Shown one piece after another: positions 1 to 64,000 of a stretch of 64,000 bases of DNA. Made by a program: the position numbers and the translations under genes. This DNA comes from Microcoleus sp. FACHB-831 (GTDB lineage: Bacteria; Cyanobacteriota; Cyanobacteriia; Cyanobacteriales; FACHB-T130): contig NZ_JACJON010000061.1 of assembly GCF_014695585.1 (NCBI RefSeq), positions 1-64,000 of the forward strand, given 5' to 3'. Numbering within the stretch: the stretch's first letter is position 1; every line of letters starts with the position of its first letter. The notes under the pieces are model-generated. The model saw only the letters and a list, made by a program, of their open reading frames with translations, was not told where the DNA came from and made no database searches.

Positions 1-114
1 GTGCGTTTAGCGCGGTGGCTCCACACCGACTCCATCCCGAACTCGGAGGTGAAACGCCGCAGCGGCAAAGATACTTTGGGGGCGACCCTACGGGAAAATA
101 GCTCCGTGCCAGGT
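1..114 (+). rRNA. rrf: 5S ribosomal RNA, 5' end cut off by the window
   Basis: The segment reads as a bacterial 5S rRNA. It has the conserved CCATCCCGAACTCGGAGGTG block, then the GCCGCAGCGGC region and a 3' end GTGCCAGG that would pair with the missing 5' CCTGG. Only about four or five bases seem to be lost on the left. It is the last gene of an rRNA operon whose 23S gene lies outside the window. A terminator hairpin follows within 15 bases. Confidence 0.95.
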
Positions 115-126
115 TACATATAATCC

Positions 127-152
127 AAAAAGCCTCCTCTAGGGGGCTTTTT
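127..152 (+). terminator. Rho-independent terminator of the rRNA operon
   Basis: AAAAAGCCTCC pairs with GGGGGCTTTTT (one G-U pair) around a four-base loop and ends in a T run. It lies 13 bases after the 5S rRNA 3' end. Confidence 0.9.
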
Positions 153-659
153 GCTATACATATACAACTCTTCCCTATCGCGGGCTTTTAGCTTGATGGC
201 TCTTGCAATCAAGCCCCACACCACCTTCACCCAGCAGTTTAGCCGAGAGCGGTGGCCGTCTCTACAAACAATTGCGGGTTTTCGCAGCAGCAAGGGGGGT
301 GATAGAGGCATATTCCGCTTCTTCATAGCCGCAGTTTGGTAATCAGTTGCACCCCGCTGTTTCCCATACCGCTAGGCTTAGTTGTTGAGACCCATAAGAG
401 ACTTGCAGGAACGGTTGGAGGAGCATTTGTAGTGTCGGGTGTCATAGTGAAATTGAGCCATTCACCTTAAACTATTCCTGCTGGAGAAAGATTATGGAGC
501 ACGATTTAACTGAGTTAATCCCTTTGTTGGGGAAATAGCTGTACAAGACGCGATGCCATGCCCATAAATTACAAGCAGGTCAATATGCTTTTGACCACCC
601 TGAATCTATCTTTGAATCTTCTGCTACTTTAAGCAGTACTAAAATCGTTTGGGTGGCGA
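153..659. other. Intergenic stretch with no supported gene
   Basis: No reading frame here has a ribosome binding site or recognisable product. Two overlapping short open frames on opposite strands around 114-342 look like chance. The right part, from about 430, may be further eroded IS sequence joined to the transposase remnant that follows, but I cannot match it to a protein. Confidence 0.5.
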
Positions 660-1127
660 CTCTTGAAGTTGAACTATCAAGACACGAAGGAAGGTGAACA
701 ATTGCTATCGTCATGAATGCCTCAACCTTCAGCTAAGCGAACGACATTGACTATTTATATCACCAATTTTGGATTATTCAGTACCAAAGCAGAGTGGATA
801 GTAACCACCTATGCTCCAAGGAATTGGCTAGAAGTTTTTATATCGGGAAGCAAAGGGAAGATTGGGGCTTCGTGAATATCAATTCCGAGACAAATTCAGT
901 CTGATGAGGCATTTTGTTGTTGTCTTTTGTGCCTATAGTTTCATTTTATGGCACGCTCTAACTGACGGGATCAGACGCAGGTGGGCAAATAAAAACCTTT
1001 GAACACTTTTACTGAAGCCTTGGAGGCCTTTAGCACAGCGCTGGCTAGCCGTTTCATTGAGTGGTTGAACCACAATACGAATGTATTTATCCCTTATAAA
1101 GGGAGTTTAGGCTTTGTTTGGACTTGA
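660..1127 (+). pseudogene. Eroded IS701-like transposase, C-terminal part
   Basis: Translation in shifting frames gives pieces typical of cyanobacterial IS701-family transposases. In order these are KLNYQDTKEGEQ, VMNASTFS, ANDIDYLY, EWIVTTYAPRNWLEVF, LREYQFRDKFSLMRHF, FCAYSFILWHALTDG, RRRWANK, TFTEALEAF and FIEWLNHNTNVF. The last frame ends at 1127 after GSLGFVWT. The pieces are collinear but separated by at least three frameshifts and several stops, so the copy is dead. The N-terminal half and the terminal inverted repeats are not recognisable. It is an old insertion between the rRNA operon and pckA. Confidence 0.85.
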
Positions 1128-1651
1128 ACTTTGTTTCAGTCCCACTAAGTGTTTCCACGGTAGTGATAAGCAAGACAAAACTTAAAAGGCTGCCATGCAA
1201 AAGGAAGAAAAACGATACGCTTCAAACTTTTGGACATTGCCTATAGGCAAGTTAAATATGGAACACCTTATTTAAGGCATTTGAATCTCAGCGATCGCAC
1301 CATCCCCAGTTTGAGCGATCGCTTCTTAGCTCCAGCCGAGAACGTGCGATCGCCGCTCCCATAAGATATATTGTTTCTTATATCATACTTTGCCCGAAAT
1401 ATTAAAAATTTAACTTTTAGTACTAATATTATAAAGATTAGTTAAAAAAATGAGTAATTTAAGCTAATTTTATGGCGTCTAAGGCAAATGCATTCTAATA
1501 ATAGAATTAAAGGTTTACAAGAAATTGCATCCTTTTCCTACAAGCATTGCCAAGCTCCCTATCGTAGAAACCGATGATGAAGATAGGGAAAAAAAGTTTA
1601 TTGCAATTCACCATTTATTAGAAAAATTCTCCACTAAGGAGGACTTTTTTG
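1128..1651. other. AT-rich region between the IS remnant and pckA
   Basis: Nothing here is a convincing gene. HIP1-type sites occur near 1292, 1313 and 1348. An open frame from about 1500 to 1673 ends in an acidic stretch with VETDDEDREKK, but it has no clear start codon and no match I know. The region probably holds the pckA promoter. Confidence 0.4.
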
Positions 1652-1810
1652 ATGTTGGCGATCGCAACCAATAAACAATCTAAGCTACAACCAAATTCTT
1701 ACTTTTTACAAGAGGTTGATTATGAATGGAAAGACTTACAAACAAAAGTCTTTGGGGACTCCTCATGTCTGCAACAGATACCCAAATATAGTGGTCAATC
1801 CGCTAGGTGA
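1652..1810 (+). CDS. Possible 52-residue leader ORF overlapping the pckA start
   Basis: An ATG at 1652 follows a very strong ribosome binding site (AAGGAGGA near 1636-1643). The frame stays open to a TGA at 1808-1810, so it overlaps the first 30 codons of pckA in another frame. The product starts MLAIATNKQSKLQPNSY and matches no family I know. It could be a translated upstream ORF that affects pckA, the relic of another gene, or chance. The binding site is better than the one in front of pckA. Confidence 0.35.
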   Translation: MLAIATNKQSKLQPNSYFLQEVDYEWKDLQTKVFGDSSCLQQIPKYSGQSAR

Positions 1811-3440
1811 ACCGACTTTAGCCCACAGTGCAGGAGCAGGGGCAAATGCCAATGCGAACGTCAGCCCAAGTCGCCTGCTAAATTCTCTCGGCATGAAAAA
1901 TCTGGGTAATGTATATCGGAATCTACCAGTATCCCAACTAATAGAACACGCTTTGGCGCGGGGAGAAGGCGTTCTAGCGGCTAATGGGAGTTTGAGCGTC
2001 AAAACGGGTAAATACACCGGGCGATCGCCTGAAGATAAGTTCATTGTTGATGAACCTAGCATCCATGACGAAGTGGATTGGAACAAGGTTAACGTACCTA
2101 TCTCGGTGGAAAAATTTAACGTTCTGTATAAGCGGGTGCTTACCTATGTTCAGGGTAGAGATTTATATATATTTGATGGCTATGTAGGAGCCGACCCCAG
2201 CTACAGGATGGGCGTGAGAATAGTTAATGAGCTAGCTTTTCAAAATCTCTTTGCTCATCAGCTATTCATCAGGCCAACTGTAGGAGAATTACAACACCAT
2301 CAGGCTGATTTTACAGTAATCGCAGTTCCCGGAATGGAAGGCGATCCAGAAATTGACGGTATTAATAGCGAGGCATTTATCATTGTCAGTTTAGAGAAAA
2401 AAATTGTATTAATCGGGGGTTCTCGATACGCGGGAGAGATAAAGAAGTCAGTATTTTCATTCATGAATTACTTCATGACCAAACGCGACGTTTTACCGAT
2501 GCATTGTGCCGCAAATATGGATAAAACTGGCAACACAGCTTTATTTTTCGGTCTATCTGGTACTGGTAAGACAACTGTATCTACCGATGCTAACCGTCTT
2601 CTAATTGGAGATGATGAGCATGGGTGGTCTGGCTCTGGTGTGTTTAATTTTGAGGGAGGATGTTACGCCAAAACTATTAAACTGTCACGCGAAAACGAAC
2701 CGCAGATTTGGGAAGCCATCCGCTTTGGCGCGGTAATGGAAAACGTAGTTCTCGATGAAGATACAAGAGAACCAGATTACGATGATGACAGCTTGACTGA
2801 GAATACAAGAGTTGCTTATCCACGGGAGTTTATTCCCAATTGCGCGATCGCAGGTATGGGAGGTCATCCAAATACGGTAATATTCCTAACTGCTGATGCC
2901 TTCGGGGTGCTGCCACCAATTGCCGAACTCAGCCAACAGCAAGCAATATACCATTTTTTATCTGGTTACACTAGCAAATTAGCAGGAACAGAGCGCGGAA
3001 TTACAGAACCTCAAGCAACTTTTTCCGCTTGTTTTGGTAAGCCATTTTTACCCCTTTCACCTGTTGTGTATGCCGAGATGTTGTTGGAAAGGCTAACAAA
3101 GCACAATGCTACAGTTTACCTAGTAAATACTGGTTGGTCCGGTGGCCCATATGGAGTTGGCCGCCGCATTGCCATTCAACATACTCGCACGATAGTAAAT
3201 GCAGCGATCAACAATCAGCTTGCTACCATTACGTTCAAACCTCATCCAATATTTAAGATATTGATGCCTGAACATATCCCTAATGTGCCCTCTGAAATTT
3301 TAGATCCGAGGAATACTTGGAGCGACCAATTAGCTTACGACCGCCAAGCGCAGCTTTTGGCTAAGAAGTTTGTAGAAAACTTCAAGCAGTTTAAAATGGC
3401 TAGTCCAGAAATAGTTAAGGCTGGCCCCTATGTAGAATAG
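1722..3440 (+). CDS. pckA: Phosphoenolpyruvate carboxykinase (ATP)
   Basis: This enzyme converts oxaloacetate and ATP to phosphoenolpyruvate, CO2 and ADP, the gluconeogenic exit from C4 acids, in the cytosol. The product is 572 residues. GRSPEDKFIV (substrate-binding Arg) lies near residue 105, MHCAAN comes before the P-loop GLSGTGKTT at 277-285, and IGDDEHGW, FNFEGGCYAK, NTRVAYP and TADAFGVLPP follow in the usual ATP-type order. ATG 1722 is chosen because AAGAGG ends six bases upstream; a TTG at 1716 is less likely. The first 50 residues or so exceed the usual family start and are rich in Ala, Asn and Gly (AGAGANANANVS). The gene stands alone, with a hairpin terminator after it and an IS remnant upstream. 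Confidence 0.95.
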   Translation: MNGKTYKQKSLGTPHVCNRYPNIVVNPLGEPTLAHSAGAGANANANVSPSRLLNSLGMKNLGNVYRNLPVSQLIEHALARGEGVLAANGSLSVKTGKYTGRSPEDKFIVDEPSIHDEVDWNKVNVPISVEKFNVLYKRVLTYVQGRDLYIFDGYVGADPSYRMGVRIVNELAFQNLFAHQLFIRPTVGELQHHQADFTVIAVPGMEGDPEIDGINSEAFIIVSLEKKIVLIGGSRYAGEIKKSVFSFMNYFMTKRDVLPMHCAANMDKTGNTALFFGLSGTGKTTVSTDANRLLIGDDEHGWSGSGVFNFEGGCYAKTIKLSRENEPQIWEAIRFGAVMENVVLDEDTREPDYDDDSLTENTRVAYPREFIPNCAIAGMGGHPNTVIFLTADAFGVLPPIAELSQQQAIYHFLSGYTSKLAGTERGITEPQATFSACFGKPFLPLSPVVYAEMLLERLTKHNATVYLVNTGWSGGPYGVGRRIAIQHTRTIVNAAINNQLATITFKPHPIFKILMPEHIPNVPSEILDPRNTWSDQLAYDRQAQLLAKKFVENFKQFKMASPEIVKAGPYVE

Positions 3441-3466
3441 CGCGTTTTAAGGGGTTAGGTTTGAGT

Positions 3467-3505
3467 TAAAATAAGCTGGGTCGGCGACAACCTGGCTTAT
3501 TTTAT
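3467..3505 (+). terminator. Hairpin terminator after pckA
   Basis: AAAATAAGC at 3468-3476 pairs with GCTTATTTT at 3495-3503. A further partial match lies inside the stem and a T-rich tail follows. It lies 27 bases after the pckA stop. Confidence 0.65.
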
Positions 3506-3558
3506 TTGAGGTTTTAGATTTTGCTTTTTAAATTGATTCATACAGTGAGGTGATTTTG

Positions 3559-4185
3559 ATGTTGAAAACATCGCTTGAAAATGAACTCGAACGGTGGAAC
3601 TACGTTATACGCTCTAAACCTAACGATGCAAATGCTTACGTTCGCCGGGGTATGGTTTACTTTAAACTTGCTAAAATTGATGCATCAATTCAAGATTTCG
3701 ACCGCGCAGAAATGCTTAACCCAGCTATCTTACCGTACCTATGGCAGCGCGGGTTATCTTTTTATTATGCAGACAGATTTGAGGAAGGCGCAAAGCAGTT
3801 TGAGGTGGATTTAAGGGTAAATGCCCAAGATGTGGAGGAAACGGTATGGCGATATCTTTGCATAGCTCGCGCCAAAGGTGTAGCTGAGGCGCGAAATTCG
3901 CTATCAATTGTTAGGAACGATCCCCGCTTGGTTATGCGGCGGGTGTACGATCTTTATGCTGGGAATTGCACAATTGATGATGTTATGGCGGTGGGAAAGG
4001 AAGAAGGCGATCGCGGAATGTTTTACAGCCATCTTTACATTGGTTTGTATTACGAAGCCGAGAATAATACAGAGATGGCGAAACAATACATTATCAAGGC
4101 TGTGGAAGAACACCACCTGGATGATTATATGTGGAATGTAGCTTCTGTACACAAAACGATGAGGGGATGGAGTTCGCCGGGATAA
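3559..4185 (+). CDS. TPR-repeat protein
   Basis: The protein has 208 residues and contains tetratricopeptide-like helices in its first half (NDANAYVRRGMVYFKLAKID and the following AEMLNPA segment). A second helical half carries GLYYEAENNTEMAKQYI. TPR arrays bind other proteins; no partner is evident here. No signal peptide or membrane segment is seen, so it is probably cytosolic. ATG 3559 is preferred over GTG 3550 because GAGG at 3547-3550 is spaced eight bases from it. It lies alone between a terminator and a broken gene. Confidence 0.75.
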   Translation: MLKTSLENELERWNYVIRSKPNDANAYVRRGMVYFKLAKIDASIQDFDRAEMLNPAILPYLWQRGLSFYYADRFEEGAKQFEVDLRVNAQDVEETVWRYLCIARAKGVAEARNSLSIVRNDPRLVMRRVYDLYAGNCTIDDVMAVGKEEGDRGMFYSHLYIGLYYEAENNTEMAKQYIIKAVEEHHLDDYMWNVASVHKTMRGWSSPG

Positions 4186-4223
4186 TTTTAGCAAAACAAA
4201 TTTTTTTTAGAGCGATCGCGCTT

Positions 4224-4448
4224 TTATTGACGGCGTTTATTGACTTCTTCGTAAAGATATAAATCAATAACAAGATCTCTCATATAGCTTCCTTGCGAGT
4301 CCGATTCCAGCTGTTCGTCATAGACTGTTTTAAGAACTTCAAAATACCGGAAAGTTTTGCTGCTGTTGAAAAAAAATTAAAAGGTTTCAGTTTCCTCGTC
4401 ATAACCGACGGCTTGGAGGGTGCTGTATTCAACTTCTTGCAGCTTCAT
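4224..4448 (-). pseudogene. KTSC-like small protein broken by an in-frame stop
   Basis: Read on the minus strand from ATG 4448, the frame gives TLQAVGYDEETETF, a TAA at codon 24 (4377-4379), then TFRYFEVLKTVYDEQL, SDSQGSYMRDLVIDLY and a stop at 4224. The pattern of VGYD, a strand, YxYFxV, VY, SxGSY resembles the KTSC domain, a roughly 60-residue domain found alone or fused to nucleic-acid enzymes. The single nonsense codon splits an otherwise continuous 74-codon frame. It is either a fresh pseudogene or a sequencing error. Confidence 0.6.
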
Positions 4449-4634
4449 ATAAAATTTAGGGCGATCGCTTTTTTATATTAATCTCAATTTAAGCCATCAT
4501 TACTCTAACCCAGCTAAAGACAAAGGAGATTGAGCTTAGCTTCGTGCTTTTCAAAGCTAGCTAGTGATAAGGAGTGCGATCGCATTTAAGAGCCAATTAT
4601 AAGTTATATATTATTAAAATCCCAATTTAAGCCC

Positions 4635-5558
4635 ATGTCCAAACAACTTGTATTAATGGATCATGATGGTGGAGTAGATGACTATCTCTCCACTATGCTG
4701 CTGCTGACAATGGAACATATTCAACTGTTAGGTGTCGTCGTTACCCCTGCTGATTGCTATGTTCAACCTGCTGTCAGCGCAACTCGCAAAATTCTCGATT
4801 TGATGGGTCATTCTAAAATTCCAGTTGCAGAAAGTACCGTGCGCGGTATTAATCCCTTTCCGCGTTTGTTTCGCCGCGATTCTTTTGTTGTTGATAATCT
4901 CCCTATTCTTAACGAACGAGAAATAATTCAAACACCGTTGCTAAAAGAAAGCGGTCAATCTTTTATGGTGCGAATATTAAAAGAAGCACCATCACCAGTA
5001 ACCATAATGGTAACTGGCCCCCTAACGACACTAGCAACTGCCCTCGATATCGCACCAGAAATTGAAGCGAAAATTAAAGAAATTGTCTGGATGGGAGGGG
5101 CACTAAATGTTCCTGGTAATGTGAGTAAAGATATCGAGCCAAGACAAGATGGTTCTGCGGAATGGAATGCTTATTGGGACCCAATATCATGCGATCGCGT
5201 CTGGCAAACTTCTATCCCTATCATACTTTGCCCGTTAGATTTAACCAACAATGTACCAGTAACTTCAGAATTAGTTCATCAGATGGGAAAACAACGTCGT
5301 TATCCTGTTTCCGATTTGGTAGGACAATGTTATGCCCTCGTTATCCCCCAAGATTATTATTTCTGGGATGTTCTTGCTACCGCCTACTTGGGACATCCAG
5401 AGTTTTATGAATTACGTGAAGAAGAAACAGTAATTGTTACAACAGGAGTTAGTCAAGGACGGACGAAAGTTGAAGCTGGTGGCAGGAAAATTCGCGTAAT
5501 GTATAACGTGGACAAAGAGCAATTCTATGCCTACATTTTGCAGCAATGGGCGCGTTAA
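4635..5558 (+). CDS. Inosine-uridine preferring nucleoside hydrolase family
   Basis: This family cleaves the N-glycosidic bond of ribonucleosides, releasing base and ribose. The 307-residue product opens with DHDGGVDDYLS, the family's N-terminal aspartate cluster that binds Ca2+ and ribose. It continues with MVTGPLTTLATAL, IVWMGGAL and PLDLTNNVPVTSEL, all in the expected order. The usual DTDPGxDD is here DHDGGVDD, so the second position is His and the Pro is Gly; the metal-binding aspartates remain. No signal peptide is seen. The gene stands alone, and the substrate cannot be told from sequence. Confidence 0.88.
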   Translation: MSKQLVLMDHDGGVDDYLSTMLLLTMEHIQLLGVVVTPADCYVQPAVSATRKILDLMGHSKIPVAESTVRGINPFPRLFRRDSFVVDNLPILNEREIIQTPLLKESGQSFMVRILKEAPSPVTIMVTGPLTTLATALDIAPEIEAKIKEIVWMGGALNVPGNVSKDIEPRQDGSAEWNAYWDPISCDRVWQTSIPIILCPLDLTNNVPVTSELVHQMGKQRRYPVSDLVGQCYALVIPQDYYFWDVLATAYLGHPEFYELREEETVIVTTGVSQGRTKVEAGGRKIRVMYNVDKEQFYAYILQQWAR

Positions 5559-5573
5559 ATAATTCCGCCTATG

Positions 5574-5969
5574 CTAAAACCTAATTCTGCCCTCGTTGAA
5601 CAACTTGTATCCACCTGCCAAAGCCGCAAACCCGACGAAGAAATTCCAGAGGCTAGTTGGTTTTAATAAAACCCCACCGCTTATAAAAACTAAGACAATG
5701 CCAATACCCAACAAAATTGCTCCGAAATTGCCAGTTTCTCTCCTAAAAAATACCAAACAAATTACACCGATCGCGGTGGCTAAAACGGAACCCATAGCAG
5801 GTAAATTCCGCCAATAGTAAGGGTAGATATGGCTTGCAAAGATAATGTTTTGTCCTAAAAAATAAATGCCAGTAAGCAGCAAGAGGAACCCTATAACTCG
5901 GATCGAGAGTCCTATCATAATCTTAGTATGCGCCTTTAGGTATATATCTTGCGGTTGATGCCTAACCAT
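5574..5969 (-). CDS. Small integral membrane protein, function unknown
   Basis: The 131-residue product has about four hydrophobic segments: VIGFLLLLTGIYFLG, a segment around VLATAIGVICLVFF, one around LLGIGIVLVFISG, and a final LWNFFVGFAALAGGY. It has no motif I recognise. The start is uncertain. ATG 5969 has no clear binding site, and an internal ATG at 5918 just before the first membrane segment is a good alternative. It is convergent with the nucleoside hydrolase gene, with 15 bases between stops. Confidence 0.6.
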   Translation of the reverse strand: MVRHQPQDIYLKAHTKIMIGLSIRVIGFLLLLTGIYFLGQNIIFASHIYPYYWRNLPAMGSVLATAIGVICLVFFRRETGNFGAILLGIGIVLVFISGGVLLKPTSLWNFFVGFAALAGGYKLFNEGRIRF

Positions 5970-6473
5970 TGTATTGCAGAGGCTTCGTTCGCGTCTCGGT
6001 AATCTTACTTAAGTCTTGTTTAAATTACCTACTTTATATAGATGATTTTCCACATATGTTAAGTTATTAAAAGCAGCTAGTTTATGAGAGTGTAGAAAAT
6101 TATTAGCCGCTTTAGCAATTATTTTTCATAAAACTGTCCCATTTCGTGAATTTATGATTATAAGTATGAGAAAATTTTATTTAATGTAAAGATTTGTAAA
6201 ATTTTTGCTTCTTATTAATCAAAAACCAGTAAAAATACTGCATGCTTCATTTATATAAAGAAGCTATAGAGCTTTTGTAAAAACTTTGTAAAGTACGTTC
6301 GCGCAGGTATGCAGCCCTTTCGGGTCAGCACAGCCTATGGCGAAGCTTATAAGCTACAGCCGGATCGACCTTGTGTTCCCGCGAAACTAGCTTTATTTAG
6401 AAAGCGCAAAAATACGTGGCTCAATTGCCTTCGGTTGCTTGATTAATTCATTTTGAAACTTTTGGAATAACCG
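5970..6473. other. AT-rich intergenic region with a small GC-rich block
   Basis: No gene is supported. Most is AT-rich. A GC-rich block at about 6298-6390 (around GCAGCCCTTTCGGGTCAGC) differs from its surroundings and looks like a dispersed repeat. The divergent promoters of the two flanking genes should lie here. Confidence 0.4.
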
Positions 6474-7535
6474 ATGACTCCCCAAATTGCATCTATAGCG
6501 GCTAATTATCAGTCTCCTGCCAATACAATTTCCTCAGTGGACGGCACATCTAAATCAGCGCAATTTACAGTTCATTCGCTTGCGGCTTTGTGGGCGAGGA
6601 AATACTACGTTTCCGTTACTGCGGAATATGACGCGCAGCAAAACCGCAAGGATGCAAATTTAAGGGAGATTAATTCTAAAGAAGGGCGCGATCGCACCGC
6701 TAGCAAGTTGATGGAAAACCTGAATTTAGCCAGCGCCAACGCTTGGTCTAAAACAGAAACGCTGCTATCGGAGGAAATTCGACGACACGGCATCAACCCC
6801 GACTTGATCAACCCATTGGAGATTGCCGCAGACACTCGCTTCTTATTCCAAAAAGTGTTAAATGCCTACTCTGGGATGGATACGGCACAAAGGGTGTCAG
6901 TTACAGTAGCAGGGGACTTCGGTCGGGTGCGGCAGAACTACACAAGCGTCGATCCTCGCGCCATCGGCTTCGTGAGCATGCAGTTTCACTACACTGGGCA
7001 AATGTTATTGGAGTGGCTCTCGCCACAAGAACAAGTAGAGTGGATGCCCTACTTGAAAATGATGGACGATCATATGTATATGCCGCTACGGGCTGCCTAC
7101 GAAGCTGCGGGGAACCACGATTTTGATTCTCCGGCTCTGAAAGCAGTTCAGCGTCTTTTGCCCGTCAGCACAAAAATTGCCCAAGTTGTTTGCAATAATG
7201 TTTGCCGTCAGCACCCCAGCTATCGTACCTACAGCGGTTCTTTGAGAGATGCAATTGTCAAAACCGCTAGCATCCGCGACGCTGAAATGTTTCAGGTCTA
7301 TCTGTGTCTATGCGTTTTGCAAGACAACATGGGTGCAGTTCTCAGAGAACTCTTTCCCCTGTGCGTGATGTTATATCCCCGCCTGAATGTGAGCTGGAGA
7401 CTCGTGCAAGAAATGCTCCAGACTATGGGCTGGGAAATGCACAATCATCTGTCTCCTAGTGAAATGGCAGTCATATTGCCTTATCTGCGTACCATGAATG
7501 AGATATTTTCTGATGATGTGTTCAAAAACCTCTAA
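6474..7535 (+). CDS. Conserved-looking hypothetical protein, 353 residues
   Basis: I do not recognise this protein. It is soluble and mostly helical, with no signal peptide and no obvious catalytic motif. The first 30 residues are Ser/Thr/Ala-rich and look flexible. The ordered part runs from about LAALWARKYYVSV through FVSMQFHYTGQMLLEWLSP to a Met-rich C-terminus. Codon use is even and the frame is long, so it is a real gene. ATG 6474 has only a weak binding site. The gene is monocistronic, with long spacers on both sides. Confidence 0.65.
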   Translation: MTPQIASIAANYQSPANTISSVDGTSKSAQFTVHSLAALWARKYYVSVTAEYDAQQNRKDANLREINSKEGRDRTASKLMENLNLASANAWSKTETLLSEEIRRHGINPDLINPLEIAADTRFLFQKVLNAYSGMDTAQRVSVTVAGDFGRVRQNYTSVDPRAIGFVSMQFHYTGQMLLEWLSPQEQVEWMPYLKMMDDHMYMPLRAAYEAAGNHDFDSPALKAVQRLLPVSTKIAQVVCNNVCRQHPSYRTYSGSLRDAIVKTASIRDAEMFQVYLCLCVLQDNMGAVLRELFPLCVMLYPRLNVSWRLVQEMLQTMGWEMHNHLSPSEMAVILPYLRTMNEIFSDDVFKNL

Positions 7536-7821
7536 ACAAAGCCAAAAGTTCTCATTAGTTATTGTTAATTAGGCGCGAGTGCTTCAACCAATAACTAAAT
7601 AGTAATCGCAGGCACAGTTTGGCGCGATCGCTCACGTTATTTAGCCGCAATTTAACTAATGCAGCTTGATAAAGCAGTAAAAAAACTTTAGAAGCAGAGC
7701 AGTAGTTAAAACAATCCTTAAGCGCTAACAGAGCGTTGCTGCTCGCTTAACTGCCATAGTAAATTAACGCCATTAAGATAATTGAATGGTTGCAATACAT
7801 ATCAATTATCTCGTTGCTCGA

Positions 7822-8580
7822 TTATTTGCCGCAACTTTGACCCGAACAGCTAAGTTCAATCAACCGAATTGAAGAGTTGTCCTTATAGTCCTTAGTTTGG
7901 TATAAGCCACCCTCTCCAGACGTTTTTGGATAAACCCCCGAAAGACTCCCATCATTCGCATTTCCAAGGCGAAACGAGATATTTTTAGCTGGTTGATTGG
8001 CAAATTTGACATATTCTCTACCTTCATTATCGAAGTTGTAAGATAAAGAAGCGTCTCCGTATGCTGCCTCTGCTTCTTTAAGCGTAGTTCCAGCACGGAC
8101 TCCTTTATCCATCAGATAATCAGGATTATCTGTTTCCAAAAATTCGATTTTATCGGAATCAGCCAGAGGTTTTCCGGCGGGGTAGAGGATATAGTATTGA
8201 ACTTTGCCAGATTGGCTGACAGCGATCGCATCAAAGTCTACGATATAAGGCGACTCTACTTTAAACTGAGCCTTGGTACCCAGCACTTTTTTGAGTTGTC
8301 CCAAAGTCATCCCCAACTTAGCTTGTCCAATACCAGTTGCTGAGATTTTCTTATCTTCAGAAACAGCAGCAGAACTTGGATTTGCAGCATCGAGATTGGA
8401 ACTGCGGGGTGACTTCGTTGGTGTGGGGAGTGGCGGAGGTGTCGGATTAGTTTCTGATGGCTTGGACGTAACTGGAGAGGTAACGCTAGCTTCGGGAGTT
8501 GGTGGCGGCGGTGCGGTACTACAACCCGCGATCGCTATCATTAAACTTAAGCAACCAAAGAGGAAGAATTGAGATTTCAT
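7822..8580 (-). CDS. Probable lipoprotein with Pro/Thr-rich linker
   Basis: The 252-residue product begins MKSQFFLFGCLSLMIAIAGC, a lipoprotein signal peptide with lipobox IAGC and lipidated Cys 20. About 60 residues of Pro/Ser/Thr-rich linker follow, then a globular part containing GIGQAKLGMTLGQLKKVLG and a similar helix GTTLKEAEAAYGD. This resembles paired outer-membrane-associated small domains. ATG 8580 is chosen for the signal peptide over GTG 8613. It follows rsmI on the same strand with about 37 bases between, so they may be co-transcribed. Function unknown. Confidence 0.7.
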   Translation of the reverse strand: MKSQFFLFGCLSLMIAIAGCSTAPPPPTPEASVTSPVTSKPSETNPTPPPLPTPTKSPRSSNLDAANPSSAAVSEDKKISATGIGQAKLGMTLGQLKKVLGTKAQFKVESPYIVDFDAIAVSQSGKVQYYILYPAGKPLADSDKIEFLETDNPDYLMDKGVRAGTTLKEAEAAYGDASLSYNFDNEGREYVKFANQPAKNISFRLGNANDGSLSGVYPKTSGEGGLYQTKDYKDNSSIRLIELSCSGQSCGK

Positions 8581-8617
8581 ATTAAGCAATTTTCCTAAAG
8601 TGGGGACTGCCACTCTA

Positions 8618-9487
8618 CTACTCCAATTCCGATAAAGGTAAATCCGGAATTGCTAACGCTAGCTGATAAATTTGGCGGCGAGAGAGGGAGGTTTGTTGGG
8701 CTAACTGGCGGCTAGCTTGACTGCGCGATAATCCTTGTTTGATAAGTTCCTGCAACTCTGATTTTAGAGCATCTTCCGTTAAAATTGGCATCGACAGTTG
8801 AGTACCAGCAAGAACCAGGGTAAATTCACCTTGAGGTTCGCGGGAATTATAGAGCGCGATCGCATCTTCAACTGTTCCCCGCCAAAATTCTTCGTGCAAT
8901 TTAGTTAACTCTCTTGCCAACACCACCTGTCTTACTTCTCCCAAAACATTTGCTAAGTCTTGCAAAGTTTGGCGCAGGCGGTGCGGAGATTCATAGAAAA
9001 TTATGGTACGCGATTCTGTTTGCAAAGCTTCCAAACGTTGTTGCCTGTCTTTACTTTTTGCTGGTAAGAAGCCTTCAAACACAAATTTATCTGTAGGTAG
9101 CCCCGATGCACTCAAAGCAGTGACAACAGCACTGCAACCAGGAATCGGCACAACTGGAATTTTTGCCTCAATGCAAGCTTTAACTAACTCATAGCCTGGA
9201 TCTGAGATTCCAGGCATTCCAGCGTCAGTAACCAGAGCGATCGCTTTTCCTTTATCCAGCTCATTTAATATTTCTGGAATACGCTGTTGTTGATTGTGTT
9301 CGTGGTAGCTAATCTGGGGAGTATTAATCTGAAAATGGTGCAATAGCTTCCCTGTATGTCGCGTATCCTCAGCAGCAATTATATCCACTGTTTGCAAGAT
9401 CCGCACAGCCCGGAAAGTCATATCTTCCAGGTTTCCAATTGGCGTTCCCACTACATAAAGTGTTCTAGTTATTGAATCTGTCTGCAT
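8618..9487 (-). CDS. rsmI: 16S rRNA (cytidine-2'-O)-methyltransferase RsmI
   Basis: RsmI methylates the 2'-hydroxyl of C1402 of 16S rRNA in the decoding centre, using S-adenosylmethionine. The 289-residue product has the family start LYVVGTPIGNLEDMTFRA, EDTRHTGKLL, the glycine-rich VTDAGMPGISDPG, PIPGCSAVVTALSASGLP and FEGFLP. It also has YESPHRL and the C-terminal LSRSQASRQLAQ. ATG 9487 is preferred; GTG 9496 is three codons upstream in frame. The lipoprotein gene follows on the same strand. Confidence 0.95.
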   Translation of the reverse strand: MQTDSITRTLYVVGTPIGNLEDMTFRAVRILQTVDIIAAEDTRHTGKLLHHFQINTPQISYHEHNQQQRIPEILNELDKGKAIALVTDAGMPGISDPGYELVKACIEAKIPVVPIPGCSAVVTALSASGLPTDKFVFEGFLPAKSKDRQQRLEALQTESRTIIFYESPHRLRQTLQDLANVLGEVRQVVLARELTKLHEEFWRGTVEDAIALYNSREPQGEFTLVLAGTQLSMPILTEDALKSELQELIKQGLSRSQASRQLAQQTSLSRRQIYQLALAIPDLPLSELE

Positions 9488-9717
9488 TCTCGTCACTTAA
9501 TTTTAGAGCTTTCGCCCCGGATCTTTTGTATTGTGGATTAGCTTTCTCAACTAGATTAAATTGATTCAAGATTATGTAAAGCCTAGTTTTGCAATTAGCA
9601 ACTTATTTTAAACGCATCTTCCCTAAATTCTGGGCTAGCCATAGCGAACTTTCGAGCTAAACTTTTGCGCTTAAAGCTATATTTATTACTTTGTACTTCA
9701 TGACAGTAACACCCAAT

Positions 9718-11982
9718 TTAAATTCTAAAATCTAAAATTGGTTTAGGTTTAGCAATAAAATAACCCTGAGCATAATCCACCCCTAGCGATCTTACCTTTT
9801 GTAGAATAGAATCATTAGCAACATACTCAGCAATAGTTTGAAGACCCATTACGTGCCCGATACGGTTGAATGCTTCCACCATCGCAAAATCAATCGGATC
9901 GTCGGCAATGTCTTTAACAAAGGCCCCATCAATTTTTAAGTAATCAACAGGCAGAGACTTAAGATAAGCAAAAGAAGACATACCGCTGCCAAAATCATCT
10001 AAAGCAAAGCGACAACCCAACGACTTTAAATCTTTAATCAGCCCAGCAGCTTTACCCAGATTTGCAATAGCTACTGTTTCTGTAATCTCGAAGCAAATTA
10101 GCCCCGTCGGGATTTGATATATTGACAACTGCTCCTTGAGGAAGTCAATAAAATTGTCGTCGTTAACGGTAGCACCAGACAGGTTGATTGCATAAATTGA
10201 TTTTAAATTTAGTGGCTTTCTCAAAATGCCAGATGAACTATCGGATAGCCAAGTAAAGAACGTGCGGATTACCCAGCGGTCAACGCTTGGCATCAGGTTA
10301 CAGCGTTCGGCTGTCGGGAGAAATGCCATTGGCGGTATCAACTCGCCGTTGTCATCCACCAAGCGCAGCAAAACCTCGTAATGAAACCCTGTAGCTAGGT
10401 CCGCGTTGAGGGGGGCGATGGGTTGGTAGTACAAGCAAAACTGATCGTCTGCGATCGCTCTCTCTATCCGCGCCACCCACAACATATCTAGCCGTTGCTG
10501 TGTTAAATCTACATCGTTAGCTTCGTAGAGATGGACGCGATTTCGCCCTTTATTTTTAGCGGCATAGCATGCAGCGTCAGCGTCATTTAATACCTTGTCT
10601 ACGTTGGTAGTTTGCTCGTTAATCGTCACAATACCAATACTGACACCGATGCTAAAAGGTTTTTCCTGCCACGCAAACCGGAATATATTAATACTTTCTT
10701 GCAACTGTTGAGCTACTCTTAGCGCTGACTCTAGAGGGCAGTTGTACAGCAATAAGGCAAATTCATCGCCTCCCAGCCGCGCCAGAACATCTGTCTTACG
10801 CACGCTGTTTTGTAACAAACTGCTGACCTGACGCAACAGTTCATCGCCAGCGACATGGCCGCAAGTATCGTTGACAATCTTGAACCGATCGAGATCCAGA
10901 TAACAAAGCGCGTGTGTATGTTTTGACGTTCTGGCATCAACTACAGCTTCCTCCAGGCGCTTTTCAAATTCGCGGCGATTGGCTAAACCTGTCAGCTGAT
11001 CGTGGGTTGCTTGCCATGATAGTTGTTGATTTGCTTGTTGCAGGTGAGCAGTACGCTCTCCTACCAGTTCTTCGAGATGTTCTTGATACTGCCGCAGCGC
11101 CACCTCTGCTTGCTTGCGCTTAGTAATGTCTTCCACCATGCGAATGCCGAATTGCGGCTTTCCTTCACCGTCCCGCACGCTGGAAACGGTGATATGACAC
11201 CAGAGCAACTGCCCATCTTTGCTAAGGTAACGTTTCTCCATTTGGTATGAGTCGTCGCGCTCAAGCAGCGGTCCATCTTTGCTAAGGTAACGCTTCTCCA
11301 TTTGGTAGAAGTCACTTTTCCCGCTTATTAACTCCTGATAACGCTCCCAACCCGTAGGCAAATTTACTAAATCGGTATATTTCCTAGAAGTTATTTGTTG
11401 GCAATCATTCTCGCTGTAACCCAGCATCCGTGATAAAGCAGGGTTCATCGCCACAGGTTGTCCGTTAACGTCTATGAGCGCGATGCCGATGGCTGCTCCC
11501 TCAAATACCGATCGGAAGCGAGCCTCGCTATGACGTAGCGCTGCCTCTACTTGCTGGCGATCGCTGATTTCTGCTGCTAGTTTTTGGTTAGCTGCTTCTA
11601 GGTCGGCAGAGCTGGGGAGTGCAAGCACTTTGGGAATCAACCCAACCAGTTTTACAGCAGTGTAACAAGACATAAAAGCCGCGATCGCTTTTATAAAACC
11701 AGACAGCCAGTAGTTTGGGTGCCAAAGCGTCCAAACTTCCATCACATGGCTGGTGCCGCAGGAAATCATAAATGCTCCAAACAGCAGAAACATCCAGCGG
11801 AATGGCACATCTCGCCTCTGGTGGATGAAGTAGATAAGCGTGATAGCAATTGAATAATAAGCTAGTGCTATCGATAAATCTGAGACTATGTGCAACGACA
11901 ACAGCTCTGACTTCCATAGATAGCAGTGTCCGTGCGGAATAAACGAGTTCGTGGCCAAGAGGTTTTTTAAAAGTTCCAACAT
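9718..11982 (-). CDS. Ethylene-receptor-like sensor with PAS, GGDEF and EAL domains
   Basis: The protein has 754 residues and would act at the inner membrane. The first 115 form three membrane helices resembling the plant ETR1 ethylene-binding domain. SDLSIALAYYSI and FGAFMISCGTSH keep D35, Y42, I45 and the copper ligands C75 and H79, but the Pro that follows SI in ETR1 is Ala46. A coiled link leads to PAS (about 150-285). GGDEF follows with intact GGDEF at 404-408 and an RKTD inhibitory site just before it. The EAL domain has EVL at 536-538, LDDFGSG and TIAEYV. Both cyclase and phosphodiesterase look catalytically complete, so it should make or degrade c-di-GMP. The PAS contains a 20-residue tandem duplication. 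Confidence 0.9.
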   Translation of the reverse strand: MLELLKNLLATNSFIPHGHCYLWKSELLSLHIVSDLSIALAYYSIAITLIYFIHQRRDVPFRWMFLLFGAFMISCGTSHVMEVWTLWHPNYWLSGFIKAIAAFMSCYTAVKLVGLIPKVLALPSSADLEAANQKLAAEISDRQQVEAALRHSEARFRSVFEGAAIGIALIDVNGQPVAMNPALSRMLGYSENDCQQITSRKYTDLVNLPTGWERYQELISGKSDFYQMEKRYLSKDGPLLERDDSYQMEKRYLSKDGQLLWCHITVSSVRDGEGKPQFGIRMVEDITKRKQAEVALRQYQEHLEELVGERTAHLQQANQQLSWQATHDQLTGLANRREFEKRLEEAVVDARTSKHTHALCYLDLDRFKIVNDTCGHVAGDELLRQVSSLLQNSVRKTDVLARLGGDEFALLLYNCPLESALRVAQQLQESINIFRFAWQEKPFSIGVSIGIVTINEQTTNVDKVLNDADAACYAAKNKGRNRVHLYEANDVDLTQQRLDMLWVARIERAIADDQFCLYYQPIAPLNADLATGFHYEVLLRLVDDNGELIPPMAFLPTAERCNLMPSVDRWVIRTFFTWLSDSSSGILRKPLNLKSIYAINLSGATVNDDNFIDFLKEQLSIYQIPTGLICFEITETVAIANLGKAAGLIKDLKSLGCRFALDDFGSGMSSFAYLKSLPVDYLKIDGAFVKDIADDPIDFAMVEAFNRIGHVMGLQTIAEYVANDSILQKVRSLGVDYAQGYFIAKPKPILDFRI
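11213..11332 (-). repeat. Two tandem 60-bp copies inside the PAS region
   Basis: The segment CCATCTTTGCTAAGGTAACG occurs with a period of exactly 60 bases and continues nearly identically for about 35 bases, including the CTCCATTTGGTA part. In the protein it yields YQMEKRYLSKDG twice, 20 residues apart. The duplication is in frame and recent-looking. Confidence 0.9.
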
Positions 11983-12170
11983 AAAGATAGCGTTTTCTTT
12001 AAATTTTATGTAAATATTTTATGTATTGCTTATAACTTTTATATTTTTATTGTACTCTGCTTGGTTTTCCAGCAAATACGTGAAGAAACTTATATTATCA
12101 ATACGAGTTAAGACAAGTTTGAATAAACTGACCCGTATATTTTTGCTTTTAGTGATATGTATTGCCGCTA

Positions 12171-13052
12171 ATGAAACAGGGATTTTTTGTAGGATTAGTG
12201 ACTTTAGATCTGGTTTACTTAACAGCAGGGCTGCCCGATAAGAACCAGAAAATTGTCGCCTCTGACTACGCTGTAAGCGCGGGTGGCCCTGCAACCAATG
12301 CAGCAGTCGCTTTCAGTTATCTGAACAATCGAGCAACAGTTTTGGGTAGTATTGGCGTCCATCCGATTAATTCTCTGATCAAAGCAGATTTGGAAAGTCA
12401 TCATGTGACAGTTTTAGACTTGGCACCCGATCGCAGCGAGCCGCCCCCGACATCTTCCATCATCATTACCCAGGCAACAGGCGATCGCGCTGTGATTTCT
12501 ATCAATGCGGTTAAGTCTCAAGTTGCTGCGGAAAAACTACCCTCCCTTACTCCCCTCAGTGATAGCACTAGGTTAGAGGGAGTTGATATTGTCCTGATTG
12601 ACGGGCATCAAATAGCAGTAGGGGAAGCGATCGCGCAAACAGCTTCATCCAAAAATATTCCAGTTGTACTAGACGGGGGTAGCTGGAAACCAGGCTTAGA
12701 GAAAATATTACCTTTCGTCGATTACGCCATATGCTCAGCAAACTATTATCCCCCTGGTTGCCATAGTAGCGAAGAAGTTTTTTCCTATCTTTCAAGTATG
12801 GGAATTCCTTACATCGCAATTACTAGAGGAGAACATCCCATTCAATATATCGCTGCTGGTAAAAGTGGCATTATAGAAATTCCTAAAATTAAGCCCGTCG
12901 ATACGTTAGGTGCTGGTGATATCTTTCATGGTGCTTTCTGTCATTACATTTTACAAGCAACGTTTATAGATGCTCTAGCCGCTGGTGCAAAAATTGCTTC
13001 ACAGTCTTGTCAATTTTTTGGCACTAGGCGCTGGATGACGGAACGAGATTAA
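12171..13052 (+). CDS. PfkB-family carbohydrate kinase
   Basis: The 293-residue product has the PfkB fold markers. An N-terminal glycine-rich substrate region includes SAGGPATNAAVAFSYL, and the C-terminal signature is DTLGAGDIFHGAFC with the catalytic Asp in GAGD. It should phosphorylate a sugar or nucleoside using ATP; the substrate is not evident. The start is ATG 12171; a TTG at 12162 is in frame but less likely. It diverges from the GGDEF-EAL gene and is followed by a small membrane protein gene on the same strand. A true ribokinase is encoded separately at 19038-19970. Confidence 0.85.
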   Translation: MKQGFFVGLVTLDLVYLTAGLPDKNQKIVASDYAVSAGGPATNAAVAFSYLNNRATVLGSIGVHPINSLIKADLESHHVTVLDLAPDRSEPPPTSSIIITQATGDRAVISINAVKSQVAAEKLPSLTPLSDSTRLEGVDIVLIDGHQIAVGEAIAQTASSKNIPVVLDGGSWKPGLEKILPFVDYAICSANYYPPGCHSSEEVFSYLSSMGIPYIAITRGEHPIQYIAAGKSGIIEIPKIKPVDTLGAGDIFHGAFCHYILQATFIDALAAGAKIASQSCQFFGTRRWMTERD

Positions 13053-13116
13053 AAATTCTTATCGCATAATGTGGCAATAGAATAATAAAATCAGCCTAGT
13101 CCTTATAAATTATTTT

Positions 13117-13566
13117 ATGGAAAGCGCTCCAAGAAACAGCGGTTTAACGCGGCAGCAACATCTCTGGATTGCTGCTAGCATTTGGATGGTAGTAGGGTTC
13201 GGCCTTTTGAGCATGGGGCTGGTATTCTGGTTTCATTTTCCCTATCTCGGATTATTAGATACCCAACATTTGCTAGGGGGTGCAACTGCCCTTAGCATTG
13301 GCCTGCTCAAAGGTAAAATTATTTTAGATCGGCTGGCAAATCGCGTTATTGACCGGGTTGATACTCTTCAAGAACCAAACCCATTGAAGAGTATATTTCA
13401 AATGTTTGGATCTAAAACTATTGCTTTGATTGTGACGATGATGCTGATTGGTCTAGCATTGCGGGTTGCTGGTGTTAGCTTTGAAATACGAGGTTTAATT
13501 TACATTGCGGTTGGTGCAGCTTTATTGTGGAGTTGCCGCCGTTACTGGATAGCTTCTGCTCAGTAG
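13117..13566 (+). CDS. Small membrane protein, function unknown
   Basis: The product has 149 residues with about four hydrophobic segments: WIAASIWMVVGFGLLSMGLV, LLGGATALSIGLLKG, TIALIVTMMLIGLALRVAG and GLIYIAVGAALLW. It starts at ATG 13117, 64 bases after the sugar kinase, and may be co-transcribed with it. No family is recognised. Confidence 0.65.
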   Translation: MESAPRNSGLTRQQHLWIAASIWMVVGFGLLSMGLVFWFHFPYLGLLDTQHLLGGATALSIGLLKGKIILDRLANRVIDRVDTLQEPNPLKSIFQMFGSKTIALIVTMMLIGLALRVAGVSFEIRGLIYIAVGAALLWSCRRYWIASAQ

Positions 13567-13626
13567 CTAAAATGTAAAGTGGGCAGCGTCCACCGATGCA
13601 ATAATTAACTGTTGAGGAAAGATAGA

Positions 13627-14514
13627 GTGACAATATTAAAATATTTGGGTGAAAACAGATATGAGGGACTCGACGAAGTAGTAGCGATCGCTCGTGAAGT
13701 CGGTTGGGGTGCGGCAGAAGTTCTGCAATCGTTTTATACAGGCGATCGCAGTGGGGAAGACTTACAAATTCAGAAGAAAAAAGGTGGCCCCGTAACTGCC
13801 GCAGATGTAGCAGCAAACGACTACATTCTCAATAACTTGCAGGCGTCTTTCGGCAATCAAGATTTCGGCTACCTCAGCGAAGAAACTCATCAATCTGGCT
13901 CACCAGCACTCGTTCAACCTTGGGTGTGGATTATTGACCCCCTCGATGGCACGCGAGATTTTATCGACAAAACTGGCGAATACGCCGTCCACATTGCATT
14001 AGTACATGAAGGACAACCCATATTGTCAGTAGTCCCCTGGCCTGAAACTGGTAAATTGTACTATGCAACCAAAGGCGGCGGCACTTTTGTAGAAACCCGC
14101 GACGGGCAAGTAAGGCAGTTGCATCTGGATGGCAAAAAGGCAACTGAAGATTTAACCCTAGTTGTCAGCCGCACTCACCGAGATGAACGATTTAAGCAAC
14201 TTTTAGAGCAGCTTTCTTATAAGAATAAACATTATGTCGGCAGTGTGGGTTGCAAAATCATCACGCTTTTAGAACATCGGGCAGATGTTTATATCTCCCT
14301 TTCCGGCAAATCAGCACCTAAAGATTGGGATTTCGCTGCACCAGAGTTAATTTTGACCGAAGCTGGCGGACACTTCACTCATGCTGATGGTACACCCTTA
14401 AAGTACAATCAGGGCGATGTAACTCAATGGGGTTGTGTAATAGCTAGTAACGGTGAATATCATCCAGCTTTGTGTGAAGAAGCTACAACAATTTTGGCAC
14501 AGCTAGATAGCTAA
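13627..14514 (+). CDS. cysQ: 3'(2'),5'-bisphosphate nucleotidase, CysQ type
   Basis: This inositol-monophosphatase-superfamily enzyme removes the 3'-phosphate of PAP or PAPS made in sulfate assimilation. In the 295-residue product, LSEETH and WIIDPLDGTRDF carry the metal-binding Glu and DPLDGT Asp residues. GSVGCKI and KDWDFAAPELILTEAGG complete the active site. GTG 13627 is chosen over TTG 13612 because GAGG at 13615-13618 is spaced eight bases from it. A closely related inositol-phosphate phosphatase is the alternative. Confidence 0.85.
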   Translation: MTILKYLGENRYEGLDEVVAIAREVGWGAAEVLQSFYTGDRSGEDLQIQKKKGGPVTAADVAANDYILNNLQASFGNQDFGYLSEETHQSGSPALVQPWVWIIDPLDGTRDFIDKTGEYAVHIALVHEGQPILSVVPWPETGKLYYATKGGGTFVETRDGQVRQLHLDGKKATEDLTLVVSRTHRDERFKQLLEQLSYKNKHYVGSVGCKIITLLEHRADVYISLSGKSAPKDWDFAAPELILTEAGGHFTHADGTPLKYNQGDVTQWGCVIASNGEYHPALCEEATTILAQLDS

Positions 14515-14623
14515 AAGCTAGGGTTTTCTGCACGATACTAACAGTACAATACTTACCCACATATTACCTCAGCATCACTTTTTAACATACTCGTTAAATA
14601 GCCCCAGGTTAGAAAAGTTATTT

Positions 14624-15781
14624 ATGGCAAAAGAAAGCAGACCAAAAGATTGGGAAACTTTAAACAACCGTTGTCTAGGTTTAGCCTTTACGGGTTATGC
14701 TGAAGAAGCTATTCAGGTGGGAGTGAAAGCGGTTGAAGCAGCTATAAATTGTTTTGGAGAGAACAATCCAAATGTAGCTGAATGCTTGAAAAATTTAGGT
14801 ATAGCCTATTTGTATAACCGAGACTATAACCTAGCTGAAAATATGCTTCGCCGCGCTGTAGCGATCGCTGAAGCTACTCTAGATAGCGACCATAATGACA
14901 TATCGGAATATATCCACCAGCTTGGTGTGGTATTACACGCGCAGGGGAAGTATGAAGAAGCTGAGAAATTGTACAAGCGCGGCTTAATTATTAGGGAGAA
15001 TATCTACGGTCAGCAACATCAAATTATAGCTAAGTCTCTTGGCGATCTAGCTCGTTTGTACTTGGATACTAAAGGCGATTTTAAAGATACTGAAGCTCTA
15101 CTTTTAAGATCTAAGTCTATCTTGGAAAAACGCATAGATGGAGCGCAAGAACATAGAGATGAGTTGGACGAAGCTTTATTTGACTTGTCAGTTTTGACAA
15201 ATAATTTGGGTTCTAATTATCGCCGACAGAACAGGATGGATGAGGCTGAAAATTATTTGATGCGATCGCTCGACTTGCTAGAGCAATTTTACGATCGAGG
15301 TAACAAACCAACTCCAGCTTTTGTACAAACTTTAATAAATAACCTAGCAGCTCTTTATACTCAGCAAGGCAAAGACATTGACAGCGATCGCGAATTTAAT
15401 CTTCTGCTAAATCGTGCAAGTAAAATTTTAGACTTAGACGATGGTGAAACTGACAACGAGCTTCAAACCGAGCAACAATTCTGGCAAACGCTAAAACAAC
15501 AACTACAGCAACTTCAACAAAAACGCCGCTTGGATGATGTGGCGATCGCGCAAGCTCTTAGCTATATGTTTAAAAACAAAGTACTACCAGAAATGTTCCA
15601 AGAACCCGCAGAGTTGCAAGATGTCATTATTGGGTTTGCCGAACGCACCTATAAATCTAACCTCATTGCTTACACCCCTATGAGTATGGATTTAATCATC
15701 GCTGGACATAAATCTCTTAGCGAAACCCTCGATAATTTGGGCGAAATTTATATTTTAGGCGTGTTAAAACCAGAGGAATAA
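14624..15781 (+). CDS. Kinesin-light-chain-like TPR protein
   Basis: The product has 385 residues. At least four 42-residue TPR units of the kinesin light chain type can be read, for example VAECLKNLGIAYLYNRDYNL, ISEYIHQLGVVLHAQGKYEE and LGSNYRRQNRMDEAENYL. A Gln-rich segment follows (TLKQQLQQLQQKRRLDD), then a short helical C-terminus. No signal peptide or enzyme domain is present, so it is likely a soluble scaffold. A GC-rich hairpin lies about 155 bases after the stop. Confidence 0.8.
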   Translation: MAKESRPKDWETLNNRCLGLAFTGYAEEAIQVGVKAVEAAINCFGENNPNVAECLKNLGIAYLYNRDYNLAENMLRRAVAIAEATLDSDHNDISEYIHQLGVVLHAQGKYEEAEKLYKRGLIIRENIYGQQHQIIAKSLGDLARLYLDTKGDFKDTEALLLRSKSILEKRIDGAQEHRDELDEALFDLSVLTNNLGSNYRRQNRMDEAENYLMRSLDLLEQFYDRGNKPTPAFVQTLINNLAALYTQQGKDIDSDREFNLLLNRASKILDLDDGETDNELQTEQQFWQTLKQQLQQLQQKRRLDDVAIAQALSYMFKNKVLPEMFQEPAELQDVIIGFAERTYKSNLIAYTPMSMDLIIAGHKSLSETLDNLGEIYILGVLKPEE

Positions 15782-15935
15782 TATCGGGGTTGATTGATTA
15801 AAAAAATTTTGGTTTAACTTCCAGGCTAATGCCGAAAGTCGATTAAAATGCAGAAAATAATTTAATATTACTCAGCTCAAATTTACATTTTGCTTGCTTC
15901 TCAATTAAGAAGGTTCAAAGGGAAATATAAGCACA

Positions 15936-15955
15936 AAACCCGCCTGGGCGGGTTT
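15936..15955. terminator. Perfect GC-rich hairpin between convergent genes
   Basis: AAACCCGCC at 15936-15944 pairs with GGCGGGTTT at 15947-15955 around two bases. A second weaker stem (AGTCC/GGACT) sits at 15977-15994. They lie between the TPR gene and the convergent methyltransferase gene and could stop transcription from either side. Confidence 0.6.
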
Positions 15956-16033
15956 GAAAAACCTGGAAATTTTCTTAGTCCTCCTAAGCGGACTTTGTTT
16001 GTTAAGGTGCGATTTTTAAGCGCCAGGACGTGC

Positions 16034-16681
16034 TTAAGCAGAACGCGAAGCAATTACCGCATAAAAAGGATCGCCCCCACCCATACCCAGCATTTGCATA
16101 AAAGCGGGTGCATTAGACTGACGGGAAATAACTTCGGGCTGGCTAAACCCAGCGACAGAGTTAAAGTAGCTTTTAACTAACTCAATCCGACTCGCTTCTG
16201 TACCGTCCCGCCACATTGCGATCGCTTTTTGATAAAACATCCGGTTGGAAAAGCTAATAATTGCAATACCCCCTGGTTTTAGGATGCGGTGAATCTCGCT
16301 AAATACCGCCTCTGGATATTGCAGATATTGAACTGAAACGCAGTTAAGAACTGCATCAAACTCTGCATCCAAAAGGGGTAATTTTGGATCTAAATTCAGA
16401 TTTTGGGCAAAGTAACGATCCAAGCGGGGATTTTTTGCCAATTCCTCCTCATTAAGTCCGTGCCCTTCGACGTGGGCAAATTTAATCTCATCCGGGAGAT
16501 GCGAAACCCAACTGCTCATCATGTCAAAGATCCGAGTATTAGGCTTGAGCCTCTCTCTATATAAGTCAGTTAGCTGCTGGATGAAGCCTTCATCCACATG
16601 GGTAACAAAACGCGGATAGGAATAAAACAGCGTATCGTCTGTATCGTCTAACTTAGTACGTTGATTGGGTCGCAGCTGCAT
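16034..16681 (-). CDS. SAM-dependent methyltransferase, Methyltransf_11-like
   Basis: The 215-residue product has a class I methyltransferase layout. RIFDMMSSWVSHLP is in the motif I position, though it lacks the usual GxGxG. FDAVLNCVSVQYLQYPE and RILKPGGIAIISFSNRMFY match the later strands. The GFSQPEVISRQ region near the C-terminus resembles cyanobacterial methyltransferases of unknown substrate. It starts at ATG 16681 and diverges from marR. Confidence 0.8.
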   Translation of the reverse strand: MQLRPNQRTKLDDTDDTLFYSYPRFVTHVDEGFIQQLTDLYRERLKPNTRIFDMMSSWVSHLPDEIKFAHVEGHGLNEEELAKNPRLDRYFAQNLNLDPKLPLLDAEFDAVLNCVSVQYLQYPEAVFSEIHRILKPGGIAIISFSNRMFYQKAIAMWRDGTEASRIELVKSYFNSVAGFSQPEVISRQSNAPAFMQMLGMGGGDPFYAVIASRSA

Positions 16682-16857
16682 AACTTTAAACTGAGGATAC
16701 CTTTACCCTTCCCAGTTTAGAGAATATTACGAACTGTGAAGACGCCGATTAGGGGCATCTGGAAGAGGCGATCGGCTTATATCAACTGCGCCTTGCCGCC
16801 GTCGAGATAATATATCAATATATCTACAATAATATTACGCACGCTAAATAAATTAAA

Positions 16858-17325
16858 ATGTCTACCACACCTGTAGATCGCAAGACTTTGGAACAGTGGC
16901 GGGAAGTTCTAGCACCCTACGGCATCGGCTACCGACTGAAACTGCTATCTCAACTTGCAAGTCGCAGATTCCAAGATCGGCTTGAGCCTTTCGGACTTAC
17001 TCCGTTTCACTGGGTTGTGTTGTGCTGTCTGTGGGAAGAAGACGGCTTGCCTACTTCTAGCATTAGCGAGAAACTGCAACAGGTGGGAGGTACGTTGACG
17101 GGTGTGCTGGATCGCATGGAAGAACGCGGGATAATTTATCGACAGCGTGACAACCGCGATCGCCGTATTTGGCGCATCTGGCTGACTGATGAAGGCAAGC
17201 AGCTTCAAGAAGTGCTACCCCCGATTGCATGGGAAATCAGAGAGCAAGCAATGAACGGTATTTCCCCAGACGATCGAGAATTAATATCCAAGTTGGTAGA
17301 TATAGCGATCGCGAATCTCTCTTAA
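16858..17325 (+). CDS. MarR-family transcriptional regulator
   Basis: The 155-residue winged-helix protein contains the MarR core: FGLTPFHWVVLCCLWEEDG, then a recognition helix in SSISEKLQQVGGTLTGVLDR and the wing RDNRDRRIWRIWLTDEG. MarR proteins usually repress a neighbouring transporter until a small ligand binds. Here an MFS exporter gene lies 400 bases downstream with operator-like repeats between, which fits that role. AT-rich near-palindromic sequence just upstream (ATATATCAATATAT near 16810) may be its own operator. Confidence 0.9.
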   Translation: MSTTPVDRKTLEQWREVLAPYGIGYRLKLLSQLASRRFQDRLEPFGLTPFHWVVLCCLWEEDGLPTSSISEKLQQVGGTLTGVLDRMEERGIIYRQRDNRDRRIWRIWLTDEGKQLQEVLPPIAWEIREQAMNGISPDDRELISKLVDIAIANLS

Positions 17326-17390
17326 GACAACTCTTCCTGCGGGCAACTTTCGTCCAAGCGGCTGATGTCCCACTCAGAGCTTTTTTCAAA

Positions 17391-17453
17391 AATATTAAGT
17401 ATACGAAACAAAGCCTCTTTAAATTTTTCTTACTAAATATTTAGTATGCGAAA
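17391..17453 (+). promoter_or_regulatory. Paired operator-like repeats between marR and the exporter
   Basis: AATATTAAGTATACGAAA at 17391-17408 recurs as AATATTTAGTATGCGAAA at 17436-17453, with 16 of 18 bases identical and starts 45 bases apart. The second copy overlaps a perfect 16-base palindrome, TACTAAATATTTAGTA, at 17431-17446. The place and symmetry suit a dimeric regulator such as the adjacent MarR protein; that assignment is inference. Confidence 0.6.
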
Positions 17454-17517
17454 TAAACGAGGGCTTATTAATGCCTGATAGTAAAAAGCGGCGACAAGCA
17501 AAAGAGGAACAAGGATA

Positions 17518-17740
17518 ATGGAATGCTCAACCGACTTAATGGCGATTGTCGATAACGATTATCGGATTATCCTTAATTTCAAATAAACCCAGCTAGAAGA
17601 TATGAAGTCTGGGCAAGAAGTAGAAATCCGTGAAAGTTGTCTTCAATTCTGAGAGCATTAAAGGCTACCAATCACAAATTTATCCGGCGATGTCAGCCAA
17701 AATTAAAAATAGAGTAAAAATTGATGAAAAAAAAGACTAG
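17518..17740 (+). pseudogene. Remnant of an HlyD/EmrA-type membrane fusion protein
   Basis: From ATG 17518 the translation is DLMAIVDNDYRIILNFK, a TAA at 17584-17586, then TQLEDMKSGQEVEIR. After a frameshift it continues VVFNSESIKGYQSQIYPAMS to a stop at 17738-17740. EmrA-like adaptors have the collinear pattern AxxNFKETQLxxMxxGQxVEI, so the stop replaces a Glu (GAA to TAA). Only this segment is left; the N-terminal anchor and hairpin are gone. The tail overlaps the start of the MFS gene. It implies that the marR and MFS genes once flanked a complete adaptor gene. Confidence 0.7.
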
Positions 17741-18983
17741 CATGATGCCGATATTACCTGCCTTAAGGTCGAGGAACTATCAGCTGTTTTTCGCAGGCCA
17801 AGGGCTGTCCTTGATTGGAACCTGGATGACCCAAGTTGCAACAATTTGGCTTGTTTATAGCCTTACAAATTCTGCTTTGCTACTTGGTGTTGTTGGATTT
17901 GCTGGTCAAATACCCAGTTTTATTTTAACTCCTTTTGGAGGTGTAATAGTAGATAGATTTCCGCGCCATCGGCTGTTAATTGCCACTCAAATAATGGCGA
18001 TGATCCAGTCGTTAGCCCTAGCATTTATAGCATTAACAGGGATAATCAATATATGGCAAATTATTGTACTGAGTGTATTTCAAGGGGTTATAAATGCAGT
18101 TGATGCACCAGCCAGACAGGCATTCGTACCAGAAATTGTAGAAAAAAAAGAGGATTTAGCAAATGCGATCGCTCTCAATTCTTCCATGTTTAATGGGGCG
18201 CGACTAATTGGCCCTGCTATTGGAGGTTTGTTAGTTGCCTCAGTTGGTGCAGGTTACTGTTTTCTCATTGATGGCATTAGCTATATTGCCGTTATTATAG
18301 CTTTGCTAGCAATGAAGCTAGAACCCAGGAAAATAAAAGTTTCTAATAAACATCCTTGGAAAACATTGAAAGAAGGATTTGCATATACCTTCGGCTTCCC
18401 ACCAATTCGTTACATCATCATGCTGCTGGCTTTAGTCAGCTTTATGGGAATGCAATATACCGTTCTCGTGCCAATTTTTGCTACTAATATTCTTCATGGT
18501 GGCGCTGAAACGCTAGGTTTTTTGATGGCGGCTTCGGGAGTTGGGGCGTTAATTGGCGCGGTTCATCTAAGTACTCGACCAAGCATTTTAGGATTGGGCA
18601 AATTAATTGCTTTTGCTCCAGCCTTGATGGGAATTGGCCTTATTGGTTTTGCTCTATCCCGCGTGCTAGTAATTTCTTTACTGATGATGTTGCTGGTGGG
18701 TTTAGGTTTTATTCTGCAATTTACATCTAGCAATACAGTCGTCCAAACAATTGTCGAGGATGATAAGCGCGGACGGGTAATGAGTATATATACAATGGCG
18801 TTTTTTGGCGTCGTACCATTGGGAAATTTATTGGCTGGTAGTTTAGCTAGTAGAATTGGCGCTCCAAATACTTTAATTATCGCCGGGAGCTTTTGTATAT
18901 TAGGGTCAATTCTTTTTAGTAAACAACTACCCAAGTTAAGGGATATTATTCGCCCAATTTATACCAAAATTGGCATTATATAA
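17724..18983 (+). CDS. MFS transporter, EntS-like exporter
   Basis: The 419-residue product has about twelve membrane segments and the MFS signature GVIVDRFPRHRLLI between helices 2 and 3. It begins LRSRNYQLFFAGQGLSLIGTWM, typical of the EntS/MFS_3 group that exports siderophores and drugs. The mid-protein sequence DAPARQAFVPEIV and the C-terminal half TIVEDDKRGRVMSIY also fit. ATG 17724 is used; a TTG at 17721 is adjacent. The marR gene and operator-like repeats upstream suggest it is inducible. The substrate is unknown. Confidence 0.88.
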   Translation: MKKKTSMMPILPALRSRNYQLFFAGQGLSLIGTWMTQVATIWLVYSLTNSALLLGVVGFAGQIPSFILTPFGGVIVDRFPRHRLLIATQIMAMIQSLALAFIALTGIINIWQIIVLSVFQGVINAVDAPARQAFVPEIVEKKEDLANAIALNSSMFNGARLIGPAIGGLLVASVGAGYCFLIDGISYIAVIIALLAMKLEPRKIKVSNKHPWKTLKEGFAYTFGFPPIRYIIMLLALVSFMGMQYTVLVPIFATNILHGGAETLGFLMAASGVGALIGAVHLSTRPSILGLGKLIAFAPALMGIGLIGFALSRVLVISLLMMLLVGLGFILQFTSSNTVVQTIVEDDKRGRVMSIYTMAFFGVVPLGNLLAGSLASRIGAPNTLIIAGSFCILGSILFSKQLPKLRDIIRPIYTKIGII

Positions 18984-19037
18984 GGTCAAGCCAATTAGCG
19001 ATCGCGCCCTCGTCTTGGCAGGAATTGTTCAGCTATT

Positions 19038-19970
19038 TCACTCTTGTGTAATGCGCGACTGGAGAAACTTATCAAAAGTATCTCTGTCAGGCATCGAAGG
19101 TTGAGCGCCGGATTTAGTAGCTGAAAGGGCACCTGCGGCAGCACCCCAGATAACAGCTTCGTGCAGCGATCGCCCGGATGCTAAAGCTGCTGCCAAACCT
19201 CCATTAAAAGCATCCCCAGCCGCAACAGTATCAACTGCTTGGACAAGAAAAGCTGGAACGAAGAAAGTTTCCTCAGCCGTAGCGCACAAAACCCCGCGAT
19301 CGCCTAGTTTAGCGATCGCAGTTCCTACTCCCCGTTGAAGTAAAACAGACAGCGCCCTTGCTGCTGCTTCTTCTCCATCTACAGGAAAGCCCACCAACTG
19401 CCCTGCTTCAATTTCATTGGGGGTGATAATGTCAATCAACGGGTAAAGTTCGGCAGGTACGCCTCTACTTGCTGGTGCTGGGTCGAGAATTACTCTAACA
19501 CCCGCCTCTCGCGCTGCCGTTGCCGCTGCTTGCACTGCCGCAGCCGGAATCTCTAACTGTAATAACAACGCTGCTGCATCTGGTAGCAAAGCCCTCAGAC
19601 GCTCGACATCATCCTGATTCATGCGGCCATTAGCACCAGAGACGATAATAATATGATTTTCACCGCTATCGTCTACGGCAATAACAGCAACACCAGAATG
19701 CGCCGCCTCATCCACTAAAACCCCACTGGTTTCCACCCCAGCTAAATTAAGGCTGCTGAGGAGTTCGCGACCAAAACTGTCCCCACCCAGACGCCCAACC
19801 AGTTGAGTATCAATGCCAAGTTTTGCCGCTGCTACCGCCTGGTTTGCCCCTTTGCCACCAGGGGCGGTAAAAAAGTCATTTCCTAACAGCGTTTCACCAG
19901 GAATTGGCAAGCGGGGTGTTCTAGCTACCAAGTCCATGTTTATGCTGCCGAACACAATAATTTTTTTCAT
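19038..19970 (-). CDS. rbsK: Ribokinase
   Basis: The 310-residue product opens with MKKIIVFGSINMDLVARTPR and PIPGETLLGNDFFTAPGGKG (GGKGANQAVAAAKLG), which is the ribokinase start. It keeps ILDPAPA, ITPNEIEAGQLVG and the C-terminal DTVAAGDAFNGGLAAAL with the catalytic Asp. It phosphorylates D-ribose at O5 with ATP. An upstream in-frame extension to 20075 is rejected because the family start is at ATG 19970. The upstream spacer carries short dispersed repeats. No ribose transporter is nearby, so it may recycle ribose from nucleosides (a nucleoside hydrolase lies at 4635-5558). Confidence 0.92.
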   Translation of the reverse strand: MKKIIVFGSINMDLVARTPRLPIPGETLLGNDFFTAPGGKGANQAVAAAKLGIDTQLVGRLGGDSFGRELLSSLNLAGVETSGVLVDEAAHSGVAVIAVDDSGENHIIIVSGANGRMNQDDVERLRALLPDAAALLLQLEIPAAAVQAAATAAREAGVRVILDPAPASRGVPAELYPLIDIITPNEIEAGQLVGFPVDGEEAAARALSVLLQRGVGTAIAKLGDRGVLCATAEETFFVPAFLVQAVDTVAAGDAFNGGLAAALASGRSLHEAVIWGAAAGALSATKSGAQPSMPDRDTFDKFLQSRITQE

Positions 19971-20097
19971 TGGTAATGGGTTATGGGAGAGCTTTGTTAG
20001 CGTAGCGGAGCTTAGCAGGTTTTGAGTTTTGAATAATAACTTCAGACTCCTAGCTTTGATATTCCCAATTCCCAATTACCAATTCCTACTTAGTCCG

Positions 20098-21186
20098 TCA
20101 TGCCGTCACCGCCGCTTCTAGACCTAGTTGATTCATCAACCTTTCAATGTCGAAATGCTCGTTCATCAAATGACGGATGCACTCAACTTTAATCGGTTCG
20201 TGAAGACGCACTTGACCAAAGGCATTGTCTATAATTTCCACCGTCCTAAGCGTATCCAAGTCAACAGAAAGAACGGGAACTTCTAAATCTTCAGCACGGC
20301 TGAGGATAAACCCTTGTGGAGGGATGTGACCAGTTAAGATGAGGCATTGAGTTGAAGTTTCTAGGGCTGCCATTTGAATGTCTGTGCGATCGCCCCCAGT
20401 TACTACAGCCATGTTATTTCCTTTGCGGAAATACTCGAGGGCTGAATTTACATTCATCGCCCCAATTGTTAAGCTTTCTACCATCATGTCCAACCTGTCA
20501 GGACGACAGAGGATTTCAGCCTCTAACTGCTTCACCAGTTCCCCAACACTGACGCTTCGCAGCAAGCTACTTCTAGGCAACATCCCCAATACGGCAATAC
20601 CTTGCTGCTCAAGGAAAGGTCGCACCATAGTATGAGCTACTTCTATCTGGTCAGATGGAACATCGTTGATCAAGACACCCAGAAAGTAGTCACCCAGGCG
20701 CTGTTTAGCTGACAACAGGCAATCGACCAATTCAGCAGAGTGATAGCGAGCCACCAGTAAAACCGAAGCGCCGATTGCAGCCGCCACTTGTGCCAATGAC
20801 AAATTAAAAAGGCTACCCTCTTCAAGAGTGCCCGGTCCCTCTAATAAGAGCAAATCCCCGGCTGGCTCTTGTAGGTAATGCTTTAAAAACTGACCGTAAT
20901 CAGTTTTGTCTTCTCCCAAAAGACGCTTGTGAATGGTGTTAGCATCCACAGACAACAGAGGCCATTCCAAACGCTCTGGCGGCAACTTTAGCACCTGCGT
21001 CATAAACTCGATATCTTCATCAATTGGCGCTGTTTGATTGGCGCTAATAAAGGTACCCAGAGGTTTACCGTAGGCGATATCTAGACCTTTTTGTTGAAGC
21101 TGATGAGCAATTCCCAGAATTGTCGCTGACTTGCCGCTGTAAGCTTTGGTAGAGCCGATCAATAAATATTTAGGCAATTTTGGCAC
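20098..21186 (-). CDS. BioD-like ATPase with DRTGG domain (phosphotransacetylase-like)
   Basis: The 362-residue protein has an N-terminal dethiobiotin-synthetase-like NTPase domain: GSTKAYSGKSATILGIAHQL (P-loop), LLLLEGPGTLEEGS, VLLVARYHS and GVLINDVP. A C-terminal DRTGG domain follows, with NMAVVTGGDRTDIQMAAL near residue 270. Such two-domain proteins resemble the N-terminal part of long phosphotransacetylases but lack the catalytic domain. They are usually thought to sense nucleotides. The EbsA-like gene lies 26 bases upstream on the same strand and is probably in the same operon. Confidence 0.82.
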   Translation of the reverse strand: MPKLPKYLLIGSTKAYSGKSATILGIAHQLQQKGLDIAYGKPLGTFISANQTAPIDEDIEFMTQVLKLPPERLEWPLLSVDANTIHKRLLGEDKTDYGQFLKHYLQEPAGDLLLLEGPGTLEEGSLFNLSLAQVAAAIGASVLLVARYHSAELVDCLLSAKQRLGDYFLGVLINDVPSDQIEVAHTMVRPFLEQQGIAVLGMLPRSSLLRSVSVGELVKQLEAEILCRPDRLDMMVESLTIGAMNVNSALEYFRKGNNMAVVTGGDRTDIQMAALETSTQCLILTGHIPPQGFILSRAEDLEVPVLSVDLDTLRTVEIIDNAFGQVRLHEPIKVECIRHLMNEHFDIERLMNQLGLEAAVTA

Positions 21187-21212
21187 ACCCTCACTCCTGT
21201 GTTAAATGTTTT

Positions 21213-21587
21213 TTAAGTATCTGCCCGTAGCAACCTGCGGTAGAACGCTTGAGAAAAATCAGCAGAGCGCGTGCGCTTGAAAGTATTGATCACGTCTATT
21301 AAAAAATCGACAAACTCAGAATTTGCCAAAGTGACTTCGTAACTCAGTTCCGCATTGTTATCAAACTGCATCCGGCAACGGGTCAGTTCTGAGGGCAGTT
21401 TGGAGACAAACCATGTTGCTACAAAAGGAATGTTCTCACCACCTTCAATTTTACGCTGCCCTTCTAATGACCCTTTTTGATAAAGGCTAATTGCTAGAGG
21501 CAGCATAGTGCGCTTTGCGCCTTGGTAGTAAGGCATATAGACAGCTACGGCTCCTTGTTCAGCAGGCTTTAGTTGTTCAATAGACAT
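21213..21587 (-). CDS. Probable type IV pilus biogenesis protein EbsA
   Basis: The 124-residue product starts MSIEQLKPAEQGAVAVYMPY and contains YQKGSLEGQRKIEGGENIPF, LTRCRMQFDNNAELSYEVTL and a C-terminal TFKRTRSADFSQAFYRRLL. From memory this resembles the cyanobacterial protein EbsA, which in Synechococcus associates with the type IV pilus machinery and affects biofilm self-suppression. I could not verify this by search. It has no signal peptide and is soluble. It is upstream of the DRTGG protein in an apparent two-gene operon. Confidence 0.55.
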   Translation of the reverse strand: MSIEQLKPAEQGAVAVYMPYYQGAKRTMLPLAISLYQKGSLEGQRKIEGGENIPFVATWFVSKLPSELTRCRMQFDNNAELSYEVTLANSEFVDFLIDVINTFKRTRSADFSQAFYRRLLRADT

Positions 21588-22054
21588 AGTGGAATCTTCC
21601 TCAATTTCCGTTGATTTGGCAGTTTTTCAGGTATATATATGTTTTGACTGGGTGGAGTGGGAACACAGTATGAGTGTCAGATCGGGGAAAAGAAGGCCAT
21701 ACCAAGCGATCGCACGAGGCTGACACAACAGGTTGTATTGTTCTCCGAGTGCATTTAGGGGTAATCCTGTTAATCTAGTTTAATTTCAACTTGTTAGCAG
21801 TCAAATTAATATTGTCCCACGATCGGACAGGCTCTAAGAAAGCACGGCGCATAGGACTCAGAGATAGTGTTGAGCTTGCGGCGTTGAATTAAGAATTAAA
21901 GAATTCTTAATTCAAAACCGGAGGCGGAGCAACTCCTGCTCCGCTCAAAACTTTTTCTCACTACCCCATACCGCACGATCGATCCCAAATTACCGCTTCC
22001 CCAGGACGCTTCTTTCCTCAGAGGTGTTGACTAACGGTTTACTAAAGCTAAAGA
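21588..22054. other. Intergenic region with two hairpins
   Basis: No gene is supported. A perfect inverted repeat (TTGAATTAAGAATT, 21884-21897, with its complement at 21902-21915) forms a 14-bp stem with a four-base loop. A GCGGAGCA/TGCTCCGC hairpin follows directly, near 21924-21944. Together they look like a dispersed repeat element rather than a terminator, since no T run follows. Confidence 0.5.
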
Positions 22055-23059
22055 ATGCTATGGAAGACCCTACAGCAGGAACCTATGGCACCTCTGGTTG
22101 CAAATTACTACCTTACCTATCGCTGCAATGCCCGCTGTCATTTTTGTAACATATGGGCGCTAGAGCCACCCAAAGAAGCTGATTTTGCTACAATTCAGCA
22201 CAATTTGCAGGATTTGCGTCGCCTTGGTGTTAAATATGTGGATTTCACGGGTGGCGAACCCCTGCTGCGGCAAGATGTTACCGAAATTTACGCCGAAGCT
22301 AAAAAGCAGGGTTTTACAACCAGCATGACAACCAACACCATCCTTTACCCTAAAAAGGCTAAGGAAATGAAAGGTCTGGTTGACTTCCTCAATTTCTCCT
22401 TGGATGGCGCCGATGCAGAAACTCACGACCACTCGCGGGGAGTGAAAATTTTTGACACATTAGTGGAATCGGTAAAGATAGCTCATTCCCTTGGCGAGTA
22501 CCCCGTTCTGAATCACACAGTTACAGCTCAGAACTACGATCGCATTAGTGAAGTGGGAGAACTGGGTAAACAGTTGGGCGCGCGCGTATGGCTCAACCCA
22601 GCTTTCACAGCTCACGACAACTACAATTCAAAGAAGAATCCCACAGTCGAAATGGTAGCGGCAATCGAGGATGCTGCCAAGAAATATAACAATGTCGGAT
22701 ACAATAAGGCAGCACTGGCCTTCATAGAAGCTGGGGGTAATGATACTAAAAATCCTCGCTGTAAAGCGGTGGATGCGGTAATTGCTATTTCTCCAGATGA
22801 CAAGCTACTGTTGCCTTGCTACCACTTTGCCCAGGCTGGAGTGAGTATTGATGGTAAACTCTACGACCTATACCGGAAATCGGAAGAAGTAGAGAAATAC
22901 CGCCAATCTCAGGGCAAACTAGCGGTGTGCGAAGGATGTACGGTATGGTGTTACCTGATCCCCAGCTTCTTTATGGGGGTTGATAAGTATTGGTGGTTGA
23001 ATCAAGTAACCTATGCCGGAGAATTCCTGGCCAGAAAACGATTCTTACAACGAGCATAG
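22055..23059 (+). CDS. Radical SAM protein with C-terminal cysteine cluster
   Basis: The product has 334 residues. CNARCHFCNIW near residue 28 is the CxxxCxxC site for the [4Fe-4S] cluster that cleaves S-adenosylmethionine. VDFTGGEPLLRQDV is the GGEP motif. Downstream cysteines in RCKAVDAVIAISPD, LLPCYHF and CEGCTVWC could bind a second cluster as in SPASM/Twitch proteins. The reaction is unknown. Its stop codon lies within the reading frame of the GT2 gene (46-bp overlap), so the two are likely translated together and may modify one product. ATG 22055 lacks a strong binding site. Confidence 0.85.
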   Translation: MLWKTLQQEPMAPLVANYYLTYRCNARCHFCNIWALEPPKEADFATIQHNLQDLRRLGVKYVDFTGGEPLLRQDVTEIYAEAKKQGFTTSMTTNTILYPKKAKEMKGLVDFLNFSLDGADAETHDHSRGVKIFDTLVESVKIAHSLGEYPVLNHTVTAQNYDRISEVGELGKQLGARVWLNPAFTAHDNYNSKKNPTVEMVAAIEDAAKKYNNVGYNKAALAFIEAGGNDTKNPRCKAVDAVIAISPDDKLLLPCYHFAQAGVSIDGKLYDLYRKSEEVEKYRQSQGKLAVCEGCTVWCYLIPSFFMGVDKYWWLNQVTYAGEFLARKRFLQRA

Positions 23060-24473
23060 AGACGCGATAAATCGTGTCTCTACAAAAATAGACTCGCTGT
23101 TGTCTGACGGGGGAGACGAAATCTATGATGTCTCTACACTCGAAGAGCTTGAGAGCGACTACTTCCAGGGAGGGTCGAACCGTCGCCGCAAAGCAGCGAT
23201 CGCATTAACCCTAATCTGGGCTAGCACCATTGGCCTGCATTTGGTTTCCTGGGGCGTGTGGCTGGTACTCGGCTTGACGAGTCTGTTGAGCATTCAGGCA
23301 CTGCGCGTCCTATTCGCTCGCCCCCGACCCGTCCCAAGTCCGTTGTCAGAGGAAACCAGGTCAAATTGGCCTTTAGTCTCCCTCCTAGTGGCTGCTAAAA
23401 ATGAAGAAGCAGTAATTGCTCGTTTGGTAAGAAACCTCTGCAACTTGGATTACCCAGTCGATCGGTATGAAGTTTGGGTAATTGACGATCGCAGTACGGA
23501 CAAAACACCACTAATGTTGGATCAATTGGCTAAGGAATACAGCCAGTTGAAGGTACTGCGCCGAGGCGCTGGTGCTGGTGGCGGTAAGTCGGGGGCGCTA
23601 AATCAGGTGTTACCTCTGACAAAAGGCGAATTTGTGGCTGTGTTTGATGCCGATGCTCAAGTAACTCCAGATTTGTTGCGACGAGTGTTGCCATTGTTTG
23701 AGCGGCAAATGGTGGGAGCAGTGCAAGTGCGAAAAGCGATCGCTAATGCCTCCCTCAATTTCTGGACGAAGGGGCAAGCGGCAGAAATGGCCTTGGATTC
23801 GTATTTCCAGCAACAGCGCACTGCTATTACTGGCATTGGAGAACTGCGCGGAAACGGTCAGTTTGTCCGGCGAGCCGCTTTAGACCGTTGTGGCGGCTGG
23901 AATGAGGAAACCATAACAGATGATTTAGATTTAACCCTACGGCTGCACTTAGACCATTGGGATATCGATTTCCTCAACATCCCAGCAGTACAAGAAGAAG
24001 GAGTTACAAGCGCGATCGCTCTGTGGCATCAGCGCAACCGTTGGGCAGAAGGCGGCTATCAGCGCTATTTGGACTACTGGCGGCTAATTGTTAGCAACCG
24101 TATGGGGGTACTCAAAACCTTCGATATGTTTGGGTTTTGGATAATTCAGTACATCTTGCCAACAGCAGGAGTACCAGATTGTTTAATGGCGATCGCGCGG
24201 CATCGTCCACCCGTCTTCAGTCCCCTCACTGGTATGGCTCTTACCCTTTCTCTCATCGGTATGACTACGGGACTGCGCCGCATACGTCGAGACGAAGAAC
24301 AACAGCAAAATTTTCTGCTCGCGCTGTCTCAAACCATACGCGGCACGATTTATATGTTCCACTGGTTGATAGTTATGCCCAGTACCACCGCCCGTATTTC
24401 CGTCCGACCCAAGCGCCTGAAATGGGTTAAAACGGTGCATCAAGGCAGTACAGATGAGAGTTTTGAGTTTTGA
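23013..24473 (+). CDS. Membrane GT2 glycosyltransferase
   Basis: The product has 486 residues. Two N-terminal membrane helices lie near residues 60-100. A GT2 domain of the processive type follows, with LVAAKNEEAVIARLV, VIDDRSTDK and the metal-binding VFDADAQ. The base region is ITDDLDLTLRL, with QRNRWAEGG in place of QxxRW. Three or more C-terminal helices come next. It should polymerise or transfer sugar at the inner membrane. The start (ATG 23013) lies inside the radical SAM gene, and residues 15-25 or so are encoded by a repeat hairpin; a start after the repeat is possible. The last residues SFEF come from a gagttttgag repeat that supplies the stop. Confidence 0.85.
   Translation: MPENSWPENDSYNEHRDAINRVSTKIDSLLSDGGDEIYDVSTLEELESDYFQGGSNRRRKAAIALTLIWASTIGLHLVSWGVWLVLGLTSLLSIQALRVLFARPRPVPSPLSEETRSNWPLVSLLVAAKNEEAVIARLVRNLCNLDYPVDRYEVWVIDDRSTDKTPLMLDQLAKEYSQLKVLRRGAGAGGGKSGALNQVLPLTKGEFVAVFDADAQVTPDLLRRVLPLFERQMVGAVQVRKAIANASLNFWTKGQAAEMALDSYFQQQRTAITGIGELRGNGQFVRRAALDRCGGWNEETITDDLDLTLRLHLDHWDIDFLNIPAVQEEGVTSAIALWHQRNRWAEGGYQRYLDYWRLIVSNRMGVLKTFDMFGFWIIQYILPTAGVPDCLMAIARHRPPVFSPLTGMALTLSLIGMTTGLRRIRRDEEQQQNFLLALSQTIRGTIYMFHWLIVMPSTTARISVRPKRLKWVKTVHQGSTDESFEF
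23058..23081 (+). repeat. Dispersed hairpin repeat at the radical SAM/GT2 junction
   Basis: AGAGACGCGAT and ATCGTGTCTCT form an 11-bp stem (one G-U pair) with a two-base loop. The unit resembles the AGAGACGCGATAAATCGTGTCTCT repeat that I recall as common in filamentous cyanobacteria. It provides the stop codon of the upstream gene and is translated in the downstream one. Confidence 0.75.
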
Positions 24474-24523
24474 GTCTTCAGCGGAGCCGGAGACGCCTGT
24501 TCCCGGACTCCGGACTCCAAATC

Positions 24524-26512
24524 TCAAAACGGTACATCCTCATCATCATCTTGCTCCTCTTCAGGCTGCGGTTCCAGTTCAGGGGCAAGAACACTAATCT
24601 GTTCCGACATTTGAGTATTACTGGCTATCATTGGCGGTTCTAGCTGCATTAGCACCGTCCCATCGAAAGCCTTAGCGAGACGTTGAGCAGCGATCGCTAC
24701 TTCTTCTTCTTTAAAATTATTCTCTTTAGCTACATAGGGCTGTAATTCTTTCTTAGAAGTTTCGGCAACTTTAGGAACTGACGCTGCAACAGATGGCTCA
24801 GCAGGCTTAGACAAAGGTGGTACTGCTGCGGGAGTCGATGTTTCCGCAGGTTTAGTAGCAGCAGGTGTAGAGGGCGATCGCTGTACATCAGCCTGTTTTG
24901 CCGTCGCCGTCGTTGCCATTCCCCCTTCCAACTTAACCCTTACCTTGCATTTAAGAGCATCTTGAAAAGCTGCTTCGATATTAGCTACTTTTCCCTGGAG
25001 TTGATTCCTCCATATCGGTGAAATGCTAATAAGAGCGCTTTCACCATCAAAACTTATCAGATGACCTTTTTGACGTAGCAACTGCTGCGTGGACATAGGC
25101 TGAAGATGGGAAAGCATCTGCTGCCAAGTTTCTTGTAAGTCAATTGACTGACTTACAGCGGGTATAGCTTCTGGCTGTACGCTGTTAACGGGAGTTGGCG
25201 ACACATTTGGTGTCTCCTCTGGCTGCGTCTGCTGATATGAGTTTTTAGGTTGCGAAGAGAGAGAGTCTTTGCCTTGTAGAGGAATTGATGCATCGGGTTT
25301 TTCTTGTACAGGGGGAGACTGTTTTACCTCACGCTCTTGTACCGGAGGAGTTCTTTTCTCTTGACGATATTGAGGTGGATTACTCTGGCTCCGAGATTGA
25401 AACTGTTCTGATTGAACGCTAGAAACTTCGCTCAACAATCCTAACAGCGTTACTTCTAACCACAAACGCGGCTGAGTCGTATTTTTAATTTGAACTTCAC
25501 TATCTTTAAGGTGTTTCTGCCAAAACAAGATAGCGGCAATTTCCATATCTTTAGCAATTTCGCACAAAGCGCTCCACGTTGGTGCTGTTAAGGCAACCAT
25601 ATCGCTGCGGTTAGGAGCAGTTTTTGCTATTAGCAAATCTCGATAGAAACCAGCGAAATTTTGCAGTACGATCAGAGGTTCTCTGCCTCTGTCCATCAAG
25701 TTGCGAGCTTTTTCAAGAACACCTTCAGTATTGCGGGATGCGATCGCTCTCAACAACTCCATCAAATCTCGTTCTGGCACCGCACCGACTAAATCCCAAA
25801 CCCGCTCTACTGTAACTTCCCCAGCTAATAAACTAAGTTGATCCAAAAGACTTTCTGCATCTCTCAATCCACCCTGAGAAAATTGGCCTACAAGTGTTAT
25901 TGCTTCACCTGTAATATTGATATTTTCAATTTCCGCAATTTTCCGCAGGTGTTTCACCATCTCGTCTAGAGGGATGCGCCTAAAATCGAATCTTTGGCAG
26001 CGGGAGATGATTGTTGGTAATACTCTTTGAGGGTCGGTTGTAGCTAAGACAAATACTACTCGATTTGGCGGTTCTTCTAATGTTTTTAAAAGGGCGTTAA
26101 AGGCGGCGTTCGATAGCATATGAACTTCGTCGATAACATAAACCTTATATCGACATTGAACTGGAGAAAATTGCGCCTTTTCGATTATTTCTCTAATATT
26201 ATCAACGCCAGTATTGCTAGCAGCGTCAATTTCAATAACGTCGAGGGTTGAACCTTTAGTGATGCCCTTGCAAACATCACAAATGCCACAGGGATCGGGT
26301 ACAGGTTTATTGGTTTTAAGACAGTTTAGGGATTTAGCCAGAATTCTAGCACTGGAAGTTTTGCCCGTACCCCTAGAACCAGTGAACAGATAAGCTGGAG
26401 CAATCTTTTCTTGGCGGATGGCATTGGTGAGCGTAGTAGCGATCGCTTCTTGTCCCACCAGATCTGCAAATGTCTGTGGGCGATACTTGTGATGCAGGGG
26501 TTCGTAAGTCAC
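24524..26512 (-). CDS. dnaX: DNA polymerase III subunit gamma/tau
   Basis: DnaX is the clamp-loader ATPase that loads the sliding clamp and couples polymerases at the fork. In this 662-residue product the AAA+ domain has YEPLHHKYRPQTFADLVGQ, P-loop GSRGTGKTSSA and a zinc site of four Cys in CL...PCGICDVC. VYVIDEVHMLSNAAFNALL is Walker B, with the arginine-finger region ISRCQRFDFRRI. A Pro/Gln/Glu-rich linker of 150 residues leads to a C-terminal domain and an acidic tail. No intein interrupts the P-loop. GTG 26512 (VTYEPLHH) is the best start; 45 further codons upstream are open but look untranslated. Confidence 0.95.
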   Translation of the reverse strand: MTYEPLHHKYRPQTFADLVGQEAIATTLTNAIRQEKIAPAYLFTGSRGTGKTSSARILAKSLNCLKTNKPVPDPCGICDVCKGITKGSTLDVIEIDAASNTGVDNIREIIEKAQFSPVQCRYKVYVIDEVHMLSNAAFNALLKTLEEPPNRVVFVLATTDPQRVLPTIISRCQRFDFRRIPLDEMVKHLRKIAEIENINITGEAITLVGQFSQGGLRDAESLLDQLSLLAGEVTVERVWDLVGAVPERDLMELLRAIASRNTEGVLEKARNLMDRGREPLIVLQNFAGFYRDLLIAKTAPNRSDMVALTAPTWSALCEIAKDMEIAAILFWQKHLKDSEVQIKNTTQPRLWLEVTLLGLLSEVSSVQSEQFQSRSQSNPPQYRQEKRTPPVQEREVKQSPPVQEKPDASIPLQGKDSLSSQPKNSYQQTQPEETPNVSPTPVNSVQPEAIPAVSQSIDLQETWQQMLSHLQPMSTQQLLRQKGHLISFDGESALISISPIWRNQLQGKVANIEAAFQDALKCKVRVKLEGGMATTATAKQADVQRSPSTPAATKPAETSTPAAVPPLSKPAEPSVAASVPKVAETSKKELQPYVAKENNFKEEEVAIAAQRLAKAFDGTVLMQLEPPMIASNTQMSEQISVLAPELEPQPEEEQDDDEDVPF

Positions 26513-26997
26513 GGCTGGAGGTCGAGTAGAAGAGATACGGATAGTCGCCCTTAAAAGTCTAGCGTGTTGCTCTAGCCCAACCCAGGCGAGATTATTTCCA
26601 TCCCCAATCGGGATTTTACATAGCCGCCCATGCGCCAATAGATTCAACCCCTATCGCTATTTACAATACTTTACTTTGCCTATACAGATTGGGTAAAAAT
26701 CTTGAAGCGCATAGCTTTTCTTTTTTTTGTATGACAGCTCGCGTTCCCTGTATGGCAAGGGGAATGCTTTTACCTTGCTGAACCGGGGCGCGTTGTAGTG
26801 CATCCACATACAGACCGCTAATAGTCTTCTGTTACTGTCCTTAAATATGGTCGGTTAACCGTAAAGCTACATTACGGTTAACCGTAATTATAATTGCCCC
26901 CCGATGGGGGGGCAAGGAGATTGCAGTTAGGTTTTTTACTTCAGCAGATCGCTAACCTGAGTAATATCTAAGACATCCGGTTATAAAATCGGGGTAA
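26513..26997. promoter_or_regulatory. Upstream region of the CHAT gene: palindromes and hairpin
   Basis: The spacer between dnaX and the CHAT gene has two copies of GGTTAACCGTAA. One is at 26853-26864, and the second lies in the perfect 16-base palindrome TTACGGTTAACCGTAA at 26872-26887. Together they give a 13-bp inverted repeat (26852-26864 and 26872-26884). A further hairpin TTGCCCCCC/GGGGGGCAA surrounds 26894-26915. The palindromes look like a protein-binding site about 110 bases before the CHAT start; the hairpin may be in its leader. Confidence 0.6.
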
Positions 26998-29900
26998 ATG
27001 CGGTTCGGGGAATTGGTGATGCTTAGGCGAATTTGGCAGGCGATCGCGAGGTGGTTTCAAGGTTTATTTGGCGGTGGGCGCAGTCCAACACCGCTCCCTG
27101 TTCGCAAGGAACCGCCTAAATCCCTGACCGATACCGATTATGATTTTTTGTTTGGTCAACTGCTCGAAGGCGTTAGTCATGGCTGGCAGCGGGAGCGGGT
27201 TTTGCAATTTTTTGCCGCCCTTAAAGGTCGTGCGACTGCGGCTGAATGGGTGGCGTGGCTGCGTGGCTTTGGAGAAAGGGTGCTGGCGTCTCCCGCACCC
27301 AACAACGAATTAGCTTCAAGAATGGTGGCGCTGGGCGAACTTGGCGTTGGGGAAATAGGAGATGTTGCCATAGATATTGGGATGCAACTGCTGATGCGGC
27401 AACCTGGCTACCAAGCGGCACAAGATCCCTACGCCGCAACCGAGGATGAGGATGGGGATTTTCGCCCCATCTACGAGTACGAACAAGCTCCAAGCATGGG
27501 AGACGAAAGCCAGGAAGCTCCACAACCCCAACAAGTGACTCTAGATGAGTTGTTGGTAATGTTGCAGCAAGATCCGGCTTTAGTTGAGCAAATAGCTTCT
27601 CAATTGCAAATTGATACAACCGATCCACAAGTAATTGTTGAGGAACTGGTTAGGCAATTCGAGGCTGCAAATCAATCGACTGTGGATGAGGGGGGGGAAG
27701 CCGCAACAGCGCCTGCTTACGAAGGGGAGGATGACCCTTGGAGGGAAGAAGACGCTCCTAATATCCGCCCCATCTACGAGTACGAGGAGGCACCAAGAAG
27801 CGAAGATGAAACCATCCTCCCAGGCTTAGCGGATGATAATCCGGACGATCCACAAGCAAAACAAGTCAGCCTTGATGAGTTGTTGGTAATGTTGCAGCAA
27901 GATCCGGCTTTAGTTGAGCAAATTGCTTCGCAACTGCAAATTGAGACAACCGATCCAGAAGCGCTCGTTGAGGAACTGGCTAGGCAATTCGAGGCTGCAA
28001 ATCAACCGACGGATGATGCACAAGGTTGGTTTAATCAAGGAGTTCAGCAGTACGAAGCTGGGGATTTGGAAGGAGCGATCGCGAGCTACGATCGCGCCCT
28101 AGAAATGCAGCCAGATGCTTATGTAGCTTGGAACAACAGGGGCATTGCGCTATCTGACTTGGGACTTTTTGACAGTGCGATCGCGAGCTACGATCGCGCC
28201 CTACAAATCAAACCTGACGACCACGAGGCTTGGAACAACAGGGGCCTTGTACTATCTGACTTAGGACGTTTTGAAGAAGCGATCGCGAGCTACGACCGCG
28301 CTTTGCAACTCAAACTCGACGATCGCGAAGCTTGGGCAAATCGGGGTAATGCTCTATCTGGCTTAGGACGCTTAGAAGAAGCAATCTCTAGCTATGACCG
28401 CGCCTTGCAATCCCAGCTAGACTCCTGGCAAGTCTGGATTAACCGAGGCGATGCAGCCTTCGGTTCAGCTCACTGCGATCCTTTGCTTACTTCCTACAGT
28501 GAAATAGCCCAGCAAAACCCAGCGGTGAACCAGCGTGGCTATGAGGGGCAATTAGCAAGTTATGAAGAAGGGTTGAACTATGTTCGCCAAGACACCGACC
28601 CTGAAGGTTGGGGTAAGTTACATCAGTCTATCGGCTTGGCGCACTACAATCGAGGCCGACTAGAACCACAACCCCGTTCCTACTGGCTCAACGCCGTAGA
28701 TGAGTATCACGAAGCTCTTCAAACCCTCACAGAATCAGATTTCCCCGAAGCGCATCTAGAGGTTTTGCAAGACCTGATACAACCGCTTTTGGGTTTGGGC
28801 AAAACTGGTGAAGCACAAGCATTAGGGCGGCGCGGTTCTGAGTTGTTGCGGTATCTGCTGAGTGACCCAAATCTATCTGACTATGCTAAAAACCAACTTA
28901 CGCTCAAATTTGTCGGTTTTTACCAGTTGACGGTTGATATAGCCGTTCAGTCTAATCAACTGGTACAGGCGTGGGAGATTGCAGAGCAAGGGAAAAATGC
29001 CTGCTTGGCTTGGTTGATAGATGGCATTAATACAAACGTGGGGCTAGCTAGTTGGAATAACATCCAGCAACTGCTCGATCCTTCAACAGCTATAGTTTAT
29101 TGGCATCTCAGCCCTGCTTCTCTTACCACTTTTATTCTGAAACACGACGCACCAGAACCAATCGTGTTGGGAGATACCCATTTATTCCAACAAACTGGCG
29201 TTCTCAGCACTCAAGATAATCTACCAGCATCGTTCAGACAGTTGTACGAACTGGAAGAGTGGGTAAAAGATTGGAATCAACAATATCAGGAATATCGCAA
29301 AAATAAGCAAACAGAAGCAGTTGCTAGTTGGCGCGATAATTTGACAGATAGTTTAGGCAAGATGGCTCAAATACTTAATATTGAAGCCATATTGCCAGAG
29401 ATAGATGATGTGAATCAAGTGATTTTGATTCCTCACCGCGATTTGCACCGCTTCCCGCTGCACGCGCTATTTCCAGAGAAGTTTGCTATCTCTTATCTAC
29501 CCAGTGCCCAAATTGGCCTGAATGTTGCGAGGTCTGGATTTAGCCAGCCCATAGAACAAGGACAACTACTTAGTGTAGAAAATCCTAAGAGTGCAGGTCA
29601 GCGATCGCTCGTACATGCTGAACTCGAAGCTGCTGCGATCGCCCAGATGTTTGACAATCCTACCCGCATTGCTAATACCGCAGTAACGAAATTAGCGGTA
29701 GAAAATGCTTTACAAGCTGGCTACAATATCTTTCATTTCACGGGTCATGGAACCTACAACTCCATCACTCCCAGCCTGTCAGCCTTAGCATTATCCGGCA
29801 AAGATCGGCTGACAGTAGAAGATATTTGCCGTCTGTCGCTGGGTGGCTATCAGTTAGTCTCGCTTTCCGCTTGCGAAACGGCTGTAACTGGCAACCAAAC

Positions 29901-30276
29901 TATTACTACAGAATACGTTGGTCTTGCAACCGGCTTTATGCGTGCTGGTGTTGCCCATGTTGTCAGTACTTTGTGGACGGTGCAAGCAGCCTCTGGCGCT
30001 TTACTGATGATTCAGTTTTATAAGTTGATTAAAGAGGGCGCCAAGCCAAGAGAAGCGCTAAAACAAGCACAGATGTGGCTGCGTACCGTCACATACAGTC
30101 AACTCGCCGACTGGTATCAAGACTTGGCGGGTCAGCTAGAGGAAAGCGATCGCAGTGCTAGTGCATACCTGGGTTTTGAAGCGCTGATACTTCAAGAAAA
30201 CCCAGATAAACTGAATTCGCCAGAGCCGCCTTATGCTCATCCCTATCACTGGGCAGCTTATACGATTTCTGGGTAA
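26998..30276 (+). CDS. TPR-CHAT protein (caspase-like peptidase domain)
   Basis: The product has 1092 residues. Residues 1-140 form a helical domain (LTDTDYDFLFGQLLEGVSHG). Two copies of a 50-residue acidic helical unit follow, near 178-230 and 288-340. Four or five TPRs of 34 residues run from about 345 to 500, for example AIASYDRALQIKPDDHEAWN. The CHAT domain is at the C-terminus, with FHFTGHG and LSACET giving the caspase-like His917 and Cys959. GFMRAGVAHVVSTLWTV confirms the family. CHAT proteases cleave target proteins, sometimes in defence or cell-death systems. No partner gene is adjacent. An alternative start is ATG 27019. Confidence 0.9.
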   Translation: MRFGELVMLRRIWQAIARWFQGLFGGGRSPTPLPVRKEPPKSLTDTDYDFLFGQLLEGVSHGWQRERVLQFFAALKGRATAAEWVAWLRGFGERVLASPAPNNELASRMVALGELGVGEIGDVAIDIGMQLLMRQPGYQAAQDPYAATEDEDGDFRPIYEYEQAPSMGDESQEAPQPQQVTLDELLVMLQQDPALVEQIASQLQIDTTDPQVIVEELVRQFEAANQSTVDEGGEAATAPAYEGEDDPWREEDAPNIRPIYEYEEAPRSEDETILPGLADDNPDDPQAKQVSLDELLVMLQQDPALVEQIASQLQIETTDPEALVEELARQFEAANQPTDDAQGWFNQGVQQYEAGDLEGAIASYDRALEMQPDAYVAWNNRGIALSDLGLFDSAIASYDRALQIKPDDHEAWNNRGLVLSDLGRFEEAIASYDRALQLKLDDREAWANRGNALSGLGRLEEAISSYDRALQSQLDSWQVWINRGDAAFGSAHCDPLLTSYSEIAQQNPAVNQRGYEGQLASYEEGLNYVRQDTDPEGWGKLHQSIGLAHYNRGRLEPQPRSYWLNAVDEYHEALQTLTESDFPEAHLEVLQDLIQPLLGLGKTGEAQALGRRGSELLRYLLSDPNLSDYAKNQLTLKFVGFYQLTVDIAVQSNQLVQAWEIAEQGKNACLAWLIDGINTNVGLASWNNIQQLLDPSTAIVYWHLSPASLTTFILKHDAPEPIVLGDTHLFQQTGVLSTQDNLPASFRQLYELEEWVKDWNQQYQEYRKNKQTEAVASWRDNLTDSLGKMAQILNIEAILPEIDDVNQVILIPHRDLHRFPLHALFPEKFAISYLPSAQIGLNVARSGFSQPIEQGQLLSVENPKSAGQRSLVHAELEAAAIAQMFDNPTRIANTAVTKLAVENALQAGYNIFHFTGHGTYNSITPSLSALALSGKDRLTVEDICRLSLGGYQLVSLSACETAVTGNQTITTEYVGLATGFMRAGVAHVVSTLWTVQAASGALLMIQFYKLIKEGAKPREALKQAQMWLRTVTYSQLADWYQDLAGQLEESDRSASAYLGFEALILQENPDKLNSPEPPYAHPYHWAAYTISG
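27532..28011 (+). repeat. Internal duplication of about 150 bp in the CHAT gene
   Basis: A segment coding for LDELLVMLQQDPALVEQIAS and the residues after it occurs twice (about 27532-27681 and 27862-28011, period 330). Nucleotide identity is near 90%. The preceding PIYEYE stretch is also repeated (27470 and 27767). The high identity points to recent duplication. Confidence 0.85.
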
Positions 30277-30391
30277 TGGGTAATGGTAGAGTTTTGAGTT
30301 GTGAGTTATGAGTTTTAACTTAATAAGTACTTTGTTCTAACTCTTGGCTCCTAACTCTTAACTCTTAACTTTTATCAATTCCCAACTTCTT
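30277..30391. repeat. Short tandem-repeat spacer
   Basis: The spacer has GAGTTTTGAGTTGTGAGTTA on the left and CTAACTCTTAACTCTTAACT on the right, i.e. inverted families of a 7-10-base repeat. Similar units lie at 20021-20035, 24458-24475 and 35097-35110. This repeat type is frequent in filamentous cyanobacteria. No gene is seen. Confidence 0.7.
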
Positions 30392-31318
30392 ATGTATTCA
30401 TCTCGCACAGTCCAAAGCATTTACACTGATGGAGCCTGCACTGGCAACCCCGGGCCTGGTGGTTGGGGCGTTGTAGTTTATTTTAGTGATGGCTCTATTT
30501 ATGAAATGGGCAATTCTGAAGGCCATACCACGAATAATAAAATGGAGATGCAGGCGGCGCTTGCTGCCCTGAAACTCATCAAAACTCTTAACCAGCAAGA
30601 GCCTGTCATTATCTACACTGATAGCGAATACGTGATCAACGGTATTACTAAGTGGGTTAAAGGCTGGAAAAAGAAAGGCTGGAAAACATCCACAGGTACG
30701 GCAGTACTTAACAAAGACCTTTGGGAAAAGCTGGATGAATCTAATTCCAGGCTGGTTAAGTGGCAACACGTCCGGGGTCATGTTGGAATTGTAGGAAATG
30801 AACGCGCTGATGCGATCGCGAGGGCTTATGCTGCTGGGAAGACTCCATCGCTGCAACAAACACCAGTAGATGTGGCAGTTGTTACAGGAGAAACCGACAG
30901 GATCGAGATGCCATCAGGCACGCTGCGCGAACGCCAAACGTTACAATCTAGTAACTTATCCTCAGACCCCCCTACCCTGGATTTTGTCATGGTGGATTCT
31001 ACCGCTTCCATTACAACCGATACCCTTGACAACATACCCCGCGAGGCAAGGGTCGTCCAACTCCGTAATTTAATAGAAACTATGCGAGTTGCTGATGAAA
31101 TTGCCGCTAAAGGCTATTTCATAACTAGCTCTGAATTAGCCGATTTGATGGATGTCAACGCCAGTGCTGTCACAAGTCGCGGTGACGAATGGCGCTGGCG
31201 TAACTGGATTGTGTCGCGGGTGAAGCGCGAAGGTAATCAGATTCTCTGGCAGTTAGAGCGTTGGGATTTGCAAGTTAACCCTGACGAGTCGGATAATTCC
31301 GACCACGCCACTGAGTAG
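30392..31318 (+). CDS. rnhA: Ribonuclease HI with C-terminal extension
   Basis: RNase HI cuts the RNA strand of RNA-DNA hybrids. Residues 1-150 are a complete domain: IYTDGACTGNPGPGGWGV, TTNNKMEMQAAL, IYTDSEYVINGI, VRGHVGIVGNERADAIARA. The catalytic D, E, D and D are present. About 155 further residues follow. They hold a linker and then a winged-helix-like end (YFITSSELADLMDVNASAVT, EWRWRNWIVSRVKREG), which looks DNA-binding. The standard enzyme ends near 155. The 3' end overlaps the convergent cruG gene by 44 bases. Confidence 0.92.
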   Translation: MYSSRTVQSIYTDGACTGNPGPGGWGVVVYFSDGSIYEMGNSEGHTTNNKMEMQAALAALKLIKTLNQQEPVIIYTDSEYVINGITKWVKGWKKKGWKTSTGTAVLNKDLWEKLDESNSRLVKWQHVRGHVGIVGNERADAIARAYAAGKTPSLQQTPVDVAVVTGETDRIEMPSGTLRERQTLQSSNLSSDPPTLDFVMVDSTASITTDTLDNIPREARVVQLRNLIETMRVADEIAAKGYFITSSELADLMDVNASAVTSRGDEWRWRNWIVSRVKREGNQILWQLERWDLQVNPDESDNSDHATE

Positions 31319-32552
31319 GCGCACTGATTGCAGACAAGAAAATCCGCAAGACGGCTAAAGGATCTGCCAGAGGGGAAAGGTAAAAGTAAAAGGGTAATTT
31401 TGAAAGGCCAAAAGTCTTTGGTTTGCCCTCGTTCCCAGGCGGAGCCTGGGAATGCTTAGTTTCCAGGCTCTGTTGGGGAATGCTTTTGCTTTCATAAGAG
31501 GGAGCGATCGCAAACAGCAAAAGTATGCGAATCGTCAGCAAAAACAAGTTCAACCCCAATGCTGCGGTGACTGGTGCTGACACATTCCCCAGCAAACGCC
31601 AAGAAAGCAGAACTAGAGAAGCCAGTAGGGGTATACCTTGGACAGACAGAAGCAGCCATAAATCGCCCCAAACCTGCGCTTTGGAGGACGCATCTTTGAG
31701 ATCGAGCGATCGCCCCCACTCTTTCCAAGTTTCAGCTGCGCCCTCATACATCCGCACCTTCAACACCCTAGCGCCATCTAGAAAACCCACTTTAAAGCCA
31801 GCAGAAGCTATATTTCGAGCTAAGGTGACATCATCGCAAAAAGATGACCCAGCGCTGATATATCCGCCCACTTGGGCTAAAACTGATCTGCGGCACAAAA
31901 AGCACTGACCGTTAGCCATCACCCGTTCTGGTGAGTCGGGGTTGGTACCGCTGGGGTCAAACCTGTAAAGCAAAGTCATTAATAAGGCTGGTTGCAGCCA
32001 CCACTCTCCTGGATATTTGAGGATGAACTGAGGCGAGAGGGAAACTAAATCATAACTCTCAGCTTCAGCTATTTTGACTAAGCCAGCAACTAAACCCGGC
32101 GTTGGCTGGGTATCTGCATCTATCCCCAAAAACCACTTACTCTGCTCAGAACTGTACAGAAAACCGTTATGCAATGCCCAAGGACGCCCCACCCAGCCAG
32201 AAGGGAGGGGGTCGTCGGTAATTAGACGAAAGCGGGGGTCTTGCTGTTGGGCAGTTTTGACTAATTCAGGGGTACCGTCCTGGGAGTTACTGTCTACGAC
32301 AATAATCTCCCGGACTTCATAGCTTTGGCGACTTAAGCCAGACAGACACGGAAGTATGCGCTTTGCCTCATTTAGAGTTGGAACTACTACACTAACGGCA
32401 GCCAACATTTCTGGCGTCGGGGTCTGGGGTTCTACGGGAGGACGACGAGAAGGCCCTTTAAGCAGGCGTGACAATAGTATGAATGCTGCTGGGATTTGGA
32501 TAAGCAGCAGCGCGATCGCGATCGCCCCCTGTACTGTAAGCCAATAGCTCAC
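31275..32552 (-). CDS. cruG: Carotenoid 2'-O-glycosyltransferase CruG
   Basis: CruG adds a sugar to the 2' hydroxyl of myxol-type carotenoids (myxoxanthophyll). The 425-residue product has one N-terminal membrane helix and a GT2 domain (VSVVVPTLNEAKRILPCLSG, VVDSNSQDGTPELV, LGIDADTQPTPGLV, AGSSFCDDVTLARNI). Several C-terminal helices follow. The assignment rests mainly on its place directly after cruF, with a 4-base start/stop overlap. A dispersed hairpin repeat lies inside its C-terminal part. Its stop at 31275 is inside rnhA. Confidence 0.82.
   Translation of the reverse strand: MSYWLTVQGAIAIALLLIQIPAAFILLSRLLKGPSRRPPVEPQTPTPEMLAAVSVVVPTLNEAKRILPCLSGLSRQSYEVREIIVVDSNSQDGTPELVKTAQQQDPRFRLITDDPLPSGWVGRPWALHNGFLYSSEQSKWFLGIDADTQPTPGLVAGLVKIAEAESYDLVSLSPQFILKYPGEWWLQPALLMTLLYRFDPSGTNPDSPERVMANGQCFLCRRSVLAQVGGYISAGSSFCDDVTLARNIASAGFKVGFLDGARVLKVRMYEGAAETWKEWGRSLDLKDASSKAQVWGDLWLLLSVQGIPLLASLVLLSWRLLGNVSAPVTAALGLNLFLLTIRILLLFAIAPSYESKSIPQQSLETKHSQAPPGNEGKPKTFGLSKLPFYFYLSPLADPLAVLRIFLSAISAPTQWRGRNYPTRQG
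31432..31452. repeat. Hairpin repeat inside the cruG coding region
   Basis: TTCCCAGGC and GCCTGGGAA form a perfect 9-bp stem around GGA. Similar GGGGAATGC sequence follows here (31476) and near 26757. It codes for part of a hydrophilic loop (QAPPGNEG) between late membrane segments, so it is an in-frame repeat insertion. Confidence 0.6.
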
Positions 32553-33472
32553 TTCACCCCTACTTTGACTGGTTCAACTGTGACTTCTGGCTTGAAGCTG
32601 GCGCTGGTTTCCGCTAATGCTTCTTCTACAGATACAGGTGCAGCCATCCACCAAAGGATCGTTGTAGGGACAATGCCTATTAACACACCCAAGAGTACTG
32701 GTACCCAAAACCCAGATGCAACGCTCAATATTGCTGCATAGCCGAAGTTACTCAGATATACTGCTAAGGGCAAGCCCAAATTTGAGCGATTCAATACAAC
32801 TGTTGGCTTGTTTCTCCACAAGAATGCGGCGATAGACGTAAATACCACGCCAGTACCAAACCAACCAGCAAAGTTTTGATAGGGCATTCCAAAAAATCCA
32901 CCTGGCTGTTCCCATAACCAGAAACGGATGCTTGTCTGGCTCATAGCAGGGTCAAGCACAAAGTCCCAGCAGGTGAGAAGCAAAGCACCCAGCGCGATCG
33001 CTCCCACTTCGCTTACCCAGGTTGACTTTTGACCAGTCTTTAGACCTGCGCGAGCAATTAAATAGGAAGACAAGCCAAGATAAAACCACGATAAGGGAAT
33101 CGTGAAGGGCACTAGCCCAGCAATTTTGTATCCTAAACCGCTCAGATAGGCGTAGTGACCAAAGGGAAATCCCGTACTCGTTCCCAGTAGTTCGCTGCCC
33201 AAAGATAGAAAAACAGACGGTAACATGAAAGTCAGCCAGTGCCACAGCCCTAGCGTCCGGTAAGCGTAAATGGCAACAGCGGCGGTTCCCAAGAGGATAT
33301 AAACCACCCCGCCAAGGGACATACTCCACTCAAAGACGGCGGGTCCCGCTGGCGATGAACTCAAAATTACATCGGCATTCGGTACAACTATCAGCAGCCC
33401 CGCCAGTCCAAAGGCCATTGATACAATATGCCCAATCATGCAGATGCGCTCGACAGTGACAAGTTGCTTCAT
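32549..33472 (-). CDS. cruF: Carotenoid 1',2'-hydratase CruF
   Basis: CruF hydrates the psi end of carotenoids (1' hydroxyl) in the myxoxanthophyll pathway. The 307-residue integral membrane protein has about seven helices and the conserved stretch LGSELLGTSTGFPFGHYAYL, which is typical of CruF/CrtC-like hydratases. LTCWDFVLDPAMSQ and PYQNFAGWFGTG also fit. It runs directly into cruG. ATG 33472 is chosen because TTG 33523 coincides with a promoter-like -35 box. Confidence 0.88.
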   Translation of the reverse strand: MKQLVTVERICMIGHIVSMAFGLAGLLIVVPNADVILSSSPAGPAVFEWSMSLGGVVYILLGTAAVAIYAYRTLGLWHWLTFMLPSVFLSLGSELLGTSTGFPFGHYAYLSGLGYKIAGLVPFTIPLSWFYLGLSSYLIARAGLKTGQKSTWVSEVGAIALGALLLTCWDFVLDPAMSQTSIRFWLWEQPGGFFGMPYQNFAGWFGTGVVFTSIAAFLWRNKPTVVLNRSNLGLPLAVYLSNFGYAAILSVASGFWVPVLLGVLIGIVPTTILWWMAAPVSVEEALAETSASFKPEVTVEPVKVGVK

Positions 33473-33495
33473 TTGAAATACGACTCGATATCTTC

Positions 33496-33523
33496 TTAAT
33501 AGTAGTTTACAAATGTTTGTCAA
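33496..33523 (-). promoter_or_regulatory. Sigma-70-type promoter of cruF-cruG
   Basis: On the minus strand TTGACA (33523-33518) is followed after 16 bases by TATTAA (33501-33496), about 24 bases before the ATG at 33472. The exact -35 match and its place support a promoter for the two-gene operon. Confidence 0.55.
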
Positions 33524-33649
33524 CTACCCGGTCTTGGGGTGTGCCCCTATATATTTGGCTGGCAAAGAATTGGCCTAAAAAACCACGTTATAGCAATAAA
33601 ATTTGACGATCGTCGGGATTTAAAGCTAAAATTGATAGTGCGAACGGGG

Positions 33650-33681
33650 ACTAACATTGAATCCCTATTAGGGATTGAAAT
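33650..33681 (+). repeat. Solitary CRISPR-repeat-like element
   Basis: The segment has the stem AATCCCT/AGGGATT (33660-33666 and 33670-33676) and ends in ATTGAAAT. This closely resembles the 3' end of cyanobacterial CRISPR repeats, which often read AATCCCTATTAGGGATTGAA plus AC. I find one copy only, with no spacer-repeat array and no cas genes nearby. It lies in front of the GNAT gene start. Confidence 0.5.
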
Positions 33682-33712
33682 ACCAACCCCCAGTCTTGCT
33701 AGCGGCTTTTCA

Positions 33713-35041
33713 ATGAACTTGCAAGTCGGTTGCAAGGAAAGCTGGGAAAGCACTCCTGGCATTTCACCCGACGCTATCGGCAAGAGCCGCGCTGTACCAG
33801 ACATGACTTTATTTGCTCGTCAAAACGCGAATATGGCGCTCCGCCCCGTTCAATACCGCGATATAGATGCGATAGAACGGCTTGTTGCGCTTGAGTTGGA
33901 GGCAGGCAATGCCAGTTCCTCAACAGCTCTGGTGGATAGGGAGTTACCGAAAGTAAGACAGTGGTACGGGCCACTGAAGTTTTTGAGTTTGTTTCCCAAC
34001 CCCTTGCAGCACGCATTCTGCGTTTATGTGGCAGAGCAGGATAACCAAATTAAGGGGATTATCCAAGTTTTACCCTTCAATCGCAACCGCAGAACCTGGC
34101 GAGTAGAGCGAGTGCTGGTGGATGGGACAGATAGCGATCGCGACATTGGTTCGATGATGTTGCGCCACTGCTTCGAGACGATCTTGGAGGGCCACACTTG
34201 GTTGTTGGAAGTCAATATCAACAACAAAGAAGCTCTAGCTTTGTATCGGCAGAATGGGTTTCAGCCTCTAGCGCACATGACGTATTGGGCGATCGCTCCA
34301 GAACTGCACGATCAATTAGCCCAGCGGGAACCAGATTTACCTAACTTGCTGCCCGTAAGTAATGCTGATGCTGCGCTGCTGTATCAATTGGATACAGTGG
34401 CCATGCCGCCTCTAGTGCGTCAGGTTTTTGACCGCAGCAGCCAAGACTTCAAAACTAGCTTTTTGGGCGCTTTTGTGGATGGTTTGAAGCAATGGTTCGG
34501 CAACACTCAAACCGTCAGCGGCTATGTATTTGAACCTCAGCGCAAAGCGGCGATAGGTCATTTTCAGGTGCGTGCTTGCCGTGATGGTTCCCAGCCGCAT
34601 ATTGCTCATCTGACGGTACACCCAGCTTATACATGGCTGTATCCTGAGTTGCTGTCTCAAATGGCCAGGGTTATCCAAGCTTATCCGGCTCAAGCGTTAC
34701 ATCTAGCTTCAGCAGACTATCAGCAAGAACGGGAAGAATATTTAGAACAGTTGGGCGCAGAACGCATCGAACACACCCTGCTGATGTCTCGTTCTGTTTG
34801 GCATAAGCTTCGGGAGGCAAAGCCAAGCGCCTTAGAAGCCCTACAGTTGGCTGAGATGCTCCAAAGTCTCCAGCCATCGCGCAAACCCATACCCAGCCGT
34901 ATTTCGTGGCTACAGTCGCTACCTAAGAACTCAAACGTTTCTTCGGCGAAGGATTTATCGAAATCGGTATCTCCGCCGCCTGCAAATGCGATGTCTGAGG
35001 ACGCAGCACCGCCGCCAGAGCTGCCAAATGTTAGGGAATAG
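33713..35041 (+). CDS. GNAT acetyltransferase-like protein
   Basis: The 442-residue product has a GNAT domain in the first half: ALRPVQYRDIDAIERLV, then the acetyl-CoA region RVERVLVDGTDSDRDIGSMM, EVNINNKEALALYRQNGF and the Gly-Phe end. A second, weaker acetyltransferase-like half follows (IGHFQVRACRDGSQ, AHLTVHPAYTWL). The tail is rich in Pro and Ser and looks disordered. The start is doubtful. The frame is open from 33539, but that part runs through the CRISPR-like element, so ATG 33713 is preferred although it has no clear binding site. Substrate unknown. Confidence 0.7.
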   Translation: MNLQVGCKESWESTPGISPDAIGKSRAVPDMTLFARQNANMALRPVQYRDIDAIERLVALELEAGNASSSTALVDRELPKVRQWYGPLKFLSLFPNPLQHAFCVYVAEQDNQIKGIIQVLPFNRNRRTWRVERVLVDGTDSDRDIGSMMLRHCFETILEGHTWLLEVNINNKEALALYRQNGFQPLAHMTYWAIAPELHDQLAQREPDLPNLLPVSNADAALLYQLDTVAMPPLVRQVFDRSSQDFKTSFLGAFVDGLKQWFGNTQTVSGYVFEPQRKAAIGHFQVRACRDGSQPHIAHLTVHPAYTWLYPELLSQMARVIQAYPAQALHLASADYQQEREEYLEQLGAERIEHTLLMSRSVWHKLREAKPSALEALQLAEMLQSLQPSRKPIPSRISWLQSLPKNSNVSSAKDLSKSVSPPPANAMSEDAAPPPELPNVRE

Positions 35042-35113
35042 CTAATTAGGTTCATGGTTGATTGTTGATAGCCATGAACTATAAAAATGAGCAAATTTGA
35101 GTTTTGAGTACAA

Positions 35114-35554
35114 ATGCCTGAAATTTCGGCACTGGGGTTGGATGTCGGTAGCAAGCGTATTGGCGTTGCTGGATGCGATCGCTCTGGTTTGATTGCTACT
35201 GGTTTAACTACAATTGAGCGCACTACCTTAAGTCAAGATATAGAGCAACTGCGATCGCTTATCATCGAACGTGGAGTGCAGGTGCTTGTAGTCGGTTTAC
35301 CTTACACGATGGATGGGAATCTCGGTTCACAAGCGCGATCTGTGCAGAAATTCACCCAGCGTGTGGCAGCAGCTCTCAAATTGCCTGTAGAGTATGTCGA
35401 TGAGCGGCTAACTTCATTTGAAGCTGAAGAATTATTGAAAGCCGAACAGCGATCGCCTTCTCGCAACAAAGGTTTAATTGACCGCAAGGCGGCTGCGATA
35501 ATTTTACAGCAGTGGTTAGAGGATCGGCGAGCGAAGCCAGCGCCTAGTTTGTGA
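35114..35554 (+). CDS. ruvX: Putative pre-16S rRNA nuclease YqgF/RuvX
   Basis: The 146-residue product has the RNase H-like YqgF fold: ALGLDVGSKRIGVAGCDRSG with the catalytic Asp, LVVGLPYTMDGNLGSQ and YVDERLTSFEAEELL. It ends with KGLIDRKAAAIILQQWLED. YqgF matures 16S rRNA ends and was earlier proposed as a Holliday junction resolvase. It starts at ATG 35114, just after a gagttttgag-type repeat, and lies 228 bases before rpsO. Confidence 0.93.
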   Translation: MPEISALGLDVGSKRIGVAGCDRSGLIATGLTTIERTTLSQDIEQLRSLIIERGVQVLVVGLPYTMDGNLGSQARSVQKFTQRVAAALKLPVEYVDERLTSFEAEELLKAEQRSPSRNKGLIDRKAAAIILQQWLEDRRAKPAPSL

Positions 35555-35782
35555 ACAAAAAATTAGTGGGCGATCGCGCTTGAAAAATTGGCGATGATGA
35601 GAATTGCATTAAAGTTTCGCGATCGCAGGCTATCAATACCAAAGCGCAATTTCTTTCTCGCCACTAAGCGCTACAACCTACAGACTGCGTTTTTCTTAAT
35701 CTTGCCAATCTCCATCCCGCGCAAAACACCAAATTAGATGGTATTATGGGAGATTGCTGCATTCTAGATATAGACTTTATCC

Positions 35783-36052
35783 ATGACCCTGACGCAACAG
35801 CGCAAACACGAACTTATTAACGAGCATCAAGTCCACGAAACCGATACTGGTTCGGCGGATGTCCAAATCGCTATGCTCACAGAACGCATCAATCGCTTGA
35901 GCGCCCACCTAAAGAGCAACAAGAGCGATCATGCTTCCCGGCGCGGACTTTTAACAATTATTGGTCGCAGAAAGCGCCTGTTGGCCTATGTTCAGAAAGA
36001 AGACCTGTCTCGCTATCAAGCTTTGATTGCTAAACTGGGCATTCGCGGCTAG
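35783..36052 (+). CDS. rpsO: Ribosomal protein S15
   Basis: The 89-residue product contains the S15 hallmarks [48 protein letters not shown] and [16 protein letters not shown]15 binds 16S rRNA helices early in assembly of the 30S platform. Length is exactly that of the family. The PAM68 gene starts 16 bases after the stop and may be co-transcribed. Confidence 0.98.
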
Positions 36053-36067
36053 AGAGCATAATACTTT

Positions 36068-36550
36068 ATGTCTGACGAACCAAAAAGCGTTAGCGAATCT
36101 TCCCAAAAAGATCGCTTACCGTTCGAGAAAGGCAAAAATCGCAAAAAAGTAGCTAAAACTCCCCCATCTGCACCTGCTACTGCTGCAAAGCAGACACAGC
36201 AAACAAAAGTCACAAAAGACGAAATGACAATTCCAGATGTGGTGAGCAAGCGCATGGCACGCCGCATGGCGCTGCTGTGCGGCGTTCCCACGTTTCTGGG
36301 TATGTTAACTTTTGTCGCCAGTTATGTAATCGTTAGCCACCACTGGCTCAAGTTGCCCAACATCGCAGTTCTCCTCGTGAGTATGGGCTTTTTTGGCTTA
36401 GGTGTGTTGGGGTTGAGCTATGGAGTCCTTTCTGCTTCTTGGGATGAAGAGAAACCAGGGAGTATTGTAGGGTGGAACGAGTTTACTACCAACTGGGGAC
36501 GAATGACCGCAGCATGGCGAGGGGCGCGGCAAAAGGACGTTAGTAGTTAG
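36068..36550 (+). CDS. PAM68-like photosystem II assembly protein
   Basis: The 160-residue product has a basic, Lys/Thr-rich N-terminus of about 65 residues and then two membrane helices (ALLCGVPTFLGMLTFVASYV and VLLVSMGFFGLGVLGLSYG). The conserved end is SWDEEKPGSIVGWNEFTTNW. This matches PAM68 (DUF3464), a thylakoid protein that aids early photosystem II assembly in plants and cyanobacteria. It follows rpsO by 16 bases. Confidence 0.88.
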   Translation: MSDEPKSVSESSQKDRLPFEKGKNRKKVAKTPPSAPATAAKQTQQTKVTKDEMTIPDVVSKRMARRMALLCGVPTFLGMLTFVASYVIVSHHWLKLPNIAVLLVSMGFFGLGVLGLSYGVLSASWDEEKPGSIVGWNEFTTNWGRMTAAWRGARQKDVSS

Positions 36551-36640
36551 TTGATTGTTCATTGTTCATTGCTCATTGGTGGCTACCATGAACCATGAAC
36601 CATGAACTATAACCAATGACCAATGACCGCACAACAAAGG
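36545..36640. repeat. Short tandem repeat block
   Basis: The block contains TTGATTGTTCATTGTTCATTG and, inverted, CATGAACCATGAACCATGAAC and AACCAATGACCAATGACC. These are 7-mer short tandem repeats as found between genes of filamentous cyanobacteria. No gene is present. Confidence 0.75.
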
Positions 36641-36650
36641 ACTAGAAGAT

Positions 36651-36702
36651 GGGTAGTACAAATGCACAGATATTCATAAATATCTGTGCATTTGTACTAC
36701 CC
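36651..36702. repeat. Perfect 24-bp inverted repeat
   Basis: Two 24-base arms (36651-36674 and 36679-36702, beginning GGGTAGTACA and ending TGTACTACCC) are perfectly complementary around a CATA loop. It is too long and too AT-rich in the inner stem for a usual terminator and no T run follows. It resembles a mobile palindromic element. It lies 74 bases before aroF. Confidence 0.85.
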
Positions 36703-36776
36703 TAGCCGCAGGCGAATTCTATAAAATCCCAGTTGTGCGCCAATGACCAAACAAATAACTTCACAGGGAATTTAAC

Positions 36777-37835
36777 ATGATTGTCGTAATGAAAAGCGGC
36801 ACTCCAGAAGCCGAAATTGCTCGTCTTACTGGGGAACTCGAAACTTGGGGCCTGACACCTGAAAAGATTGTTGGGAAGCATAAGGTGGTAGTCGGTCTGG
36901 TTGGCGAGACAGTTGACCTAGATCCACTACAGATTCAGGAAGCCAGCCCTTGGATTGAAGAGGTGCTGCGCGTCGAAAAGCCGTTTAAGCGGGCGAGCCG
37001 CGAGTATCGCGGTGGTGAAGCAAGTGACATAGTAGTTAACACTCCTAACGGCGCAATCCACTTTGGCGAACATCAGCCTTTGGTAACTGTGGCTGGGCCT
37101 TGTTCGGTGGAAAATGAAGAAATGATTGTTGAGACTGCACGCCGCGTTAAAGCTGCTGGCGCTCAGTTCTTGAGGGGCGGTGCTTATAAGCCTCGGACTT
37201 CGCCTTATGCTTTCCAAGGTCATGGCGAAAGTGCCCTATCGCTTCTGGCGGCTGCGCGTGAGGCGACTGGTTTGGGTATTATTACCGAAGTTATGGATGC
37301 ATCTGAACTGGGTGTAATAGCTGAGGTAGCTGATGTCATCCAAGTCGGTGCCAGAAATATGCAAAATTTCTCCCTTCTGAAGAAAGTAGGGGCGCAGGAT
37401 AAGCCTGTGTTGCTGAAGCGCGGGATGGCGGCGACAATTGAAGATTGGTTGATGGCGGCTGAGTATATTTTGGCTGCTGGCAACCCGAATGTGATTTTGT
37501 GCGAACGGGGTATCCGCACGTTCGATCGTCAGTACGCTCGGAATACTCTGGATTTGGCGTGCGTACCCGTGTTGCGATCGCTCACTCACTTGCCAATTAT
37601 GATTGACCCCAGTCACGGTACTGGCCGCGCGGAATATGTCCCAGCAATGGCACTAGCGGCGATCGCATCAGGCGCTGACTCCCTGATGATTGAAGTCCAC
37701 CCCAACCCAGCCAAAGCTTTATCTGATGGCCCTCAGTCCCTCACCCCAGAACGTTTCGACCGTCTGATGCAAGAGATGGCTGTAATTGGTAAAGCAGTGG
37801 ATCGCTGGCCCCAACCCGCTGTTGCTCTAGCCTAG
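36777..37835 (+). CDS. aroF: 3-deoxy-7-phosphoheptulonate synthase, type I beta
   Basis: This enzyme condenses phosphoenolpyruvate and erythrose-4-phosphate, the first step of the shikimate pathway. The 352-residue product has an N-terminal ferredoxin-like domain of about 85 residues (MIVVMKSGTPEAEIARLTGE) that can bind a regulator. The TIM-barrel part has VAGPCSVENEEMI, FLRGGAYKPRTSPYAFQG, ARNMQNFSLLK, PVLLKRGM, LCERGIRTF and IDPSHGTGR. Residues for manganese binding (Cys, His, Glu, Asp) are present in these motifs. A strong terminator follows. Confidence 0.95.
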   Translation: MIVVMKSGTPEAEIARLTGELETWGLTPEKIVGKHKVVVGLVGETVDLDPLQIQEASPWIEEVLRVEKPFKRASREYRGGEASDIVVNTPNGAIHFGEHQPLVTVAGPCSVENEEMIVETARRVKAAGAQFLRGGAYKPRTSPYAFQGHGESALSLLAAAREATGLGIITEVMDASELGVIAEVADVIQVGARNMQNFSLLKKVGAQDKPVLLKRGMAATIEDWLMAAEYILAAGNPNVILCERGIRTFDRQYARNTLDLACVPVLRSLTHLPIMIDPSHGTGRAEYVPAMALAAIASGADSLMIEVHPNPAKALSDGPQSLTPERFDRLMQEMAVIGKAVDRWPQPAVALA

Positions 37836-37854
37836 TACATTACAAATCAAAAAC

Positions 37855-37888
37855 AAAAAGACCCGGCTGAATCCAGCTGGGTCTTTCT
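37855..37888 (+). terminator. Terminator of aroF
   Basis: AAAGACCCGGCTG (37857-37869) pairs with CAGCTGGGTCTTT (37874-37886) with one G-U pair and a four-base loop. It lies 20 bases after the stop. Confidence 0.85.
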
Positions 37889-37895
37889 GTTTAGT

Positions 37896-37929
37896 AAAAA
37901 AACGGGTTAACCTGGTATCGATTAACCCG
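37896..37929 (-). terminator. Terminator of ycf35 on the minus strand
   Basis: CGGGTTAA (37929-37922 on the minus strand) pairs with TTAACCCG (37910-37903) and is followed by seven Ts down to 37896. It lies 24 bases after the ycf35 stop. Confidence 0.75.
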
Positions 37930-37953
37930 CCAGTTTGGGAACGCGCACAGATC

Positions 37954-38310
37954 TTACTTTTGCAGAACTAGCTTAACGTTGGCATTTTGCAGACCACCGC
38001 GCTGCTTAACTTCTGCCAAGGTCTTGTTAACTGCATACTTCTGGTTGATCGAGTTGATCAGTTCAGTTTGGTTGTGCTTTTTGGCAACGCCCCACAGGTC
38101 GGCAATCAGGTCAAAGGAACCATCAGTGTTGCGAGACCAGCCCAAATCATATTCGCCTTCGAGAACTGCAACCAAGTCTGCACGAACGCGCTGGCCATTG
38201 TAGCCGCGTACATCTGCTTCGCTCTTGACGGAGATGCCCAGGTCGCGCAGAGAAGCCTTCAGGATTTCGGCATCGGTGATCTTGGTCCGCAGGGTGCTAA
38301 AGTGAGACAT
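37954..38310 (-). CDS. ycf35: Ycf35 (DUF1257) protein
   Basis: The 118-residue product starts MSHFSTLRTKITDAEILKAS and continues LRDLGISVKSEADVRGYNGQ and a C-terminal YAVNKTLAEVKQRGGLQNAN. It is the DUF1257/Ycf35 family, conserved in cyanobacteria and algal plastids, function unknown. ATG 38310 follows a strong GGAGGAAA site; a 34-codon extension to 38412 is rejected for that reason. It is the last gene of a group with ycf46 on the same strand, after 142 bases. Confidence 0.93.
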   Translation of the reverse strand: MSHFSTLRTKITDAEILKASLRDLGISVKSEADVRGYNGQRVRADLVAVLEGEYDLGWSRNTDGSFDLIADLWGVAKKHNQTELINSINQKYAVNKTLAEVKQRGGLQNANVKLVLQK

Positions 38311-38366
38311 TCGGATTTCCTCCAGTAGAGATTGAAGATATACGACAACGTGGTTTTTTCGGTCGC

Positions 38367-38398
38367 GCCGCCTTATGAGAGAATGGGCGGCTTTTTTT
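38367..38398 (+). terminator. Terminator-like hairpin on the plus strand between minus-strand genes
   Basis: GCCGCC (38367-38372) pairs with GGCGGC (38386-38391) and seven Ts follow, on the plus strand. All neighbouring genes here run on the minus strand, so it does not end a known transcript. It may end an RNA antisense to ycf35. Confidence 0.5.
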
Positions 38399-38452
38399 GT
38401 AGCTGCTAGCAATTTGCTAGCCTTTCCTCCTGTTGGGAGCAGGAGAAAGCCT

Positions 38453-39964
38453 TTAGAACTCCAGTCGCTGGTACTCCGCGACGGAGGATGCAGCAGGTCG
38501 CGCTCGCTGTCTGGCCCAGTCCCGCAGGGCCGTCACCTGCTCGGTCATTGTCCGCGACAGTGGCAGAGTTGCTTTAATTGCTGCAATAATGTCCAGTTGG
38601 GTAAATTCCCGCTCCTGGGCAAACGCTTCGTACATTGCTGCAATTAGCCCCTGCTCAATTTCTGCCCCAGAAAATCCATCTGATACCTTGGCCAATTGTT
38701 CGAGGTCGAATCGCTCAAGTTCGCGCTTCCGTTTGGCAAGGTGAATTTTGAAAATTTCTTTACGCTCTTCGGCATTAGGCAGGTCAACAAAGAATATTTC
38801 ATCAAAGCGACCTTTGCGGAGAAACTCCCCAGGCAAGCGTTCCACACGGTTGGCAGTTGCCATCACGAACACTGGCGAAGTTTTCTCTTGCAACCAAGTG
38901 AGGAACGAGCCAAAGATGCGGCTGGAAGTACCACCATCTGAATCCGCTGAACCTGATGTTCCCGCAAAAGCCTTATCTAATTCATCAATAAAGAGGATTG
39001 CAGGAGAAATCGACTCAGCCGTTTTTAGGGCGCCACGTAAGTTTGCTTCAGACCGCCCAACCATTGACCCATCATACACTCGACCCATATCCAGGCGCAG
39101 GAGAGGTAGTCCCCAAAGGCGGGCGGTTGTTTTCGCAATCAGCGATTTACCGCAGCCCGGTACACCCAAGATTAACATCCCCTTCGGTTGAGGCAGGCCA
39201 TATTCCCTAGCTCTTTCTGTAAAAGCATTAGAGCGTTGTACTAGCCAGCGTTTCAGCTCTTCTAGCCCGCCGACAGCATCTATAGTCTCATCTTCTTCTA
39301 TGTACTCTAAAATGCCATTGCGACGTATTAATTGCTTTTTCTCAGAAAGAATAATATCTACTTCTGCTTCTGTCAAACGCCCAGTTTTGACATGTGCTTT
39401 ACGATAAACTTTCTCCGCTTCATCTCGCGTCAGACCCAACGCAGCTTTTAGCAGCTTCTCGCGAGTTTCCGTTGTAAGACGACGATTGCGAGTTTGATCT
39501 AGCTGATTTGACAAAACTTGGTTAAGTTCCGTTAGATCTGGTAAGGGGTAGTCTAGTACCACCACTTCTTTTTCTAGCTCAATAGGAACTTGTTGCACTG
39601 GCGACATCAGAATTATTATTTTCTGCGTGCCTTTAAACGACGCGATCGCATCCCTTATCCAGCGCGTTACTTCAGGTGAGTCCCTAAAGGGGTGTAAATC
39701 TTTAAATATAAAGATACCGGGATCGCGCTGCCTAATTACCCACTCAATAGCCGCCTGTGGCGAGACAGTATTGTGTTGAGTTACATGGCGCGGTTGGCCG
39801 TACTCGACAATTCCATGCGTTAGCGTCCAAACAAAAACTCTTCGCTGTTGGGGCCGATTTTGAGCAATCGTGGCAATTGTTCGTTCAGCCCGCTCTTCCT
39901 CAGAGGTAACGAGGTAGATTAGAGGATATTGAGCTTGTATTAGAATATTTAGCTCTTCTTGCAT
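38453..39964 (-). CDS. ycf46: Ycf46-type AAA+ ATPase
   Basis: The 503-residue product starts MQEELNILIQAQYPLIYLVT, the Ycf46 start. An inactive-looking N-terminal AAA half (about 1-200) precedes the canonical AAA+ domain. There GVPGCGKSLIAKTTARLWG is Walker A, ILFIDELDKAFAG Walker B, and MATANRVERLPGEFLRKGRF carries sensor 1 and the arginine fingers. The C-terminal small domain has GFSGAEIEQGLIAAMYEAF. Ycf46 in Synechocystis has been linked to photosynthesis and inorganic carbon use. ATG 39964 is chosen over an upstream start at 40003. An RHH gene precedes it by 73 bases. Confidence 0.9.
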   Translation of the reverse strand: MQEELNILIQAQYPLIYLVTSEEERAERTIATIAQNRPQQRRVFVWTLTHGIVEYGQPRHVTQHNTVSPQAAIEWVIRQRDPGIFIFKDLHPFRDSPEVTRWIRDAIASFKGTQKIIILMSPVQQVPIELEKEVVVLDYPLPDLTELNQVLSNQLDQTRNRRLTTETREKLLKAALGLTRDEAEKVYRKAHVKTGRLTEAEVDIILSEKKQLIRRNGILEYIEEDETIDAVGGLEELKRWLVQRSNAFTERAREYGLPQPKGMLILGVPGCGKSLIAKTTARLWGLPLLRLDMGRVYDGSMVGRSEANLRGALKTAESISPAILFIDELDKAFAGTSGSADSDGGTSSRIFGSFLTWLQEKTSPVFVMATANRVERLPGEFLRKGRFDEIFFVDLPNAEERKEIFKIHLAKRKRELERFDLEQLAKVSDGFSGAEIEQGLIAAMYEAFAQEREFTQLDIIAAIKATLPLSRTMTEQVTALRDWARQRARPAASSVAEYQRLEF

Positions 39965-40037
39965 AACCTTCGACCTATTTAGAGACGGCTCAACAACTGC
40001 CAAAACTCACCGAACACCCGAGCTAACTGTGCCTGCC

Positions 40038-40340
40038 TTAGCAGGGAACTAGATTTTCCTTTGGAAGCTTTTCAGCGAGTATACTTGGCTGATTTTCTAA
40101 GGTAACCATTTCTCCTTCTTGCAATACTACTGACGTAGCGCATTCAGGACAGCTATAGACTCGGTGCGTTCTTCCGTAGGATGCCTCTACTTCATCGACC
40201 AACTCTGGATGAGCCAGGTAGAAAGCTATTGCTCTTTCGACAATTGTTGACATGGTTTCCGTATCAACAGCTGCTCGAATTTTAAGCTGGCGATGGAGTT
40301 TTGGTGGAAGATACAACGTAACCTTTTGCTTATCTTGCAT
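40038..40340 (-). CDS. Ribbon-helix-helix protein with a C-terminal Cys-X2-Cys
   Basis: The 100-residue product begins with a CopG/MetJ-type ribbon-helix-helix: VTLYLPPKLHRQLKIRAAVD and STIVERAIAFYLAHPEL. A CPEC motif follows near residue 70, possibly half of a metal site, and then an acidic tail. It is likely a small DNA-binding regulator. It precedes ycf46 by 73 bases on the same strand and may regulate that operon. Confidence 0.75.
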   Translation of the reverse strand: MQDKQKVTLYLPPKLHRQLKIRAAVDTETMSTIVERAIAFYLAHPELVDEVEASYGRTHRVYSCPECATSVVLQEGEMVTLENQPSILAEKLPKENLVPC

Positions 40341-40499
40341 ATAACTCTCAGTCGTTCTACCCGGGTATAGTAATTAGCTTATGGGCTTTACTCCTGGCTG
40401 TCAATACCTTAAGCCAGTATGACGTCAATATCTTAACATTCTGTTACATTCCGGGTGACGATCGGGAACTGGCGGATGAATGAAAGATACAGGCAACGG

Positions 40500-40565
40500 G
40501 GAAGTAAGTCTGCCAGGTAGCTTCGCCATTGCCGAAAAAAGGCACAGAGGAAGTAGGTTTGCCAG
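40500..40565 (+). repeat. Two 17-base direct repeats before the lipoprotein gene
   Basis: GGAAGTAAGTCTGCCAG (40500-40516) recurs as GGAAGTAGGTTTGCCAG (40549-40565), 15 of 17 bases identical, period 49. The 359-base spacer 40341-40699 holds no gene I can support. Confidence 0.6.
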
Positions 40566-40699
40566 TGTCTATTACTTACTACATCTGCAAAAAAGATGCC
40601 GATGCTGGGGGGAGGTCTACCAGCAAAATACAAAGTGTTCCTACAGATGGGGTTTATGCCACCCTAAAGAACGAGCAATTGCTTAGTAAATTTTTGATT

Positions 40700-41227
40700 A
40701 TGACTTGTGCCTTAGCAAAGGTAGCCTTTGGTTTTGCACTTGCTTTAAGCGTCTCCAGTTGCCAACCTTCCGAAAGAACTGCATCAGGAACCTGGAAAAC
40801 CTATAATAACCAGCGTTATGGCTTTGAGTTTCCCTATCCCAGTAACTGGGTGGCGTCACCCATGCCCGATAATCGGGATGGGCAAGCATTTAGCGATCCG
40901 CAGAACTCAGCCGTAGAGATCCGCGCTTGGGCAGGTCAGCGCTTGCCCGACAATGGAAGTTTAGGCGCATATTACACCCGCAGAACAAAAGGCCATAAAA
41001 AAGATCGCCCAAAACATTCAAAACAGAACTTGACAACCAAGCAAGGGGTGACAGGAGAACTGCAAGTAGACATAAATTCAGACACCAGTTTTATGACCCT
41101 GACACTTAGACAAGGGCAAATACAGTACAACTGGCAAGGGCGATCGCCTAGCCAGGAATTTCCCGACTACTACCGCTTCTTCTACTACATCGCCACTGAG
41201 TACCGAGTCCCACCACCTCCGAAATAA
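40700..41227 (+). CDS. Probable lipoprotein, PsbP/MOG1-like
   Basis: The 175-residue product begins MTCALAKVAFGFALALSVSSC, a lipoprotein signal with lipobox VSSC and lipidated Cys 21. The mature part has YNNQRYGFEFPYPSNW, AFSDPQNSAVEIRAW and YYRFFYYIATEYRV. This layout resembles PsbP-like or other small beta-sandwich lipoproteins, but I cannot name it. The longer frame from 40529 is rejected because the signal peptide starts at ATG 40700. No clear ribosome binding site is seen. Confidence 0.65.
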   Translation: MTCALAKVAFGFALALSVSSCQPSERTASGTWKTYNNQRYGFEFPYPSNWVASPMPDNRDGQAFSDPQNSAVEIRAWAGQRLPDNGSLGAYYTRRTKGHKKDRPKHSKQNLTTKQGVTGELQVDINSDTSFMTLTLRQGQIQYNWQGRSPSQEFPDYYRFFYYIATEYRVPPPPK

Positions 41228-41452
41228 CATCCTCAGAATGCTGGCGCAGCTGGGATGATGGAGCAGAAATAGCTGCTTAATAGATTATTTGACAAAAGCT
41301 TGTAACGTCTATTGCCACTCTGCTTCAACGCTAAACCTAAAGTTATGGATAAGCGCGTATCTTTAACATAGGATCGGTCTGATCGCGATACTTTATCCTT
41401 TCAAGTCATCCAATTAAGCAATTTTTCCTTATCATCAGTGCCGTTACAACCC

Positions 41453-42130
41453 ATGTCCTCTGAAACCGCATCCCCTCAAAATGTGTCCCCAGAATCTCAA
41501 ATCTTACGGATTTTGATTGTGGAAGACGACCCGATGATGCAGCTAGGCTTAGAGCAATCATTAGCTGCTCACCCGCAGTTCAATATCGTGGGACAGGCTG
41601 AAGATGGCTACTTAGGCGTCGAAGCGGCGCTTAGATTAAAGCCAGATTTAGTAGTAATGGATATTGGGTTGCCGCGCCTAGACGGTATTGCCGCCACGCA
41701 GCAGATTAAAGCAGCGCTACCTAATGTTCGCGTAGTGATGCTGACATCCCACACAACTGAAACTGAAATTATCGCTGCTCTTTCTAGCGGTGCAGACGCT
41801 TACTGCATCAAGGGAGCGAGTGTAGACAGATTGCTAGCAGCGATCGCCGCTGCTCAAGAAGGAGCAACCTACCTCGATCCGCAAATTGCACGACGAGTCA
41901 TTGACAATCTCAAACCGCCATCTCCCAACAGCAACATCGCTAATTTATCCCAGCGAGAACTAGAAGTGCTGAAACTGATGGTAGACGGATTAAGCAATCC
42001 AGAGATTGCAGCTAAACTCTACCTCAGCCCCAACACCGTAAAAACTCACGTTCGCGGAATTATGAATAAATTATCAGTTGACGATCGAGTTCAGGCGGCT
42101 GTTGTAGCGCTCCGTAGCGGGCTGGTGTGA
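41453..42130 (+). CDS. NarL/FixJ-type response regulator
   Basis: The 225-residue product has a receiver domain (LRILIVEDDPMMQLGLEQSL, phospho-acceptor Asp70 in VVMDIGLPRLDG, and VVMLTSH). A LuxR-type DNA-binding domain follows (LSQRELEVLKLMVDGLSNPE and the recognition helix in LSPNTVKTHVRGIMNKL). It controls transcription when phosphorylated. GTG 41438 is five codons upstream and in frame. It converges with a large histidine kinase gene 190 bases away, which is a candidate partner. Confidence 0.9.
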   Translation: MSSETASPQNVSPESQILRILIVEDDPMMQLGLEQSLAAHPQFNIVGQAEDGYLGVEAALRLKPDLVVMDIGLPRLDGIAATQQIKAALPNVRVVMLTSHTTETEIIAALSSGADAYCIKGASVDRLLAAIAAAQEGATYLDPQIARRVIDNLKPPSPNSNIANLSQRELEVLKLMVDGLSNPEIAAKLYLSPNTVKTHVRGIMNKLSVDDRVQAAVVALRSGLV

Positions 42131-42320
42131 ATAGGCTAAAGATTATAAATTCCTGTAATTAAAAATGGGGATTTTAGCTCAACATCAGGAATAGGTGACG
42201 CTAGGGCAACTTATAAGCAAATTTTTGGCTTTTTCCCCATTAATTTATTTGTTTTGCACTCTTTTTCCCTCTGCCCAAATCCCTTAAAAACACAGGGTAA
42301 GAAAAGGTAAGAGATTATTA

Positions 42321-45300
42321 CTACGCAAGGGGTAATGTAAACCAAAAAGTTGCTCCGGCTCCGATGCTGCTTATGACGCCAATTTTGCCACCGTGAGCCT
42401 CTGTAATTTGGCGGCAAAGATATAAGCCTAAGCCGATGCCAGTCGAACGTCTAGCATGAGAGCCACGAACATAAAGTTCAAATAAGCGATCGCTCGCTTC
42501 TTGGCTCATACCAACCCCATTATCTTCAATGGTGCAGTACATCATCTTTTCCTGTACTTTGGCTGTGAGAATCAAATGAAGTCCAGGGGGGTTGTGGTTC
42601 AAAGCATTGCTAAGCAAGTTTTCAAACACGCGCCGCAACTGAAGAGGATCGGCATTTATGAGAGGTAAATTTTCTGGTACGAGATTCGTTAATGTTGCTT
42701 GATTTTTAGCTAACAATGGCTCGAAATCTTCAACAATTCCATTCACTAATTGGCTTAATTGCAATGGTTCTTGCTGGAGTACTACTCCCTTAATTTCAGC
42801 AGCATGAACATCTAGCAGGGAGTTAATCATGCTAAGTTGGCGATCGCTACTTTGAACCATCCTCTCTAAAATGCGACGATCTACTGGGATGGAAGATGGG
42901 GGATTAGCAATTACCGATGGAGATAAGTCTTGCCGAGTTCCTACTTCGCTATTTAGTAAATTCTTTAATACCATTAACCAACCCATTACAGGAGTCCGCA
43001 AATCGTGGGTGACTGCGTGTAAAAAGATATCTTTTACCTGATTAAGTTCCTGAAGTTCGGCAACTGCTTGTTCTAACTGAGCTGTTCGCTCTTTTACAGT
43101 ACGATCCAAAGTAGCAGTAAGAGCTTGCTCTTGTTCGTATAGTTGGGCTTGATGAATAGCGATCGCTACCTGCGTTGCCAATTGCTCTAATAACTCAATT
43201 TCCATTTGTTTCCACTGGCGCGGTGATGAGCATTGATTAGCCACTAAGACGCCAAACAAATCCTCGCCTAGCATAATTGGTACAGCAAGAGTAGCCTTGA
43301 TTTGATGTTGTCTATAATGTTCGGCAACTGTGGGAGGGACTTCTACCTCGCTTGTGTCGTCAACTACTCGGACGCGATCCTCTTCAAATAAAGTTTTAAC
43401 TATGGAAAGATGGCTGCCATCTTCAACTTTCCATCCTAGTATAGATGGCCAAAAAGAATTAACAGATTCGGCAAGCACTTCACCACAAGAGTGAGTATTA
43501 ATTTTACTGATGTAGACGCGATCGCATTGCAGAAATTCTCTAATTTCCTTAACAGTAGTGTTGAGAACTTCATCCAAATTAAGACTGCGGCGAATACGCT
43601 CTGCAATTTCTGCCAAAAAGCGATCGCGTTGGGCAGCAGCTAGCAATTGCTCCTCGAAAAGCTTACGGCTAGTTATATCGTGACTTACCGCTAGCACGCA
43701 CTTACTACCATCAAATTTGATAACTTCTGCTGACAGCAACGCTACGCGCACTTCACCTGACTTGTGATAAAACTGATATTCCTGATTGCGAACTACTCCC
43801 TCACGATCCAAAAGATTTCTGAATCTAATGCGATCTTCTAAATTAACCCAGATACCTAAATTCACACTTGTATTCCCGATCGCTTCTTCGCGCTGGTATC
43901 CGGTACTCCATACAAAACTATCATTTACGTCAATATAACGGCTTTCTTCTAATGTAGTAATAGTCATAGGATCGGGGCTAGAACGAAAAGCACATCTGAA
44001 TTTTTCTTCAGACTCGCGCAGCGCTACTTCCCTAGCTTTTCGCTCAGTAATATCGTGGTTGATAGCCAACAAACACTTAACACCATTCAACTCGATTATT
44101 TCTGCTGAAAGCGACCCTACCAACACGTCGCCCGACTTACTGCGAAACTCAAATTCAAGGTTGCGGACAAACCCCTGCTTTTGCAACAGATGTTTTAGTT
44201 TGTTACGCTCTTCCACATTCACCCAGATATTTAGGTCAAAGGCGGTTCTTCCTATCGCCTCATGACGTTCGTAACCGCTGGCGCGAACAAAATTATCGTT
44301 TACTTCAATATATCGACCGTCTTCTAACGTGCTGATGGTAATAGTATCTGGGCTAGAATGGAATGCTTTAAAGAACTTCTCTTCAGACTCGCGTAGCGCT
44401 TCCTCGGCTTGCAACTGTTCGGTAATATCAAAAGCTGCACCAATTACGCCAGTTACTTCCGGGTTATGGTTTTTAAGCGGGCGATACCAAGATTCAAATG
44501 CTGAACCGTTTATTTCTACTCTAGAAGTGAATTCTTCACCATTCAGAGCGCGGCGACTGTTTTCTAATATTTGCGGACTGTCAGAAAACACCTTAAACAC
44601 GGACGAACCAACAACTTCACCAGGCTTTAGTCGCAGCGCCTCTAGTAGTTCGCCTTCTGAAAAGGTGAAAATCCCTGCGGCGTCTAATGCCCATAGGGTA
44701 ATGGGTGCATTGGCAACAACAGTGCGAAGACGTTCTTCGCTTTCTTGAAGAGCTTTCTGAGCGCGATCGCGTTCGGCAATCTCAATTTTAAGTTGAGCGT
44801 TAGCCTCCCTTAGCGCCGCTGTCCTCTCTTCAACTCTCAGTTCTAATGCTTCGTTGGCTTGTTGCAGTGCAGCTTCCACCTGTTTGAGATGAGTAATATC
44901 TCTCCCAACCGACTGGAATTCAACAAAGTTGCCAGAGTCGTCAAATATAGCGCGATTAGTCCATTGCTGCCAGCGAATTTCTCCTTGGATTACTACCTGA
45001 TGCTCAATCGTTTGTACGGGATTTTCTAAGTTGAGAATGGCGAGCGATCGCGCCACTTTTTCTCGATCTTCTGCACAAAGAAGCGCGAAAAAGCTTTTCC
45101 CGATTAGCTCTTGACGTTGTTTGCCAAAATAGCGACAGTGAGCTTCGTTGACGAAAGTAATAGTGCCATCTGGCAAAAAACGGCTGATAAGTTCTGTCTG
45201 ATCTTCAACGATCGCTCGATAGCGTGCTTCTACCTTAACTCGCTCTGTAATGTCGTTGCCAATACAAAGAATTTCGCTAAGTTCGCCATTTTCATCCAGA

Positions 45301-46328
45301 ATTGCTTTGTTAGTCCACGCCACCCAAACACTTTGCCCGTTGCGACAAATATTTTCATTTTCATTTCGCTTGTACTGCTCTGGGTGATGAATAATATCTT
45401 GTATCGTGGCGTATAAATCCCGCCCGGAAGTATCTTTCTGTGGAACAATTGTTCCCACAGCATTTTGCCCTAATATCTCCGCTTCCTTGTAACCGAAAAA
45501 ACTTTCTGCGAATTCGTTGAAAAATGTAATTTTGCCCCTCTTATCCAATCGCAAAATAATGCTATTTGCGCTTTGGACGAGTTCCCGATACTTAACTTTT
45601 TCCTCTAGTAATGCTTGCTCTGTGTGCTTGGCTTTATCAATTTCTTGGCATAATTGCTCGTTAGCTTGCCTTAACTCAGATGTGCGTTCCTCAACTCGGA
45701 TTTCTAGCTCGTCTTTAGCTTTCTTCAGCGCTGCTTCTGTCTGTCTAAGAGCAATAATGCCGCCAATATTAGCTGCCATCGTAGTTAAAACGGCTTCTTC
45801 ATCTTTGGACCATCGGCGCTCAGAATGGCAATCATCAAACCCGACAAAACCCCAAAGTTTTCCGCTAACGGGAATGGGAACAATTAATATCGATAAAATA
45901 CCCTGTGGTTCTAATAGTTTCCTTTCAATATCTGATAGCTCTCGCGTTAAACCACTGCTGGTTTTTCCGTGAGTAAGAGCGTCTTCCCATCTGCTGATGT
46001 CAAAAGCATCTCTTGTAAGGTTCTGCAAGTTAGGATTATTTATTTCAGTGCTGACACTAGAATGTGCCCATTCAAACCGCTGGCTTACTGAAGTTTCCCC
46101 TGTTTGCGGATGAGGATGAATCTCCAAAATATATACTCGATCCACACCACTTACTCGCCCTAGCGTTGCTAAGGCGAGATTGATTCCTGTGGCATAATCA
46201 CCGCTCGTCAGCAGTTGGTTAGTTGCAAGGGCGACACCTTGCACGAGGCTTTGTTCAGACCGTTCTGCTTCAGGCAACTCAAATTCTACAGGGCGCGGAA
46301 TTTGAATTTGGCTTCTAGTTTGCTCCAC
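42321..46328 (-). CDS. Multi-PAS histidine kinase
   Basis: The product has 1335 residues. A GAF domain (about 35-195) comes first, then a coiled linker and five PAS or PAC modules (about 235-865), a second GAF (about 890-1060), and the kinase core. H1108 in THDLRTPVMGW is the phosphorylated His. FENLLSNALNHNPP, IEDNGVGMSQ and STGIGLGLYLC form the ATP-binding part. No membrane segment is present, so it is a soluble sensor with several ligand or redox inputs. PAS units 4 and 5 are closely similar (KFFKAFHSSPDTITISTLED and KFRCAFRSSPDPMTITTLEE), indicating duplication. GTG 46328 follows an AAAAGG site. Confidence 0.9.
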   Translation of the reverse strand: MEQTRSQIQIPRPVEFELPEAERSEQSLVQGVALATNQLLTSGDYATGINLALATLGRVSGVDRVYILEIHPHPQTGETSVSQRFEWAHSSVSTEINNPNLQNLTRDAFDISRWEDALTHGKTSSGLTRELSDIERKLLEPQGILSILIVPIPVSGKLWGFVGFDDCHSERRWSKDEEAVLTTMAANIGGIIALRQTEAALKKAKDELEIRVEERTSELRQANEQLCQEIDKAKHTEQALLEEKVKYRELVQSANSIILRLDKRGKITFFNEFAESFFGYKEAEILGQNAVGTIVPQKDTSGRDLYATIQDIIHHPEQYKRNENENICRNGQSVWVAWTNKAILDENGELSEILCIGNDITERVKVEARYRAIVEDQTELISRFLPDGTITFVNEAHCRYFGKQRQELIGKSFFALLCAEDREKVARSLAILNLENPVQTIEHQVVIQGEIRWQQWTNRAIFDDSGNFVEFQSVGRDITHLKQVEAALQQANEALELRVEERTAALREANAQLKIEIAERDRAQKALQESEERLRTVVANAPITLWALDAAGIFTFSEGELLEALRLKPGEVVGSSVFKVFSDSPQILENSRRALNGEEFTSRVEINGSAFESWYRPLKNHNPEVTGVIGAAFDITEQLQAEEALRESEEKFFKAFHSSPDTITISTLEDGRYIEVNDNFVRASGYERHEAIGRTAFDLNIWVNVEERNKLKHLLQKQGFVRNLEFEFRSKSGDVLVGSLSAEIIELNGVKCLLAINHDITERKAREVALRESEEKFRCAFRSSPDPMTITTLEESRYIDVNDSFVWSTGYQREEAIGNTSVNLGIWVNLEDRIRFRNLLDREGVVRNQEYQFYHKSGEVRVALLSAEVIKFDGSKCVLAVSHDITSRKLFEEQLLAAAQRDRFLAEIAERIRRSLNLDEVLNTTVKEIREFLQCDRVYISKINTHSCGEVLAESVNSFWPSILGWKVEDGSHLSIVKTLFEEDRVRVVDDTSEVEVPPTVAEHYRQHQIKATLAVPIMLGEDLFGVLVANQCSSPRQWKQMEIELLEQLATQVAIAIHQAQLYEQEQALTATLDRTVKERTAQLEQAVAELQELNQVKDIFLHAVTHDLRTPVMGWLMVLKNLLNSEVGTRQDLSPSVIANPPSSIPVDRRILERMVQSSDRQLSMINSLLDVHAAEIKGVVLQQEPLQLSQLVNGIVEDFEPLLAKNQATLTNLVPENLPLINADPLQLRRVFENLLSNALNHNPPGLHLILTAKVQEKMMYCTIEDNGVGMSQEASDRLFELYVRGSHARRSTGIGLGLYLCRQITEAHGGKIGVISSIGAGATFWFTLPLA

Positions 46329-46488
46329 CTTTTACCCTCGATTTCAGCGGTCAACTCGATTTTAGATTGTAGATTCTAGATTTGCGATCGCTGTTGTTTT
46401 TCCTTAATCCCCCCCAAGATGGGAATCTAAGATTGCTGGGGGGATTGATCGACGAGCAAAGTTTGATATACTAAGAATCTGAAAATAA

Positions 46489-46560
<72 letters not shown>

Positions 46561-46561
46561 C

Positions 46562-47590
46562 TTAATCGAGTAAACCTACTAAATCTCCCTCACCGGGAAT
46601 TACCTCACCGATAGCATAAGCAGCGATCGCTTGTGATTCAAAATAGGTAATGGTTTCCTCTGCCTGCTCTGGTGGTACGAGTAGGACAAACCCAATGCCC
46701 ATATTGAAGGTGTTGAACATGGAATCGCGGCTAACGCTACCTTGTTCGGCTAACCATTGAAAAATTGGTGGAATATCCCACGCTTGGGAATTAATCTGGA
46801 TAGATTTACCTGGCGGAAGACACCGAGGCAGATTTTCTGGCAACCCGCCACCCGTGATGTGCGCCATACTGTGGATGGTAATCCCAGCCTTGCGTGCTGC
46901 TAGAACGGGTTTTACATAGAGGCGAGTCGGAGTTAACAAGACTTCCCCTAAACTTTTACCCTCACTAAAATCAACCTTGTCGTGTAAGTTAAAGCCGCGA
47001 TCGCTGACAATTTTCCTTACCAGGCTGAAGCCGTTGCTATGAATACCCCCGCTGGCTAAGGCGATCGCTACGTCCCCTACGTTTACCTGGGAACCATCTA
47101 AGATCTGGCTTTTTTCTACAATTCCAACGCAAAAACCTGCCAAGTCATACTCCCCAACTTGGTAAAAACCTGGCATTTCTGCTGTTTCTCCACCCAACAG
47201 CGCACACCCCGACTCGCGACATCCCCGCGCCACCCCATCAACAACCTGAGTTAGCTGCTCTTGGTTCAGCTTGCCGCTGGCTAGGTAGTCCAAGAAAAAT
47301 AAGGGTTCTGCTCCGCACGTTAAAACATCGTTTACGCACATCGCCACCAAGTCGATACCTACTGTGTTGTGGCAATTCATATCAAAAGCCAGCTTTAGCT
47401 TCGTGCCTACACCATCCGTCCCTGAGACTAAAACAGGTTCGTTGTAGCCTGTGGGCAACTGAAACCAACCGCTAAAGCCGCCAAGTCCACCCAATACCTC
47501 TGGCCGATGCGTGCTTTGCACCAGACTACGGATTTTGTGTACAAAAGCCCGACCTGCCTCTACATCTACACCTGCTTCTCGATAATCCAT
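46562..47590 (-). CDS. purM: Phosphoribosylformylglycinamidine cyclo-ligase
   Basis: PurM (AIR synthetase) makes aminoimidazole ribonucleotide from formylglycinamidine ribonucleotide with ATP in purine synthesis. The 342-residue product has [54 protein letters not shown] and [17 protein letters not shown]-like VGIVEKSQI and [15 protein letters not shown] complete it. ATG 47590 is chosen. The gene stands alone. Confidence 0.96.
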
Positions 47591-48051
47591 AACTACCAAA
47601 AGAATGAGCGCCGCTCGACAGGTGTTATTTTACGCCACTGCTATCCCAGAGTGAGCGATCGCGAAACTGCGCTATTTTATCCCTGCATTCTGATAAGAGA
47701 TCTCAACCTATTCCGATGGCTTCTTTTATCACAATTTTATAAATGGCAGACTTACGTCAATTATGTAAAGTTTTGTTAAGTTTTTTTAAAAATATGACAA
47801 TCAGCCAATCAGGCAAAAACTCAGATGCTAAGGGGGATGCACCGAAAATCAGGGGGTCAAATTTCGATGAATTTGCGCCTAAATCGTGGTAAATACCGAT
47901 CCCCAAGCTAGAAACTTCATGGTAGTCTGTTGCAGTTCCACAACCAGGGTGGAAAACGGAACGAGTACGAGTTAGCTACACAGTTGAGCTGTTTTGCCAG
48001 TCTACCTGCAATGCTCAACCTCGACTTTCAAGTAAGTTTCACACCGGACAC
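47591..48051. other. Upstream region of rlpA with a possible structured leader
   Basis: No gene is supported. The part at about 47818-47920 has three G- or C-rich blocks: AAGGGGGATGCA, CAGGGGGTCAAAT, and TACCGATCCCCAAGCTAG. Their order resembles blocks of the ydaO/yuaA (cyclic di-AMP) riboswitch, but several key bases differ. A weak association is suggested because that class controls cell-wall genes. Confidence 0.3.
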
Positions 48052-49209
48052 ATGAATTATCGATTTTGGAGTAGCCTTATTGCTGCCTTGTTAACTACTG
48101 CCTTTGGTGCCACATCACCCAGTCATGCCGAAACTGCCCAAGCCGTTAACTTTTCAAGAGTAACGCCGTCGGCTAAATCGGTTCTTAGCAAGCGAGGCGT
48201 AGGCAAGATTGTTGTGCAACAGCCTGAAGTTTTTCAGGTGGCACAAGATCGGCCCCAACAAGCAACTGAGGACAACCAGGCAATTGCTAAAATCTTGGCT
48301 CATAGCTTAGATGGGCAGCAGGCGGCAACGCTGTATGTCCGCAACATTCCAGTTTTGACGTTTCTAAGCCAGAGTATCGACCCAAGTGGGCGTATCAAGA
48401 TGGGAGAAACTGGAGATGGCGGGCGGAGCGTTTCAAGAGCGAGGCGTAATGCTGAAAAGCCTTGGAAAGGCGTCTTACAGCCAAAGGAGATGGAGCAGCT
48501 CCCTGGAGCGTTGGATAGTAATAAGCCTGAAGAAGATCCGGTACGCCGTGGAGAAGCAGTTGCGGCGCGGATCAACGAACTGAGTCGAAAAAAGGTCGAT
48601 GCTGAGACAATAAACGTTAGTTGGAAGAGCGGGCGTACCTACGCGATCGCAGTAGCAGGCGAAGAGTTAGTACAGATAGACGCTAAAACAATTTTGGCAG
48701 ATACCACCCATAACGAAGCTAGGGATGCGCTGCAAGCAACAAATAGACTCCGCCGCCTCATAGGAAACGCTCTACCGCTGAGAGCGATCGCGCGTACACC
48801 TAACGCCCGATTGGTAGATAAACCCGTAGTTAGTGCGGTAGATAGATTTATACTTCCTACACAACCAAGGTTCGTCGAAAGGGTTCGTTACCAACTTCGT
48901 GGTTTAGCATCTTGGTACGGGCCTGGATTTGATGGTAATCGCAGTGCCAGTGGTGAAATCTACCGCCAGAATCGTATGACCGCTGCCCACCGCAGTTTAC
49001 CCTTTGGCACGAAAGTGAGGGTGACAAACCTCAAAAATGGTCGCTCTGTAGTTGTGCGAATTAACGATCGCGGCCCTTTTATAAGAGGCAGGGTTATCGA
49101 TCTCTCAGTAGCCGCCGCCAAAGCTCTAGGATTTATGAAAAGTGGCGTCGCGCCTGTGCGGATCGATGTTTTAGGCAAGCAACAGGTAGTTTCTGTTGAT
49201 GAAAACTAG
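48052..49209 (+). CDS. rlpA: RlpA-like septal ring lytic transglycosylase
   Basis: The product has 385 residues. A signal peptide (MNYRFWSSLIAALLTTAFGA, cleavage near SHA) leads to a long unique middle region. A C-terminal double-psi beta-barrel follows: LRGLASWYGPGFDGNRSASG, EIYRQNRMTAAHRSLPFGTK, VRVTNLKNGRSVVVRINDRG and VIDLSVAAAKALG. RlpA proteins cleave denuded peptidoglycan at the septum. There is no SPOR domain, as is usual in cyanobacterial versions. It acts in the periplasm. Confidence 0.9.
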   Translation: MNYRFWSSLIAALLTTAFGATSPSHAETAQAVNFSRVTPSAKSVLSKRGVGKIVVQQPEVFQVAQDRPQQATEDNQAIAKILAHSLDGQQAATLYVRNIPVLTFLSQSIDPSGRIKMGETGDGGRSVSRARRNAEKPWKGVLQPKEMEQLPGALDSNKPEEDPVRRGEAVAARINELSRKKVDAETINVSWKSGRTYAIAVAGEELVQIDAKTILADTTHNEARDALQATNRLRRLIGNALPLRAIARTPNARLVDKPVVSAVDRFILPTQPRFVERVRYQLRGLASWYGPGFDGNRSASGEIYRQNRMTAAHRSLPFGTKVRVTNLKNGRSVVVRINDRGPFIRGRVIDLSVAAAKALGFMKSGVAPVRIDVLGKQQVVSVDEN

Positions 49210-49237
49210 CTGAAACCCTCAAAATTTATCAGTTACC

Positions 49238-49319
49238 AGTGTTGAGCGATGAGTTAAAAGAAAAGAGTGATGAAAGTGGTCGATCTTCCTCTTTTATTCA
49301 ATACTTAACGCTCAACACT
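49238..49319. repeat. Inverted repeat element between rlpA and panC-cmk
   Basis: AGTGTTGAGCG (49238-49248) is complementary to CGCTCAACACT (49309-49319). A weaker AAAAGAG/CTCTTTT pair lies inside. The arms flank 60 bases. It ends directly before the translation start region of panC-cmk and could be a mobile palindromic element or a long-range leader stem. Confidence 0.55.
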
Positions 49320-49335
49320 ATTGAAGGGGGGTTTT

Positions 49336-50916
49336 GTGCGTCTGTTTAAAACAACAGCAGGGATGCGCTGCTACTTGGGTTTGTATGGGCACAGCAAGAA
49401 AATCGGCTTTGTGCCTACGATGGGAGCTTTGCACGTTGGGCATCTTAGTTTAATCCAAGGTGCAAAGGCGCAGAATGATATCGTCATTGTCAGTATTTTT
49501 GTCAATCCGCTACAGTTTGGCCCAGCAGAGGATTTTGATAAATACCCGCGCACGTTTGAACAAGATTTAAAACTGTGCGAACAGAGTGGGGTTGATGCAA
49601 TTTTTGCTCCCACCGCTGAGGAATTATATGGACTGGGGACTTGGGATAAAGGGGTAGTAAATGCGAATCCCCAATTGCCCATAACTGTGAGCGTTGTTCC
49701 CCCAAAAAGCATGACAGATGTTTTGTGCGGGCGATCGCGTCCGGGGCATTTTCAAGGTGTGGCGACCGTTGTAACTAAGCTGCTTAACATTATTCAGCCT
49801 ACAAATGCCTATTTTGGCCAAAAGGATGCTCAACAGGTGGCGATCGTGCGGCGTCTGGTGGCGGATCTGAATTTGCCCACTGAGATTATGACTTGTCCGA
49901 CGGTACGCGAGACATCGGGACTGGCTTACAGTTCGCGCAACCAGTATCTCAACCCTCAACAGAAAGAGCAGGCGTCTGTTTTATATCGGGGATTGCAACA
50001 AGCTGAAAATGCATTTCGAGCGCAGAAACGCGATCGCGCTAGTCTACTTGAGGCGGTAAAGACAGAATTAGCCCTTGTGGCAGATGTACAAATCGAGTAT
50101 GTTGAGCTGGTTGACCCAACTACATTAATGACTTTGGACAAAGTTGACGAAGCAGGGTTGCTAGCGATCGCCGCCCGAGTCGGCTCTACCCGCTTGATTG
50201 ACAACATACTACTCAGAAACCGCCAGCCGATTGTGGCCATTGATGGCCCAGCCGGAGCGGGAAAATCTACTGTAACCCGTAAACTAGCACAAGCTTTGGG
50301 TTTGCTTTATTTGGATACGGGCGCCATGTATCGTGCGCTAACGTGGCTGGTTTTACAATCTCGAACGAGTGTAGATGATGAACCTGCGATCGCGGAGTTA
50401 GCAAGTTCTGCCCATATTCATCTAACTACTGATAAAGATACCCAAAATCTGACCCGCGTCTGGATTAACGGTCAAGAAGTTACCCACGAAATTCGCAGCC
50501 TAGAAGTCACTGGAAAGGTGAGTGCAATTTCCGCTCAGGCTGCTGTACGTCAGCAACTTGTAAAACAACAGCAGCTTTTAGGTAAGCAGGGGGGTATCGT
50601 CGCTGAAGGACGCGATATAGGAACCCACGTTTTCCCCGACGCCGAAGTTAAAATTTTCTTAACTGCTTCGGTACAAGAGCGAGCGCGTCGCCGAAGGGAA
50701 GACCTAAGCCGTCAAGGGCAGCCACTGGTGAGCCTAGAGCAGTTAGAGAAAGATATTAGCGATCGCGACCTTAGCGACAGCACCCGCACTATAGCGCCTC
50801 TGCGAAAAGCCGCCGACGCCATCGAGATTCAAACAGATGGTCTTAGTATTGCTGAAGTTACCGAGCGGATTGTCAACCTGTACAAACAGAAGCTGTTTTT
50901 GTCTCAACCCGATTAA
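49336..50916 (+). CDS. panC/cmk: Bifunctional pantothenate synthetase / cytidylate kinase
   Basis: The 526-residue product is a PanC-Cmk fusion. PanC (about 1-285) joins pantoate and beta-alanine with ATP and has GFVPTMGALHVGHLSLI, IVSIFVNPLQFGP, FGQKDAQQVAIVRRLVADL and SSRNQYLNPQQ. Cmk (about 292-520) phosphorylates CMP and dCMP and has VAIDGPAGAGKSTVTRKLAQ, YLDTGAMYRALTW and GGIVAEGRDIGTHVFPDAEV. This fusion is typical of cyanobacteria. GTG 49336 follows AAGGGGGG; a TTG at 49321 lies before the binding site. Confidence 0.96.
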   Translation: MRLFKTTAGMRCYLGLYGHSKKIGFVPTMGALHVGHLSLIQGAKAQNDIVIVSIFVNPLQFGPAEDFDKYPRTFEQDLKLCEQSGVDAIFAPTAEELYGLGTWDKGVVNANPQLPITVSVVPPKSMTDVLCGRSRPGHFQGVATVVTKLLNIIQPTNAYFGQKDAQQVAIVRRLVADLNLPTEIMTCPTVRETSGLAYSSRNQYLNPQQKEQASVLYRGLQQAENAFRAQKRDRASLLEAVKTELALVADVQIEYVELVDPTTLMTLDKVDEAGLLAIAARVGSTRLIDNILLRNRQPIVAIDGPAGAGKSTVTRKLAQALGLLYLDTGAMYRALTWLVLQSRTSVDDEPAIAELASSAHIHLTTDKDTQNLTRVWINGQEVTHEIRSLEVTGKVSAISAQAAVRQQLVKQQQLLGKQGGIVAEGRDIGTHVFPDAEVKIFLTASVQERARRRREDLSRQGQPLVSLEQLEKDISDRDLSDSTRTIAPLRKAADAIEIQTDGLSIAEVTERIVNLYKQKLFLSQPD

Positions 50917-50928
50917 TCGAGCCGAGAC

Positions 50929-51091
50929 AAGAGCGATCGCTCTTCAGAGAAAAAAAATTGCCTTTTTACACCGGAGACTCTTCCCCTGGGGTGGTATTTT
51001 GCAATAGCATCATGAGCTAGAGCCGTACCCGGTGAGGATTTCCTATCTGCGATTTGCGGCTATTTGGAGTTGAGGAGTTAAAAGACCTGTC
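50929..51091 (+). promoter_or_regulatory. Leader of the first deacetylase gene
   Basis: A perfect palindrome AAGAGCGATCGCTCTT lies at 50929-50944. Further on, CACCGG and CCGGTG close a segment of about 65 bases that contains CCCCTGGGG. The 51020 part includes CCGTACCCGGTGAGGA. It may be structured, but I cannot assign it to a known RNA class. Confidence 0.35.
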
Positions 51092-52087
51092 GTGGGAAGC
51101 TATAGATCGTTTTTTTGGCAGCGAAGGATACCCATCGCTCTGGTTGCAGCCGCTTGTAGTTTTCTGATTGCTCTGATGCAGCCTTGGAATCGATTAGGAG
51201 AACAGGCGACAAGCCAGTCTCCAGCCGAACAGATTCAGATACAGAACGCAACGGGGGCACCTCTTGAGGCAAAAAACCCTAGTGCATTGAAAAATGAGGC
51301 GCTGAATAAGGCGCTGTCTAGATTAGAGAAAGAGACACGCCTGAGTTTCTATGTACCCGCACGGTTTCAAGCAAAAACTGTTAAAGAGGCGAAACTGAAC
51401 AAGGGGGAAAAAGTCATTGCTCTGACTTTTGATGACGGGCCTTGGCCAAAATGGACTGAGCAGATACTAGACATCCTGAAGAAAAACAATATCAAGGCGA
51501 CTTTCTTCTGGGTAGGGCAAGTTTTACAAGAATATCCTCATATTGCCAAGAAAGTGGTAGATGATGGTCACGCGATCGCCAACCATACTTGGCATCATTG
51601 GTATCGTCGCATGGACGAAGCTACTGCTGCGAGCGAGATCGACCGCACAGCAGACCTAATCTACAAGACTACGGGAGCAAGAACTTCTATATTTCGTCCT
51701 CCCGGGGGCATGATGAACAATGGATTAGTAGCTTATGCCCAAAAGAAGAATTACGTCATTGCTATGTGGTCCTCTGACTCCATAGACTATCGCCCTTTCT
51801 CTCCAGACAGGCTGGTTCATAATATGCTAAAAAATGCCAAACCAGGCGGTATTTTGCTGATGCACGACGGTGGAGGCGATCGCTCTCGCACTGTTAAGGC
51901 TTTGCCGAGATTAATTAGCGAACTCAGAAAGCAGGGCTACAAATTTGTCACGCTGACCGAACTCTTAGAAATGCAAGACAAAGAAGAAAAATTGGTAACA
52001 GCAGCGAAACCTGCGATCGCTACCCCCGCTACTCAAGAAGCTTCGCCAAGAGGTGATGGCGATTCCAACTCGCAGGCCGGAAATTAG
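51092..52087 (+). CDS. Polysaccharide deacetylase (NodB family), copy 1
   Basis: The 331-residue product has an N-terminal membrane anchor (FFWQRRIPIALVAAACSFLI) and a NodB domain. ALTFDDGPWPKW carries the metal Asp, ANHTWHHWY the metal His pair, TSIFRPPGGMMNN and LLMHDGGGDRSRT the rest. It removes acyl groups from cell-wall or extracellular polysaccharide in the periplasm. GTG 51092 has GAGGAG at 51072-51077, rather far upstream. A second copy follows 128 bases later. Confidence 0.88.
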   Translation: MGSYRSFFWQRRIPIALVAAACSFLIALMQPWNRLGEQATSQSPAEQIQIQNATGAPLEAKNPSALKNEALNKALSRLEKETRLSFYVPARFQAKTVKEAKLNKGEKVIALTFDDGPWPKWTEQILDILKKNNIKATFFWVGQVLQEYPHIAKKVVDDGHAIANHTWHHWYRRMDEATAASEIDRTADLIYKTTGARTSIFRPPGGMMNNGLVAYAQKKNYVIAMWSSDSIDYRPFSPDRLVHNMLKNAKPGGILLMHDGGGDRSRTVKALPRLISELRKQGYKFVTLTELLEMQDKEEKLVTAAKPAIATPATQEASPRGDGDSNSQAGN

Positions 52088-52215
52088 GCTTGTTCTTGTG
52101 TTATTAGCTTATAGGTAGCGCGAGCCTGACGGGGAGCCAGAATTTGCCTTTCTGTTAATCAGCTAATAGCAGTATTTAATCTAAAATCGCAATCGAGGAG
52201 TGTAGGAGAACTTAG

Positions 52216-53259
52216 GTGGCAAAGGTTAATTGGTTTGTTTGGCGGCGAAGGATAATGCTAGGTGTGGCAGCCGCCGTTTGTAGTTTTATCGTTAGTCTGA
52301 TTTTGCCTTGGAACCGACTGGACTACCAGGCAATTTCCTACCCTGCTACCCAACAAGTCCAGACCCAGAAACAAGGTGAAGATGTTGCTTCTGTAGCCTC
52401 CTGCATTGGTAGCAATAGTGCAGATGCACAAACGCACTGTAATAACTTGAACGCAAAGCCGAATGATGCCTTTAGGAAGCTGATCCAGCGTTTGGAACAG
52501 CAAGCTAAAGAGGCGCGACTTACTTTTGGCGTACCAAAGCAGTTTCAGGGTAAGACTCTTGAGGCGGTAACACTAACCAGTCAGGAAAAAGTAATTGCCC
52601 TGACGTTTGATGACGGGCCTTACCCGGAATATACGCCGCCCATACTAGACATTTTGAAGAAAAACAACATTAAGGGGACTTTCTTCTGGATCGGACAAAA
52701 CTTGAAGGCTTTTCCCGAACTGGGTAAGCAAGTTGTAGCTGAAGGTCACGCTATTGGCAATCACACTTGGCACCACTGGTATAAGAATATGAGTGCTGCC
52801 GTAGCGGCAAGGGAAATTGAGGACACGACCGAACTGATTTATAAAACTACAGGTGTCAGGACTTCTCTATTCCGGCCACCCGGAGGCTACCTGTACAACG
52901 GAGTGGCTGACTACGCCAAAAAGAAGAATTACCTAGTTGCTATGTGGTCGGCTGATTCTAGTGACTATAGCCGCCCTGGTGTTGATAAGCTGGTGAACAA
53001 TGTGATGAGGAATGCCAAGCCTGGGGGTATGGTGCTGATGCACGACGGTGGGGGCAATCGAGTTAACACTGTTAAAGCTTTACCGATAATCATCAATAAG
53101 CTCCGACAACAGGGCTACAAGTTCGTGACGGTATCCGAATTGTTTGAACTGCAAGAGAAGGAACAGCTAGCAGCGACGGAAGCTAAGAAAGCTGCTAGCG
53201 CTACTGGTGCGATTGAAAAACCTTTGAGCGATCGACAAGACGCTAGTTCTGTGCAGTAA
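52216..53259 (+). CDS. Polysaccharide deacetylase (NodB family), copy 2
   Basis: The 347-residue product is about 60% identical by eye to copy 1 and has the same layout: membrane anchor WRRRIMLGVAAAVCSFIVSL, ALTFDDGPYPEYTPPIL, GNHTWHHWYKNM, TSLFRPPGGYLYN and VLMHDGGGNRVNT. The metal ligands Asp and two His are kept. Its linker after the anchor is longer. GTG 52216 follows AGGAGAA. The tandem pair suggests duplication with a change of timing or substrate. Confidence 0.88.
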   Translation: MAKVNWFVWRRRIMLGVAAAVCSFIVSLILPWNRLDYQAISYPATQQVQTQKQGEDVASVASCIGSNSADAQTHCNNLNAKPNDAFRKLIQRLEQQAKEARLTFGVPKQFQGKTLEAVTLTSQEKVIALTFDDGPYPEYTPPILDILKKNNIKGTFFWIGQNLKAFPELGKQVVAEGHAIGNHTWHHWYKNMSAAVAAREIEDTTELIYKTTGVRTSLFRPPGGYLYNGVADYAKKKNYLVAMWSADSSDYSRPGVDKLVNNVMRNAKPGGMVLMHDGGGNRVNTVKALPIIINKLRQQGYKFVTVSELFELQEKEQLAATEAKKAASATGAIEKPLSDRQDASSVQ

Positions 53260-53313
53260 AGTTGCTTGTATAAAATATTGCCCTCAGACTACAAGCATGG
53301 GGCTAAATAAAGG

Positions 53314-53336
53314 AAGCCCGCCTTAATGGCGGGCTT
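53314..53336. terminator. Bidirectional terminator between deacetylase and glutamate synthase
   Basis: AAGCCCGCC and GGCGGGCTT form a perfect 9-bp stem with loop TTAAT, between two convergent genes. Confidence 0.85.
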
Positions 53337-53374
53337 TATCAATTTATAGGAGCGCGGTTCGGTTGCTTCCGCGT

Positions 53375-56300
53375 CTACTGGGCTGGAGTCAGCACCTTCT
53401 CAGCAGGCTCATCAGCGCTAGCTTCAGGTGAATTAGCTTCACTAGGAGGTACTACCTGCCAGAACTGGGGCAGATACTCAGACCAGTTGGCTAAAATTGT
53501 CTTTGCCTTCTGGCTGCCAGTCCGGTCAGCGTGCAGCTCAATCAGTTCTTTTAACTGCTGTTCGCCAGCAGGAGTTACCACCCGCTGAGTCTTGACAATC
53601 TCTCGGTTAACCTTGTCAGAGAAGCTACCATCTTCATCCAAGAAGTACGCCAAACCTCCGGTATGGCCAGCACTAACGTTACGACCAACCTTGCCTAAGA
53701 CAACGATAACGCCGCCTGTCATATATTCACAGCAGTGGTCGCCAGCACCCTCAATTACTGCCTGACCCTTAGAGTTGCGGACGGCAAAGCGTTCGCCAGC
53801 TAAACCGTTGGCAAACAGAATACCGCCCGTAGCTCCGTAGAGACAGGTATTGCCAACAATCACGTTTTGTGAAGCGTTGTAGTTAGCCTCGGTCGGTGGC
53901 TTAATGATAATCTCGCCACCGTGCATTCCTTTAGCCACGTAGTCATTTGCCTCTCCTTCCAGGTACAAATTCATACCAGGAAGGTTGAATGCTCCAAAGC
54001 TCTGACCGACACTACCTTGGAATTTGAGAGTAATTTGTCCTTCAAACCCAGTGTTACCATACACAGATGCGATCGCGCCCGACAGCCGCGCCCCAATTGT
54101 CCGGTCTGTGTTTACCGCCCGAATTGTCTTGGTCACGCTACCCTGGTCGCGAATTGCAGCCTGAATCTCCGCATCAGCTAGCAACTCATCATCCAAAACT
54201 GGCCCGTTACTATGTACTGGTTCGTGATTCAACCACGAACGATTCTCCCGCGTATCGGGCAACTTGGTGATGCAGTCGAGATTAAGCGCTGCTGTTTTAG
54301 TTAGCTTAATGTCTTCCCGAACCCCCAGCAAATCAGCGCGACCGATGATTTCGTTCAAAGAACGATAACCCAACCGTGCCAACAGCTGCCGCACTTCTTC
54401 CGCCACAAAATAGAAGAAATTAACGACGTGTTCTGGCAATCCTGGGAAACGCTTCCGCAGGTTTTCCTGTTGAGAAGCTACTCCCACAGGGCAATTATTA
54501 GTGTGGCAAATCCGCGCCATGATACACCCTTCGGCAATCATAGCTACAGAACCGAAGCCATACTCTTCGCCACCCATTAACGCCCCCATGAGGACATCCC
54601 AGCCAGTCTTGAAACCGCCATCTACGCGGAGAAGGACGCGATCGCGCAATTCATTCTCCATAAGCACGCGATGCACTTCTGTCAAGCCCAATTCCCAAGG
54701 GCTACCCGCGTGCTTAATCGAACTCAGCGGCGATGCTCCAGTCCCCCCGTCGTGGCCGGAAACCTGGATAATATCTGCATTCGCCTTAGCTACGCCAGCA
54801 GCGATCGTACCAATACCAACTTCAGCCACCAGCTTCACAGATACTCCCGCCTTCGGATTAATCTGGTGCAAGTCAAAAATTAACTGCGCCAAATCCTCGA
54901 TGGAGTAAATATCGTGGTGCGGTGGAGGAGAAATCAGCGTCACCCCAGGCTTTGAGCGTCGCAGCATCGCAATGTACGGGCTTACCTTCGTCCCAGGTAA
55001 CTGGCCGCCTTCTCCTGGCTTGGCACCTTGGGCAATCTTAATCTCAATCTGCTTAGCGCTCATGAGATATTCGGGAGTAACTCCAAAACGACCGGATGCT
55101 ACCTGCTTGATAGAACTAGAAGCCGTATCGCCTTTCTTCAACCCTTTAAGATGCGGCAGCAGTTCGGAATGACCCATCTCGTCAACATCGTCCAGAACTT
55201 TGTAGCGAACTGGGTCTTCGCCACCTTCGCCTGAGTTTGACTTGCCGCCGATGCGATTCATAGCGATCGCCAGCACCTCATGCGCTTCCCGCGACAATGC
55301 TCCCAACGACATACCGCCTGTAGCAAAGCGCTTGACGATGCTCTCAACAGTCTCTACTTCCTCAACCGGAATAGATGCGCGATCGCTGTTAAACTCCAGC
55401 AAATCCCGCAACGCCGTTATCGGGCGTCCCGCCAATTGCTTTTTGTAAACCTCGTAGTGGTCGTATGCCTTACCCGCCACTGCTTTATGCAGCGCCTTAG
55501 CCATTTCTGGGGAATTCATGTGATACTCCCCACCAGGGCGATACTGAACGAAGCCAAAATTTTCTAACTTCTTCCGCGTCAGTTCGGGGAAAGCCGCCGA
55601 GTGGAATGAGATTACCTCAGTCGCTAGTTCCCTAGTTGTAATGCCACCCAGCCGCGACGCCGTACCAGCAAAACCCAACTTCAGTAAATCCGAGCCAATA
55701 CCAATCGCCTCAAATATTTGCGCTCCGTGATAGCTAGACAGCAGCGAAATTCCCATCTTCGATAGGATTTTCAACAAACCATCTTCTACAGCCTTGCGAT
55801 ACTTCTTCTGAGCATCGCCGATGGCAGTCTTAGCAATTTTGCCCCGCTCCATCAGCGCTTGCGTCTTAGAATCAGACCACCAACTGCGAACCGTTTCTAA
55901 AGCCAAATAAGGACAAACTGCACTCGCTCCGTAGCCAATCAAACAAGCAAAATGGTGGGTACTCCAGCACTGGGCTGTATCGACAACTAGGGATGCTTTG
56001 CAGCGCAAACCTTGACGGATCAAGTGATGGTGTACTGCTCCCACAGCGAGCAGGGGAGGAATATAACTCTTTTCCTCACCCAAAGCCCCAGTGCTTCTGT
56101 CGCTCAAGATTAGGATCTTCTTACCGTTTTGCACAGCATCAGCAGCACCTCTGCATAATGCCCGCACTGCTGTTTCTAGACCTTCCGGCCCAGCAGCAAT
56201 ATCAAACAAAGTTGACAAAGTTGCCGTTTCCAAACCAGAGGTGCGAACGCTCTCCAGTTCTGCATCGTTCAACACAGGAGAATTCAGCTTTAACACCCCT

Positions 56301-58087
56301 GCGTACTCTGCTTTTACTTCAAGCAGATTTGCGCGATCGCCTAGCGACATCGCCAGCGACATTACCATTCCCTCTCTCAGAGGGTCAATCGCCGGATTCG
56401 TTACTTGGGCAAAGCGTTGTTTAAAGTAGTCGTAAAGCAAGTGCGGCTTTTCCGACAAAACGGCTAAGGGAATGTCATCACCCATGCAGAAAGTAGGCTC
56501 CTTCCCGCTAGCTGCCATCTCAGTAATGACCATTTCTACATCTTCTGTTGTGTAGCCAAAAGCCATTTGATTTTGCAGAAGCGCCTGTCCTTCCAGCTGA
56601 GTAGCCTCGCCAAACGGTTGAGCGGCCATTGTTTGCCGATGTGCAGACAGCCATTCCCCATAAGGTGCAGAGGACGCAATCCGCTGCTTAATCTCCCAGT
56701 TTTTCTGTATTTCGCCGTTTTCCAGGTCAACAGCAATCATTTGACCGGGGCCGAGACGACCTTTCTCCAATATTTCGGCTTCTGGCAGTTCCACCACACC
56801 AGCTTCCGAAGCTACTACAACATACCCATTCTTGGTGATGATGTAACGAGCTGGACGCAAGCCATTCCGGTCTAGAGTTGCCCCTACCTTCTTGCCATCG
56901 CTGAATACAAGCAGAGCTGGCCCATCCCAAGGTTCCTGTAGGCCGTTGTAGTATTCATAAAAATCAACAATTTCTGGGTGATTTGCCAAATCTGGCTGAT
57001 TTTGGTACGCTTCCGGCACCATAATCATCATCGCTTCCATCGGGCTGCGCCCAGAGCGCACTAGCAATTCTGCCACGTTGTCTAACGTTGCCGAGTCGCT
57101 GTTATCTATGTGGACGAGCGGCTTTAGATCGTTAATGCGATCGCCCCAAATTGGATGGTCGAGTTCTGCTTCTCGTGCCATCATCCAGTTGATGTTGCCT
57201 AGCAGCGTATTGATCTCGCCGTTGTGTCCCAGCATACGCATTGGTTGAGCTAAAGGCCACTTGGGCATCGTGTTTGTGCTAAAGCGTCGATGATAGACTG
57301 CAAAAGCACTTTTATACGCTGGATTTTTTAAATCTGTGTAAAACTCTCCCAGAACCGCTGAACGCACCATGCCTTTGTATACTATGGTGCGGCAGGAAAA
57401 GGAACAAAAGTAAAAATCCGAGGTATCAAGGCTCTCTTGTGGGCTGCGCATGGCGGGCTGGCTGCTGACGGCTGGCCAGCTATCGCCGCCTCCTGAAGAT
57501 AGAGCTTTGACAATTCGGCGACGAGCTAAATATAATTGCCGCTCCAGTTCATCTCCCTTTAAGAGCGGGGAAGCTACTACCACCTGTTCAATCTGGGGCT
57601 GCGTCCGCGACGCTTGCACTCCTAGCACTTGAGGTTGCACTGGCACGACTCGCCAGCCTACTATATCTAATTTCTCTTCGGTGAGTATTTTTTCAACAAC
57701 TTGGCGGGCTGCGATCGCTGCTTGGGCATCTTGGGGTAAAAACATCATACCCACCCCTACCCGTACTGCCGTCGGCAAATGAACGCCTTGTTCGGCAAAT
57801 GACTGAGTAAGCAGTTCCCAAGGGATAGCGGTCATCAACCCAGCTCCATCCCCCGAATCCTTATCAGCACTACAACCGCCCCGGTGTTCTAGACAAGTCA
57901 GGGCAGACAATGCTTGCTCAACCAACAAATGGCTGGCTTCTCTTCTCTGAGAAGCAATAAAGCCGACGCCACAAGCATCCCGTTCCTCGACCAACCAGCG
58001 TTGACCTGGGTATGGGGCATCGCCCTCATTCAACAGATGACCTTCTTGGTTGTTATTCACACTCCTGATTTCCATGCGACGATCCAC
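53375..58087 (-). CDS. glsF: Glutamate synthase, probably ferredoxin-dependent (Fd-GOGAT)
   Basis: This enzyme makes two glutamates from glutamine and 2-oxoglutarate. The product has 1570 residues. [13 protein letters not shown] near residue 38 carries the amidotransferase Cys, exposed after removal of a propeptide. [17 protein letters not shown] and [20 protein letters not shown] follow. The synthase part has [18 protein letters not shown] and [32 protein letters not shown] gives the [3Fe-4S] ligands, and the glycine-rich GXXGXXXG helix repeats lie at the C-terminus. No small subunit gene is adjacent and the [13 protein letters not shown] start suggests the ferredoxin type rather than GltB. 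GTG 58087 follows AAGGA at five bases. Confidence 0.9.
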
Positions 58088-58728
58088 GTTTTTCCTTTAG
58101 TGATAGGGCTTTACTCAATGGGCGGTGCTTAAACCTGCGGCACCTGCTGTTCCGGCCATTTTCCGAAATATAAAGTTAGCAAACAGTGACCTAATATGTA
58201 CAATGATTTCATCGCCTTCGTAGGTTTTAACTTACTTGAGGAGCAGTGTTGCTCTTCGAGCAAGGCGCTGATGCACTGTATGCTTAAGCCTGGTTTTAGG
58301 AACGGGTAAGGTTTCGGTTGTTGAGGATTCCGCAATTGTATCGCTTACCTCACTTACCAGCTGCTACTTTAGGGGTCTCCATACTAATCAAAATGTAACG
58401 CTCGGCGGTTTTGTTCTTGGGTGCAATTGTTCTCAAGTGAGCGATCGCTTTCAAGAAACTATCTTAAAACTCCGGATTATATACCTATGTCCTGATTATG
58501 GTAATGGACTAGCCATATTATAGGAAATACATAGCGATCGCAATCCCTAAGTTAATATTTAACTTGATGCAAATTGTGCATCACTTCCATGTATAAGTTA
58601 TCTCACATCAACCACGGCTGTTTCCAACCAATTGAGAGTAACTTGAGGATTCCCTTGTCAGCCTCTCAGGAGTCATAGCTATTAGAATAGCGTTTATTCA
58701 AACAAATCTTAGAAATCAAAATTTTTTT
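58088..58728. other. Divergent promoter region of glsF and the glycosidase gene
   Basis: No gene is supported in 641 bases. A hairpin TTGCTC-TTC-GAGCAA (58249-58263) sits inside CAGTG/CACTG arms (58244-58278), about 160 bases before glsF. I looked for an NtcA site (GTA-N8-TAC) and did not find a good one. Confidence 0.4.
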
Positions 58729-60729
58729 GTGAAAACTCTCTGGCTAACTGCTTTCATTATCAGCTCTCTAGAACTAACGTCAAACCAGATTAGCAGCAGC
58801 CAGCCGATAGTGCCCATCGATAAAACCGCGCCGCGGAGCTATCCCGAAGAGGGGAGATTTATTGCTTTGGAGTCAGAGGTTCGGCTAAAACCCCAGGAGC
58901 CTTCCTCAAAAGCAAACAAGTCGCAAATTCAGCAAGGCACTCAATTATCTTTAAATGGTCGGACTTTTCCAGTCGCTTGGAGCAAGTGGTCGCAGGCGGG
59001 AAAGTCTTATATTGGCATTAGCGACACTGGCTTAATGCAAACCTTTGGTGTAGAGCTTTTAAACACCACAAATGTAGCTCGACAGCCGATTCAGTGGTTT
59101 TCCCGTTCTAGAACAACCACAGAATACCTTCCGGCGATCGCGAGGGGTCCATATCGGTATCTGGATATTACCAGCTTGGCGCGGGCATTTGGTTGGCAAC
59201 TGAAAGTTAATGGAAGCACCCTGCAAATTTCAACTCCCCCAGCGCAAGTAGCCGATATAAGACCAGAGCTTCAGGGGTCGGGCACAAGCGATGCATTAAC
59301 AGGTTTACCACAGCGCATTGTAGTAGATCTAGACCGCCCTACTGTCTGGCAAGTCAGTCACCAAACTCAAGAAGCTGTTATTACAATAGACGCCGCTGCT
59401 GCTCCAGCGCTGTTAGAACGCTTTAAGCCACTCCCAGCCCAGCCACCACAACCCCAATTAGGAGTACCAAGCCAGCCGGACGACGAAGCAGCAATCCCAC
59501 AACCACCCAACCAACCTTCAGTTGCGCCCACCCCACAACCGCCTCCCCTGATTGTTGAAGGCATGGGGAACAAAACAACTATAAAAGTCAAGATTCCACC
59601 TGGGTGGCGTCCCAAAGTTTCGAGCCTCTCTACCCCTTCAACTCGCTTAGTTCTTGATATTGCCCCGGATGCTATGGTGGAGCGAGATATTCTTTGGGCA
59701 CCGGGAGTACGGTGGCGACAGAAGTACCTCAATTTAGGAACTTCTCGTTTTGCTACTACATGGCTGGAAATCAATCTGCGCCAGCCTGGAATAACTTTTA
59801 GGCCAATACTGGGTACGCCACCGAGCTTAGTGGGAATCGCGCCTTTAGTAAAAAGCGCCCCTTTATGGCAGGCTGCGGCGGCAATAAACGCTGGCTTTTT
59901 TAATCGGAACTCACAGCTACCGTTGGGGGCGATTCGCCGAGAGGGTAGATGGTTGTCGAGTCCGATTCTCAACCGGGGAGCGATCGCTTGGAACGATCGT
60001 GGTGAAATTAAGATGGGTCGTCTTAGCGTTGAGGAAACTTTAATTACTCAAGGGGGCGATCGTTTACCCGTTCTTTATCTAAATAGTGGCTACGTCCAAG
60101 CCGGAATTGCCCGATACACTCCATCGTGGGGTCGAACCTATACTCCCCTAACTGATAACGAAATTGTATTGGTAGTGCAAAATAACCAGCTAACAAGGCA
60201 AATACCTGGTGGAGCCTCAGTTGGTAAAACCCCTATCCAAATTCCTCTTGACGGTTATTTACTGAGTATACGAACCAATCCAGAGTTAGCTAGTGTGCTG
60301 GCAGTAGGTACAAAGCTGAGTATCGAGAGCTTTACCGTCCCAGCCGACTTTAGCCGCTATCCTAACATTTTGGGTGCTGGGCCACTTTTAGTGGAAAACG
60401 GTCAAATTGTTCTAGATGCCAAAGCTGAAAAATTTAATGACGCTTTTAGTAAGCAAACAGCAGTCCGCAGCGCGATCGGTACAACCGCATCTGGTACGTT
60501 AATTATCGCTGCGGTTCATAACCGTGCTGGCGGCGCAGGGCCTACGTTAACGGAAACTGCCCAGTTGATGCAGCTTATGGGAGCTGTTGACTCCCTCAAC
60601 CTCGATGGCGGCAGTTCCACAAGTCTATATCTGGGCGGGCAACTAATCAATCGCTCTCCTGCAACAGCCGCCCGCGTTCATAACGCTCTTGGTATCTTTC
60701 TCCAGCCTCCTTCGCAGATAGATAAGTAG
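58729..60729 (+). CDS. Phosphodiester glycosidase (NAGPA) family protein
   Basis: The product has 666 residues. A signal sequence (WLTAFIISSLELTSNQ) is followed by a domain of about 130 residues with SLNGRTFPVAWSKW and LDITSLARAFGWQLKVNGST, similar to a copper amine oxidase N-terminal-like module. A Pro-rich linker leads to an AMIN-like part (KTTIKVKIPPGW). The C-terminal NAGPA/DUF2233 domain has AAAINAGFFNRN, LNRGAIAWNDRG, VLYLNSGYVQ and SLNLDGGSSTSLYLGG. These proteins act on phosphodiester-linked sugars or envelope glycans in the periplasm. GTG 58729 is the start. Confidence 0.85.
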   Translation: MKTLWLTAFIISSLELTSNQISSSQPIVPIDKTAPRSYPEEGRFIALESEVRLKPQEPSSKANKSQIQQGTQLSLNGRTFPVAWSKWSQAGKSYIGISDTGLMQTFGVELLNTTNVARQPIQWFSRSRTTTEYLPAIARGPYRYLDITSLARAFGWQLKVNGSTLQISTPPAQVADIRPELQGSGTSDALTGLPQRIVVDLDRPTVWQVSHQTQEAVITIDAAAAPALLERFKPLPAQPPQPQLGVPSQPDDEAAIPQPPNQPSVAPTPQPPPLIVEGMGNKTTIKVKIPPGWRPKVSSLSTPSTRLVLDIAPDAMVERDILWAPGVRWRQKYLNLGTSRFATTWLEINLRQPGITFRPILGTPPSLVGIAPLVKSAPLWQAAAAINAGFFNRNSQLPLGAIRREGRWLSSPILNRGAIAWNDRGEIKMGRLSVEETLITQGGDRLPVLYLNSGYVQAGIARYTPSWGRTYTPLTDNEIVLVVQNNQLTRQIPGGASVGKTPIQIPLDGYLLSIRTNPELASVLAVGTKLSIESFTVPADFSRYPNILGAGPLLVENGQIVLDAKAEKFNDAFSKQTAVRSAIGTTASGTLIIAAVHNRAGGAGPTLTETAQLMQLMGAVDSLNLDGGSSTSLYLGGQLINRSPATAARVHNALGIFLQPPSQIDK

Positions 60730-61131
60730 TGCCAATTGCTGCTTACCTTACCCATAACTGAAAGGCTTTGTAATTTTTAACTGCTCAACCTCAATGGTTA
60801 TTAATTAAAGCTTGGTTAAAGTTAAACTCTTTTGAATTAAAGAATTGATATAAATTTACCTTAATAACCTTAATTTGCTCGCAGCCACGCTAAAGCATCT
60901 GTTATGTTTGGCTAAGGGGTTATCTTACAAACTATTGTAAGGATGGCAGTTTAAGGCCGACGATTAAATGTTGAGATATAATAAAGCGGGCATTATCTAG
61001 CTGCTTCCTAAATTCAACATTTGTCCATCTTTTAACGGTGTCCTTCCAGCCCGAAATAATTTCTAGATCGCCTGTATTGGATATTGGTCTTCCGACTATA
61101 AATTTTGCACCCGTTTTCCGGAGAAAAAATA
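60730..61131. other. Intergenic region before the mannose-6-phosphate isomerase gene
   Basis: No gene is supported. The first 150 bases are AT-rich. AAATGTTGA (60966-60974) and TCAACATTT (61014-61022) form an inverted repeat in the probable leader. Confidence 0.4.
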
Positions 61132-61560
61132 ATGGCGCAGTCACAAGAAGTTTCACAAGTTCCTGCACTAACACTACCAATTTCCCTGACGCCGAATGGC
61201 GTTGCCGCAACAGAATTGCGGCCTTGGGGTTCTTTCACAATTCTGGAAGAAGTTCGCGGGTACAAAATTAAGCGAATTGAGGTAAAGCCTGGACATCGTC
61301 TCAGCCTGCAAATGCATTACCACCGCAGCGAACATTGGATTGTAGTGTCAGGCACAGCTAAGGTGACTTGTGGAGATCAAGAACTTATACTTGGTAGCAA
61401 TCAATCTACCTATGTTCCCCAATGCACAACTCATAGGCTAGAAAATCCAGGCGTAATACCGTTGGTTTTAATTGAGGTTCAGAATGGGGAGTACTTGGGA
61501 GAGGATGACATCGTTCGGTTTCAAGACGACTATTCACGCAGTCAGTCAGCCGCTAAATAG
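61132..61560 (+). CDS. Mannose-6-phosphate isomerase, cupin type (type II)
   Basis: The 142-residue product is a cupin with ELRPWGSFTILEEVRGYKIK, VKPGHRLSLQMHYHRSEHWI and VVSGTAKVTCGDQELILGSN. YVPQCTTHRLENPG completes the metal site (two His and Glu in HYHRSEH, and His in THRLE). Such proteins interconvert mannose- and fructose-6-phosphate for envelope sugar supply, often next to GDP-mannose pyrophosphorylase, which is not present here. ATG 61132 is chosen because GGAGA at 61120-61124 is spaced seven bases from it. Confidence 0.85.
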   Translation: MAQSQEVSQVPALTLPISLTPNGVAATELRPWGSFTILEEVRGYKIKRIEVKPGHRLSLQMHYHRSEHWIVVSGTAKVTCGDQELILGSNQSTYVPQCTTHRLENPGVIPLVLIEVQNGEYLGEDDIVRFQDDYSRSQSAAK

Positions 61561-61615
61561 GTAGTAGACCCACAGGCTAGAGTGTTTAAATTATTGTGGG
61601 CGCTTCCCACTGGCG

Positions 61616-61659
61616 GGAGTCAGAATTCTATTTTCTACGGTATTCTAAATTCTGGCTCC
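61616..61659 (+). terminator. Hairpin terminator after the cupin gene
   Basis: GGAGTCAGAATT (61616-61627) pairs with AATTCTGGCTCC (61648-61659) with one G-U pair, followed by TATATTTTT. It separates the cupin gene from the HesB gene. Confidence 0.7.
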
Positions 61660-61675
61660 TATATTTTTAAATGCG

Positions 61676-62005
61676 ATGATTAATATAAGTAAAGCCGCTA
61701 AAGGTGAAATCTTACGTTTACGTTCCAAGCGTCAAAATCAAGATCTATGCTTGCGTCTAGCTGTTAAGCAAGGCGGTTGTTCTGGGTTTTCATATAGTAT
61801 TGAGTTTGAACGAATGGAAGGCAGTGAGGATAATGTCTATGATTGTGGTGGGATTATCGTGCTAGTGGCTGCCGAAGATCTAAAATTCATAAATGGTCTA
61901 ACTATAGATTACTCAGAAGACTTGATGGGTGGTGGTTTTCGCTTCCACAACCCCAATGCGGTGCAAAGCTGCGGCTGTGGTAACTCGTTTGCTGTAGAGG
62001 TATGA
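61676..62005 (+). CDS. Iron-sulfur cluster assembly protein, IscA/HesB family
   Basis: The 109-residue product has the A-type carrier layout. AVKQGGCSGFSYSIEF holds the first conserved Cys, and the C-terminal SCGCGNSF holds the Cys-Gly-Cys pair. The three Cys bind iron or a [Fe-S] cluster, which it passes to target proteins. MGGGFRFHNPNAV is the usual sequence before CGCG. It is upstream of the str operon but has its own spacer. Confidence 0.92.
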   Translation: MINISKAAKGEILRLRSKRQNQDLCLRLAVKQGGCSGFSYSIEFERMEGSEDNVYDCGGIIVLVAAEDLKFINGLTIDYSEDLMGGGFRFHNPNAVQSCGCGNSFAVEV

Positions 62006-62085
62006 TGGGCGATCGCGTAGGTGAAGCGCTAACCTTAGTTTAGGGCAGGAATACCCATTAGTTTCGTTCCTCGGCTACTAATAAA

Positions 62086-62115
62086 TTGACATAAGTACTA
62101 TAAATTCGGTATACT
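62086..62115 (+). promoter_or_regulatory. Sigma-70-type promoter of the str operon
   Basis: TTGACA (62086-62091) and TATACT (62110-62115) with an 18-base spacer lie about 50 bases before rpsL. Both boxes match the consensus well. Confidence 0.65.
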
Positions 62116-62165
62116 CGGAATTTGTCAACACTTCAAACAATTGGGAAATGTCCAAGCTGTAACTC

Positions 62166-62546
62166 ATGCCCACTATTCAGCAGCTGATTCGTAACGAACG
62201 CCAGCAAACACAGAAGAAAACAAAGTCACCAGCGCTGAAGGAATGCCCCCAGCGTAGAGGAGTTTGTACTAGGGTCTATACGACCACTCCTAAAAAACCC
62301 AACTCAGCCCTTCGTAAGGTGGCCAGAGTCCGCCTGACTTCTGGCTTTGAAGTGACGGCTTATATCCCAGGTATAGGTCATAATCTCCAAGAACACTCTG
62401 TTGTGATGATTCGGGGTGGCCGGGTTAAGGATTTGCCCGGAGTCCGGTATCACATTATCCGAGGAACCCTAGATACGGCGGGAGTCAAGGATCGCCGTCA
62501 AGGTCGTTCCAAGTATGGGACAAAACGCCCCAAACCTAAGGCTTAA
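62166..62546 (+). CDS. rpsL: Ribosomal protein S12
   Basis: The 126-residue product has [52 protein letters not shown] and the decoding-loop sequence [20 protein letters not shown]. It is the first gene of the str operon. K43-type and K88-type positions are wild type ([14 protein letters not shown]), so no streptomycin-resistance change is seen. Confidence 0.98.
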
Positions 62547-62753
62547 ATCGGTTCCTTTATTTGGGTACGGCGAGCGTCCCAAAAGGTCAATTTTTCAAAA
62601 AGACTTGTGCTGGGATCTCGGGTGGCGGCGATCGCGCAGCAGATTCACGGGATTGGCTCCAAGAACTTTAGATTGTCAAAGTCCAAAAGTAGGAGTGCAA
62701 AGTCTTCACTAATAGTCCAGCATTTGAAGCGTTTTTGTTTTTAAAGGCTTATT

Positions 62754-63224
62754 ATGTCTCGTCGCACTGCTATTAAAAAGCGTCCGGTTCCTCCAGATTC
62801 CGTATACAACAGCCGCCTTGTCAGTATGATGGTGCGGCGGATTATGCGGCATGGCAAAAAATCTATTGCTTATGGCATTATTTATGATGCCATGAAAACA
62901 ATTGAGGAACGGACAGGAGGAGAACCGCTAGAAACGTTTGAGAGAGCGGTTCGCAACGTAACACCTTTGGTGGAAGTCAAAGCAAGGCGGGTGGGCGGTG
63001 CTACCTACCAAGTGCCTATGGAAGTTCGTCCTGAAAGGGGTACAGCCTTAGCGTTGCGTTGGCTGATCCAATTTTCAAGGTCTAGACCCGGTCGCACAAT
63101 GGCGGGTAAGCTAGCCAATGAATTGATGGACGCGGCTAATGAGACTGGTAATGCTATTCGCAAGCGGGAAGAAACCCACCGGATGGCTGAAGCAAATAAA
63201 GCGTTTGCTCATTATCGGTACTAG
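62754..63224 (+). CDS. rpsG: Ribosomal protein S7
   Basis: The 156-residue product starts [20 protein letters not shown] and contains [40 protein letters not shown] and [21 protein letters not shown]7 organises the head of the 30S subunit. It follows rpsL with a 207-base spacer, longer than usual in this operon. Confidence 0.98.
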
Positions 63225-63814
63225 GCTCAAAATAATTTTGCTGGGGGTTCCCCAGCATCCCCCCTTTTTAGGGGATATTACACAAAAAAAGGTGAGGTAA
63301 ACCGGGTAGGTAAATATAAATGTAAACAAAGTTGATGATAAGATAAGAAATGTATCAAAAGACATTTCCTAGAAAACCTCGCTTAGCCATGCTCTTAAGA
63401 GTAATGGTATAAAACCTGTGGTAAATCTAGGTAAAATAAAGGCAGTAGGGTAAGGCTAAAACTTGCAGAGACGAAATAAACCCGACTCTACAAGCAGAGA
63501 GCTAAAACGAAGGGAATGCTCAGTCAAATCTGGTAAAGTCGGCACAAAAGCGGCAAAACAGCAAAGGGGAAACCTGATTGCATAAGCAAAGCCGCCAAAG
63601 TCTACAGCTACAGACGATAGAGCAGCCGTGAAAATCCCAGCATAAATTATGGATGTGGTGTTGCATCCATTAATAGCTAGTAAATAGCAAAACTGATGCT
63701 AGCCTAAAGACTTTGATAGCAGCTAAATGCTTTATCAAGATCTACAACCAAATAGTTACCTTATAAAAAGGGTAACGCATAAGTTTTTCTGCGGCACACA
63801 CGAAGGAGGTAGCC
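63225..63814 (+). promoter_or_regulatory. Long spacer between rpsG and fusA with hairpins
   Basis: The 590-base spacer has no gene. TGCTGGGG/CCCCAGCA (63239-63257) and ATCCCC/GGGGAT (63257-63276) are adjacent mutually exclusive stems with a T run at 63265-63269, which looks like a terminator or attenuator. A later hairpin ATGGATG/CATCCAT lies near 63649-63670. A separate promoter for fusA is likely downstream of them. Confidence 0.55.
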
Positions 63815-64000
63815 GTGGCACGTACCGTACCGATTGAGAGAACACGTAATATAGGGATTGCCGCCCACATTGATGCAGGCAAGACAACAACAACAGAACG
63901 TATCCTGTTCTACTCAGGTATGGTTCACAAGATTGGTGAAGTCCATGAAGGAACCACAGTAACTGACTGGATGGATCAGGAGCGAGAGCGCGGCATTACA
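63815..64000 (+). CDS. fusA: Elongation factor G, N-terminal part (cut by window end)
   Basis: GTG 63815 follows a near-ideal AAGGAGGT site. The 62 codons visible read [20 protein letters not shown], then the P-loop [31 protein letters not shown] and [10 protein letters not shown] (switch II start). EF-G is the GTPase that moves the ribosome during translocation. The rest lies outside the window. Confidence 0.97.

Follow-up and report, generated by a model that had tools for sequence, protein, structure and literature searches.

The gene at 9718–11982 on the minus strand of the window analysed here (the whole stretch of 64,000 nucleotides, bases 1–64000 of contig 61, from the 6.42-Mb genome of Microcoleus sp. 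FACHB-831) encodes a 754-aa protein that we read, with a probability of about 0.6, as a bacterial ethylene-receptor-type membrane sensor acting directly on c-di-GMP; it would hold Cu(I) in its membrane domain, work mainly as a phosphodiesterase, and have a weakened or lost affinity for ethylene. The open reading frame runs from ATG to stop on the minus strand, which the initial annotation of this interval did not name, and the reading frame on the plus strand is riddled with stops. The protein is composed of a three-helix ethylene-binding domain (EBD), a stalk, and PAS, GGDEF, and EAL domains, and its features are as follows:

9718–11982, minus: whole gene, 754 aa, EBD (three transmembrane helices)-stalk-PAS-GGDEF-EAL (open reading frame list and Pfam)
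11617–11904, minus: ETR1_N (PF25487) ethylene-receptor domain, aa 27–122 (Pfam, 133.6 bits against a cut-off of 27, E value 3.1e-39, whole-genome search)
11818–11910, minus: predicted transmembrane helix 1, aa 25–55, with D35, Y42, I45, and A46 (AlphaFold2 model, hydropathy)
11845–11847, minus: codon of Ala46, the equivalent of ETR1 Pro36 (alignment)
11722–11799, minus: predicted transmembrane helix 2, aa 62–87, with M72, C75, and H79 (AlphaFold2 model, hydropathy)
11767–11769, minus: codon of Met72, the equivalent of ETR1 Ile62 (alignment)
11746–11760, minus: codons Cys75 to His79, predicted Cu(I) ligands (invariance in 186 of 186 domains)
11620–11712, minus: predicted transmembrane helix 3, aa 91–121, with K98 (AlphaFold2 model)
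11536–11610, minus: stalk helix between the membrane domain and PAS, aa 125–149 (AlphaFold2 model)
11119–11523, minus: PAS domain, aa 154–288 (Pfam)
11188–11307, minus: 20-aa tandem duplication within PAS, copies at aa 226–245 and 246–265 (45 of 60 nt identical)
10537–11010, minus: GGDEF domain, aa 325–482 (Pfam, E value 1e-47), with GGDEF motif 404–408 and RKTD I-site 395–398
9745–10470, minus: EAL domain, aa 505–746 (Pfam, E value 1.6e-64), with motif EVL at 536–538

All four Pfam domains exceed their curated cut-offs, and their E values exclude a chance match; none of 14 control genomes matched the ETR1_N profile. The profile search that the initial annotation had proposed as a check on its N-terminal ethylene-receptor-like domain thus returned a significant match, and its reading of the output as PAS-GGDEF-EAL holds as well: no HisKA or HATPase domain was matched in the 754-aa protein at E values up to 0.001, so that this protein lacks the histidine kinase output of the plant type. 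The same-strand downstream neighbour is a gene of the tetrapyrrole methylase family (RsmI-like) and the upstream neighbour, transcribed divergently, encodes a pfkB-type kinase. Pfam searches of nine neighbouring genes, three of which have no Pfam match, gave no hint of copper or ethylene, and a promoter and terminator scan found no more sites than in shuffled sequences. Elsewhere in the window, a 353-aa protein encoded at 6474–7535 carries a C-terminal Phycobilisome match barely over its cut-off (23.5 vs. 22.2 bits, E value 5.8e-5).

An AlphaFold2 model of the membrane domain built with 76 aligned domains has a mean pLDDT of 90.5, with 117 of 150 residues at 90 or above, and contains the three helices that had been proposed; the full-length model is weak (mean pLDDT 65). 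Among solved structures, a sequence search with the membrane domain gave one match, at an E value of 0.26, and a fold search gave none at E values up to 0.001. By spacing, the seven ETR1 residues associated with ethylene fall on D35, Y42, I45, A46, M72, C75, and H79, the one at Y42 corresponding to Y32, which we take to be the seventh essential residue of ETR1. Five of the seven are kept, with Pro36 replaced by Ala46 and Ile62 by Met72, the latter lying three residues before the Cys as Ile62 does in ETR1. The residues listed in the initial annotation are therefore correct, including the Ala at the proline after SI and the retained Asp, Tyr, Cys, and His, but the list omitted the change from Ile62 to Met72. 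C75 and H79 correspond to the ETR1 Cu(I) ligands Cys65 and His69 and form a copper site predicted by sequence; K98 is presumed, from AzoEtr1 numbering, to be the equivalent of ETR1 K91. Alanine scanning is reported to have identified seven residues as essential for ethylene binding by ETR1 (PMC11819568), among them C65, H69, I35, P36, and I62 (PMC6586836) as well as D25 (PMC11819568). We take the Pro to Ala replacement found here to be the same change as in that scan. The ethylene-insensitive tomato mutant Never-ripe is reported to be Pro36Leu (PMC6727826), and comparison with it is limited by the change being Pro to Leu there and Pro to Ala here. Because a receptor with Asp changed to Asn is reported in a review to work still, at an affinity approximately 100-fold lower (PMC13012798), residue changes may tune binding and not abolish it.

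To place these replacements we used a pooled set of 222 open reading frame rows comprising 187 distinct domains, from which the truncated row L189 was dropped to leave 186. The set is biased to close relatives, as it includes the best 80 of 112 loci, the loci of the family, and regions of the own genome; 29 new loci from a survey of the phylum, 57 regions, and the loci of one further genome survey were also pooled, whereas L001–L008, L096, and L171, which are repeat copies of own-genome loci, were omitted. Fifty of the 57 regions were drawn from the listed rows that had no locus, at roughly one row in two, and seven were picked by length or score. Records named as cyanobacteria account for 77 of the best 80 of 112 loci, and 3 of the 80 carry non-cyanobacterial labels. 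EBD loci L026, L075, and L063, which are in metagenome-assembled genomes labelled Gracilibacteria or Acidobacteria, lie near cyanobacterial ones and are possibly on mis-binned contigs.

Across these domains, nearly all of them cyanobacterial, the Cys and His are invariant (186/186), and the Asp (183/186), the Tyr (185/186), and the Ile at position 45 (185/186) are almost always kept. The invariance of Cys and His argues that the metal site is still under selection, and the predicted site probably binds Cu(I). Pro is kept in 169 of 186 domains and is replaced by Ala in seven, Ser in seven, and Thr in three, with no other residue occurring; its absence from 17 domains means that loss of Pro is not rare, and the best tree, although poorly resolved, places 12 changes at this position. 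Ile at position 72 is kept in 183 domains, and Met72 is unique to this protein. This protein deviates in 4 of the 41 columns with a conservation of 90% or more (median 1), and only four of the 186 domains deviate more. Output classes were assigned by single-sequence searches with the GGDEF and EAL domains of this protein and the kinase region of one paralogue, which left 30 of 187 domains unclassified, at least two of them kinases. With kinship ignored, a residue other than Pro at position 46 is more frequent in the fusion group described below (four of six members) than among kinase-class domains (10/144; Fisher P = 0.0007), and likewise in c-di-GMP-type domains as a whole (5/13; P = 0.003); an independent-pairs test that takes kinship into account had only one supported pair available. 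Two of the domains first left unclassified, L020 and L046, are HisKA_2 kinases with Thr, which makes the contrast in Pro between kinases and c-di-GMP types slightly smaller. These two together with the 10 of 144 kinase-class domains without Pro rule out that loss of Pro is confined to c-di-GMP outputs.

By sequence, the closest relative of solved structure is PA0861 (RbdA; 5xgb) from Pseudomonas aeruginosa, which matches aa 316–749 with 505 bits. In the EAL domain E536, N600, E632, D662, D663, K683, E719, and Q739, which we take to be the catalytic positions, are all present as judged from the RbdA alignment, and both the GGDEF motif and the I-site are intact. Nine distinct EBD-GGDEF-EAL proteins and four EBD-GGDEF proteins are included in the 187 distinct domains; in the seven of the nine that were aligned, the GGDEF and EAL positions examined are kept with two exceptions, Lys at E719 in two of the seven and Gly at the I-site Arg in one. 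RbdA and RmcA are reported to show increased phosphodiesterase activity upon GTP binding and no cyclase activity in vitro, whereas other dual GGDEF-EAL proteins with intact domains are reported to be bifunctional (PMC10874727). The behaviour of RbdA and RmcA suggests that net hydrolysis is favoured here, and by analogy the GGDEF-EAL pair would most likely act mainly as a phosphodiesterase; with GGDEF and I-site intact, net cyclase activity is possible.

Eight ETR1_N proteins are encoded in the own genome, on contigs C35, C66, C47, C39, C54, C61, C73, and C68; six have histidine kinase outputs, one is the protein described here, and one, on C68 (L095:566–3652, minus strand), ends in GGDEF with the architecture EBD-PAS-GAF-GGDEF. 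The site of this C68 paralogue reads A-Y-I-A-S-C-H, so that Asp, Pro, and Ile are changed to Ala, Ala, and Ser, and Cys and His are kept. Numbers of ETR1_N proteins per genome in the family (six genomes) range from 1 to 9 and are among the highest listed across the phylum. Among 386 genomes drawn across the phylum, at least 88 have matches to the EBD and linker; because at most 10 candidates per genome were scored in this survey, and two per genome in the further one, absence in these surveys proves nothing. One EBD open frame, G387:C1:7062962–7063402, has a single internal TAA.

The EBD-PAS-GGDEF-EAL architecture recurs beyond this protein. A tree of GGDEF-EAL regions groups it with L126, L127, L018, L078, and L172 (support 97/93, the bootstrap not being fully settled), and the other four members group likewise when L126 and L127 are left out (100/98). 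These six proteins come from six genomes: L126 and L127 represent a different genus within the family, L018 is from a record named Aphanothece, L078 is from Microcoleus vaginatus, and L172 is from another family of the same order. Residue 46 is Ala in this protein and L078, Ser in L126 and L127, and Pro in L018 and L172, whereas D, Y, I, C, H, and K98 are unchanged both in the group and in the seven aligned fusions. Two of the six, L018 among them, keep all seven ethylene residues. In the tree without L126 and L127, L182 pairs with a protein that has no EBD (100/100), and gain or loss of the fusion therefore probably happened on more than one occasion; in the tree with them, which includes 11 of 14 named EBD-less proteins and L174 as an overlong piece, a single fusion change is all that is required if only the well-supported branches are counted. 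The placement of L129, which sits on a very long branch, is uncertain. The tandem duplication in PAS is present in L126, L127, and L018 and absent from L078 and L172; its presence in the former three rules out recent slippage or a fault of the assembly and indicates that it was inherited. The first copy lies mostly in a stretch of the weak full-length model with pLDDT below 50 (198–243), and the second is in predicted strands.

The mechanism we infer takes the domain order, residues, relatives, and conservation described above as its basis and draws on homology for copper, the dimer, the signal path, the net enzymatic direction, and the loss of ethylene affinity. The input would be the three-helix domain, probably dimeric, with Cu(I) held by Cys75 and His79 near Asp35. 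When a ligand binds at this site, or metal occupies it, the stalk helix and the PAS dimer would move and thereby alter the working of GGDEF-EAL, in which the GGDEF half would bind GTP and the EAL half would mainly hydrolyse c-di-GMP, as in RbdA. With the equivalents of Pro36 and Ile62 replaced, high-affinity binding of ethylene would be weakened or lost in this member. The initial annotation had proposed a link from ethylene or a related small ligand to biofilm and motility control; the homology of the domain and the c-di-GMP output stand, and judged from the domains the c-di-GMP link is solid, but the ethylene part is weaker, and high-affinity ethylene sensing by this protein is doubtful. It is less so for L018 and L172, and the ancestor of the group of six was plausibly ethylene-competent.

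Ala46 and Met72 might be tolerated in a fully working ethylene receptor with a c-di-GMP output, a tentative reading that we hold to be clearly less probable than that of a sensor with weakened or lost ethylene affinity. It is consistent with the retention of five of the seven residues and of K98, with a Pro swapped solely for Ala, Ser, or Thr in its 17 domains and 12 changes on the poorly resolved best tree, and with the two group members that have all seven residues; moreover, the effect of changing Pro36 was determined in a plant protein, and a cyanobacterial receptor may be less sensitive to it, and ethylene is reported to affect phototaxis and biofilm in Synechocystis via SynEtr1, biofilm in Azospirillum via AzoEtr1, and phototaxis in Geitlerinema. 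Against it stand the reported place of P36 and I62 among the seven essential residues of ETR1 (PMC6586836, PMC11819568), the occurrence of Met72 in no other domain, and the unusual number of deviating conserved columns. An equally tentative possibility is that in one lineage the ethylene pocket was retuned while the Cu(I) site stayed fixed, giving a copper-based sensor that would set c-di-GMP in one polypeptide in response to a different ligand, such as CO, acetylene, some other alkene, or Cu(I) itself.

Least probable, and in our view unlikely, is that the membrane domain is a vestige serving as anchor and dimerizer, with the signal coming from PAS or a partner. The C68 paralogue, lacking three of the seven residues, would fit such decay, and so would one of 12 presumed orthologous pairs from sister genomes, several of whose loci are incomplete: in 11 pairs the EBD equals or exceeds the remainder of the protein in conservation, but in L126/L127 it falls below it (79 vs. 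86% identity), yet this is the most diverged pair (EBD dS 0.48, others 0.01 to 0.24). The EBD dN/dS of L126/L127 is 0.22, inside the range of the other pairs, and the domain is therefore still constrained, which together with the invariance of D, Y, I, C, H, and K98 across the seven aligned fusions argues against a vestige. In all four pairs with a changed residue, and in one of eight canonical pairs, dN/dS is higher in the EBD than in the remaining protein; this comparison is post hoc and involves few changes and one dS of 0.01.

In the available text of the literature pairing ethylene with GGDEF, EAL, or c-di-GMP, no fusion of an EBD to either enzyme domain is described; subscription-journal reviews may mention outputs of this sort, and the EBD-GGDEF-EAL architecture is very likely already visible in domain databases. 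In some bacteria ethylene alters motility and the formation of biofilms, and both traits are under the control of c-di-GMP. A link in one piece would differ from SynEtr1 and AzoEtr1, which are described as two-component sensors, and would allow direct action of ethylene on c-di-GMP to be tested with purified proteins. Because Cys and His stay constant while Pro, Ser, and Ala alternate at position 46, the group provides a natural series for probing the role of Pro36, and bears on whether such domains sense ethylene only.

SynEtr1/UirS (Slr1212) from Synechocystis PCC 6803 and GeiEtr1 and GeiEtr2 from Geitlerinema likewise have a cyanobacterial N-terminal ethylene-binding domain. SynEtr1/UirS, a sensor kinase, is reported to sense UV-A as well (PMC5812497), and GeiEtr2 to contain PAS, PAC, GAF, and receiver domains (PMC6682694), whereas the output here is GGDEF-EAL. 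All seven residues are reported to be kept in GeiEtr1 and GeiEtr2, unlike in this protein, which differs at two, and the GeiEtr2 gene adjoins a gene with a diguanylate cyclase domain (PMC6682694). AzoEtr1 from Azospirillum brasilense, reported to be linked to biofilm formation, shares the numbering of D35, C75, H79, and K98 with this protein, and its K98 pairs with the Asp; unlike this protein, it keeps seven of seven residues, its ethylene binding was measured, and its authors read it as a two-component type with an adjoining response regulator gene (PMC11819568). On the output side, the PAS-GGDEF-EAL region resembles that of RbdA, and PA0285, also from P. aeruginosa, is reported to be a dual GGDEF-EAL phosphodiesterase whose N-terminal part contains two transmembrane segments (PMC10874727). 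The EAL motif is EVL here, ELL in RbdA according to the alignment, and ESL in PA0285, and the accessible part of the same source mentions no ethylene-receptor domain in RbdA or PA0285 (PMC10874727). The closest parallels among our loci are two gene pairs, L020:5977–10954 and L063:4040–8187, in which the gene for an EBD protein (a HisKA_2 kinase in L020, with a HisKA match below the cut-off in L063) is followed on the same strand by a REC-PAS-GGDEF-EAL gene; these also join the EBD to c-di-GMP enzymes, but through two adjacent genes and presumably a phosphorelay, whereas the protein described here does so in one fused chain.
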